Assembly (NCBI GenBank): GCA_018666805.1
Contig: JABIXB010000039.1
Location: forward strand, 1-39,009
Reading direction: 5' to 3'
Length of the DNA: 39,009 bases
Source: Rhodospirillaceae bacterium
GTDB taxonomy: Bacteria > Pseudomonadota > Alphaproteobacteria > UBA828
The first letter of the stretch is position 1. Every line of letters begins with the position of its first letter. Shown here piece by piece: positions 1 through 39,009 of the stretch. The notes below the pieces were generated by a model that worked only from the letters and a program-made list of their open reading frames with translations, was not told the DNA's origin and searched no databases. The position numbers and the translations under genes are program-made.

Positions 1-550
1 CGGTCTCGGCGTGGCTCATGCCGGAGGTTGGCTCATCGAGCATCACCACGCTGGCGCCGCCGGCAATCGTCACGGCGATCTCAAGCGCGCGCTGATCGGA
101 ATAGGACAGCAGGCCCGCCGGCACACCCCGGCGTGACATCAAGCCGGTTTGCTCGAGCACCATCTCGGTGCGCTCCTTAAGGTCGCGGCGCCGTGCGACG
201 AATTGCCAGAAGGAATAGCCATAGCCCAGATTCCACAAGGCGCCGCAGCGCACATTCTCATAGACGCTCATGCGGGCAAAAATGTTGGTCACCTGAAAAC
301 TGCGGGCCAGACCCTTGCGGTTAATCTGGAACGGCGAGCGATTGGTGATGTCCTCGCCATTGAGCGCGATGCGTCCACGGCTGACACGGTAGCGCCCGGT
401 GACCAGATTGAAGAGCGTCGATTTGCCGGCGCCGTTGGGGCCGATGATGGCGTGGATTTCGCCTTCTGCGATGGCGAGATCGAGGCCGCGGATAATCTCC
501 GTCGGGCCGAAGGATTTCTCCACGCCACTGAGCTCGATTGCGTTCGTCAT
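1..550 (-). CDS. livG: LivG-type ABC transporter ATP-binding protein (partial, C-terminus off window)
   Basis: ATPase subunit of a branched-chain-amino-acid-type (HAAT) importer, acting on the cytoplasmic face of the LivH/LivM pore. The reading frame starts at the ATG at 550 and leaves the window at base 1, giving about 183 residues. Visible motifs are the Walker A GPNGAGKST (residues 37-45), a Q-loop in RSFQVTNIF (Q86), the ABC signature region LSYSDQRALEIA (about 148-159) and Walker B VVMLDEPTSG (168-177). The signature differs from the usual LSYGQQR form, which is common enough in this family not to imply inactivity. The ATG overlaps the livM TGA as ATGA, so the two are translationally linked. 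The substrate cannot be read from the ATPase. Confidence 0.93.
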   Translation of the reverse strand, partial: MTNAIELSGVEKSFGPTEIIRGLDLAIAEGEIHAIIGPNGAGKSTLFNLVTGRYRVSRGRIALNGEDITNRSPFQINRKGLARSFQVTNIFARMSVYENVRCGALWNLGYGYSFWQFVARRRDLKERTEMVLEQTGLMSRRGVPAGLLSYSDQRALEIAVTIAGGASVVMLDEPTSGMSHAET

Positions 551-1815
551 GACGCCACCGTTGCCCGCGCTTCATGCATGGCGCTGTTATAGGTCTCGGC
601 CATGCGCGGATAAGCGCGCGCGCAGCCATAGCCGCCGGCGGCGCCAAGCGCGGCGCAAATCAGCCAGGGCCAGAAATCAGCGGCATTAAGGGCGATACCG
701 TAAAGCACCATGGCGGTATCGCGCGTTACCGTGGTGCTGAGGAAATAGATCATTTCGATCAGGCCGATAATTCCCGCGAGCGCCACGAGTGTTGCGCCGG
801 AGGCAATGGCATAGCTCGGCAGCATGGTGAGCAACAGACGCGGCCGCACCCGGCGGATCGGGTCATGCATCATGATCAACCCGGCCAGGCCGCCCGGCGC
901 AAACATCACCATCAGCACAAATATGAGGCCGAGATAGAGATACCAGGCCGGCGTGATATCGCTGAGATAGCTGTTCAGGAGGGTGATCAGGATCGCGCCT
1001 AGTATCGGGCCGGCGAAATTTCCGGTGCCGCCGATATAGACCATGATCAAAATCACGCCCGACTGCCCGAGGCCGACCGTCTCGAAGCCGATATGCTCAA
1101 TATTCACCGCATGCAGCGCACCGGCCAGGCCGGCAAAAAACGACGACAGCGAAAAGGCGAGCCAGCGCACCCGGTGGGTGTTGTAGCCGATAAACTGCAC
1201 CCGCTCGGGATTGTCGCGCACCGCATTCGAAATACGGCCGAACGGCGTGCGCGTGAGGGCATACATGGCAATCGCGGCAATCACGCACCAGACCGCGATC
1301 AAATAATAGACCTGAATATCCGGACCGTAGGTGATGCCGAACCATTCCTCGCGGATCCAGCGGTCGGTCTGCACGCCTTCTTCGCCATTGAAGAAAAAGA
1401 CGATGATCAGAGTGAGTGCCGTCGCCAGTTCGGCGAAGCCGAGCGAGATCATGGCAAAGGCGGTGCCGGCGCGGCGCGTCGAGACGAAGCCGATCAGAAT
1501 GCCGAAAAAGAGGCCGGCAATGCCGCCGACAATGGGAATGAGGGTCACCGGCATGTAGGGTAAATCCTCATTGGCCATGCCGTTCATGACATGCGCCGTG
1601 ACATAGCCGGCGAGGCCGAAATAAACCGCATGGCCAAACGACAGCATGCCGCCCTGGCCGAGCAGCATGTTAAACGCCAGCGCAAAAATAATGGCGACAC
1701 CCGCCTGGCTCATCACCGTAATAGCGAAACCGGAATCGGTGAGCAGCGGCAGGATGATCAAGAGGGCGATGAGGCCAGCGCCCGCTCCCGGTTTTTTGAG
1801 GCCCGGCATAATCAT
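547..1815 (-). CDS. livM: LivM-type permease with C-terminal two-TM extension
   Basis: Inner-membrane permease of the HAAT family, pairing with LivH to form the pore. The first ~320 residues carry the usual hydrophobic segments and the conserved stretch MLLGQGGMLSFGHAVYFGLA. LivM proteins of this family are typically nearer 300-350 residues, whereas this one has 422. After the normal end (around GGLAGLIMMHDP) there are about 105 further residues with two more hydrophobic segments (roughly LLTMLPSYAIASGATLVALA to EMIYFL, and DFWPWLICAALGAAGGYG). The start codon overlaps the livH stop as ATGA, and the stop overlaps the livG start in the same way. The family call is firm; the role of the extension is unknown. 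Confidence 0.93.
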   Translation of the reverse strand: MIMPGLKKPGAGAGLIALLIILPLLTDSGFAITVMSQAGVAIIFALAFNMLLGQGGMLSFGHAVYFGLAGYVTAHVMNGMANEDLPYMPVTLIPIVGGIAGLFFGILIGFVSTRRAGTAFAMISLGFAELATALTLIIVFFFNGEEGVQTDRWIREEWFGITYGPDIQVYYLIAVWCVIAAIAMYALTRTPFGRISNAVRDNPERVQFIGYNTHRVRWLAFSLSSFFAGLAGALHAVNIEHIGFETVGLGQSGVILIMVYIGGTGNFAGPILGAILITLLNSYLSDITPAWYLYLGLIFVLMVMFAPGGLAGLIMMHDPIRRVRPRLLLTMLPSYAIASGATLVALAGIIGLIEMIYFLSTTVTRDTAMVLYGIALNAADFWPWLICAALGAAGGYGCARAYPRMAETYNSAMHEARATVAS

Positions 1816-2759
1816 ACGTCGCGCGTTCCGAGCAGGCCGCGCGGGCGGAAGATCAGCATCAGCACGAGCAACAGGTAGGGTACCAGCGGCGCGATGCCGC
1901 CGGTGGTGAGATTGACCAGATCGGCGAGAATGCCATCCACATCGCGCTCGACGCCAAGCGCTCTGAAAATCGGATAGAGCGAGAAATCATAGGAGATGGC
2001 GAGATTGTTGAGGATGCCGATGAGGAGCGAAGCAATCAGCGCGCCACCGAGCGAGCCGAGCCCGCCGACAACAATCACGACAAAGACAATCGGCCCCAAT
2101 TGGATCGCCATGCCGGGCTCGGTGCCGAGCACATTGCCTCCGATCACGCCGGCCACACCGGCCAGCGCGCAGCCGACGCCAAAGGTCCACATGAACACCT
2201 TCGGCACATCATGGCCGAGCGAGGCGACCATGTGCGGGTGGGTCAGCGCGGCGCGGATGATGAGGCCGATGCGGGTCCTGGTCAGGCCGAAAAATAGCGC
2301 GACGAAGATCGCCACCGAAATCAGCAACATGAAGATGCGGTAGGCCGAATAATCGAGCCCCTGCCAGGCAAAGGCGGTGACATTGAGCGACGCCGGCACG
2401 TCATAGGACACCGGCACCTTGCCCCACACCATCTGGACAATTTCCTCGATGACGAAAGCGAGGCCGAAGGTAAAGAGCAGCTCGGCCACATGGCCGAAGC
2501 GGTGCACCGGGCGCAATGCATAACGCTCGACCAGCGCGCCGACCGCGCCGACCAAGATGGGGGCAATGATCAGTCCGGGCCAGAAGCCCATATGATCGCT
2601 CACCTGATAAGCGAAATAGGCGCCCAACATGAAGAAGCTGGCATGGGCAAAATTGAGCACGCCCATCATGCTGAAAATCAGCGTGAGGCCGCTGGCCAGC
2701 AGAAACAACAGCATGCCATAGAGGATGCCGTTAAAGAGCGAAAATACGAATACTTCCAA
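1812..2759 (-). CDS. livH: LivH-type permease
   Basis: Second inner-membrane permease of the HAAT importer, 315 residues and strongly hydrophobic. The N-terminal segment GLTLIFSMMGVLNFAHASFFMLGAY is characteristic of LivH, and the C-terminus ends with the usual FRPRGLLG motif. A roughly 30-residue polar loop (around SLYPIFRALGVERDVDG) precedes the last membrane segments. The predicted start is a TTG at 2759 with a GGGAAG-like ribosome site just upstream; no ATG lies close by. The gene follows the solute-binding-protein gene after 103 bases that include a terminator, and overlaps livM by 4 bases. Confidence 0.93.
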   Translation of the reverse strand: MEVFVFSLFNGILYGMLLFLLASGLTLIFSMMGVLNFAHASFFMLGAYFAYQVSDHMGFWPGLIIAPILVGAVGALVERYALRPVHRFGHVAELLFTFGLAFVIEEIVQMVWGKVPVSYDVPASLNVTAFAWQGLDYSAYRIFMLLISVAIFVALFFGLTRTRIGLIIRAALTHPHMVASLGHDVPKVFMWTFGVGCALAGVAGVIGGNVLGTEPGMAIQLGPIVFVVIVVGGLGSLGGALIASLLIGILNNLAISYDFSLYPIFRALGVERDVDGILADLVNLTTGGIAPLVPYLLLVLMLIFRPRGLLGTRDV

Positions 2760-2791
2760 AACGCTTCCCGCCGCGCCGGTCTAGTTTAATG

Positions 2792-2833
2792 CAAAAAATC
2801 CCCGGCCCCCGCCTAGGCGGTAAGGGGACCGGG
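2792..2833 (-). terminator. Intrinsic terminator/attenuator between solute-binding protein and livH
   Basis: Read on the minus strand, CCCGGTCCCC (2833-2824) pairs with GGGGGCCGGG (2810-2801), ten pairs including one G-U, around a 13-base loop. It is followed by ATTTTTT. It lies 30 bases past the binding-protein stop and upstream of livH. Partial termination here would give more binding protein than permease, a common arrangement in ABC importers. Confidence 0.85.
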
Positions 2834-2862
2834 CACTACTCCCAGAATCGTGCAGCCTTTGT

Positions 2863-4131
2863 CTAGGGCCGCTTCATATCGCAAGTCGTTGGCAGGGTGG
2901 TATCCGCCCGGCTAATCACACCGTCGGTGGCAAAAGCGAGGCCAAAGTCTTTTCCCTTATAGGAGATCGGGTGGGAATAATCCTTGGTCAGGCTGGAGAC
3001 CATCAGCTGCGTCTGGATCTGATGGTCGGATGCACGCATCTCGACTTCGCCGAGCGGGCCCTGATAGGTCATGCCCTCAAGCGCTCTGCCGACCGGGATC
3101 GCATCGCTGCTGCCGGCCTTGTTCATCGCCGCCGACAGCATATCGATCACCCAGCGATGGCGGTCCGAATACCAGGTGTCCTGATATTTGCCCAAATAGT
3201 CCATCGCGAACTGGCTAACATCTGCCGGAATGTCGGCATGGTTTTCATGAAACTCGTTGATCTGTTTCATGGTGACTTTCGCGGCATCGGCGCCATAGCC
3301 GCCGACCGAGGAAGTGAGGCCGCCATAGATTGTATAGAACTGCGCCGGCAGATTGGCACCGGCGGCAAATTTCACCAGACGGACAAGATCCGGACCCCAA
3401 TTGCCGGTGAGGATCGTATCGGCGCCCGAGGCCTTGATCTTGGCAATGAAGGGGGTGAAGTCCTGCACTTTGCCGAACGGCACGATCAACTCGTCGCCGA
3501 CCAGCTCGATACCAGGCGTGCGCTCGGCCATGATGCGCCGCGCCGCCGCCTGGAAGCTTTTGCCGTAGGCGTAGTTCTGGTTCAGCATGTAGACCTTTTT
3601 GATGCTGCTGTCGCGGCTCATTTGCGTCACCAGTCCGGCCACTTTCTGGTCCACATTGGCGTCGAAACGGAAATGCCAGAACGAGCACAGTTCATTGGTG
3701 AATGCCGTCGTCACCGCCGAATGATTGAGGAACAGCATCTCGCTGCCCGGGTTGCGCTTGTTATGCTTGTTGACGAATTTGATGATGTTGAGCGCATGAT
3801 TGGAGCCGATGCCCTGAACGACATATTTGAGGCCCATATCGACAGCTCTTTTCAATTGCTGGGTGGTTTTTTCGGCGCTCATGGCATTGTCGAGCGGCAC
3901 GATCTCCAGCATCTGTCCGCCGAGTACGCCGCCGGCGGCGTTGATCTTGGCGGCGCTGAATTCGAAATTCTGCAGCGCGTCGGTGCCGACCGCTGCGACC
4001 GGGCCGGAAAGTGGTTCAATCAGTCCGATTTTTATCGTCTCCGCGGCACTCGCGCCGGTGCTCGCCGTGACGGTCAAAAGACCGCCCATAACCAAGCCTG
4101 TCAGACAGGCAAATAATCCCTTTAATCGCAT
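2863..4131 (-). CDS. Periplasmic branched-chain-amino-acid-type substrate-binding protein
   Basis: Type I periplasmic-binding-fold receptor for the adjacent Liv importer, 422 residues. It begins with a signal peptide (positive MRLK, hydrophobic core, cleavage near ASAAE at about residue 30). It then has the family's first lobe, with IKIGLIEPLSGPVAAVGTDA and the NAAGGVLGG turn. The start ATG is preceded by AGGGAGA 5 bases upstream. It is divergent from the beta-oxidation operon across a 160-base gap. HAAT binding proteins take many ligands besides Leu/Ile/Val (amides, urea, short acids, aromatics), and the neighbouring acyl-CoA genes make a carboxylate ligand conceivable, but that is inference only. 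Confidence 0.9.
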   Translation of the reverse strand: MRLKGLFACLTGLVMGGLLTVTASTGASAAETIKIGLIEPLSGPVAAVGTDALQNFEFSAAKINAAGGVLGGQMLEIVPLDNAMSAEKTTQQLKRAVDMGLKYVVQGIGSNHALNIIKFVNKHNKRNPGSEMLFLNHSAVTTAFTNELCSFWHFRFDANVDQKVAGLVTQMSRDSSIKKVYMLNQNYAYGKSFQAAARRIMAERTPGIELVGDELIVPFGKVQDFTPFIAKIKASGADTILTGNWGPDLVRLVKFAAGANLPAQFYTIYGGLTSSVGGYGADAAKVTMKQINEFHENHADIPADVSQFAMDYLGKYQDTWYSDRHRWVIDMLSAAMNKAGSSDAIPVGRALEGMTYQGPLGEVEMRASDHQIQTQLMVSSLTKDYSHPISYKGKDFGLAFATDGVISRADTTLPTTCDMKRP

Positions 4132-4291
4132 GACGATCTCCCTACCAGTTCGTTTTCACAATATGTTTGGGGCGTTCCACCGGGGTCTCTTATCGAAAGA
4201 CCTACCTTGGCGAGCGCCCATCGATAAGTGTACGTTGCGTCCGCGACAGAGGCAATGAAGCTGTGCGCTGGATAAAAGGCGAGGAACGCAT

Positions 4292-6391
4292 ATGAGTATG
4301 GTCACCACCACCCGAATTTCCAATTGCGCCGTGCTCACTTTGGACCATGCGCCGGTCAACGGCCTTGGCCTGGCGCTCAGGATCGCACTGACGGAGGCGT
4401 TCGAGGCGGCGTGCGCGGATGCGGAAATTTCCGCCATTGTCCTGACCGGCGCGGGGCGGATGTTCTCGGCCGGCGCCGATATCACCGAGTTCGGCACGCC
4501 CAAATCGATGACCGCGCCGTCGCTGCCCGATATCATCAATATTATTGAGCGCGCGGAGAAGCCCGTGGTTGCGGCGGTGCATGGCAATGCGCTCGGCGGC
4601 GGGCTCGAACTCGCGCTCGGCTGCGCCTACCGGGTTGTTGCCAAAGGCACCAATCTCGGCCTGCCGGAAGTCAGCCTCGGCATTATCCCCGGCGCCGGCG
4701 GCACCCAGCGCCTGCCGCGCGTCATCGGCGCCGCGCCGGCGCTCGACATGATCGTCACCGGCAAGCCGATCAAGGCGGAGAAAGGCCTGGCGCTTGGCCT
4801 GGTCGACGAGCTGGCCGAGGGCGACCTGGTTGCGGCGGCGGTGGAATTTTGTGGGCGTCTCCCGGCCGGCGAAGCCGCGCTGCGCCCGACCCGCGCGCGC
4901 GGCGATAAAATGAGCGAAGCGCGCGGCAATGAGAGCCTGTTCGCCGATTACCGTAAATCAATGGCGCGCCGTGCCCGTGGCCTGGAAGCGCCCTATGCGG
5001 CGGTCGAATGCGTCGAGGCGTCGCTCGGTGAGGATTTCGACGCCGGCCTCTCGTTCGAGCGCGAGACCTTCAAGAAGCTCGTCGTTTCGACCCAATCCGA
5101 GGCGCTGCGCCATGCCTTTTTCGTCGAGCGCGCCAGCACCAAGATCGATGGCTTGGCAAAAGACACGGCCAAGCAGGATATTCGCCGCGCGGCAGTGATC
5201 GGCTGCGGCACCATGGGCGGCGGCATCGCCATGAATTTCGCCAATGCCGGCATTCCGGTGACGGTGCTGGAGGCGGAAGACAGCGCCTTGCAAAAGGGCC
5301 TGGATATCATCCGCGGCAATTATGCCGCGAGCGTCGCCAAGGGCCGCATTGCTCAGGACAAGATGGATGGCTGCATGGCCCTCATTCAGGGCGTCACCGA
5401 TTACGCCGAATTGGGCGAGCCGGATATGGTGATCGAGGCGATCTTCGAAAAAATGGCTGTCAAAAAAGAAGTCTTCGCCAAGCTTGATGCCGTTTGTCCG
5501 CCAGATACCATTCTCGCCACCAACACCTCGACCCTGGATGTGAATGAAATCGCAGCCGCGACGTCGCGGCCCGAGAAAGTTATCGGCACGCATTTTTTCA
5601 GCCCGGCCAACATCATGCGCCTGCAGGAAAATGTGCGCGGCGCCAAAACCTCGGACGAGACCATCGCCAGCACCATGGCGCTGGCCAAGAAGCTCGGCAA
5701 GGTCGGCGTGCTGGTCGGTGTGTGCGACGGCTTTGTCGGCAACCGCATGCTCTATGCCTATTCGCGCCAGGCCAATTTCTTGCTTGAGGAGGGCGCCCTG
5801 CCGCAGCAGATCGACAAGGCGATTTTCGATTTTGGCTTTCCCATGGGTCCGTTCGCCATGGGCGATCTCGCCGGCCTTGATGTCGGCTGGCTGGTGCGCC
5901 AGGCGCGCGCCGCGACACGGCCCTCGAATCTGCGTTATTCGCCGATCGCCGACCGAATCTGCGAGATGGGGCGCTACGGCCAGAAGACTTCGGCCGGCTG
6001 GTACAATTATGAAAAAGGCAGCCGCGTGCCGATCCCAGATGCGGAGATCGAGAAGCTTATTATCGGTGTCTCGGACGAGCTCGGCTATCAGCGCCGAAGC
6101 ATCGATGAAGCGGAGATTGTCCAGCGCTGCATGTATCCGCTGATCAATGAGGGCGCGAAAATCCTCTCGGAAGGCATCGCCCAGCGCCCTGGCGATATCG
6201 ATACCGTGTGGATCTATGGCTACGGCTTTCCACGCCAGCGCGGCGGGCCGATGTTCTATGCCGATACGGTCGGCCTGAAAGAAGTCTATGATGTCATGAG
6301 CGCGCTCTATGATCAGCATGGCGAATGGCTGAAACCGGCGCCGCTCCTGGCCGAGCTGGCGGCGGCGGGCAAAGGCTTTGGAGATATGTAG
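4292..6391 (+). CDS. Fused enoyl-CoA hydratase / 3-hydroxyacyl-CoA dehydrogenase (PimF/FadJ-like)
   Basis: Bifunctional beta-oxidation enzyme of 699 residues: it hydrates trans-2-enoyl-CoA and oxidises the (S)-3-hydroxyacyl-CoA with NAD. Residues 1 to about 200 are crotonase-like, with an oxyanion-hole region FSAGADITEF and the two catalytic glutamates in GGGLELALG (E106) and LPEVSLG (E126). From about 300 the Rossmann motif VIGCGTMGGGIA starts the dehydrogenase, with GTHFFSPANIM around 431 carrying the expected catalytic histidine. A second C-terminal dehydrogenase repeat ends the protein. Length and neighbours match pimF of the pimeloyl-CoA pathway; FadJ or a generic fadB-like role is the alternative. 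Start at ATG 4292 is supported by GAGGAA at 4281-4286. The dehydrogenase pair begins 2 bases downstream. Confidence 0.93.
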   Translation: MSMVTTTRISNCAVLTLDHAPVNGLGLALRIALTEAFEAACADAEISAIVLTGAGRMFSAGADITEFGTPKSMTAPSLPDIINIIERAEKPVVAAVHGNALGGGLELALGCAYRVVAKGTNLGLPEVSLGIIPGAGGTQRLPRVIGAAPALDMIVTGKPIKAEKGLALGLVDELAEGDLVAAAVEFCGRLPAGEAALRPTRARGDKMSEARGNESLFADYRKSMARRARGLEAPYAAVECVEASLGEDFDAGLSFERETFKKLVVSTQSEALRHAFFVERASTKIDGLAKDTAKQDIRRAAVIGCGTMGGGIAMNFANAGIPVTVLEAEDSALQKGLDIIRGNYAASVAKGRIAQDKMDGCMALIQGVTDYAELGEPDMVIEAIFEKMAVKKEVFAKLDAVCPPDTILATNTSTLDVNEIAAATSRPEKVIGTHFFSPANIMRLQENVRGAKTSDETIASTMALAKKLGKVGVLVGVCDGFVGNRMLYAYSRQANFLLEEGALPQQIDKAIFDFGFPMGPFAMGDLAGLDVGWLVRQARAATRPSNLRYSPIADRICEMGRYGQKTSAGWYNYEKGSRVPIPDAEIEKLIIGVSDELGYQRRSIDEAEIVQRCMYPLINEGAKILSEGIAQRPGDIDTVWIYGYGFPRQRGGPMFYADTVGLKEVYDVMSALYDQHGEWLKPAPLLAELAAAGKGFGDM

Positions 6392-6393
6392 CG

Positions 6394-7590
6394 ATGGAAA
6401 TCACTCTTAGCAGCGCCGACGCCGCTTTTCAGAGCGACGTGCGGAGCTTCATTGAGGCCGCGTTGCCGGGCGATATCAAATCCAAGGTCGAGCTCGGCCA
6501 GCATCTTGAAAAAGACGATTATGTGCGCTGGCACAAAATCTTGCACACCAAAGGCTGGGCCGCGCCTGCCTGGCCGGTGGAATATGGCGGCACCGATTGG
6601 ACGCCGCTGCAGCGCCATTTGTTCGAAGAGGAATTGGCCCGCGCCTCGACACCGCGCCTGATGCCGTTCGGCCTTTCGATGGTGGCGCCGGTGATCATGG
6701 CGTTCGGCGATGCGGCACAGAAACAGCATTTCCTGCCGCGTATTCTCAGTTGTGAGGATTGGTGGTGCCAGGGTTATTCCGAGCCCGGCGCCGGCTCGGA
6801 CCTCGCCTCGCTCACCACCAAGGCGGTGCCGGACGGCACGGATTATATCGTCAGTGGCGCCAAGACCTGGACCACGCTGGCGCAATACGCCGATATGATT
6901 TTCTGCCTGGTGCGCACCTCAAGCGAAGGCAAGCCGCAAACCGGAATTTCGTTCCTGCTGATCGACATGCATTCGCCTGGCATCACCGTCCGGCCGATCC
7001 GCACCATGGATGGCGGGTACGAGGTCAATGACGTTTTCTTTGACGAGGTGCGCGTGCCGCAGGCCAACCGCGTCGGTGAAGAAAACAAGGGCTGGACCTA
7101 CGCCAAATTTCTGCTCGGCCATGAGCGCACCGGCATCGCCGCCATCGGCCGCTCGAAACAGGAGCTGAGGCAGCTCAAGGTGATTGCGGCGGCGGAAGCC
7201 GCAGGTGACGGCAGTCTGGCCGAGGATGGTGCCTTCGCCGGCAAGATGGCCGATCTCGAAATCGATATCCTGGCGCTCGAATCCCTGGTGCTGAAAATCG
7301 TCGCCGACGAGGCGGCGGGCCGCACACCCGGCGCCGAAGCTTCAATTTTGAAAATCAGGGGCACCGAAATTCAGCAACGCCTGAGCGAACTCGCGCTCGA
7401 AGCCATCGGCTATTACGCCAATCCCTATATTGCCGAGGCGCAGGAAGCCGGCTGGAACGAACCGCCGGTCGGCCCCGAATATGCCGCCACCGTGGCGCCG
7501 CATTATTTCAACTGGCGCAAGGCGTCGATCTATGGCGGCACCAACGAAATCCAGAAGAACATCATCGCCAAGATGGTGCTCGGACTCTAG
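6394..7590 (+). CDS. Acyl-CoA dehydrogenase, probable catalytic subunit (PimC-like)
   Basis: FAD-dependent acyl-CoA dehydrogenase of 398 residues, introducing the alpha-beta double bond in an acyl-CoA and passing electrons to ETF. The FAD and substrate-loop motif GYSEPGAGSDLASL and the C-terminal IYGGTNEIQKNI are typical. The glutamate position used by medium-chain enzymes (the E of YEGT) is glycine here, while HERTGIA around residue 250 offers a glutamate at the alternative helix-G position used by long-chain and isovaleryl enzymes. The frame is open 69 bases further upstream, but ATG 6394, just after the preceding stop, gives the normal family N-terminus. It is paired with a second dehydrogenase 11 bases downstream, as in pimC-pimD. 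Confidence 0.93.
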   Translation: MEITLSSADAAFQSDVRSFIEAALPGDIKSKVELGQHLEKDDYVRWHKILHTKGWAAPAWPVEYGGTDWTPLQRHLFEEELARASTPRLMPFGLSMVAPVIMAFGDAAQKQHFLPRILSCEDWWCQGYSEPGAGSDLASLTTKAVPDGTDYIVSGAKTWTTLAQYADMIFCLVRTSSEGKPQTGISFLLIDMHSPGITVRPIRTMDGGYEVNDVFFDEVRVPQANRVGEENKGWTYAKFLLGHERTGIAAIGRSKQELRQLKVIAAAEAAGDGSLAEDGAFAGKMADLEIDILALESLVLKIVADEAAGRTPGAEASILKIRGTEIQQRLSELALEAIGYYANPYIAEAQEAGWNEPPVGPEYAATVAPHYFNWRKASIYGGTNEIQKNIIAKMVLGL

Positions 7591-7601
7591 GGGCGGCTGT
7601 G

Positions 7602-8741
7602 ATGGAATTTACCCTGAGCGACGAGCAAGTACTGTTTCAGGAAAGCGTCGAGAGCTTTACCGCCAAGCAATATGATGCCGACAAGCGGCGCGCCCTCTCA
7701 GAAAGTGAAGACGGCTTCAGCCGCGCCCACTGGGCGCATTTCGCTGAGCTCGGCTGGCTTGGCCTCGGCATTGAAGAAGCGCATGGCGGTCTCGGCGGTA
7801 CGGCGCTCGATATGGCGGTGCTGATGGAAGGCTTCGGCCGCGCCCTGGTGCTCGAGCCCTATCTCTCAAGCATGGTGATGGGCGGCGGCGCGCTTGAGTT
7901 GGCCGCCAGCGAGAAGCAAAAATCAGCCCTGCTGCCGGCGCTTGGTGGCGGCGCGTTACTGCTTGCCTTTGCCTTTGCCGAGCCGCGCGCGCGTTACGAT
8001 CTCGCCAAGGTCGCGACCATCGCTGAGAAATGCGGCGGCGGCTATCTTCTGCGCGGCCACAAGAGCGTCGTTTTGCACGCCGCCAGTGCCGACAAAATTA
8101 TCGTCTCGGCGCGCACCGCCGGCGGCGTCGGCGACAAAGCCGGTATCAGCCTGTTCTTGCTCGAGCGCGCCGCGCCGGGTGTGAATCTTCAATCGTATCC
8201 CACCGTCGACGGCGGGCGCGCAGCGGAGGTGGTGCTGGACGAAGCGGTGGTGACAGAATACGACCTGCTCGGCCAGGAAGGTCAGGCCCATGCCATCATC
8301 GAAGCGGTGATCGACCGCGCTATCATCGCCGTGTGTGCCGAAGCCATCGGCATCATGCAAACGCTCATTGAAATGACACGCGCCTATCTCGACAACCGCA
8401 AGCAGTTCGGCATCCCGATTGGCAAATTCCAGGTGCTGCAACATCAGCTCGTCGATATGTATATGGCGCACGAACTGTCAAAGGCGCTGACCTACCGCGC
8501 CGCCGCCGCCATCGCTTCGGCAGAGAGCGCCGCCCGTGCCCGCGCGGTGAGCGCCGCAAAAGTACAAATCGGCAAAGCCGGCAGCTTGGTTGGCCAGCAG
8601 GCGATCCAGCTGCATGGCGGCATGGGCATGACCGACGAGCTTCCGCTTGGCCAATATTTCAAACGCCTGACCATGATCGAAACCCTGTTCGGCAACACCG
8701 ATCACCACCGGCGTCGATTTGCCGCCTTGCCGGAAACATAA
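7602..8741 (+). CDS. Acyl-CoA dehydrogenase, probable non-catalytic partner subunit (PimD-like)
   Basis: Second acyl-CoA dehydrogenase family protein, 379 residues from the ATG at 7602 (a GTG lies directly before it). The N-terminal all-alpha domain (FTLSDEQVLFQESVESF), the middle beta domain, and the C-terminal HGGMGMTDELPLGQYFKRL are intact. Aligned by eye with its upstream neighbour, the helix-G glutamate is aspartate (IDRAIIA) and the other catalytic position lies in LFGNTDHH, again without glutamate. This resembles the smaller partner of heteromeric dehydrogenases such as PimC-PimD. A free-standing enzyme using the aspartate cannot be excluded. This is the last gene of the operon. Confidence 0.9.
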   Translation: MEFTLSDEQVLFQESVESFTAKQYDADKRRALSESEDGFSRAHWAHFAELGWLGLGIEEAHGGLGGTALDMAVLMEGFGRALVLEPYLSSMVMGGGALELAASEKQKSALLPALGGGALLLAFAFAEPRARYDLAKVATIAEKCGGGYLLRGHKSVVLHAASADKIIVSARTAGGVGDKAGISLFLLERAAPGVNLQSYPTVDGGRAAEVVLDEAVVTEYDLLGQEGQAHAIIEAVIDRAIIAVCAEAIGIMQTLIEMTRAYLDNRKQFGIPIGKFQVLQHQLVDMYMAHELSKALTYRAAAAIASAESAARARAVSAAKVQIGKAGSLVGQQAIQLHGGMGMTDELPLGQYFKRLTMIETLFGNTDHHRRRFAALPET

Positions 8742-8778
8742 ACGAACCCACATTAAATCTTCCAAGCGGCACCACTCT

Positions 8779-8801
8779 CCGGAATGCATTTTGCATTCCG
8801 G
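8779..8801. repeat. Perfect 10-bp inverted repeat downstream of the beta-oxidation operon
   Basis: CCGGAATGCA and TGCATTCCGG flank a 3-base loop, 38 bases after the last stop codon of the operon. No T-run follows on either strand, so it is not a standard intrinsic terminator; an mRNA 3' end stabiliser is possible. Confidence 0.6.
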
Positions 8802-8813
8802 CAAGCGCGCCAA

Positions 8814-8850
8814 GCCAAGCGCGCGGATGCGCGCGCCCGGCGATTGAGGG
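8814..8850. repeat. Direct repeat, copy 1 (37 bp)
   Basis: A 37-base unit beginning GCCAAGCGCGCGGATGCGC and ending CGGCGATTGAGGG. It recurs at 8881-8917 with only two visible substitutions and a period of 67 bases. It lies between the beta-oxidation operon and tRNA-Gln. No protein or known element is recognised in it. Confidence 0.7.
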
Positions 8851-8880
8851 TCTAAAAAATGCGCCCGAGCTATCGAGGTA

Positions 8881-8917
8881 GCCAAGGGCGCGGATGCGCC
8901 CGCCCGGCGATTGAGGG
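8881..8917. repeat. Direct repeat, copy 2 (37 bp)
   Basis: Second copy of the 37-base unit at 8814, ending 57 bases before the tRNA-Gln gene. The substitutions exchange C and G in the GC-rich half; the CGGCGATTGAGGG end is unchanged. Confidence 0.7.
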
Positions 8918-8974
8918 GCATTTTACAAGAGACCCAGCGAAATTGTTATGATAGAAGCCACCGGATTAGGCGAA

Positions 8975-9049
8975 TGGGGCGTAGCCAAGTGGTAAGGCAT
9001 CGGGTTTTGATCCCGTGTACCGTAGGTTCGAATCCTACCGCCCCAGCCA
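8975..9049 (+). tRNA. tRNA-Gln (anticodon TTG)
   Basis: A complete cloverleaf folds by eye. The acceptor stem TGGGGCG/CGCCCCA is perfect, the D stem is GCC/GGC, the anticodon loop TTTTGAT carries TTG at 9007-9009, the T stem is GTAGG/CCTAC around TTCGAAT, the discriminator is G, and the 3' CCA is encoded. It reads CAA (and CAG by wobble) codons. The outermost anticodon-stem pair (9000 with 9016) is a T-T mismatch; the other four pairs are sound. Confidence 0.97.
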
Positions 9050-9101
9050 TCCCCCCAAGCCGCGACATCACCACATTTACTTATAACAAGGAAGGTGAAC
9101 G

Positions 9102-9293
9102 ATGAAGGTCGATTTATACACCAAGGCCATTCTCACCGTGATAGCGGTCTGTCTCGCGGTTTTGGTTTCCCAGGGATTCGAGTTTACCGCCGAGGCGCAA
9201 ATCAGTGGCAGCGGCCAGGATGTCAGGGTCACCAACTTCGCGACCGACATAACGCCCGGTGAGACGTTGCACGTCTTCTGTACAAATTGCTAA
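9102..9293 (+). CDS. Small membrane-anchored or secreted protein of unknown function
   Basis: A 63-residue protein with a strong ribosome site (AAGGAAGGTG) upstream of ATG 9102. Residues 1-8 are polar and start MKVDLYTKA. Residues 9-24 form one hydrophobic segment, either a membrane anchor or an uncleaved signal. The rest is a short extracytoplasmic tail ending in CTNC, a terminal CxxC pair that might bind metal or form a disulfide. The MKVDLYTKA-type start seems familiar from short conserved hypothetical proteins, but I cannot assign a function. It sits directly after tRNA-Gln and before repeat copy A. Confidence 0.7.
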   Translation: MKVDLYTKAILTVIAVCLAVLVSQGFEFTAEAQISGSGQDVRVTNFATDITPGETLHVFCTNC

Positions 9294-9309
9294 CGCCGCA
9301 GCCATTACC

Positions 9310-9447
9310 CTAGATCGAATTATGATTAAATGGAACCGCTTCGCGGTTCAATTTAATCGTGTGAATCCGATCGATATCAAATAGTTAGAGCAGATTCACA
9401 TAGCTTGTCGGATCGCCGGGGCGATTCCGATAAACCATGTTCTGCTC
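9310..9447 (-). repeat. Two-hairpin intergenic repeat, copy A
   Basis: About 138 bases that are the near-exact reverse complement of copy B at 21672-21810. It contains a 16-pair hairpin (GATTAAAT..GAACCGC / GCGGTTC..ATTTAATC, around 9325-9359) and a longer imperfect hairpin bounded by GAGCAGA and TCTGCTC (about 9387-9447). It begins CTAGATCGAAT. It contains no ORF of significance. It lies between two small plus-strand genes. It resembles in general form the small palindromic repeats scattered in alphaproteobacterial genomes, but its family was not checked. Confidence 0.85.
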
Positions 9448-9635
9448 TTGCGGTCTTCAGGCGCCAGAAGGGCGGCGACGGAGTCATGAAGCGTGGCCAG
9501 ATGATCGCCCGAGACAAGGCGGAAAAATCTCCGTGCCCGTCAACGATTTTATAATAAATATATGTTTAGATAGTCCAACTACCCTGAAACGCCTACGACA
9601 CAATTCGCAATATGCAATAATATGCTGGATTGATT
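9448..9635. other. AT-rich spacer upstream of the 95-aa gene
   Basis: The last stretch (about 9540-9635) is clearly richer in A+T than the rest of the window. It contains a TATAAT at 9550-9555 with no convincing -35 partner. A 22-codon reading frame (9486-9554, starting MKRGQMIARDKA after a GGAG) is visible, but it is too short to support as a gene. The region may hold the promoter of the next gene or be a remnant of something lost. Confidence 0.4.
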
Positions 9636-9923
9636 ATGTCAAATATAATAGCATTTCCAAGCAGCGGCCTAACCGAACAGGACCGGCAGGAAGTCGTGTC
9701 GCTGGCCTATCAGCTTCAGCTCAAGGGCGCGGCCCAGGGCTGGATCACCGGTGAGACGATGCACGGCCATGTCTGGATGGCCATATTGGATGCGCGCAAG
9801 ACGGATGCGAGCCTGGCGGTAATCGCCCGCGAGGAAGGCCAGTATGTCGCTTTTTGCGACGACGGCTCCGCCCTCGCCCATGGTCCCAACCTGAGCGAAG
9901 TCCTGTCGACAATCTCGGCCTGA
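9636..9923 (+). CDS. Small soluble protein of unknown function
   Basis: A 95-residue protein from ATG 9636; an in-frame TTG two codons earlier is the less likely start. It has no signal peptide or membrane segment. It starts MSNIIAFPSSGLTEQD and has a regular alternation of helix- and strand-like stretches (EVVSLAYQLQLKGAAQGW, then WMAILDARKTDASLAVIARE, then EGQYVAFCDDGSAL). This is consistent with a small alpha/beta fold. I do not recognise the family. Codon use looks coding and in keeping with the genome even though the 5' flank is AT-rich. It is convergent with the DUF1641 gene, 15 bases away. Confidence 0.65.
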   Translation: MSNIIAFPSSGLTEQDRQEVVSLAYQLQLKGAAQGWITGETMHGHVWMAILDARKTDASLAVIAREEGQYVAFCDDGSALAHGPNLSEVLSTISA

Positions 9924-9938
9924 TTTAGCGCCCCCGCC

Positions 9939-10457
9939 TTAGCCCAACTCCGACTTGCGTAAATTCTCAGCCAGTGTGCGCAGAAACACGATCGAGGACT
10001 GCGTCTTCGGGTCGCCGAGCATTTTTAGCGTTGCCATGATGCCGCCGGGCGCCTGGTAGTCGGCTGATTCGCGCACCGCTTCGTTGACCGCTTCCTTGGC
10101 GGCATGGGCGAGGTCGGCGATTTCCTCGTTGGCGAGGTTGGTCAACATATGTTCGACGAACTGGGCCAGGCGCTCGACCATGCTGTCGGTCATGGCGTTG
10201 CGCATGGCGCTGATCATGTGGATCAGCTCGAAGGTTGCCTTGAGGCCGCCGGTGCGGTGCAGCGCCGTCAATTCGTCGAGCAGGCTGTGCACCGCGTCGC
10301 GCGTGTCCTCATCATTGAGGCGATCGAGAAGTTCCATGCCGTTGCCGAGGGTGGCGCTCAGGCGGCCGACCATCTGGTCGGTCATGGCGTCGCCGGCGGC
10401 CGCGATCAGGCGGTCGAGTTCTTCCGGCGCGTTGGGCCGGCTATCGATATCGCTCAT
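9939..10457 (-). CDS. DUF1641 family protein
   Basis: A 172-residue, mainly helical, soluble protein from ATG 10457, which has a purine-rich site upstream. It overlaps nothing, but follows the flavoprotein gene by only 13 bases. The sequence has the repeated pattern seen in DUF1641 proteins: MSDIDSRPNAPEELDRL at the start, paired helices with AMTDQMVGRLSATLGN and AMTDSMVERLAQFVEH, and a Gly-rich end (QAPGGIMATLKMLGDP). DUF1641 genes are often found next to SQR-like flavoproteins and formate-dehydrogenase-type clusters; the biochemical role is not established. Here it is the last gene of a sulfur-relay module. Confidence 0.8.
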   Translation of the reverse strand: MSDIDSRPNAPEELDRLIAAAGDAMTDQMVGRLSATLGNGMELLDRLNDEDTRDAVHSLLDELTALHRTGGLKATFELIHMISAMRNAMTDSMVERLAQFVEHMLTNLANEEIADLAHAAKEAVNEAVRESADYQAPGGIMATLKMLGDPKTQSSIVFLRTLAENLRKSELG

Positions 10458-10470
10458 CTTCTGGCCCCCC

Positions 10471-11610
10471 CTACAGCAAGCCGCGCGCCGACAACCAATA
10501 GAGCCGGTTGTAGGCAAGTTTCGACCAATGGATCATCTTCGACGGCGGGCCCGGATTGGGCGGCGTTTCATAGTTGAACCAGACATAGGTGGCGCTATCC
10601 ATGCCGGTTTCGACAAAGCAGAACACCTTGCCGTCATAGGGCCGCGCGGTGCGGCCCTCGAGCACCAGCGAGGTCAGATTGTCGATCAAGGTATCGGCTT
10701 CGTAATGGGCGGTCGAGCCGGCCTTGGAGATCGGGATATTGGTGGTGTCGCCGACGACGAAAACATTGCTCGAGCCCTCGCGGTTGAGCGAATGGCGGTC
10801 GGTCGGCACCCAGCCGCCGGCGCCGAGATCGGAGGCCTCGATCACTTCGGCGCCACGGTGCGGCGGGATCGTCACCAAGAGGTCGTAGGGCAGGGTTGAG
10901 CCTTCTTCCGATTCGATCGTCTTGGCCGCCGGGTCGACCGATTTGGCGTTGAAGAAAGTCTCGGATTTGATGCCGTATTTATCGAACTCGGCGCTGGTCC
11001 AATGGGCCACCGGTTCAAGCGCGTGCAGCCGGCCAATCGGATAGGTGTAGGTAATTTCGGTTTTGTCGGCGAGGCCGCGCTTTTGCAAATGGTGATAGAG
11101 CATGAAGCTGATTTCGAGCGGCGCCACCGGGCATTTATGCGGCGCGTTGACATTGACGACGATCTTGCCGCCGTCGAAATCTTCAAGTGCCTGGCGCATT
11201 TTGCGCGCGCCGTCGAGATCGTAGAACCAGTGCGCGCCCTCGGCCATGCCGGGGATCTCTTCGGGCACGATGCGCGAGCCGGTGGCGATGACGAGATAAT
11301 CATAGCCGAAGCTCATACCGGCATGGGTTTCGACCCTGTTGTTTTCGACATCGATATTGCTCGCCGGGTCGACGAAGAAATTAACGCGCCGGTCGAGCAC
11401 CTTGCGTTGATCGCGAAACAGCTCGTCCTCGCGCATGGTGCCAAACGGGATGTACAACAGGCCCGGCTGATACATGTGCTGGTCCGTCGTGCCGAGCATG
11501 GTGATCGAGACCTCGCCCTTGCCGAGCGCACTGCCGAGCTGGCGGCAAAGGCCGTTTGCGGTGATCGTGCCGGCCAGTCCGCCGCCGACAATCAATATGC
11601 GTTTGCTCAT
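10471..11610 (-). CDS. SQR-like FAD/NAD(P)-dependent oxidoreductase
   Basis: Flavoprotein of 379 residues related to sulfide:quinone oxidoreductases. The N-terminal dinucleotide fold ILIVGGGLAGT (5-15), the second motif YLVIATGSRIVPEEIPG (about 105-121) and the FAD-closing VFVVGDTTNIP (283-293) are present. Cysteines at 160 (in APHKCPVAPLE) and 331 (in GKVFCFVETG) sit at positions like the redox pair of SQR and flavocytochrome c. The C-terminus (MIHWSKLAYNRLYWL) could be an amphipathic membrane-binding helix. A frame extension upstream to 11772 would overlap the TusA gene, so ATG 11610 with GGGAGA is preferred. Encoded after dsrE-like and tusA-like genes, it probably oxidises a sulfane-sulfur species; quinone or other acceptor is unproven. 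Confidence 0.9.
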   Translation of the reverse strand: MSKRILIVGGGLAGTITANGLCRQLGSALGKGEVSITMLGTTDQHMYQPGLLYIPFGTMREDELFRDQRKVLDRRVNFFVDPASNIDVENNRVETHAGMSFGYDYLVIATGSRIVPEEIPGMAEGAHWFYDLDGARKMRQALEDFDGGKIVVNVNAPHKCPVAPLEISFMLYHHLQKRGLADKTEITYTYPIGRLHALEPVAHWTSAEFDKYGIKSETFFNAKSVDPAAKTIESEEGSTLPYDLLVTIPPHRGAEVIEASDLGAGGWVPTDRHSLNREGSSNVFVVGDTTNIPISKAGSTAHYEADTLIDNLTSLVLEGRTARPYDGKVFCFVETGMDSATYVWFNYETPPNPGPPSKMIHWSKLAYNRLYWLSARGLL

Positions 11611-11635
11611 TTTTTCGTCTCCCAGCCTGTAATTG

Positions 11636-11863
11636 TTATTTCGACTTGATGATGCGAATGCTCCAATAGCCGTCCTGTTCGGTGGTTTCGCCCATTTGAT
11701 GGCCGACCTTGGCGATCCATTCGGGAATGTCCTTGACCGAGCCCTGATCGGACGACCAGATCTCGATTTCATCGCCGATGCTGATCAGTTTGAGCCCGGC
11801 GATCAGCTCCAACAACGGTCCCGGGCAATAGGAGCCGCGCGCATCGATGGTTGTTGTGCTCAT
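11636..11863 (-). CDS. TusA-like sulfur carrier protein
   Basis: A 75-residue TusA/SirA/YeeD fold protein that carries persulfide sulfur on a single cysteine. The diagnostic motif is YCPGPLLEL, with the CPGP at residues 13-16 (Cys13). The rest (GDEIEIWSSDQGSVKDIPEWIAK) follows the two-layer fold's strand-helix order. It lies 21 bases after the DsrE-like gene and 25 before the SQR-like flavoprotein, suggesting that sulfur is passed among these three. It is not the housekeeping tRNA-thiolation TusA by context. Confidence 0.93.
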   Translation of the reverse strand: MSTTTIDARGSYCPGPLLELIAGLKLISIGDEIEIWSSDQGSVKDIPEWIAKVGHQMGETTEQDGYWSIRIIKSK

Positions 11864-11884
11864 AGGTGCGGTTTTTCTTTCGGT

Positions 11885-12283
11885 TTAGAGAACGATCAAT
11901 TCGCCGGCCTCGGCGTCGGACATGAATTTGGTCAGGCCGCCGGCCTCGTCGAACAGGCCGTCCTCAAGATCGGCCAGGGTCCATTCCTGGATGTCGAGCG
12001 CCATCGAGCAGGCGATGATTGTTAGATCGCCGAGCATCTTGCCCTGGCGCAAGAGCTCGAGCGCATCGGGTGCGCCTTTTTTCAACATCTCGGCGGAAAA
12101 GGCGCCGCCCCGGTAGCGCGCCTCGGCGTTCAAGCCTTTGGCAAACACCAGGATCGCCGCCATGCTGACAAAAAGCTGGGTCGGCCGTTCGGAAACGGCG
12201 GCGACCGAAGCCATCATGCCGGCAAGCTGCACCTTCTCATGCTCGGGTGAGGCCAAAACAATAAATAGTGGTGCAGCCGCCAT
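11885..12283 (-). CDS. DsrE/DsrF-like (DsrE2-type) sulfurtransferase
   Basis: A 132-residue DsrE-family protein with an N-terminal beta strand (APLFIVLASPE), a hydrophobic middle helix region (LFVSMAAILVFAKGL) and the cysteine motif LTIIACSMALDIQEW, where Cys92 is the likely persulfide carrier. This looks like the DsrE2/peroxiredoxin-like branch more than TusD. It is the first gene of the DsrE-TusA-flavoprotein-DUF1641 unit. The upstream 258 bases separate it from the RND genes. DsrE-TusA pairs are known sulfur trafficking partners in sulfur oxidisers and in other bacteria. Confidence 0.88.
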   Translation of the reverse strand: MAAAPLFIVLASPEHEKVQLAGMMASVAAVSERPTQLFVSMAAILVFAKGLNAEARYRGGAFSAEMLKKGAPDALELLRQGKMLGDLTIIACSMALDIQEWTLADLEDGLFDEAGGLTKFMSDAEAGELIVL

Positions 12284-12541
12284 ACCAACGTTCCCGGGGA
12301 AGCCAGAAATATAGCCATGATCATTTAGCAGATAATCGCCGGCTAATCACCCCATCCATTCGCTATGAGGTGTGCGGAATTGTCGGCGTCCGGTGTCGCC
12401 TACGCTATGATGCGGGCGCGGCGGCAAGCGGCCGGGCGCCGCCATGATCGCGTAAAAATCCACTGGATTACAAAATAATACCAGTTTTATTGTTTTAAAT
12501 TAGGGGGTTAATATTTTTACTTGTCTGGACCGGAACAGCAA
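12284..12541. other. Intergenic region between RND pump and sulfur module
   Basis: No gene is supported. The part next to the RND stop (about 12465-12530) is AT-rich, and the middle has GC-rich self-complementary sequence (GGCGGC..GCCGCC, about 12420-12443) without a T-run. It must hold the promoter of the sulfur module, but I could not pick convincing -35/-10 boxes. Confidence 0.5.
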
Positions 12542-15500
12542 TTAATCGGTGGAGACCTCAACCGCTGCCTGTTCGCGTGCTTCGGTCTTGGTCGGGCCCG
12601 TGCGCGGTTTGCGCGCCAGCACCGTCATCATCGGCGGAATGATCAAGAGGGTGAGAAGGGCGGATAGCGCCAAACCACCGACCACCACCGAACCGAGACC
12701 ACGATAGAGTTCCGAGCCGGCGCCCGGGAACAGCACCAGTGGCAACATGCCGACAACTGAGGTGACGGTCGACATGAAGATCGGCCGGATGCGGTTGCGC
12801 GTTGCTTCCAAAATGGCTTCCTGGACCTCCATATCGTCGCTCCGCATGTGGTGCAGAGTCTGATGCACCAGGAGAATCGCATTGTTGACGACGATGCCGA
12901 TCAGGATGACGAAGCCCAGCACCGTCAACATGTCGAGCGGCTGGAAGCGGTCGATATTGATCAGCAACAGGCCAAGCACGCCGCCGGCCGCCGCCGTCGG
13001 CACCGAAAGCATGATGATGAACGGGTAGATAAAACTTTCGAACAGCACCGCCATGATGAGATAGACGATAAATATCGCGAGCACGAGATTGAGCACCATC
13101 GCGTCCCAGGTCTTGGTCAACTGATCCGCCGTGCCCGAAAGGTGCATCGAGACACCGGGCGGTAGATCGCCCGCCAGCGCGCCGATGACGCTTTCCTCGA
13201 GCGTCTGCATGGCGACTTCGAGCGGCACTGCCGCGGCTGGGCGGATTTCCAGGGTGACGGTGCGTTCGCGCTCGACATGGCGGATCAGCGTCGGCCCTTC
13301 AGTGACGATGATATCGGCCAGCGCGCCGACCGGCAGAATAGTGCCGTCGCGCGTCACCACCGGTAGGAAATTAATGTCCTGGGTTTGGCCGACGGCCTGC
13401 TCGGGGCCGGTCAACATTAGATCGAAGCGCTTGCCGCCGATGGTGATCTCGTCAACGCGCAGACCATCATTGAAAGCATCGACCGTGAGGCCGAGCTCGA
13501 GCGCATTCAGGCCGTTATCGCCTAGGAGGACCTGGTTGGGAACGATGCGCACTTCCGGCGCGCCGAGCTCGAGCCCCGGCACCGGGCGCATCTGGTTGCC
13601 TTCGGAGAACGGCATCGCCATGAAGAGATGCCCAACCGCGCTCACCGCGACTTCAAGAATGGTCTCCAGATCGGGGCCGGAAATATCGAGGTCGATCTTG
13701 CGCCCGCCGCCGATGGCGCGGCCAAACAGGCTGGTCTGGCTGACGAAACCGAAAGTACCGGGCTCGCGGAACACCGGGATGCGGATCGGGTCAATGAGCT
13801 CGCCGGCGCGCTGCGGCTCCATTGAAACAGCGCCGACAAAAGCGCGCGAACGCAAGGTGACGAAGAAGAAGCGCTCCATCTTGGGCGGTCCGCCGGGCTC
13901 GGATACCGGCCCGGTTTCGGTTGCCCAGAGCGGGCGCACCGCGTTCTCGATGCGCTTGGCAATGCCGCTGGTGGTATCCAAATTATAGCCTGGCGGCGGC
14001 ACCACCACGCCAAACACGAGATTGCGGTTGCCCTCCGGCAGATAGTCGAGCTTGGGCAGGAATTGATATGAAAAATAAAGCGAGCCGCCGCAGACAAGGA
14101 TCACCACCGCGATGGCGCGCAGGCGCCCGCGCACAACCCAGCGCGTAAAACCCATCACCACAGCGACGAAAGCGCGGGCAAAGTGATCGATGATCGGAAT
14201 TGGCAAACGGCGCGGCGCTTCGAGCACATTGCCGGCACTCGTCTTTGAGCGGCCAAGAATGCGCGCGGCGAGCGACGGGATGAGAGTGATGGCGATGACC
14301 AGCGACAGCAGCACCGAGACCGAAATGGCGACGGCGATATCGCGGAATAGCTGGCCGGCCTCCAACTCCATGATCAATATCGGAATAAACACCAATACCG
14401 TGGTCAGAGCCGAGACGAACACCGCGCCCCACACCTGGCGCGCGCCCTGATAGGCGGCCTCGCGGCGCGTGAGGCCGGATTGCCGCAATCGGTAGATATT
14501 CTCGAGCACGACAATGGCGGCATCGACCACCATGCCGACGGCGAAGGCGAAGCCGGCGAGCGACACCACATTGATCGACCGGCCGAGCAGCGCCATGGCG
14601 ACGAACGAGCCGACCACCGATACCGGTATCGCGATAGCGATAATTATCGTGGCGCCGAAAGAGCGCAGGAACAACATCAGGATAATGACGGCGAGGGTGC
14701 CGCCGACCCAAATATTCTGCTGCACCAATTCGATTGCCGAATCGATATAGACGGTCTCGTCATAGGCTTGCTCAAGCGTCAGCAGCGCGTCGGGCAACAC
14801 CCTTTCATTAAGCTCGGCGACGGCCTGGCGCACGCCTTCCATGGTCTCCATCACATTGGCGCCGGTCTCGCGGATGGCGTTGACCGCCATCGCCGGCTCA
14901 CCCAGGGTGCGAATGCGCGCGACCGGATCCTTGTAGCCGAAATGGACCTCGCCGATATCGCCCAGCGTCACACGCGCAAGGCGCCCGGAGGCACTGTTTT
15001 CGGCGCTCCGCAGCAGCACCGCGCGCACCCGCTCGGGGGTTTTGAGCTCGGCATCGGTGCGCACGATGTAGCGCCGCTTGCCTTCGTTCAAATCGCCGGC
15101 GGAGATCGATGTATTGGCGCCCTGTAGCGCGCTCACCACATCGCGCACCGTGAGGCCGTAGCGCGCCATCTTTTTGGGATCCACCGTGATCCGCAATTCG
15201 CGCTCGGAACCGCCGAACACATTGACCCGGGCGACGCCCGGCACGCGCTCGATGCGTTCCTTGATCGTATCTTCGATAAAATCGCCATATTCGTGAATCG
15301 GGCGAATATTGCCTTCGACACGCTGGATGATGAACCAGGCGATGGCTTGGTCCTCGGCGCTCGCGGTGCGGATCGTTGGCTCGTCGGTTTCCTCCGGATA
15401 GCCCGACACGCGGTCGAGGCTGTTGGCGACAAGCAGCAGTGCGCGGTCCATATTATGGCCGACTTTGAATTCAAGCGTGATCTCGGAGCTGTTGTCCTGC

Positions 15501-15751
15501 GATTGGCTGACCATGCGCGACAGGCCCTCAAGGCCCTTCAGCACCTCTTCCTGGCGGTTGGTCACTTCGCGCTCGACCTCGGCCGGTGCGGCGCCAAACC
15601 AATTGGTGGTGATGGTGAGCACCGGTTTGCGCACATCGGGCGTAAGCTGAATCGGGATGGTCTGGAGCGCTACCAGGCCGAACAGGAGAATCATCAGCAC
15701 CGCCGCGATCATGGCGATCGGCCGCGCAATGGCGAGGCGGATAAGATTCAT
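12542..15751 (-). CDS. RND efflux pump inner-membrane subunit (AcrB/HAE1-like)
   Basis: Proton-driven multidrug-type RND transporter of 1069 residues, a normal length. It starts MNLIRLAIARPIAMIAAVLM, typical of the first membrane helix. The fourth-helix motif FAVGMVVDAAIVVLENIYR keeps the first aspartate of the AcrB DD pair but has alanine at the second. In the tenth helix (VILIGIVVNNAILLVHQ) the AcrB lysine is replaced by asparagine. Such variants occur widely in RND branches and do not imply loss of function, though proton coupling residues differ from AcrB. The adaptor gene's stop codon is immediately followed by this ATG. No TolC-type outer-membrane factor is nearby. Substrate is unknown. 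Confidence 0.95.
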   Translation of the reverse strand: MNLIRLAIARPIAMIAAVLMILLFGLVALQTIPIQLTPDVRKPVLTITTNWFGAAPAEVEREVTNRQEEVLKGLEGLSRMVSQSQDNSSEITLEFKVGHNMDRALLLVANSLDRVSGYPEETDEPTIRTASAEDQAIAWFIIQRVEGNIRPIHEYGDFIEDTIKERIERVPGVARVNVFGGSERELRITVDPKKMARYGLTVRDVVSALQGANTSISAGDLNEGKRRYIVRTDAELKTPERVRAVLLRSAENSASGRLARVTLGDIGEVHFGYKDPVARIRTLGEPAMAVNAIRETGANVMETMEGVRQAVAELNERVLPDALLTLEQAYDETVYIDSAIELVQQNIWVGGTLAVIILMLFLRSFGATIIIAIAIPVSVVGSFVAMALLGRSINVVSLAGFAFAVGMVVDAAIVVLENIYRLRQSGLTRREAAYQGARQVWGAVFVSALTTVLVFIPILIMELEAGQLFRDIAVAISVSVLLSLVIAITLIPSLAARILGRSKTSAGNVLEAPRRLPIPIIDHFARAFVAVVMGFTRWVVRGRLRAIAVVILVCGGSLYFSYQFLPKLDYLPEGNRNLVFGVVVPPPGYNLDTTSGIAKRIENAVRPLWATETGPVSEPGGPPKMERFFFVTLRSRAFVGAVSMEPQRAGELIDPIRIPVFREPGTFGFVSQTSLFGRAIGGGRKIDLDISGPDLETILEVAVSAVGHLFMAMPFSEGNQMRPVPGLELGAPEVRIVPNQVLLGDNGLNALELGLTVDAFNDGLRVDEITIGGKRFDLMLTGPEQAVGQTQDINFLPVVTRDGTILPVGALADIIVTEGPTLIRHVERERTVTLEIRPAAAVPLEVAMQTLEESVIGALAGDLPPGVSMHLSGTADQLTKTWDAMVLNLVLAIFIVYLIMAVLFESFIYPFIIMLSVPTAAAGGVLGLLLINIDRFQPLDMLTVLGFVILIGIVVNNAILLVHQTLHHMRSDDMEVQEAILEATRNRIRPIFMSTVTSVVGMLPLVLFPGAGSELYRGLGSVVVGGLALSALLTLLIIPPMMTVLARKPRTGPTKTEAREQAAVEVSTD

Positions 15752-16864
15752 TTACGAGCCGTCGGCAACCGTGACGGCCTGGCCGGGCCGGAGGCGCTCA
15801 TTGCCGCGAATCACGGCCAAATCGCCGGGCGCCACGCCGCTGATCACCTCAAAGCGCCCGCCGACCGCGGCACCGGTCTGCACCGGGCGGATATCGGCCT
15901 TGCCGTCGGCGGCGAGGTAAACGAAGGTCTGTCCCTGGCGCGTTATCACCGCATCCTTATGCACCGTCACCACTTCGCGGTAGGGCCCTTGCGGCAAATG
16001 CACCACGACTGACTGGTTGACCGCGAGAACGCGGCCATTGAGGGCGATGTCGGGGGTGAAACGTACCTGACGGGTGCGGGTGAGGGGGTTCTCCTCCGGC
16101 ACGATGGCGCGCACCACGGCTTGATGATCCGAGCCGTCATCGAGCGTAATCGTAATCACCACGCCGGCCTCCAGGGCCGGGATGCGGGTGGCTGGAACAT
16201 CGGCCTCTATTTCGAGTTTGCGGTCGCTCAGCATGGACACCACCGAGCCGCCAACCGGCACGTACGAGCCGGTCTCGGTATGCTCAAGCGTGACCACCCC
16301 GCCATAAGGCGCGCGGACCTTGGCGTCGTAGAGATCGATCTCGGCCAGGGCGAGATTGGCCAGCGCGCGCTCATTGCGCGCCATGGCGGCGCCGACCGAG
16401 GTTTGCGCCACCACCACCTGCTGGCGCTGGTCTTCGTGCCGGCCCTTGGAAAAGGCGACCGAATTCTTAAGCCCCTCAAGGCGCGCCAACTCCTGGCGGC
16501 GCAGCGTCAATTGCGCTTCGGCCAGCCTGATTTGCGCTTCGGTTTCGGCCGCTTCGGCGACCAACAGGGCGCGCTGGCGCTCAAGACGGGCGGTATCCAA
16601 TAGGGCGAGTACATCGCCTTTCTGAACCCGGTCGCCAACGCTGACCCGCATATCGGCCACCGGGCCACCAATACGGGCGGCAACGATGCCGGATTGGCGC
16701 GCGACCAGCCGGCCAATCACCGGAACGGTTTGTGACAAGGGCTCCATGCGCACTTCATCGACGCCGACCGCCGCCGCTTGCTGGGCCAGGGCGCCGGGCG
16801 TGCCGGGCAGTGCCAGCGGTAGCGTGAGTGCCAACATTGCCGCCATTATCAGGCGCGTCATCAT
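15752..16864 (-). CDS. RND periplasmic adaptor (membrane fusion protein)
   Basis: HlyD/AcrA-type adaptor of 370 residues linking the RND pump to an outer-membrane channel. It has an N-terminal signal peptide (MMTRLIMAAMLALTLPLAL, cleavage near ALAQQ). A lipoyl-like half follows (VGDRVQKGDVLALLDT), then an alpha-helical hairpin rich in Ala, Glu and Arg (about residues 105-175). Next come the returning lipoyl half (VRAPYGGVVTLEHTETGSYVPVG) and a beta-barrel region. No lipobox cysteine is seen, so it is probably soluble or held by its partner. Start ATG 16864 overlaps the NUDIX gene's TGA as ATGA, and the pump follows with no gap. Confidence 0.94.
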   Translation of the reverse strand: MMTRLIMAAMLALTLPLALPGTPGALAQQAAAVGVDEVRMEPLSQTVPVIGRLVARQSGIVAARIGGPVADMRVSVGDRVQKGDVLALLDTARLERQRALLVAEAAETEAQIRLAEAQLTLRRQELARLEGLKNSVAFSKGRHEDQRQQVVVAQTSVGAAMARNERALANLALAEIDLYDAKVRAPYGGVVTLEHTETGSYVPVGGSVVSMLSDRKLEIEADVPATRIPALEAGVVITITLDDGSDHQAVVRAIVPEENPLTRTRQVRFTPDIALNGRVLAVNQSVVVHLPQGPYREVVTVHKDAVITRQGQTFVYLAADGKADIRPVQTGAAVGGRFEVISGVAPGDLAVIRGNERLRPGQAVTVADGS

Positions 16865-17280
16865 GCTGCACCCTCACCTTGAAGGGCGCGTTTGAGCGCG
16901 AGAATTTCGGGCGCGGCCATGCGGCCGCTCTCTATTGCTGTATCGGGTTCCATGAATATCAACTCGATGGTTTCGTGGTCCGGTGTCCGCGGTTCGCCCT
17001 CGCCATGCACTCTATAATAGAGCGGGGTGTATTCGCTATGTGTCCACGGACTGAATAAAGTGCCGGGAACGTGTAGCAGATAAGCGGGTGTTACCGCCAG
17101 ATTTCCTTCTTCGATAAATTCGCGCACAAGTGCCAACTCCGGCGTTTCACCGGCCTCAACCGCGCCGCCGGGGAATTTGAGGATATCCCGGCCAACAATC
17201 GTTTCGGCCGACATCAGCACCCGCCCGGCGCGCAACAACACGCCATAGACGCGTACATTATTTGGCTGGTTCTGCAACAT
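16861..17280 (-). CDS. NUDIX hydrolase
   Basis: A 139-residue NUDIX-fold pyrophosphohydrolase. The NUDIX box is seen as GGAVEAGETPELALVREFIEEGNL (about residues 38-61), read in parts: G-x5-E then REF-x-EE. The glycine expected two residues after EE is asparagine, and a glycine sits one earlier, so the box is slightly off consensus. The metal-binding glutamates remain. Substrate is not predictable. It is the first gene of a three-gene unit with the RND adaptor and pump (4-base overlap), an unusual partner. The 150-base gap upstream is divergent with acoX. Confidence 0.88.
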   Translation of the reverse strand: MLQNQPNNVRVYGVLLRAGRVLMSAETIVGRDILKFPGGAVEAGETPELALVREFIEEGNLAVTPAYLLHVPGTLFSPWTHSEYTPLYYRVHGEGEPRTPDHETIELIFMEPDTAIESGRMAAPEILALKRALQGEGAA

Positions 17281-17430
17281 CGCGGGCCGTTTTTACACTA
17301 TCGCGGCGCTCTGGTCAGCATCGTCTGAAAAAAGCTAAAGAACGGCTGGGCGAACCGGGTGAGATGGTTCATAATGCGCCGCCTGATTGGGCCAAAAATA
17401 ATACCATTGCGGCAATCGGACCGGAGTAAA

Positions 17431-18471
17431 ATGAGCTTAGACGATCACGCACCTTCGATCGGCGTTCTCGCCAACCCGGCGGCCGGCCGCGATATCCGCC
17501 GCCTCGTTGCCCAGGCTTCGGTATTTCCCATCGCTGAAAAGCGCAACATGATCACCCGTCTGTTCTCCTCGCTCGGTATGCTCGGCGTCGGCACGGTATA
17601 TATGATGTCCGATGGCAACGGTATTGCGGACCGCATCCGCCATGCCCTCGAGACACCGCCGCCGTCCGACCAAATCTGGCCCAAGGTCGTTTTTCTCGAC
17701 ATGCCGATCGAGGATCGCGCGGTCGATACGCTTGTCGCGGCCGAGAAGATGGTGGCGCATGGCGTTGGCGGCATTATCGTGCTTGGCGGCGATGGCACCC
17801 ACCGCCTGGTCGCCTCCAGAGCCGGCGATGTTCCCATCACTGCGCTCTCAACCGGCACCAATAATGTATTTCCGGCGATGCGCGAGGCGTCGATCGCCGG
17901 CCTTGCCGCCGGCCTGGTCGCGACCGGACAGGTGCCCGTCGGTGACTGCGCGGTGCGCAACAAAGTGCTCCGGGTTGACGTCAATGGTGTCGAGAGCGAC
18001 CTGGCGCTGGTCGATCTCTGCACCAGCACGGAGCTCTGGATCGGCTCGCGCGCGCTGTGGCGGGCCGAGGGCCTGGATCAGCTCTTCCTGTCGTTCGCCG
18101 AAGCGGATGCGATCGGCCTCTCGTCGATTGGTGGGCTAATACGACCGGTGACGCGCGCGGCGGAAGGTGGCCTGTGGCTCAATCTGGCTGATCCCGCAAG
18201 CGCGCCGATTATCGTCACCGCACCTCTCGCACCGGGCTTGATGATCGATATCGGTGTCGAGGCGGTGCAGGATTTGCGCCCCGGCGAGGCAATATCGTTA
18301 CGCGCCGAGCGCGGAGTCGTTGCGCTCGACGGTGAGAGAGAGATAGAGTTTTCGCAGACCGATAAATTAGCCGTGCGGCTGGAGTGGGACGGACCGCTCA
18401 CGCTCGATATATCCAAGGTCATGACATACGCCGCAGAGCATGAATTATTGCACCGTGTAAACGCGAATTGA
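17431..18471 (+). CDS. acoX: AcoX-like NAD kinase-family protein
   Basis: A 346-residue protein of the diacylglycerol kinase/NAD kinase-like superfamily. It begins IGVLANPAAGRDIRRLV (substrate-loop type) and has the hallmark GGDGTHRLV (about residues 118-126) and then STGTNNVFP (about 138-146). Proteins of this type are encoded directly before acetoin dehydrogenase genes as acoX, as here, although their exact role in acetoin catabolism is not settled. The start at ATG 17431 follows GGAG by 5 bases; the frame is open upstream to 17359 but that would add an unlikely basic leader. It is followed after 52 bases by acoA. Confidence 0.85.
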   Translation: MSLDDHAPSIGVLANPAAGRDIRRLVAQASVFPIAEKRNMITRLFSSLGMLGVGTVYMMSDGNGIADRIRHALETPPPSDQIWPKVVFLDMPIEDRAVDTLVAAEKMVAHGVGGIIVLGGDGTHRLVASRAGDVPITALSTGTNNVFPAMREASIAGLAAGLVATGQVPVGDCAVRNKVLRVDVNGVESDLALVDLCTSTELWIGSRALWRAEGLDQLFLSFAEADAIGLSSIGGLIRPVTRAAEGGLWLNLADPASAPIIVTAPLAPGLMIDIGVEAVQDLRPGEAISLRAERGVVALDGEREIEFSQTDKLAVRLEWDGPLTLDISKVMTYAAEHELLHRVNAN

Positions 18472-18523
18472 GGGAGCGAGCTTCAAGCCGCGCCAAGCTA
18501 ACAGACAATCAGGGAGACTAAGC

Positions 18524-19492
18524 ATGCCACTCAGTAAAGACGAACTGCTCAAAGCATATCGGATGATGAAAACCATTCGTGAGTTTGAGGAACGCCTGCA
18601 CGTGGAATTCGCCACTGGCGAGATTCCCGGCTTCGTTCACCTTTATGCCGGCGAGGAAGCCAGCGCGACCGGGTTCTGCATGCATTTGGATGATCGCGAC
18701 AAGATCGCTTCCAATCACCGCGGCCACGGCCACTCGATCGGCAAGGGCTGCGACGTGGATGCCATGATGGCGGAAATTTACGGCCGCGGAAACGGCCTCT
18801 GCGGTGGCAAGGGCGGCTCCATGCATATTGCCGATTTGAGCAAAGGCATGATGGGCGCCAACGGCATCGTCGGCGGCGGATCGCCGCTCGCCTGCGGCGC
18901 GGCACTTGCGGCCAAACAGCTCGGCACCGGTGGCGTTGCGATTTCCTTCTTCGGCGATGGCGCGTCCAACCAGGGCACCAGCATGGAAAGCCTCAATCTG
19001 GCGTCGGTGTGGAACCTACCGTGTATTTTTGTGGTCGAGAATAATGGCTACGCCGAAGCGACATCATCGAAATATTCGGTCGCCTGCGACGATGCGGCGG
19101 ATCGTGCCAGCGCCTTTAATATGCCGGGCGTGGTGGTTGACGGTCATGATTTCTTTGCCGTTTACGAAGCCGCCGGCGAGGCCGTCAAGCGCGCCCGCGA
19201 GGGCAAAGGGCCGACCCTGATTGAGTGCAAGCTCAACCGTTATTACGGTCATTTTGAAGGCGATGCGCAGACCTATCGCGGCAAGGACGAGGTTAAAAAC
19301 CTGCGCGCGACGATCGATTGCCTCGACCGGTTCCGCGCCAAGGTGACGTCGGCCGATCTTTTGAGCGAAGCCGAGCTAGATGTCATCGACGGCGAAGTGG
19401 CCGCGCTCATCGACGGTTCGGTCGAGAAAGCCAAGGCCGCGCCGATGCCGGCGCCGGCCGAGCTGCTCACCGACGTCTACATCTCGTACTAA
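18524..19492 (+). CDS. acoA: Acetoin/2-oxo acid dehydrogenase E1 alpha subunit
   Basis: Thiamine-diphosphate-dependent E1 alpha subunit of 322 residues, forming the heterotetramer with AcoB. The TPP signature is visible as GDGASNQG (about residues 144-151) followed by VVENNGYAE (about 169-177), and HRGHGHSIGKG lies in the cofactor entry region. The Shine-Dalgarno AGGGAG lies 7 bases before ATG 18524. The gene set acoX-A-B-C and the unusual E2 argue for acetoin dehydrogenase over pyruvate or branched-chain 2-oxo acid dehydrogenase. The reaction would be cleavage of acetoin to acetaldehyde and a hydroxyethyl group transferred to the E2 lipoyl arm. Confidence 0.9.
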   Translation: MPLSKDELLKAYRMMKTIREFEERLHVEFATGEIPGFVHLYAGEEASATGFCMHLDDRDKIASNHRGHGHSIGKGCDVDAMMAEIYGRGNGLCGGKGGSMHIADLSKGMMGANGIVGGGSPLACGAALAAKQLGTGGVAISFFGDGASNQGTSMESLNLASVWNLPCIFVVENNGYAEATSSKYSVACDDAADRASAFNMPGVVVDGHDFFAVYEAAGEAVKRAREGKGPTLIECKLNRYYGHFEGDAQTYRGKDEVKNLRATIDCLDRFRAKVTSADLLSEAELDVIDGEVAALIDGSVEKAKAAPMPAPAELLTDVYISY

Positions 19493-19511
19493 GAAGAAGG
19501 GAATTAAGAAG

Positions 19512-20522
19512 ATGGCACGCAATATTAGCTATCAACAAGCAATTGGCGAAGCGTTGGCGCAGGAGATGGAGCGCGACGAAACGGTCATCCTGATGGGCGA
19601 AGATGTCGCCGGTGGCGCCGGCTCGCCCGGCGAGGACGATGCCTGGGGCGGTGTCCTCGGCGTGACCAAGGGTCTTTATGGCAAGTTTGGCGATCGTGTT
19701 ATGGATACGCCGATCACCGAATCGGCTTTTATCGGCGCCGCGGTGGGTGCCGCGACGTCGGGCCTCAGGCCGGTCGCCGAGCTGATGTTCATCGATTTCA
19801 TGGGCGTTTGCTTCGACCAGATGTTCAATCAGGCGGCCAAATTCCGCTACATGTTCGGCGGCAACGCCGAAACGCCGGTGGTGATCCGTACCATGTATGG
19901 CGCCGGCTTCCGCGCCGCGGCCCAGCATTCGCAATGCCTCTATCCGGTGTTCACTCATATTCCCGGACTGAAGGTGGTGACGCCGTCCACGCCCTATGAC
20001 GCCAAGGGGCTGTTGATCCAGTCGATCCGCGACAATGATCCGGTGATTTTCTGCGAGCACAAAGCGCTCTACACCCTGGAAGGCGATGTCCCCGAAGAGG
20101 CCTACGCCATCCCGTTCGGCGAGGCCAACGTCACGCGTGAGGGCGATGATGTCACCATCGTCACGCTCGGGCGCATGTTGCATGTCGCGCATGAGGCAGC
20201 CGATGCGCTCGCCAAGGAAAAAATCAGCTGCGAAGTGGTCGATCTGCGCACCACCTCGCCGATGGACACCGACACCATCATCGAGAGCGTCGAGAATACC
20301 GGGCGTCTGGTGGTGCTCGATGAATCCCACCCGCGCTGCAGCATCGCAACCGACGTCTCGGCGATCGTCGCCCAGGAAGCGTTCGGCGCCTTGAAGGCGC
20401 CGATCCGCATGGTCACCGCGCCGCATGTGCCGGTGCCGTTCGCCGAAAATCTGGAAGATCTCTATATTCCCGATGCCGGGCAGGTTCAGCAGGCGGTACG
20501 TACGGTGATGGGGAAAGACTGA
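19512..20522 (+). CDS. acoB: Acetoin/2-oxo acid dehydrogenase E1 beta subunit
   Basis: E1 beta subunit of 336 residues, starting MARNISYQQAIGEALAQEM and followed by ETVILMGEDVAGG, both typical of the family. The end (VPVPFAENLEDLYIPDAGQV) is also standard. The frame is open upstream into acoA, but ATG 19512, 19 bases past the acoA stop and preceded by AAGAAGGGAATTAAG, gives the conserved N-terminus. It completes the TPP site with AcoA. Its TGA lies one base before the acoC ATG. Confidence 0.92.
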   Translation: MARNISYQQAIGEALAQEMERDETVILMGEDVAGGAGSPGEDDAWGGVLGVTKGLYGKFGDRVMDTPITESAFIGAAVGAATSGLRPVAELMFIDFMGVCFDQMFNQAAKFRYMFGGNAETPVVIRTMYGAGFRAAAQHSQCLYPVFTHIPGLKVVTPSTPYDAKGLLIQSIRDNDPVIFCEHKALYTLEGDVPEEAYAIPFGEANVTREGDDVTIVTLGRMLHVAHEAADALAKEKISCEVVDLRTTSPMDTDTIIESVENTGRLVVLDESHPRCSIATDVSAIVAQEAFGALKAPIRMVTAPHVPVPFAENLEDLYIPDAGQVQQAVRTVMGKD

Positions 20523-20523
20523 T

Positions 20524-21639
20524 ATGAGCGATTCGATCCGCGCCATCTGCATGCCGAAATGGGGGCTCTCGATGAAGGAGGGCACCGTTGCGGGATGGCT
20601 GATGGATGAAGGCGACGAAATCTCTTCCGGTGACGAGGTCATGGACGTCGATACCGAGAAGATTTCGAGCGCTGTTGAGGTCTCCGAAAGCGGCATCCTC
20701 AGGCGGCAGATCGCCTCCGAGGGCGATACCCTGTCGGTCGGCGATCTGCTTGGCGTCCTCGCTGACGAAGCTACACCGGATGCGGATATCGATGCTTTTG
20801 TCACCGAGTTCCAGGCCAATTACGTGCCCCCCGCCGATGACGAAGAAGACGGTGGCGCGGCGACGGAAACGGTCGATGTCGACGGCCGCTCGATCCGCTA
20901 CTTGCTGCGCGGTGAAGGCGGTGTGCCGATTATCCTGGTGCATGGCTTTGGCGGCGATCTCAACAATTGGCTGTTCAACCACGAGGCTCTGGCAGCGACG
21001 CGCGCGGTTTACGCGCTCGATTTGCCGGGCCACGGTGCGTCGAGCAAGGATGTTGGCGAAGGCGGTGTTGCCGCGTTGGCGGCTGTTGTCAGCGGCTTCA
21101 TGGCGGCGCTCGGTATCGACAAGGCGCATCTCGTCGGCCATTCGCTGGGCGGCGCCATAGCGCTCAGCGTCGCGCTCGACAATGCCGACAAGGTGGCCTC
21201 GCTCACGCTGATCGGTAGCGCTGGCCTCGGCGCTGACATTGATGGTGACTATCTTCAGGGCTTTATCGCCGCCGAGCGGCGCAAGGACCTGAAGCCCCAT
21301 GTCGAGAAGCTGTTTAGCGATCCGGCCCTGGTGACGCGGCAATTGATCAACGATCTCCTCGCCTTCAAGCGTATCGATGGTGTGCAGGCGGCGCTCGAGA
21401 CGATCATGGCGGCGTTCGCGCCGGGCGGCAGTCAGGCGCTGGTGTTGCGCGATAGGATTGGCGATGTCGCCGGACCGGTGCTTGCCATCTGGGGCTCGGG
21501 CGACCGCATCGTCCCGGCGAGCCATGCCGAGGGCTTGCCCGGCAATGTTCGCGTCGAGGTGATGGCGGGCCAGGGCCACATGGTGCAGATGGAAGCGGCT
21601 TCCGAGGTCAACCGGCTGATCGATGAATTGATCGGGTAG
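20524..21639 (+). CDS. acoC: Acetoin dehydrogenase E2: lipoyl domain fused to alpha/beta-hydrolase
   Basis: A 371-residue acyltransferase-like component. Residues 1-80 form a lipoyl domain, with the modified lysine in MDVDTEKISSAVE (K46). After a short acidic linker (PPADDEEDGG, about residues 100-110) comes an alpha/beta-hydrolase domain. This has the oxyanion strand ILVHGFGGDLNNW, the nucleophile elbow LVGHSLGGAIA (Ser about 206), an acid in GSGDRIVP, and a histidine in GQGHMVQ. This fusion is distinct from the CAT-domain E2 of pyruvate dehydrogenase and fits AcoC. It has no peripheral subunit-binding domain that I can see, and no E3 gene is adjacent, so a housekeeping lipoamide dehydrogenase probably serves. 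A weak CCGCC/GGCGG hairpin lies just downstream. Confidence 0.92.
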   Translation: MSDSIRAICMPKWGLSMKEGTVAGWLMDEGDEISSGDEVMDVDTEKISSAVEVSESGILRRQIASEGDTLSVGDLLGVLADEATPDADIDAFVTEFQANYVPPADDEEDGGAATETVDVDGRSIRYLLRGEGGVPIILVHGFGGDLNNWLFNHEALAATRAVYALDLPGHGASSKDVGEGGVAALAAVVSGFMAALGIDKAHLVGHSLGGAIALSVALDNADKVASLTLIGSAGLGADIDGDYLQGFIAAERRKDLKPHVEKLFSDPALVTRQLINDLLAFKRIDGVQAALETIMAAFAPGGSQALVLRDRIGDVAGPVLAIWGSGDRIVPASHAEGLPGNVRVEVMAGQGHMVQMEAASEVNRLIDELIG

Positions 21640-21671
21640 GCCGCCGGTCATTGGCGGGCTTTCCGATGGCG

Positions 21672-21810
21672 GAGCAGAACATGGTTTGTCGGAATCGCCG
21701 TGGCGATCCGACAAGCCATGTGAATCTGCTCTAACTATTTGATATCGATCGGATTCACACGATTCAATTGAACCGCGAAGCGGTTCCATTAAATCGTGAT
21801 TCGATCTAGA
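21672..21810 (+). repeat. Two-hairpin intergenic repeat, copy B
   Basis: A 139-base element with the same content as copy A in the opposite orientation. The first hairpin spans 21672-21732 (GAGCAGA to TCTGCTC with GTCGGAATCGCC / GGCGATCCGAC inside). The second is at 21761-21795 (GAACCGC GAA GCGGTTC core). It ends TCGATCTAG at 21810, immediately before the GGAG ribosome site (21813-21816) of the DUF1285 gene. One paired position in the second stem is A-T in copy A and T-G in copy B when both are read in the same sense, so both bases changed while pairing was kept. Confidence 0.88.
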
Positions 21811-21822
21811 GCGGAGCGAAGC

Positions 21823-22377
21823 ATGGCCGAATCCGGGCAGGATACGGAGAAGCTGGACCCGGCGCTAATCTGCGGTGACATCGATATCCGTATCGCCGCC
21901 GACGGCACGTGGTTTCATGAAGGCGGACCGATCGGGCGCAAGAAGCTGGTCAAACTATTCGCCAGCGTACTTGAGCGTGACGAGGCGGGCGACTATTGGC
22001 TGGTTACGCCGGTCGAGCGGGCGCGCATCCGTGTCGACGATGCACCGTTTTTGGCGCTCGAAATGCAAGTCACCGGCAGCGGGCGCGAACAGTGCCTGAC
22101 CTTCCGCACCAATATCGATGCTGAAGTCATGGCGGATGCTGAACATCCGTTGGAGTTCTGCCCCCGGCCGGCCACCGCGCATGCGCCAGAGAGTGAGCCT
22201 GCGCCCTATCTGAACCTTGGCGGCGGCCTCACCGCGCTTGTCAGCCGCGCCGTCTATTACGAGCTGATCGAGCTTGGCGTCGAGGAAGAGCGCGGCGGCG
22301 AGACCAAGTTCGGAGTCTGGAGCGGCGGCGAATTCTTTGTCTTTGGCAACATGGCGCCGGCGCCCGGTGGCGCTTGA
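21823..22377 (+). CDS. DUF1285 domain protein
   Basis: A 184-residue soluble protein with the DUF1285 pattern: CGDIDIRIAADGTWFHEGGPI near the N-terminus, then KLVKLFASVLERDEAGDYWLVTPVE, then RVDDAPFLALEM. The biochemical function of the family is not known. ATG 21823 is chosen over an upstream in-frame codon because GGAG sits 6 bases before it and the upstream codons lie in repeat copy B. It is the first gene of a cluster with a CoA pyrophosphatase and CCA-adding enzyme; the stop overlaps the next ATG (TGATG). Confidence 0.88.
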   Translation: MAESGQDTEKLDPALICGDIDIRIAADGTWFHEGGPIGRKKLVKLFASVLERDEAGDYWLVTPVERARIRVDDAPFLALEMQVTGSGREQCLTFRTNIDAEVMADAEHPLEFCPRPATAHAPESEPAPYLNLGGGLTALVSRAVYYELIELGVEEERGGETKFGVWSGGEFFVFGNMAPAPGGA

Positions 22378-23033
22378 TGCGCGATAATATCCGCGCCCAG
22401 ATGCGGGCGCGCACGGCGGGCGATGTGGAACAGGCCTGGAGCGAAGTGACCGCGCTCGCCGAGCAGGAGCCCAACGCCAATGTGCCGGGCTCCTACCGCG
22501 ACGACGAGAATTCGTGGAAAGATTTCGGCCTGACCGGGCCGCTCAAGCCCTCGGCGGTTTTGGTGCCGCTGATCGAGCGCGCGGCGGGCATCACCGTGCT
22601 GCTCACCCGGCGCACCGAAAATTTGAGCTCGCATAGCGGACAGATCAGTTTTCCCGGCGGGCGGGTCGAGCAATCCGATGCGGCGCCGGTGCATACGGCG
22701 CTCAGGGAAAGCGAAGAGGAAATCGGCCTTGAGCCGGCGCGTGTTGAAATCCTCGGCCGTTTGGCAAACTATGTCGTCGGCACCGGCTACCGAATCACGC
22801 CGGTTGTTGGGTTCGTCGATGCGCAGCAGGAATTTGTTCGCGATGAGCGCGAGGTCGCCGAAATATTCGAGGTGCCGCTGGAATTGGTGATGGAGCCGGA
22901 CAATTACCGCCGGGAGCATATGCGTATTAAAAATATCAACAGGTCTTATTACGTTCTGCCTTACGGCGAGTATCGTATTTGGGGCGCGACGGCGTCGATC
23001 CTGTTAAATTTACGCGATACGTTGAGCGGCTAA
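22377..23033 (+). CDS. NUDIX CoA pyrophosphatase-like
   Basis: A 218-residue NUDIX hydrolase of the CoA-diphosphatase (NudL/NUDT8) type. The characteristic HSGQISFPGGR upstream element runs straight into the box, which has G-x5-E and RESEEEIGL (about residues 88-120), with conserved metal-binding glutamates. The next segment (VVGTGYRITPVVGFV) is also typical. It would cleave CoA or its derivatives to 4'-phosphopantetheine and 3',5'-ADP. Start ATG 22377 overlaps the DUF1285 stop by 1 base; a TTG directly before it is an alternative. It is followed by a small membrane protein 5 bases downstream. Confidence 0.92.
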   Translation: MRDNIRAQMRARTAGDVEQAWSEVTALAEQEPNANVPGSYRDDENSWKDFGLTGPLKPSAVLVPLIERAAGITVLLTRRTENLSSHSGQISFPGGRVEQSDAAPVHTALRESEEEIGLEPARVEILGRLANYVVGTGYRITPVVGFVDAQQEFVRDEREVAEIFEVPLELVMEPDNYRREHMRIKNINRSYYVLPYGEYRIWGATASILLNLRDTLSG

Positions 23034-23038
23034 AGCCT

Positions 23039-23311
23039 ATGCGCACCACGCTCTTTCACGTCGCCCTGCTGCTCGCGCCGGCGGTGCTGTTTTTTCTCTA
23101 TCTGGTAATCGCGCGCAAGGTTCGCATGAGCAAGAGCGAGGTCGCCAAGACGTTGCGCGATTTGCCCTGGCCGTGGCTGCTCGGCGCCGGCTTGGCCTTG
23201 ATGGCGGCGAGCCTGGTAGTGTTCAGCCTCAGCACCGGCGAGGACCGCGAAGGCACCTATGTGCCCGCCTATGTGGAAGACGGCAAAATCGTCCCGGCTA
23301 AGGTGGAATAA
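23039..23311 (+). CDS. Small two-TM protein, probable DUF6111 family
   Basis: A 90-residue protein with two hydrophobic segments (about residues 5-24 and 48-65) separated by a basic loop (ARKVRMSKSEVAKTLRD). It has an acidic C-terminal tail (EGTYVPAYVEDGKIVPAKVE), probably outside the cytoplasm. The size, topology and position between a NUDIX gene and the CCA-adding enzyme match what is annotated as DUF6111 in alphaproteobacteria; I recall this from memory and have not checked it. The frame opens further upstream at 22979 inside the NUDIX gene, but ATG 23039 is the sensible start. Function unknown. Confidence 0.75.
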   Translation: MRTTLFHVALLLAPAVLFFLYLVIARKVRMSKSEVAKTLRDLPWPWLLGAGLALMAASLVVFSLSTGEDREGTYVPAYVEDGKIVPAKVE

Positions 23312-23330
23312 CGATTAAGGAGACCTAGGC

Positions 23331-24566
23331 GTGAAGCCCGACCGCCGGATCGAGCCGAAACCATGGATGAGCGCACCGGCGACGCGTGCTGTCGTCGCGG
23401 CGCTGCGCGCGAACGGACAGGAGATCCGCTTTGTCGGCGGCTGCGTGCGTGATAGTTTGCACGGTGGTTTCGCCGGCTCCGATATTGACATCGCTACGCC
23501 GGACCGGCCGGAAACCGTCATCGCCCTTTTCGACAAGGCCGGGATCAAGAATATCCCGACCGGCCTGGCGCATGGCACGATAACCGCGGTCGCCGAAGGC
23601 CAGCATTTCGAAATCACCACGCTCCGGGTCGATGTGAACAGTCATGGCCGCCACGCCGATGTCGCCTATACCGATGATTGGCTGGAAGATGCGGCGAGGC
23701 GCGATTTCACCATGAATGCCCTCAGCCTCACGCCGGAGGGCGATATCTACGATCCGTGGGGCGGTATCAAGGATTTAGAGGCCGGCTGTGTGCGCTTTGT
23801 CGGCGACGCCGCGGAGCGCATCCAAGAGGACCATCTCCGCCTGCTGCGCTTCTTCCGCTTCCATGCCTGGTTCGGCAAGGGCGCGCCCGATCATGCCGGT
23901 CTTGCCGCCGCAACGGCCGGAGCGAAGCTCCTTAACCGGCTTTCGGGCGAACGCATCCGCAACGAAATGCTCAAGCTGCTGGCCGCAGCCGATCCGGCGC
24001 CGGTGATCGAAATTATGGCGGCGGCGGGTGTGCTCGGCGAAATCGTGGCCGTCGCCAATGATACAAATATTCTGCGCGGCTTGCAGGAGATCGAAGCGCA
24101 GTCCGGAGCCGATCCGCTGCGCCGTCTTGCATCGCTTATGCGTGACAAAGCGAGCGCAGAGACGGTGGCAGAGCGCTTGCGACTCTCCAACGCCGAAAGC
24201 GCAAGGCTCGCCGCAATGCGGTCGCCGCCGGGTACAATAAATGCAGCGCTCGATGAGCGCGCTTTGCACCGAGAGGTTTATGCGCATGGCGCTGAGCGAA
24301 TGGTGGATTGGCTAATTCTCGCCGCGGCCGAACATGGCAAAGACGGCGCGCGCTATCGGCAACTGATCGAGGCGGCAAAGGCCTGGCCGCCGGCCGTCTT
24401 GCCAATCAAGGGCGCCGATGCGCTCGCCCTCGGTCTCGCGGCCGGCCCGGATATCGGTGATCTGTTGAAGGCGGTCGAAAGCTGGTGGATCGCGGAAGAC
24501 TTCGCGCCAACGCGGGCAGCGTGCCTCGACAAATTGCGCAGTCTCGCGGCGGCGCGGAAAAATTAA
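23331..24566 (+). CDS. cca: CCA tRNA nucleotidyltransferase / poly(A) polymerase family
   Basis: A 411-residue class II nucleotidyltransferase that adds or repairs the 3' CCA of tRNA. The head domain has RFVGGCVRDSLHGGFAGSDIDIATP, including the G-S-D-I-D metal motif (about residues 45-55). Next comes DAARRDFTMNALSLTPEGDIYDPWGG, and then the nucleotide-recognition strip ERIQEDHLRLLRFFRFHA. The C-terminal half is helical. The GTG start at 23331 is supported by AAGGAGA 7 bases upstream. It ends 4 bases into the convergent stop of the next gene. An encoded-CCA tRNA in this window means the enzyme would mainly repair that tRNA. Confidence 0.93.
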   Translation: MKPDRRIEPKPWMSAPATRAVVAALRANGQEIRFVGGCVRDSLHGGFAGSDIDIATPDRPETVIALFDKAGIKNIPTGLAHGTITAVAEGQHFEITTLRVDVNSHGRHADVAYTDDWLEDAARRDFTMNALSLTPEGDIYDPWGGIKDLEAGCVRFVGDAAERIQEDHLRLLRFFRFHAWFGKGAPDHAGLAAATAGAKLLNRLSGERIRNEMLKLLAAADPAPVIEIMAAAGVLGEIVAVANDTNILRGLQEIEAQSGADPLRRLASLMRDKASAETVAERLRLSNAESARLAAMRSPPGTINAALDERALHREVYAHGAERMVDWLILAAAEHGKDGARYRQLIEAAKAWPPAVLPIKGADALALGLAAGPDIGDLLKAVESWWIAEDFAPTRAACLDKLRSLAAARKN

Positions 24567-25114
24567 TTGGCGTGTTTGGTGAGGCGGCCTTCAACCCGGC
24601 GCACGGTTTCGCCATTTTGCACGCTGATAAATTCCAACTGCATGCCCATATCCGAGAGCGTGCGGTTATAGGTTTGCATCACATAGCTGCCATCGTCGAG
24701 CACGACGAGAGAATGCATGGTCAAGGTATAGCCGTGCACATAGGCCCAGGCGACGGGCTGGCCGGCCAGGGCGTCACCGGAATTAACCGCGCGGTAAACG
24801 CCAGGCATGTCGCTCGGTACTAAACTCAGGCTGTTTGATTTGCGCCGCACATCAGGATTGTCGGGATCGCCGCCCTGGCGCAACACAGTCGTCCAGGAAA
24901 TCGAAATGCCGGCGCCTTCTGGCTTAACCGTCACGTCAAAATCGCGCAGGGTGAGGCCGAAATAATCGCTCGCGTCGGAGCGCGCGATGCCGGCGCCGCG
25001 AAAATTGCCATAAAAGGCTTCGATCGATAATTGCTCGGCGGCGTGAGCGCCTGGCATGACGCCCGACAACAAAATGAACGCCAAAGCGGCAACGGCTATT
25101 ATGGCTTTTCGCAT
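24563..25114 (-). CDS. Secreted protein of unknown function
   Basis: A 183-residue protein with a clear signal peptide: MRKAIIAVAALAFILLSGV, then a cleavage site near GAHAAEQ (about residue 26). The mature part starts LSIEAFYGNFRGAGIARSD and is rich in beta-strand-like stretches (DFDVTVKPEGAGISISWTTVL, then GYTLTMHSLVVLDDGSYVMQ). It may bind a ligand in a beta barrel, but I recognise no family. No cysteine follows the cleavage site, so it is not a lipoprotein. The ATG at 25114 is favoured; an in-frame start six codons earlier is possible. It is convergent with cca, their stop codons overlapping. Confidence 0.85.
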   Translation of the reverse strand: MRKAIIAVAALAFILLSGVMPGAHAAEQLSIEAFYGNFRGAGIARSDASDYFGLTLRDFDVTVKPEGAGISISWTTVLRQGGDPDNPDVRRKSNSLSLVPSDMPGVYRAVNSGDALAGQPVAWAYVHGYTLTMHSLVVLDDGSYVMQTYNRTLSDMGMQLEFISVQNGETVRRVEGRLTKHAN

Positions 25115-25166
25115 CTCGTAATCTCCACTCAAAGCTGATCCAGGGACAGTTTAACCGAAGCGCCCT

Positions 25167-25212
25167 GTCACGGCCACTTTGCCGCGGGCGTCACGGCCAT
25201 TTTGCCGCAGGC
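25167..25212. repeat. 23-bp tandem duplication at the 3' end of hemF
   Basis: Copies at 25167-25189 and 25190-25212 share 21 of 23 bases (unit GTCACGGCCAyTTTGCCGCr). The hemF stop codon lies in the second, coding copy. The first copy is a non-coding relic of the gene end. The period is not a multiple of three, so readthrough would not repeat the same peptide. Confidence 0.85.
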
Positions 25213-26066
25213 GGCATGGACATCAATATCGCCTCGACATTGCCGCCGGTCTTGAGGCCGAATTGTGTGCCGCGGTCATGCAGCAGATTAAACTCAACAT
25301 AGCGCCCGCGTTTGATGAGCTGATGCTCGCGTTCTTGCGCCGTCCACGGCTCCTGCATGTGGTGGCGCACCAACTCGGGATAGATGGCGAGAAAAGCGCG
25401 CCCGACATCCTGGGTGAAGGCGAAATCGGCCGACCAGTCGCCGCTGTTGAGATAATCGAAGAAGATGCCGCCGACGCCACGCGGCTCGCCCCGGTGCGGC
25501 AGATAAAAATATTCGTCGCACCATTCCTTGTAACGCGGGTAATAGCTGGGATCATGGTCGTCGCAGGCTTCTTTCAGAGCGCCGTGAAAGAGCGCCGTGT
25601 CGCCGTCGTTCGGCACCATCGGCGTGAGGTCGGTGCCGCCGCCGAACCAGCGCGAGGCGGTGACGATGTGGCGCGTATTCATATGTACCGCCGGCACGCG
25701 CGGCGAACAAAGGTGCGCGACCAGGGATACACCGCTTGCCCAGAAGCGGGGGTCGTCTTTTGCGCCGGGAACATTTTTGGCAAAGTCCGGCGAGAATTCG
25801 CCGTGCACGGTTGAAACATTCACACCGACCTTTTCGAACACCCGCCCGCGCATGACCGACATCACGCCGCCACCGCCTTCCGCGCGCTGCCACGGCTTCT
25901 GTTCAAAGCGGCCGGGTGCCTGATCGGAGCCTTCCAAACCGTCTTCCAGGCCCTCAAAGGCAGCGCAAATCGAATCGCGCAACTCTTCGAACCATGCCAC
26001 TGCGCGGCTCTTCTCGGCATCGCTGGAGGCGCCGAGAGGCAAGTCTGCCGGCCTTCTATCGCTCAT
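25191..26066 (-). CDS. hemF: Aerobic coproporphyrinogen III oxidase
   Basis: Oxygen-dependent enzyme of haem synthesis, 291 residues, decarboxylating coproporphyrinogen III to protoporphyrinogen IX. The family is recognised from [21 protein letters not shown], then [13 protein letters not shown] with the conserved histidines, then [12 protein letters not shown]. Further support is the end segment [18 protein letters not shown] and [17 protein letters not shown] 26066 has CGGAGA 7 bases upstream. It overlaps the end of trmL by 11 bases. The trmL-hemF pair divergent from petABC is a familiar alphaproteobacterial arrangement linking haem supply to respiratory cytochromes by position only. Confidence 0.96.
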
Positions 26067-26529
26067 GTCGGTCTCCGGGTAATAAGTCGGTTTGGCGCAA
26101 CGCTTCTCCCAATACCATGGCACAGGCGCTGGCGACATTAAGAGATCGCATATTTGCAGCCATCGGCACGGTCACGCAATCATCCGCCGCCGCGCGCACC
26201 TCAGGCGGTACGCCGGCGCTCTCGCGGCCCAGCAGGAGCGTATCGTCCGGGTAAAAGGCAGATTTGTCGTAGCGTGCGGTGCCCTCGGTCGAAAGCAGGA
26301 TCAACCGCCCGCTCTGCCCCCGATGGGTCGATAGGAAAGCTTCCCACGATATGTGGCGGCGGAGATCGACATGCTCGATATAATCCAGCGCGACGCGGCG
26401 AATTTGGCGCATATCGAAGGGGAAACCGCACGGCTCGATCACTTCCACGGCAACGTTCAGGCAAGCGCCAAGACGCATAATTGCACCCACATTGGCGGCA
26501 ATATCCGGTTGATATAATGCGATTTTCAC
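26056..26529 (-). CDS. trmL: tRNA (cytidine(34)-2'-O)-methyltransferase
   Basis: SPOUT-class RNA methyltransferase acting on the wobble base of tRNA-Leu, using SAM. The start [20 protein letters not shown] and the middle [21 protein letters not shown] are family-specific. The trefoil-knot SAM motifs [14 protein letters not shown] and [18 protein letters not shown] follow. The GTG at 26529 gives 157 residues, the usual TrmL length. The frame continues to an ATG at 26592, which would add 21 residues rich in Arg and Ala; another GTG lies at 26541. The start is therefore uncertain. It is followed by hemF with an 11-base overlap and is divergent from petA. Confidence 0.92.
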
Positions 26530-26744
26530 CCTTTGTTTCACCCCTCTCGCGCTCGCCGCCCGTGGTCCGTCCGCATTCCGCCACTGCGTCACGTTGGCGC
26601 GCCGGCTATAGGTTCTTGCCCTTCGCTTCTACCCGTGTTACCCCTCCGAACGACTGCGGCGCAAGGCCGTTGGCGCACCACTGATTTTCCACACGATCAT
26701 GTGCTTGGCCGGTCCTCGGGGCCGCGGGATTGAAGGGTTGGATA

Positions 26745-27302
26745 ATGGCAGACACAGCGCCTGAAAGCGATCAGGCGAGCCCGCAGGGCGAAGAAACCCG
26801 GCGAGATTTTTTGATTTTGGCGGCGGGCGCGATGAGTGCGATGGCAGCTATCGGCGTGGCGTGGCCTCTGATTGAAACCATGAACCCCTCGGCTGACGTC
26901 TTGGCGCTGTCCTCGACCGAAGTCGATATTTCAGAGATTGAGGTCGGGCAATCGGTTACCGTGAAGTGGCGCGGCAAGCCAGTTTTCATCCGCCGCCGCA
27001 CGCAGGAAGAAATCGACGCCGCGCGCGCCGTGCCGCTGGATGATCTGAGCGATCCCGAAAGCGACGAGGCGCGGGTGCAACAAGCTGAATGGCTGATTCT
27101 GGTCGGCGTTTGCACCCATCTCGGCTGTATTCCGCTCGGCAATAAGATCGGCGATCCGCGCGGTGATTTCGGCGGCTGGTTCTGCCCCTGTCACGGCTCG
27201 CATTACGATACTTCGGGGCGTATCCGCGTGGGACCGGCACCGAACAACCTTGCCGTTCCCGAATATGAATTCCTCGACGACACGCTCGTCCGGATCGGCT
27301 GA
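26745..27302 (+). CDS. petA: Ubiquinol-cytochrome c reductase iron-sulfur (Rieske) subunit
   Basis: Rieske protein of the cytochrome bc1 complex, 185 residues. It has an N-terminal anchor with a Tat-like [21 protein letters not shown] (about residues 14-34). The 2Fe-2S ligands lie in CTHLGC (about 123-128) and CPCHGS (about 147-152), each with Cys and His. It ends with the family's [22 protein letters not shown] pattern. ATG 26745 is used with GAAGGG 8 bases upstream; a TTG five codons earlier is less likely. It begins the petABC operon and is divergent from trmL. Confidence 0.96.
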
Positions 27303-27319
27303 GACGGAGCGCCAGAAAT

Positions 27320-28600
27320 ATGACCACTCCCCTTCACCGTTATAGAATCGTTCAGTGGATCGATTACCGTCTGCCGATCTTCAGTTGGACCAATGAACAT
27401 CTGGTCGAATATCCGGCGCCGCGCAATCTGAACTATTGGTGGAATTTTGGCTCGCTCGCCGGAATCATGCTGGTGGTGCAGATCATCACCGGCATCATCC
27501 TCGCCATGCATTACACGCCGCATGTCGATTACGCCTTCAATTCGACCGAGCATATTATGCGCGATGTGGAGTGGGGCTGGATGATGCGCTACCTCCATGC
27601 CAATGGCGCCTCGATGTTCTTTGTCGTGGTCTATATTCATATATTCCGGGGTTTTTATTACGGCTCGTACAAATCGCCACGCGAGATTCTGTGGTGGATG
27701 GGTGTGCTGATTCTGTTCCTGATGATGGGTTCGTCGTTCCTCGGCTATGTTCTGCCGTGGGGCCAGATGAGTTTCTGGGCGGCGACCGTGATCACCAATC
27801 TGATCTCCGCCATTCCGTGGATCGGCGAGACTTTAGTGCAGTGGCTGTGGGGCGGTTTCTCGGTTGCCAATCCGACGCTCAACCGCTTTTTCTCGCTGCA
27901 TTATCTGTTGCCGTTCCTGCTCTGCGCGGTTGTCTTTATCCATCTTTGGGCGCTGCATCACCGCAAGTCGAACAATCCGCTCGGTATCGACGTCAAGAGC
28001 CCGAAGGATACCATCCCCTTCAGTCCCTATTACACCGTGAAGGATCTGGTCGGCCTCGGCGTGATGTTTTTCGTGCTGGCGATCTTCGTCTTCTATCTGC
28101 CCAATTTCCTCGGCGAATCGATCAACTACATCAAGGCCGATCCGCTGGTGACGCCGCCGCACATCGTGCCGGAATGGTATTTCCTGCCCTATTACGCGAT
28201 CCTGCGCGCCGTACCCGACAAGCTCGGCGGCGTGATCGCCATGGTCGCCTCCATCGCCATTCTGTTTGTCTTGCCGTGGCTTGACACCAGCAAGGTGCGG
28301 AGTGCGCGTTTCCGTCCGATCTACAAACAGTTCTTCTGGATTTTCCTGGCTGATTGTTTTGTTCTCGGCTGGGTCGGCGCCAATCCGGTCGAGGGCTCGT
28401 TCATCCTGATCGGGCGCATCGCCACAGTCTATTATTTCGCCCACTTCCTGATCATCCTGCCGCTATTGGGTAAATTCGAGCGCACCAAACCGCTGCCGGA
28501 AAGCATTCATCAGGCGGTGTTGGCCAAGAAGGGCGGCGCGGACGCAAGTGGCGCGCCACCCGATTCCTCTGCCGGTTCATCACCGGGGGGGGCTGCGTGA
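27320..28600 (+). CDS. petB: Cytochrome b of the bc1 complex
   Basis: Membrane cytochrome b of 426 residues with two b-type haems and the Qo and Qi quinone sites. The N-terminal stretch ending in [21 protein letters not shown] and the first haem helix region are clear. The Qo-site motif [21 protein letters not shown] is present, as is the segment [22 protein letters not shown] with its haem-ligating histidine. It is longer than many family members because of a polar C-terminal tail rich in Gly, Ser and Ala. Its stop overlaps the petC start (TGATG). Confidence 0.97.
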
Positions 28601-29370
28601 TGCGCGCGCAATTGTTCGCTATCGCCGCCACCCTGGGGTTGGTTTTTGCCGGCATCGGCAACGCCGTTGCCGCAGGCAGTGCCGCCGAACCACCGGATCA
28701 TGAGTGGCAGCACACCGGCGTGTTCGGCACCTTCGACCGGGGCGAGCTGCAACGCGGCTTCCAGGTCTTCCAGGAAGTATGCGCGAGCTGCCATTCGCTC
28801 GATTTCATTGCCTTTCGCAATCTGCTCGATATCGGCTTTGACGTTGACCAGATCAAGGCCATCGCCGCCGAATATGAGGTCGAGGACGGCCCCGACAATG
28901 AAGGCGAGATGTTCATGCGCACCGCGAAGGGATCGGATTATTTCCCCGCGCCGTTCGCCAATCCGCAAGCCGCCCGCGCCTCAAACGGTGGCGCATTTCC
29001 GCCCGACCTCTCGGTTATCGTCAAGGCGCGCGACGGCGGCCTCAACTATCTCTACGGCATTCTCACCGGCTATGAGGAAGAAGCGCCCGAGGGTTTCGAG
29101 CTCGCCGAGGGCATGAACTACAACCATTATTTCCCCGGCCATCAGATCGCCATGCCGGAGCCGCTCTATGAAGAAGCGGTGGAATATGCCGACGGCACCG
29201 AGCCGACGCTTGAACAATTGGCGCATGACGTATCCGTCTTCCTCGCCTGGACGGCGGAGCCGGAGCTCGAAATTCGCAAGAAGACGGGCCTGAAGGTGCT
29301 TATCTTTATCGCCATTTTCACGGCGCTGATTTACATCATTAAACGCCGGGTGTGGGCCAAACTGCACTAG
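28600..29370 (+). CDS. petC: Cytochrome c1 of the bc1 complex
   Basis: Periplasmic c-type cytochrome anchored by a C-terminal helix, 256 residues. A signal peptide ([26 protein letters not shown]) is followed by the haem-binding CASCHS around residue 61. The methionine-containing YNHYFPGHQIAMPEPLY segment follows. The C-terminal anchor runs LKVLIFIAIFTALIYIIKRRVW. ATG 28600 overlaps the petB stop by one base and has a G-rich site before it; a GTG directly precedes it. It is the last gene of the operon and is followed by a strong terminator. Cytochrome b and c1 are separate here, not fused as in fbcH. Confidence 0.97.
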   Translation: MRAQLFAIAATLGLVFAGIGNAVAAGSAAEPPDHEWQHTGVFGTFDRGELQRGFQVFQEVCASCHSLDFIAFRNLLDIGFDVDQIKAIAAEYEVEDGPDNEGEMFMRTAKGSDYFPAPFANPQAARASNGGAFPPDLSVIVKARDGGLNYLYGILTGYEEEAPEGFELAEGMNYNHYFPGHQIAMPEPLYEEAVEYADGTEPTLEQLAHDVSVFLAWTAEPELEIRKKTGLKVLIFIAIFTALIYIIKRRVWAKLH

Positions 29371-29386
29371 AGGCGGAACGGACAAC

Positions 29387-29431
29387 AAAAAAACGGCGGA
29401 TTCCCATATTGTGGGGCCCGCCGTTTTTTTT
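29387..29431 (+). terminator. Intrinsic terminator after petC
   Basis: AAAAAAACGGCGG (29387-29399) pairs with CCGCCG (29418-29423) plus the T-run TTTTTTTT (29424-29431). The loop is about 18 bases and contains a smaller CCC/GGG pairing. The A-tract upstream also lets it act on the opposite strand. It lies 17 bases after the petC stop and separates the operon from the SMR genes. Confidence 0.93.
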
Positions 29432-29492
29432 GATTCCACGCCGTCGACAATGAAAAAAATGGCAAAGCGCTTTGGCATGAAAGGCTGTGTCC

Positions 29493-29852
29493 ATGAAAAA
29501 AATTGAAGCGGCGACATCCATCACATGGCTGTTGCTCGGCTGCGCGGTTGCTCTCGAAACAGCGGGTGCCATCGGTCTGCGCTATAGCGAGGGCTTCACC
29601 CAGCTATTGCCGACCGTGGCCGCCCTTATCGCCTTTGCGCTGGCGCTGTATTTGGTCAGCCGTGTCATGAAAAAACTGCCGCTCAGCGTTGCCTATCCCA
29701 TTTGGGCGGGCGGCGGAACCGCAGGAGTCGCAATCATCGGCATCGCGGTGCTCGGCGAAGAGTTGAACGCTGCCAAGGCGATCGGCGTTGCCTTGGTCGC
29801 GATTGGTGTCGTCGTCATCAATATGGTGTCAGAGAAGACCGCCGGATGTTGA
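29493..29852 (+). CDS. Small multidrug resistance (SMR) family protein, first of a pair
   Basis: A 119-residue four-helix membrane protein of the EmrE/SugE superfamily. The conserved glutamate of helix 1 (EmrE Glu14) is seen as E22 in VALETAGAIGLRYSEGF. Helix 3 has the diagnostic YPIWAGGGTAGVAIIG. ATG 29493 has AAGG 8 bases upstream; a GTG two codons earlier is less likely. It pairs with a second SMR gene 51 bases downstream, which is typical of heterodimeric SMR pumps. The substrate could be cationic drugs, polyamines or guanidinium-type compounds, and is not predicted further. Confidence 0.9.
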   Translation: MKKIEAATSITWLLLGCAVALETAGAIGLRYSEGFTQLLPTVAALIAFALALYLVSRVMKKLPLSVAYPIWAGGGTAGVAIIGIAVLGEELNAAKAIGVALVAIGVVVINMVSEKTAGC

Positions 29853-29903
29853 GCAAACGCTCCAGTCTTCGGCTTTTCCGGTCTCCCAGCGGGTAATAAT
29901 AAT

Positions 29904-30239
29904 ATGCCCTCCGAATGGCTTCTTGTCGGCCTGGCGGTTATCGCCGAAATTGCGGCGGCGCTCGGGTTGCGCTTCAGCAACGGCTTCACCAAACCACTGC
30001 CAACGCTGTTCGCGCTCGCCGCCTTCGGTTCGGCATTCTACGTCGTCAGCCTATCCCTCGTGCATTTGCCGGTCAGCTCGGTTTATCCGGTCTGGGCGGG
30101 CGGCGGCACCGCAGGGGTGGCGCTGATCGGCATTTTGGTGCTGAAAGAGCGCATAGATATCTGGAAGGGAATAGGCATCGCCCTGGTCGTAGCCGGCATC
30201 GTCACGCTGAACGCGGCATCGGGAAGCTACGCTTCGTGA
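29904..30239 (+). CDS. Small multidrug resistance (SMR) family protein, second of a pair
   Basis: A 111-residue SMR protein with four hydrophobic helices. E15 in AVIAEIAAALGLRFSNGF matches the essential glutamate. YPVWAGGGTAGVALIG closely matches the equivalent segment of its neighbour, so the two are likely duplicates that have diverged. Paired SMR proteins often insert with opposite topologies; the charged loops here are too short for me to say. It ends 5 bases before repeat copy C and is convergent with arsM. Confidence 0.9.
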   Translation: MPSEWLLVGLAVIAEIAAALGLRFSNGFTKPLPTLFALAAFGSAFYVVSLSLVHLPVSSVYPVWAGGGTAGVALIGILVLKERIDIWKGIGIALVVAGIVTLNAASGSYAS

Positions 30240-30243
30240 CGGG

Positions 30244-30324
30244 CTAGAGCAGAACATGGTTTGTCGGAATCGCTTCAGCGATCCGACAAGCCATGTGAAT
30301 CTGCTCTAACTATTCGATCTGAGC
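30244..30324 (+). repeat. Two-hairpin intergenic repeat, copy C (shortened, one hairpin)
   Basis: About 80 bases. The first 70 match the first hairpin and linker of copy B, from CTAGAGCAGAACATGG to CTGCTCTAACTATT, with a different apical loop (TCGC TTCA GCGA). It then jumps directly to the end sequence TCGATCTGAGC, lacking the second hairpin. It fills the whole gap between the convergent SMR and arsM genes, its last base being the first base of the arsM stop codon (plus-strand numbering). It may act as a terminator or transcript-end structure for both, though no T-run follows. Confidence 0.85.
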
Positions 30325-31142
30325 TAGCTTTTCACCGCGCGGATGGTGGCCGAAGCGATATAGGCCTCAATACCGCGCCCCGGCGCCCAATCAGCAATAA
30401 ACTCGCGGCTCTTCTCATTGATATCGATATCCGGTGCATCGAAGCCGGCTGCTTTCAGGCCGGCGACCAGTTTGTCGACATGCTCGGCGCCACCGATGCA
30501 GCTCGAGATCATGCCCATATCGTCTCTCATATCGCCCGGCAGTTCCTCGGTCGCCACAATGTCGGAAATGCAGAGACGGCCGCCCGGGCTGAGCACGCGA
30601 TAGGCATCGCGGAACACGGCATTCTTGTCGGGCGCGAGATTGATCACGCAGTTGGAAATAATGACATCGACCGTGTTGTCGGCGATCGGCAGATGCTCGA
30701 TCTCGCCGAGGCGGAATTCAACATTCTCGATGCCGGCTTTCTTCGCATTGGCGCGCGCCTTCTCGAGCATTTGCGGCGTCATATCGACGCCGATGACCCG
30801 CCCCGTCGCGCCGACCTTGGGCGCTGCGAGAAAACAATCGAAGCCGGCGCCACTGCCAAGGTCCAACACCGTCTCGCCTTCGCTAAGCTCGGCGATGGCG
30901 GTGGGGTTGCCGCAGCCAAGGCCGAGATTGGCGCCTTCGGGCACCGCCGCCAGCTCATCCTCGCCATAGCCCAGCAGGCGGCCATCGGTCGGCGCGGCAT
31001 CATCCGGTGCCGGGCAGCACGATGTCCGCGGCGCGGAACCGGCGCTCGGGCCACAGCACCCATCAGCTGCAGCTTCCGCCACAGCGGCATAGGCCGAGCG
31101 CACCGAATTACGGATTTCGTCACTTGATCTCGTGCTGGTCAT
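30324..31142 (-). CDS. arsM: Arsenite S-adenosylmethionine methyltransferase
   Basis: SAM-dependent enzyme of 272 residues that methylates As(III) to mono-, di- and trimethyl forms, a detoxification step. The SAM motif is VLDLGSGAGFDCFLAA (about residues 92-107), and cysteines lie in GFDC, SNCVINL and MISSCIGGAEH, as in ArsM. N-terminal CC pairs (29-30 and 42-43) are a further ArsM trait. Its ATG overlaps the arsR stop as ATGA. No arsC, acr3 or arsB gene is in the window, so the cell may rely on methylation here or have those elsewhere. Confidence 0.95.
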   Translation of the reverse strand: MTSTRSSDEIRNSVRSAYAAVAEAAADGCCGPSAGSAPRTSCCPAPDDAAPTDGRLLGYGEDELAAVPEGANLGLGCGNPTAIAELSEGETVLDLGSGAGFDCFLAAPKVGATGRVIGVDMTPQMLEKARANAKKAGIENVEFRLGEIEHLPIADNTVDVIISNCVINLAPDKNAVFRDAYRVLSPGGRLCISDIVATEELPGDMRDDMGMISSCIGGAEHVDKLVAGLKAAGFDAPDIDINEKSREFIADWAPGRGIEAYIASATIRAVKS

Positions 31143-31519
31143 CTCTTTTCTCCTATAGCTCTATCTTGCGCTCCGGCAAATGCCGCGAAGGCGGTTTCGT
31201 CACTGCCGGCGAAGCGGAAAAATTCGGATAGGCGGGCCAAGGCTTCCGGATCGGCCCAGCATTCGACATGCTGGCCGGCCCGCTTCATGTGAATGAGGCC
31301 GGCTTGGCGCAATTCCTTTAAGTGATGCGATATCGTGGAGGGCGCGAGCCCAAGTCCGTCGCCGAGCTCTCCGACGCAGGCGCGCATATTCGGCGCGCAG
31401 GCCTGTCCCGGCCGGCAGCAACGCGCCAGTCCGATGAAAATTTTCAGGCGGTGCGGATTGGACAAGGCCTTGAACAGGCCGGCCAGTTCCTCGGCATCAA
31501 CATTTGAATAATTCGACAT
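31139..31519 (-). CDS. arsR: ArsR/SmtB-family arsenic-responsive repressor
   Basis: A 126-residue winged-helix repressor from ATG 31519. The core is LFKALSNPHRLKIFIGLARC, then a cysteine-rich inducer segment (Cys34, 35, 41 and 48 in ARCCRPGQACAPNMRACVG), then the recognition helix LAPSTISHHLKELRQAGLI. It should release DNA on binding trivalent arsenic. The frame is open to a TTG at 31555, but that codon is the -35 box of the promoter, so the longer form is rejected. Its operator overlaps its own -10 and start codon, implying autoregulation of arsRM. The stop overlaps the arsM start. Confidence 0.93.
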   Translation of the reverse strand: MSNYSNVDAEELAGLFKALSNPHRLKIFIGLARCCRPGQACAPNMRACVGELGDGLGLAPSTISHHLKELRQAGLIHMKRAGQHVECWADPEALARLSEFFRFAGSDETAFAAFAGAQDRAIGEKR

Positions 31520-31531
31520 GTTTCGAATTAT
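31508..31531. promoter_or_regulatory. Probable ArsR operator
   Basis: A perfect 9-bp inverted repeat, ATAATTCGA / TCGAATTAT, around a 6-base centre (CATGTT). It covers most of the -10 box and the arsR start codon on the minus strand. Size and AT-rich half-sites fit ArsR/SmtB operators. No other copy was noticed in the window. Confidence 0.8.
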
Positions 31532-31555
31532 AGAATCTTTTGGTAGGTATTTCAA
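31527..31555 (-). promoter_or_regulatory. arsRM promoter (sigma-70 type)
   Basis: On the minus strand TTGAAA (31555-31550) and TATAAT (31532-31527) are separated by exactly 17 bases, one mismatch from consensus at the -35 box. The expected start point 6-8 bases past the -10 is 31520-31519, the first base of the arsR ATG. This predicts a leaderless mRNA, and no ribosome site is visible. Confidence 0.85.
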
Positions 31556-31588
31556 GGCACAAAAAAATTAGTTCGCCGAGAATTCTAT

Positions 31589-32479
31589 TTAAGGTGCCAA
31601 AACCCGCCCGGCGACGGCATCGAGTTTGGCGACCATTGCTTTATCGCGCGCTTCGGGCGCCGTCATCACGGCATTCTCGAGCGCCCGGTCGCAGCCGCCG
31701 TCGCAGGTGCCGCGCGCTTGCGAAAAACCACTGGCTAACACCGTTACCAGGGCGCGTGCATGGGCGGCATTTTCATTCACCACCTTGATCACTGCCTCGA
31801 CCGTGACATTGTCATGATCCTCGTGCCAGCAATCGTAATCGGTGACCATCGCCACGGTGGCGTAACAAATCTCGGCTTCGCGCGCCAGTTTGGCCTCGGG
31901 CATGTTGGTCATGCCGATCACGTCGCAGCCCCAGGCACGGTAGAGCTCCGATTCCGCCAGGGTGGAAAATTGTGGCCCCTCCATAACAAGATAAGTGCCG
32001 CCGTGCACCGCGCGCATATCGGATATGTCGCCGGCCGCCTGCATCAGGCTGGCGCCAACGCGGCCGCAAACCGGATGGGCCATGGAGACATGCGCCACCA
32101 GCCCGGCGCTGAAGAAGCTTTTGACGCGGGCAAAGGTGCGGTCGATGAATTGATCGACGACGACAAAATCACCCGGCGCCAGGCCATCGCGCAACGAGCC
32201 GACGGCGCTGAGCGAGACGATATCGGTCACGCCCGCACGCTTCAGCACATCGATATTGGCACGGAAATTAATCTCGCCCGGCGGGATGCGATGGCCGCGC
32301 CCATGGCGTGGCAGGAAGGCGACATCGAGACCCTCCAGATTGCCCAAGAGAATTTGATCGGAGGGTTCGCCGAACGGCGATTCGACGCTTACCCATTCCG
32401 CATCTTTGAGCCCGTCGATTTGGTAGAGGCCACTGCCGCCGATAATGCCGAGGCGGACGGGCCGGCTTTCATCTGTCAT
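31589..32479 (-). CDS. mtnP: S-methyl-5'-thioadenosine phosphorylase
   Basis: Purine-nucleoside-phosphorylase-family enzyme of 296 residues. It splits methylthioadenosine (from polyamine synthesis) with phosphate to adenine and methylthioribose-1-phosphate. It begins LGIIGGSGLYQIDGL, the usual phosphate-binding start. PRHGRGHRIPPGEINFRAN and the MTA-specific MTNMPEAKLAREAEICYATV are clear, and TDYDCWH is typical. It is co-transcribed with the upstream hydrolase gene (4-base ATGA overlap). The last ~25 residues contain a CDGGCD pair, which may be structural. Confidence 0.93.
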   Translation of the reverse strand: MTDESRPVRLGIIGGSGLYQIDGLKDAEWVSVESPFGEPSDQILLGNLEGLDVAFLPRHGRGHRIPPGEINFRANIDVLKRAGVTDIVSLSAVGSLRDGLAPGDFVVVDQFIDRTFARVKSFFSAGLVAHVSMAHPVCGRVGASLMQAAGDISDMRAVHGGTYLVMEGPQFSTLAESELYRAWGCDVIGMTNMPEAKLAREAEICYATVAMVTDYDCWHEDHDNVTVEAVIKVVNENAAHARALVTVLASGFSQARGTCDGGCDRALENAVMTAPEARDKAMVAKLDAVAGRVLAP

Positions 32480-33165
32480 ATCTTTCTGCCTAAGTGCTTG
32501 GCGAAATGGGCCATGCTGCGCTCACGCGCCAGCGCCGTTGCCGTCGGGTGGTAGTCGGCGCGCTGATCGCAGGCAAAGCCGTGCCCGGCGCCGTCATAAA
32601 TATGAATTTCGACGTCCTCATGGGCGGCGCGGATCGCCTCCACCGAATCCAAAGGAATGCCGGCATCTTCGCTGCCGAAATGCAGCATGGTGGGTGAGCG
32701 CGGCTGCTCGTCGATAAACTGGCCGATCTGGCCGCCATAATAGCCGATGACGCAATCCGTTTCGAGGCGGCAGGCGGCGAGCCAGGCCAGCGTGCCGCCC
32801 CAGCAATAACCAACCACGCCGATTTTTGCCGCTGCGCCTAATTCAGTGCGCAAGGCGGCAAGCCCGGCCTGCATGTCAGGCACCGGGTCGACCCAGCCAA
32901 CATCATCCTTGAGCGCGCGGCCCTCGGCGACGGTCTCGGCGGTGTAGCCGAGATCGACCTTGCGCTGCTTGCGGTCGAAGATCGCCGGCGCGATGGCGAG
33001 ATAGCCGTCGGCGGCAAAGGCGTCACAGACAGATTGAATATGCCCGTTGACGCCAAAAATTTCCTGAATCACCAACAGCCCGGCCTTGGCCGGACCTTGC
33101 GGCGCCGCGCGGTAGGCATCAAAGCCGTGCCCGTCCTCGGCCGTTAATGCAATAAATTCTCCCAC
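32476..33165 (-). CDS. Dienelactone hydrolase family protein
   Basis: A 229-residue alpha/beta hydrolase of the dienelactone hydrolase family. The nucleophile elbow is GYCWGGTLAWL, with cysteine (about residue 122) in place of serine, as in this family. A likely acid (FGSEDAGIP) and histidine (YDGAGHGFAC) follow in order. It begins with FIALTAEDGHGFDAYRA, which matches the usual cap-less start. The substrate is unknown: true dienelactones belong to chlorocatechol breakdown, and no such genes are near, so it may be a general ester or lactone hydrolase. It overlaps mtnP by 4 bases. Confidence 0.9.
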   Translation of the reverse strand: MGEFIALTAEDGHGFDAYRAAPQGPAKAGLLVIQEIFGVNGHIQSVCDAFAADGYLAIAPAIFDRKQRKVDLGYTAETVAEGRALKDDVGWVDPVPDMQAGLAALRTELGAAAKIGVVGYCWGGTLAWLAACRLETDCVIGYYGGQIGQFIDEQPRSPTMLHFGSEDAGIPLDSVEAIRAAHEDVEIHIYDGAGHGFACDQRADYHPTATALARERSMAHFAKHLGRKI

Positions 33166-33209
33166 GACAATCTCCCCCTGTTGGCCGCGCCAGTTTTGTA
33201 AGGCGAAGC

Positions 33210-34310
33210 TTATACGTTGAAGCGAAACAGAACCACGTCGGCTTCCTGCATCGTATAGTCGGCGCCTTCCTGGCGCATTTTACCGGCCGATTTGGCGCCG
33301 TTCTCGCCGTCGCAGGCGACGAAATCCTCGAATGATATTGTTTCCGCGCAGATGAAGCCGCGCGCCATGTCGCTGTGAATGCCGCCCGCCGCGTCACGTG
33401 CATTGTCGCCTTTTTTAATCGTCCAGGCGCGCGCCTCTTTCGGCCCGGCGGTGAGAAAGCGGATCAGGCCCAAGAGGTGGTGGCCGGCATGGATGACGCG
33501 CTCCAGCCCGGCGGTCTCGAGGCCGAGATCGTTGAGGAAGGCGCGCTTTTCTTCGGCATCGCCAAGGCCGGCGATTTCGGATTCGATCGCCGCCGATACG
33601 ACAACGGCCTCGGCGCCTTCTTCTTGTGCCCGCGCCGCCACCGCTTCGCTCATCGCGTTGCCCGCCTTGGCGCTATCCTCATCGACATTGCAGACATAGA
33701 GCACCGGCTTGGCCGTCAACAGATGCAGCATTTTCAGGAGTGGCCGTTCGTCCTCATTGAGGCTAAGGGCGCGCACCGGTTTGCCGTCGCGCAACATCTC
33801 GAGCGCCCGCTCGATGATCGGCTGCAGCGCCTTGGCTTCCTTGTCATTGCCGCGCGCCCGCTTGACCACGCCATCAAATTGGCGCTCCAGGCTTTCGAGA
33901 TCGGCCAGCATCAGCTCGGTCTCGATCAGGTCGATATCGCGGATCGGGTCGACCGGTCCTTCGACATGGCTGATCTGGTCGTCTTCGAAACAGCGCACGA
34001 CATGGAGGATCGCCTCCACTTCGCGGATCTGGGCGAGAAACTTATTGCCGAGCCCCTCGCCCTGGCTGGCGCCGCGCACCAGCCTGGCGATATCGAGCAC
34101 CTCAAGCATGGTCGGTACGATGCTTGCCGAGGCGGCGATCTTGGCGACCGTCTCGAGCTCGCGGTCGGGCACCGGCACGCGCCCGACATTGGGCTCAACC
34201 GTGCAAAAGGGATAGTTCCCGGTATCCGCTTGCGCCGCATTGGTGAGCGCGTTGAAAAGCGTCGATTTGCCGACATTGGGCAAACCGACGATGCCGCATC
34301 TAAATCCCAT
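33210..34310 (-). CDS. ychF: Redox-regulated ATPase/GTPase YchF
   Basis: A 366-residue Obg-family P-loop protein that prefers ATP. Walker A is GLPNVGKST at residues 9-17, and NYPFCTVEPNVGRVPVPD follows as the switch segment. DIARLVRGASQGEGLGNKFL is specific to YchF. The C-terminal TGS-type region contains FLTAGPKEARAWTI and GFICAETISFEDF. The enzyme has been linked to ribosomes and oxidative-stress regulation in E. coli. The gene overlaps pth by 11 bases, the pth-ychF pair being common across bacteria. Confidence 0.97.
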   Translation of the reverse strand: MGFRCGIVGLPNVGKSTLFNALTNAAQADTGNYPFCTVEPNVGRVPVPDRELETVAKIAASASIVPTMLEVLDIARLVRGASQGEGLGNKFLAQIREVEAILHVVRCFEDDQISHVEGPVDPIRDIDLIETELMLADLESLERQFDGVVKRARGNDKEAKALQPIIERALEMLRDGKPVRALSLNEDERPLLKMLHLLTAKPVLYVCNVDEDSAKAGNAMSEAVAARAQEEGAEAVVVSAAIESEIAGLGDAEEKRAFLNDLGLETAGLERVIHAGHHLLGLIRFLTAGPKEARAWTIKKGDNARDAAGGIHSDMARGFICAETISFEDFVACDGENGAKSAGKMRQEGADYTMQEADVVLFRFNV

Positions 34311-34938
34311 TTTTCTGTTCTTCTTCGCTTGTCTCAGTTTTGCCTGGCTTGGCCGGCTTCGCCGGTGGCGGCGCCAAAAGGGCGACGCGGGTCATAAAAT
34401 CGTTTTCTTCGCCGCCGAGAAGCAGCGGTGCTGCGCCCGCTGCCGCATCGACCAGCTTGTCGAGCCACAGCGATTCCGTCTTGGAAAAATCGCTCAGCAC
34501 ATAATCATGCACCCGGTCTTTGTCGCCGGGATGGCCGATGCCCATGCGCACGCGCCAATAATTTGCACCGATATGGGCGGTCACGCTTTTCAGGCCATTA
34601 TGCCCGGCGCTGCCGCCGCCGAGTTTGACCCGCACTTTGCCGGGCGCGAGATCGAGCTCGTCATGAAAGACAAAGAGCCGCTCGGGTTCGATCTTGTAAA
34701 AACGCAATACCGCGCCAATCGCACGCCCGGATTCGTTCATAAAGGTGGTCGGCTTGAACAGCGCGACGCGCGCCTCGCCGATCCGCCCCTCGGCAATATC
34801 GCCCGACAGGCGGGAGCGGCTGCGGAAGCCTTCGAAGCCGTGGCAACGCGCGATTTCATCGGCCACCAGGTAGCCGATATTGTGCCTGTTCTTGGCATAC
34901 CGGGCGCCTGGATTGCCGAGACCGGCGAGAACATACAT
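34300..34938 (-). CDS. pth: Peptidyl-tRNA hydrolase
   Basis: Enzyme of 212 residues that releases peptides from peptidyl-tRNA to recycle tRNA. GLGNPGARYAKNRHNIGYLV places the catalytic histidine at residue 19, equivalent to E. coli His20. FKPTTFMNESG and FHDELDLAPGKVRVKLGG, containing the active aspartate, are conserved, as is GHNGLKS. A C-terminal Lys/Pro/Ala-rich tail of about 25 residues follows the normal fold. It starts at ATG 34938, 48 bases after rplY, and a 16-base perfect palindrome (34951-34966) lies in that gap. Confidence 0.97.
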   Translation of the reverse strand: MYVLAGLGNPGARYAKNRHNIGYLVADEIARCHGFEGFRSRSRLSGDIAEGRIGEARVALFKPTTFMNESGRAIGAVLRFYKIEPERLFVFHDELDLAPGKVRVKLGGGSAGHNGLKSVTAHIGANYWRVRMGIGHPGDKDRVHDYVLSDFSKTESLWLDKLVDAAAGAAPLLLGGEENDFMTRVALLAPPPAKPAKPGKTETSEEEQKNGI

Positions 34939-34986
34939 AGGTTTTCACGCGGTCCGCGCGCGGACCGGCCGCCGGGCCGTCCCGCG

Positions 34987-35703
34987 TTAGGAGTCCGAGC
35001 CCTCCGAATCTTTCTTGCCCTCTTCGCCTTCTGCGCCTTCTGCGCCTTCTGCGCCTTCTTCGCCCTCTTCGCCCTCTTCGCCTTCCTCGCCTTCCTCGCC
35101 TTCTTCGCCTTCGGTTTCTTCTTCCTCTTCGACATGAATTGTCGGCGCGGCGATGGTGGCGACGGTGAAGTCGCGGTCGGTAATGGTTGGCGTGACGCCT
35201 TCGGGCAGGTCGATCTGGCTGATATGCACGCTATCGCCGATATTCATGCCGGCGATATCGGCCACCAAGCCGTCCGGAATGGCTTCAACCGGGCACATCA
35301 GTTCGATCTCATGGCGCACCACGTTGATCACGCCGCCGCGTTTCAGGCCTTCGCATTCTTCCTGGCCCTCAAAACGCACGGCAACGAAAACGGCGATTTT
35401 CGCGCCTTTGACGAAGCGCAGGAAATCAGCGTGCATGGGTGAATCGGTCACCGGATGAAGCTGTACTTCACGTGGCAGGACGCGCACCGTGTCATCGTCC
35501 ATCTTGAGGTCATAGAGGCGGGTGAAGAAGCCGGGGCGGCGTAACTCCTTACGGACTTCGGCGGTGTTCATCGACACGCCGATCGGCTCCCCTTGGCCGC
35601 CATAGATGATGGCCGGCATGCGGCCCTCATTGCGCATTCTCCGCGCCGGACCCTTGCCGGTCAGTTCGCGCGCTTCGGCGCTAATCACATTTGCATCGCT
35701 CAT
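34987..35703 (-). CDS. rplY: Ribosomal protein bL25 (CTC form) with acidic repeat tail
   Basis: A 238-residue protein of the long CTC-type bL25, which binds 5S rRNA. The N-terminal 5S-binding domain starts with VISAEARELTGKGPARRMR and includes GRMPAIIYGGQGEPIGVSM. The TL5-type beta domain (residues about 95-190) follows. The last ~45 residues are a striking run of Glu and Gly, essentially GEE x6, GAE x3 and GEE, encoded by 9-base units at 35020-35109. Many long bL25 proteins end in a Glu-rich tail, but this repeat is longer and cleaner than usual in my memory. prs lies 62 bases upstream. Confidence 0.95.
   Translation of the reverse strand: MSDANVISAEARELTGKGPARRMRNEGRMPAIIYGGQGEPIGVSMNTAEVRKELRRPGFFTRLYDLKMDDDTVRVLPREVQLHPVTDSPMHADFLRFVKGAKIAVFVAVRFEGQEECEGLKRGGVINVVRHEIELMCPVEAIPDGLVADIAGMNIGDSVHISQIDLPEGVTPTITDRDFTVATIAAPTIHVEEEEETEGEEGEEGEEGEEGEEGEEGAEGAEGAEGEEGKKDSEGSDS
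35020..35109 (-). repeat. Ten tandem 9-bp units in rplY
   Basis: Exactly 90 bases in ten units on the minus strand, GGCGAAGAr or GGCGCAGAA, coding GEE or GAE. Units 7 to 9 (the GAE set) are identical. Slippage would change the tail by whole triplets of residues without a frameshift, so its length may vary among strains. Confidence 0.9.
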
Positions 35704-35765
35704 TGTCTTTTCCTTACACGTTCGCTGCCAACTGTAACGTTTTTCCCGGAATCGGGAATGTTCGC

Positions 35766-36698
35766 TCAGTTGAACAGGCTGGAGACGGAGCTTTCAGCGC
35801 TGATGCGCCGGATCGCTTCCGCCATTAATTTCGCAATAGAGAGTGTCTTGATATTTTCTGAAATCCGCATCGCCTCGGTCATGGCGATCGTATCGGTCAC
35901 CACCAGTGATTCGAGTTCGGAAGAAGAGACGCGCGCCACGGCGCCGCCGGAGAGCACGGCATGGGTCACATAGGCGTGCACTTCACTGGCCCCGGCTGCC
36001 TTCAGCGCCGCCGCCGCGTTACACAAGGTTCCGGCTGAATCGACGATATCGTCGACCATCACGCAAACGCGCCCGTCGACATCGCCGATGATGTTCATCA
36101 CCTCGGAGACGCCGGCCTTCTCGCGCCGCTTGTCGACGATGGCGAGATCCGCATCGACGCGCTTGGCGACGGCACGCGCGCGCACCACGCCGCCGACATC
36201 GGGCGACACCACGACCAGCTTACCCGCGGGAAATTTTTGCTCGATATCGCCGATCATTTCGCCTGCGGCAAAAAGGTTATCGACCGGAATATCGAAGAAG
36301 CCCTGAATTTGCCCGGCATGCAGATCGAGGGTCAGCACCCGATGCGCGCCGGCGGCGGCAATCAGATTGGCCACCAGCTTGGCTGATATCGGCGTTCTCG
36401 GTGCCGATTTCCGGTCTTGGCGGGCATAGCCGAAATAGGGCAGCACCGCCGTGATGCGGCGCGCCGAGGAGCGCTTCAGCGCATCCAGGCAAATCAGCAG
36501 TTCCATCATATTGTCGTTGGCCGGCGAGGAGGTGGATTGGATGACGAAGACATCCTCGCCACGCACATTCTCGTGGATTTCGACAAAAATCTCATTGTCC
36601 GAAAAGCGCCGGACAGTGGCTTTGGTCAATGGAATATTGAGCGAAGCCGCAATGGCTTCGGCGAGAGGCCGGTTACTATTTCCGGCGAGGAGCTTCAT
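35766..36698 (-). CDS. prs: Ribose-phosphate pyrophosphokinase
   Basis: Makes PRPP from ribose-5-phosphate and ATP for nucleotide, His and Trp synthesis; 310 residues. Signatures include [21 protein letters not shown], the PRPP synthase motif [20 protein letters not shown], and the flexible loop with [10 protein letters not shown]. The PRPP-binding [12 protein letters not shown] is also present. The frame is open 30 bases upstream, but ATG 36698 gives the normal [17 protein letters not shown] start and has GGAGAA upstream. The gene lies between a lipoprotein gene and rplY, as in related alphaproteobacteria. Confidence 0.97.
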
Positions 36699-36852
36699 TG
36701 ATATCGTTCTCCAATAACGGCCACGCACCGGGCGGCTTATCGCGAGACCGGCGGTATTTGAGTTTTACGCATGGAGTTGCCCATTTGGCGCGGCGGAATG
36801 TATCAAGCTGATGTTGGGCTGTAAACGCTCTTGGTGGCAATTATTGCGCTCT

Positions 36853-37725
36853 TTATTTGGCCGCCCGGTCAATCGCGCCGACACGTTCCAGCATGGCGAT
36901 GATTCCGTCCGCGCCATTCCCGGCCACGGCGTGCGCCACAGGCCCCCAAGCGCCGTCGAGCGTGCCTTTCGCGATGGTATTGCTCTGGTTAACCGTGCCA
37001 ATGCGTTTGCCATCGGGCGACATTACCGTCCAATCGACGGCGATCGACTGCTGGTCGTTCGAATCCGTCATATCAGCAACATAAACGCTGCCGAGCACGA
37101 CAAAATCGGCATTTTCGAGCATTTTTGTCGATTCCAGGCCATGCGCCGCCAGCGCACGGCGCATCGCCCTGCTCAGCGAAGCGTGGCCATCGCCGGGCGC
37201 GCCATCCACCGGGAGCACTGAAAGGGTTAAATTCACCGGCGTGGCGCGCACCTCTAGCGCCGCCTCGGGCGGGTTGAAATAGGCGGCAAAGCGCACGGCC
37301 GCCGCCGCGACGCGGTTCACACTGGCGCCATCCCCTGCACCATCCCCGCCATCTCCCGGCGCCACTTGTTCTTCGAATTGGAGAACAATAGTGCCGCCGG
37401 GTGCAGCGAGAAACCACAGCAGTCTTCCCGAATCGCTCTGGCGGGCTGAAATACGGTAACTCGCTCGGTTGCTGGCCTGCCGCCCGGCCGCCACATCGCG
37501 GGCATGCAAGGCGCGCACAAGCTCTGCCGTTAATTTTTCCGATTGAGGCGCCGGCAAGCCGGATATGGCTTCGACAAACACCCCGGCGCGGGCGCCAAGC
37601 GCCGCTTCAAGCGCGCCCGGGGGCGCTTTTTCCTCGGGCTGGAAGGGGCGCGGCAAGGTTCCGCAGGCAGTGATTAGAAATATGCCTGCCAGGGCGGCCA
37701 GCAATCTCAACGGCGGTAACGTCAC
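36853..37725 (-). CDS. Predicted lipoprotein of unknown function
   Basis: About 290 residues from the GTG at 37725. The leader VTLPPLRLLAALAGIFLITAC ends in a lipobox (ITAC, then GTLPRPF), so the mature protein is probably attached to a membrane by a lipidated cysteine. The mature part has an Ala-rich helical start, then two similar mixed segments. The first holds YRISARQSDSGRLLWFLAAPGG. The second holds SIAVDWTVMSPDGKRIGT, then NTIAKGTLDGAWGPVAHAVA. No named domain is recognised. The frame is open upstream to 37848 but that part lies outside a credible signal. The GTG overlaps the stop of a 19-codon ORF (GTGA), suggesting translational coupling. It is encoded between pgeF and prs. Confidence 0.8.
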   Translation of the reverse strand: MTLPPLRLLAALAGIFLITACGTLPRPFQPEEKAPPGALEAALGARAGVFVEAISGLPAPQSEKLTAELVRALHARDVAAGRQASNRASYRISARQSDSGRLLWFLAAPGGTIVLQFEEQVAPGDGGDGAGDGASVNRVAAAAVRFAAYFNPPEAALEVRATPVNLTLSVLPVDGAPGDGHASLSRAMRRALAAHGLESTKMLENADFVVLGSVYVADMTDSNDQQSIAVDWTVMSPDGKRIGTVNQSNTIAKGTLDGAWGPVAHAVAGNGADGIIAMLERVGAIDRAAK

Positions 37726-37781
37726 ATAAACACGCAGCCGGCCATGAGCCCGACAAACAGGAAAGCGATAAAGAGGATCAT
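37722..37781 (-). CDS. Putative 19-residue membrane peptide overlapping the lipoprotein start
   Basis: ATG 37781 opens a 19-codon frame coding a hydrophobic peptide, MILFIAFLFVGLMAGCVFM, ending in TGA at 37722. The stop overlaps the GTG of the lipoprotein gene in the sequence GTGA. The start lies 15 bases past the pgeF stop with only a weak ribosome site. It could be a real one-helix micropeptide, a leader for translational coupling, or a chance frame. The hydrophobic make-up is unusual for chance in this GC-rich genome, but I cannot confirm it. Confidence 0.4.
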   Translation of the reverse strand: MILFIAFLFVGLMAGCVFM

Positions 37782-37795
37782 ATGCGGCACCGGCT

Positions 37796-38572
37796 TCAGC
37801 TTTCGAGCGTGATTGCCGAGAGCAACCGGCCGTAATCGCGCTCGCCATTCTGGCTGTTACGCCGGTAGCTGAAAAAGTCCGCCTCCTCGCCGTAGGTATC
37901 GCGTCCGAGCGTGGCGATTTCGCTTAATTCCAGCCGTGCCAGCCGATGCGTTACATAGCCGGGTAGATCAAAGAGAAAATGGCCATCGCGTGGCGCCGGG
38001 CGAAAAAACCGTTCGGTGGCATTGTCCTGGGCGAGAAAGGGGGCCGGAAATTCCGCCCCCACTTCGTAGGAATCGGGGCCGATACAGGGGCCGATCACGG
38101 CCCGGATATCCGCCGTCTGCGCGCCCAGCGCCAGCATCGCCTGGACGGTGGATTCGACAATGCCGCCGAGCGCACCGCGCCAGCCGGCGTGCAACGCGCC
38201 AATCACGCCATTGCCGCTGTCGGCGAGCAGCACCGGCGCACAATCGGCGGTGAGAATGCCGAGCACCACACCTGGCGTGTTGCTGACCAGCGCGTCCGCC
38301 TGCGGCGCTTCGCCGTGCGGCCAGGCTGTCTCCACCGTCACCGCAACGTCGCCATGCACTTGGTAGGCGGTGCACAGTTCGTCTGCCGTACGGCCGAAGA
38401 CGGCTGCCGCCCGCGCCCTGTTCTCGCGCACCGCCTGGGTGTCGTCGTTCGAGCCATAGCCGCAATTGAGCGAGCCATAGAGGCCTTCACTTACGCCGCC
38501 GCTGCGGTCAAAAAAGCCGTGCCGTACCAGCCCCGGCGCCGCCAATGCGGGATGCTCGATTGGCACCGTCAT
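37796..38572 (-). CDS. pgeF: Peptidoglycan editing factor / YfiH laccase-domain family
   Basis: A 258-residue member of the multicopper-like PgeF (YfiH) family, thought to remove wrongly placed residues from peptidoglycan precursors. It was once annotated as polyphenol oxidase. The family motifs are HGFFDRSGGVSEGLYGSLN near the start, AYQVHGDVAVTV (His ligand), TADCAPVLLAD (Cys ligand) and GALHAGWRGALGGIVE (His ligand). RDTYGEEADFFSYRR closes the protein. ATG 38572 overlaps the preceding methyltransferase stop as ATGA. Confidence 0.95.
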   Translation of the reverse strand: MTVPIEHPALAAPGLVRHGFFDRSGGVSEGLYGSLNCGYGSNDDTQAVRENRARAAAVFGRTADELCTAYQVHGDVAVTVETAWPHGEAPQADALVSNTPGVVLGILTADCAPVLLADSGNGVIGALHAGWRGALGGIVESTVQAMLALGAQTADIRAVIGPCIGPDSYEVGAEFPAPFLAQDNATERFFRPAPRDGHFLFDLPGYVTHRLARLELSEIATLGRDTYGEEADFFSYRRNSQNGERDYGRLLSAITLES

Positions 38573-39009
38573 GAGGCCGTCGACCGCGCCGCCAGCGGCG
38601 CCTCTTCGAGGCGCTCAAACCCGGCAGGTGGCGGGCTGCCAAGCGGGTTCATTGCCACCACCTTGAATAACTGCCCCATCTGCCGCGGGTCGAGCAGGCG
38701 CTGCAGCGCCGTGGCGATATCCCTTGCCTGTTGCGCCGTGGCGGAGCGCTGCAATGATGCCGCGCGCGCCTCGATGCCGAGGCAGCGCAGGAAACTCGCC
38801 TGCGTCACCGGACCATGTGTCTGGATGCCGGTGGCGGCCCGGCGCAAGGCTTCGAAATCGACATGCGAGGTCAGATCGGCGAGGCCGGGCTCGGCGTATA
38901 TGGATTGCGCCCGGTGCGCGCGCACCGCCTGCAAGGTATCGCCGTTGGCGCTCTCGGCGTGGCCATAGTCGATAATCAGCGCGGCGCCGCCATGCTGGTT
39001 CAGGCGCGC
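38569..39009 (-). CDS. SAM-dependent methyltransferase, MidA/NDUFAF7-like (partial, N-terminus off window)
   Basis: The C-terminal 146 residues of a class I methyltransferase of the DUF185/MidA type. The frame runs from the window edge to TGA 38569. GAALIIDYGHAESANGDTLQAV and the following EPGLADLTSHVDFEALRRAA are the usual end of the SAM fold in this family. Mitochondrial NDUFAF7 methylates a complex I arginine; bacterial targets are not known to me. The N-terminal SAM-binding motif is outside the window. It is coupled to pgeF by a 4-base overlap, a pairing common in alphaproteobacteria. Confidence 0.88.
   Translation of the reverse strand, partial: ARLNQHGGAALIIDYGHAESANGDTLQAVRAHRAQSIYAEPGLADLTSHVDFEALRRAATGIQTHGPVTQASFLRCLGIEARAASLQRSATAQQARDIATALQRLLDPRQMGQLFKVVAMNPLGSPPPAGFERLEEAPLAARSTAS

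Follow-up and report, generated by a model that had tools for sequence, protein, structure and literature searches.

What does a flavoprotein do when its gene sits between those of two sulfur carriers and that of a helical DUF1641 protein? The question is raised by four tightly spaced genes in a contig of a Rhodospirillaceae bacterium (GenBank assembly GCA_018666805.1, contig JABIXB010000039.1), whose whole stretch of 39,009 nucleotides was analysed and is called the window here. An initial annotation recognized a DsrE2-like protein, a TusA-like carrier, an SQR-like FAD enzyme, and a DUF1641 protein, and proposed that the four might form a self-contained system for handling persulfides. The observation itself is confirmed, and the interpretation as a whole is partly supported. 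The reading we prefer, with a probability of a little under 60%, is that the genes encode a cytoplasmic sulfide oxidase of the SQR type that would be coupled to quinone through the DUF1641 protein and would hand its sulfur by way of TusA and DsrE to the sHdr or rDsr machinery.

An ORF check places the four genes head to tail on the minus strand, from 12283 to 9939 (Table 1). The gaps are 21 bases between dsrE and tusA, 25 between tusA and the FAD gene, and 13 between the FAD gene and the DUF1641 gene, matching the single strand and the spacing of 13-25 bases first described, and the cysteines named at that time (Cys92 of DsrE, Cys13 of TusA, Cys160 and Cys331 of the FAD protein) occur at exactly those positions. 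An RND efflux operon (AcrB family plus HlyD family) lies 258 bases upstream of dsrE on the same strand, and a small convergent ORF lies downstream of the DUF1641 gene; judged by conservation, neither is a member of the module. A promoter scan found no sigma-70-like promoter in the 258-base gap, and a terminator scan found terminator-like sites only at chance level.

Table 1. Features of the four-gene locus and its upstream gap, in window coordinates.
Feature	Coordinates	Strand	Description
Gap between RND efflux gene and dsrE	12284..12541	-	258 bases; promoter presumed here
DsrE-family sulfurtransferase	11885..12283	-	132 aa; first gene; sole Cys is Cys92 (ACSMALD)
TusA-family sulfur carrier	11636..11863	-	75 aa; sole Cys is Cys13, in CPGP
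SQR-like FAD oxidoreductase	10471..11610	-	379 aa; Cys22, Cys160, Cys331
DUF1641 helical protein	9939..10457	-	172 aa; no Cys; proposed membrane/quinone coupling subunit

Scanning contigs with a profile built from five flavoproteins gave 48 loci, which together with the window locus make a set of 49. The TusA gene is directly upstream of the flavoprotein gene in all 49 (median gap 72), and the DUF gene is directly downstream in all 47 loci where the contig extends far enough to show it (median gap 12). A DsrE gene precedes TusA in 47 of the 49 (median gap 26), two loci having no DsrE, while about ten loci carry a second DsrE-TusA pair nearby. With identity down to 55%, the set spans the Alphaproteobacteria (Rhodospirillales, Hyphomicrobiales, and the magnetotactic Paramagnetospirillum, Terasakiella, and Magnetovibrio), the Betaproteobacteria (Gallionella), and the Gammaproteobacteria (Thiogranum, Thiothrix). 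A plasmid search additionally found haloarchaeal flavoproteins, with 43-47% identity, encoded in the order TusA-FAD-DUF1641 in Haloarcula, Halobaculum, Halomicrobium, Halopiger, and Halobellus. Whether gene order persists beyond close relatives had been set in advance as a check on the proposal: the four-gene order is kept in three proteobacterial classes, and TusA-FAD-DUF1641 occurs in haloarchaea also. In Haloarcula sinaiiensis, the third gene of the set is annotated as hypothetical.

Partial versions of the arrangement occur as well. Chlorohelix, of the Chloroflexota, has the TusA-FAD pair; the pKLC102 and Natrialba copies have FAD-DUF1641, which in Natrialba magadii is part of a FAD-DUF1641-cydA-cydB run, cydA-cydB encoding a quinol oxidase. 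In a maximum-likelihood tree, the proteobacterial, haloarchaeal, Chlorohelix, pKLC102, and Natrialba flavoproteins form one clade (support 100/98), within which those of the four-gene proteobacterial loci form one group (95/87). Outside the clade, no SQR homologue adjoins a TusA gene, and only two, both haloarchaeal, adjoin DUF1641. Since distant SQR homologues (loci L014-L018 and L022) have neither TusA nor DUF1641 neighbors, the TusA arrangement belongs to one clade.

The flavoprotein matches Pyr_redox_2 (4.1e-14), and its best NCBIfam match, nearly full length at 342.9 bits, is NF049943, a type III SQR model of the selenoprotein subtype. It scores below the NF049943 cut-off of 525 and carries Cys, not Sec; from its similarity to this model, it is most likely a type III-like SQR. 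A profile of 53 flavoprotein homologues matches human SQOR at E 4.7e-94, and Cys160 and Cys331 align with the human catalytic pair, the cysteines of KCAGAP and YDGYTSC. Of the homologues that reach the position, 60/60 have Cys160 and 59/59 have Cys331; both are invariant among the 53 aligned homologues, distant ones included, and both are kept in the haloarchaeal and Chlorohelix flavoproteins. Cys22 is not conserved. A second check set beforehand concerned the cysteine pair in homologues with DUF1641 neighbors, where it is invariant throughout the four-gene loci and the haloarchaea; among the DUF1641-linked homologues seen, a cysteine of the pair is missing only from the distant pKLC102 copy, which has Ala in place of Cys331.

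The AlphaFold model of the flavoprotein (pLDDT 92.9, pTM 0.90) has the SQR/FCSD fold over its full length. Structure comparison with VIA gives Z 46.0 to human SQOR (8dhk_B; 373 residues, rmsd 2.3), followed by the A. ferrooxidans and Aquifex SQRs (43), flavocytochrome c (40-41), and NDH-2 (38). Human SQOR also ranks first among the PDB relatives in sequence. The full-length fold and the two aligned redox cysteines bear out the description of an SQR-like FAD enzyme. In the region of the membrane-binding C-terminal segment of canonical SQRs, the model has a C-terminal helix at residues 358-375, and the end of the protein corresponds to residue 435 of the human enzyme and to about residue 411 of the A. 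ferrooxidans one. The idea that DUF1641 compensates for a large C-terminal truncation is thereby weakened, the flavoprotein being only some 15-25 residues shorter than those SQRs. With the Rossmann strand of the model starting at residue 3, the flavoprotein has no apparent signal peptide and is therefore expected to be cytoplasmic, like TusA and DsrE.

It is very improbable, given these comparisons, that the flavoprotein is not an SQR but an NAD(P)H-linked enzyme, either NDH-2-like or a persulfide or CoA-disulfide reductase, with TusA persulfide as its electron acceptor. NDH-2 enzymes are indeed the next relatives in fold, and the YjlC/YjlD pair combines a DUF1641 protein with an NDH-2, but their Z of about 38 is well below the 46 of SQR, persulfide reductases score much lower, and both the cysteine pair and the sequence around it resemble SQR.

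The identity of the second gene as a TusA, with its CPGP motif, is certain as judged by its match to PF01206 (5.6e-20; 71.4 bits, well above the cut-off of 28.6), in keeping with the original assignment, and Cys13 is present in 67/67 homologues. The window DsrE scores below threshold against DsrE_2 (5.4e-4; 20.4 against a cut-off of 25), a model matched by all 26 DsrE family members at E up to 0.01; through these relatives and through Cys92, present in 61/61 homologues, it belongs to the DsrE superfamily (PF13686/PF02635 plus an active cysteine). Against the DsrE2 equivalog NF047629 it reaches only 22.4 bits, far from the cut-off of 210, and it is about 20% identical to canonical DsrE2, which this genome encodes separately. 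The earlier term "DsrE2-like" is therefore loose. Similarly, the TusA beside sHdr in this genome has CPLP in place of CPGP and is 25-35% identical to the module TusA. By these sequence measures, the module TusA and DsrE are subfamilies separate from the sHdr-linked TusA and DsrE2. With order and cysteines conserved across dozens of genomes, the locus is not a product of chance.

The window DUF protein has no match to PF07849 in Pfam, and NCBIfam returned nothing useful for it. A PF07849 search of its entire genome gave no match even at E 10, a miss that, taken alone, would wrongly reject the DUF1641 assignment. The assignment holds because PF07849 is matched by 33 of 44 homologues at E up to 1 (best 2.8e-8), and because profile-profile comparison by hhalign relates the module DUF proteins to haloarchaeal homologues, mostly annotated as DUF1641, with probability 98.7 and E 2.6e-16. 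The family first given for this gene is thus upheld through its homologues rather than by the window copy's own Pfam score. Searched against the PDB, the profile of 44 module DUF proteins finds YjlC (1.8e-6), an "NDH-2 membrane coupling protein" (2.5e-6), and ForE1 (5.1e-5); the haloarchaeal DUF1641 profile finds ForE1 (3.3e-4) and, weakly, the membrane-associated subunit HucM of the Huc hydrogenase (0.0021). These links to solved structures are profile E-values near 1e-6 to 1e-3, and single-sequence phmmer searches of the PDB with the window DUF protein and with the pKLC102 and Haloarcula DUF1641 proteins found no true relative. Neither Foldseek nor VIA found a match to the model of the window protein; as that model is weak (pTM 0.33), the empty search says nothing about novelty of fold.

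What these relatives do suggests a role. In the ForCE system, ForE is needed for menaquinone binding, and ForC on its own no longer reduces menaquinone or menadione (PMC8808070). A DUF1641 gene is also listed in a Parageobacillus hydrogenase operon (PMC12976888), and in Ignicoccus DUF1641 adjoins an FAD oxidoreductase that is up-regulated (PMC3149612). By analogy, and in keeping with the quinol oxidase genes that follow FAD-DUF1641 in Natrialba magadii, we infer that the DUF1641 subunit couples the flavoprotein to membrane quinone, and the suggestion that it is a membrane-docking partner gains support from its homology to YjlC and ForE1.

Where the sulfur would go is indicated by the rest of the genome. 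The initial annotation noted that no sox, dsrAB, or hdr genes were in view; the genome has hdr genes on another contig (C89), which carries a complete sHdr-LbpA cluster in the order dsrE, hdrC1, hdrB1, hdrA, hyp, hdrC2, hdrB2, hyp, lbpA, followed by dsrE2, tusA, and likely lipoate-assembly genes. These names have family support from the orthologues in L024, except that hdrC, hdrB1, and the lipoate genes were named by position and sequence likeness. Searches of the genome for dsrA came back empty, as did those for a SoxB scoring above cut-off, and the module flavoprotein is the genome's only full-length member of the SQR family. Among the 49 module genomes, dsrA occurs in 35, sHdrB2 in 15, and at least one of them in 46. 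In a class sample of 386 genomes, dsrA or sHdrB2 occurs in 13, including 10 of the 382 without the module (Fisher p 1.2e-4, uncorrected for relatedness and with the window genome among the four module genomes). The module therefore predicts cytoplasmic sulfur oxidation, yet is optional, since 10 of the 13 rDsr/sHdr genomes in the sample do without it. In several relatives, sHdr and DsrE2-TusA genes adjoin the module; in the nearest (L024, 89%), genes for TusA, DsrE2, LbpA, HdrB, and HdrA do so directly.

These findings do not support the idea of a self-contained system. They also make it doubtful that the module serves sulfide and persulfide homeostasis apart from dissimilatory sulfur oxidation, removing toxic sulfide and parking the sulfur on carriers for biosynthesis: both the proportions (46/49 proteobacterial module genomes with dsrA or sHdrB2, against 10/382 without the module) and the adjoining sHdr and DsrE2-TusA genes speak against it. 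Such a role would agree better with the haloarchaea, which are not known to be sulfur lithotrophs and in which TusA-FAD-DUF1641 lies beside MBL-fold hydrolases and thioredoxins, and with the three module genomes (L029, L060, L068) that have neither dsrA nor sHdrB2. As these lack an obvious link to rDsr or sHdr, the destination of the sulfur may vary.

For a sulfide oxidase as we propose it, the following course can be envisaged. Attack of sulfide on the Cys160-Cys331 bridge would reduce FAD by two electrons, and one of the cysteines would keep a sulfane sulfur. The DUF1641 protein would dock the flavoprotein at the membrane, in the manner believed for YjlC with NDH-2 and ForE with formate dehydrogenase, and FAD would then reduce quinone. 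The dedicated TusA would accept the sulfane sulfur as a Cys13 persulfide and pass it to Cys92 of DsrE, and from there it would enter the cytoplasmic oxidation machinery, presumably sHdr-LbpA in this organism and rDsr or sHdr in most others. The proposed direction is based on the SQR nature of the flavoprotein and from its being the only SQR of the genome. In a related system, that of cable bacteria, TusA-DsrE transfer runs both ways in vitro (PMC13293266), so gene content does not fix the direction of flow. Sulfur might thus flow in reverse, as salvage, with imported sulfane sulfur arriving on TusA and DsrE and the flavoprotein oxidising or releasing the TusA persulfide as a TusA-persulfide:quinone oxidoreductase. 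YeeE/YedE importers, rhodaneses, and further TusA-DsrE pairs near the haloarchaeal and Chlorohelix loci would suit this. We nevertheless think it unlikely, because the flavoprotein has kept both SQR cysteines, its nearest relatives of solved structure oxidise sulfide, and the genome has no other full-length SQR-family protein.

Each part of the module belongs to a known family. A search of open-access papers and a few subscription ones found no description of the four-gene module or of an SQR clustered with TusA and DsrE, and the combination may be new. A more sweeping claim, to which we give somewhat less than even odds, is that the module represents a sulfide oxidase complex found across domains, with a cytoplasm-facing SQR, a dedicated TusA as obligatory acceptor in place of glutathione or polysulfide, and a DUF1641 protein needed for reaction with quinone. 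If this is true, DUF1641 would be a general quinone-coupling subunit common to NDH-2 (YjlC), formate dehydrogenase (ForE), Huc hydrogenase (HucM), and this SQR; the module would give the family a concrete role, with one coupling subunit shared by several unlike respiratory dehydrogenases. The conserved block of SQR, TusA, and DsrE genes provides a testable, direct connection by which sulfide-derived sulfur could reach the TusA/DsrE relays supplying sHdr and rDsr.

With known SQR and SQOR enzymes, above all those of type III, the flavoprotein shares the full-length fold, the FAD domain, and the catalytic cysteine pair; it differs in always having its own TusA and DUF1641 partner. YjlC-YjlD likewise joins a flavoprotein quinone reductase of related fold to a DUF1641-type helical partner, but YjlD is an NADH dehydrogenase and the pair has no sulfur carriers. 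In the ForCE formate:menaquinone oxidoreductase, the DUF1641 protein ForE is required to couple a cytoplasmic enzyme to menaquinone (PMC8808070), although the catalytic subunit, a molybdenum enzyme, has no relationship to SQR. The sHdr-LbpA and rDsr systems with their DsrE/TusA relays co-occur with the module in 46 of 49 genomes, and the window genome has its own DsrE2-TusA-LbpA-sHdr set, whereas the module TusA and DsrE are of separate subfamilies and the module is optional. Another close system is the YTD cluster, or DsrEFH type II, with TusA and type III SQR in cable bacteria, for which a path from sulfide through SQR, TusA, and DsrE to DsrC has been put forward (PMC13293266). Their type III SQR uses Cys159 and Cys339 (PMC13047784), and models for type III SQR disagree as to whether it faces periplasm or cytoplasm (PMC13047784, PMC13293266). 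In cable bacteria, however, the tusA-dsrE cluster does not include the SQR gene, and polysulfide is proposed to enter through a transporter (PMC13293266); the module has the genes for SQR, TusA, and DsrE in a single block, as would suit an enzyme facing the cytoplasm.

The window's own genome also encodes, on contig C89, a complete sHdr-LbpA cluster for cytoplasmic sulfur oxidation; this cluster includes genes for DsrE2 and TusA as well as for putative lipoate-assembly proteins. Within the window, the efflux, adaptor and NUDIX genes do not share the module's conservation. The 97-residue ORF ends 15 bases from the DUF1641 gene. Another genome (loci L013 and L060) lacks both dsrA and sHdrB2; at L013, DsrE is absent and the gene upstream of TusA appears, by eye, to be OsmC-like.

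Features and their coordinates (L-numbers, loci on other contigs)
Feature	Position	Remark
RND efflux pump, HlyD-type adaptor, NUDIX gene	window 12542-17280	module's strand, upstream
97-aa ORF	window 9630-9923	convergent to DUF1641 gene; weak DUF5678 match
sHdr-LbpA cluster	L072:5352-18915	
Gene upstream of TusA where DsrE is absent	L013:8509-9057	
Natrialba magadii pNMAG02	L082:3926-8256	
Plasmid pKLC102 pair	L079:3962-5594	
Halobellus limi second pair	L077:7879-9937	
Repeat-bearing DUF proteins	L066:7118-7486; L064:7032-7763; L068:3201-4004	

FAD-DUF1641 pairs also occur outside four-gene loci. On Natrialba magadii pNMAG02 the pair is followed directly by cydA and cydB, encoding a cytochrome bd quinol oxidase, and this gene order might place a complete sulfide-to-oxygen chain within a single operon. 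The pair on pKLC102 is surrounded by conjugative-element genes; its flavoprotein retains Cys160 and has Ala in place of Cys331, and it probably catalyzes a different reaction. Halobellus limi has a TusA-FAD-DUF1641 set followed immediately by a second FAD-DUF1641 pair, whose DUF protein is longer.

The DUF protein contains repeats of about 60 residues with a DALTDEMVGRL core motif, in varying copy number (counted by eye, usually two, with one in Thiothrix and three in one betaproteobacterium). The haloarchaeal DUF1641 profile A7 weakly matches the membrane-associated subunit of Huc hydrogenase (PDB 7uus_Q, E 0.0021), a hint that the two belong to a single family.
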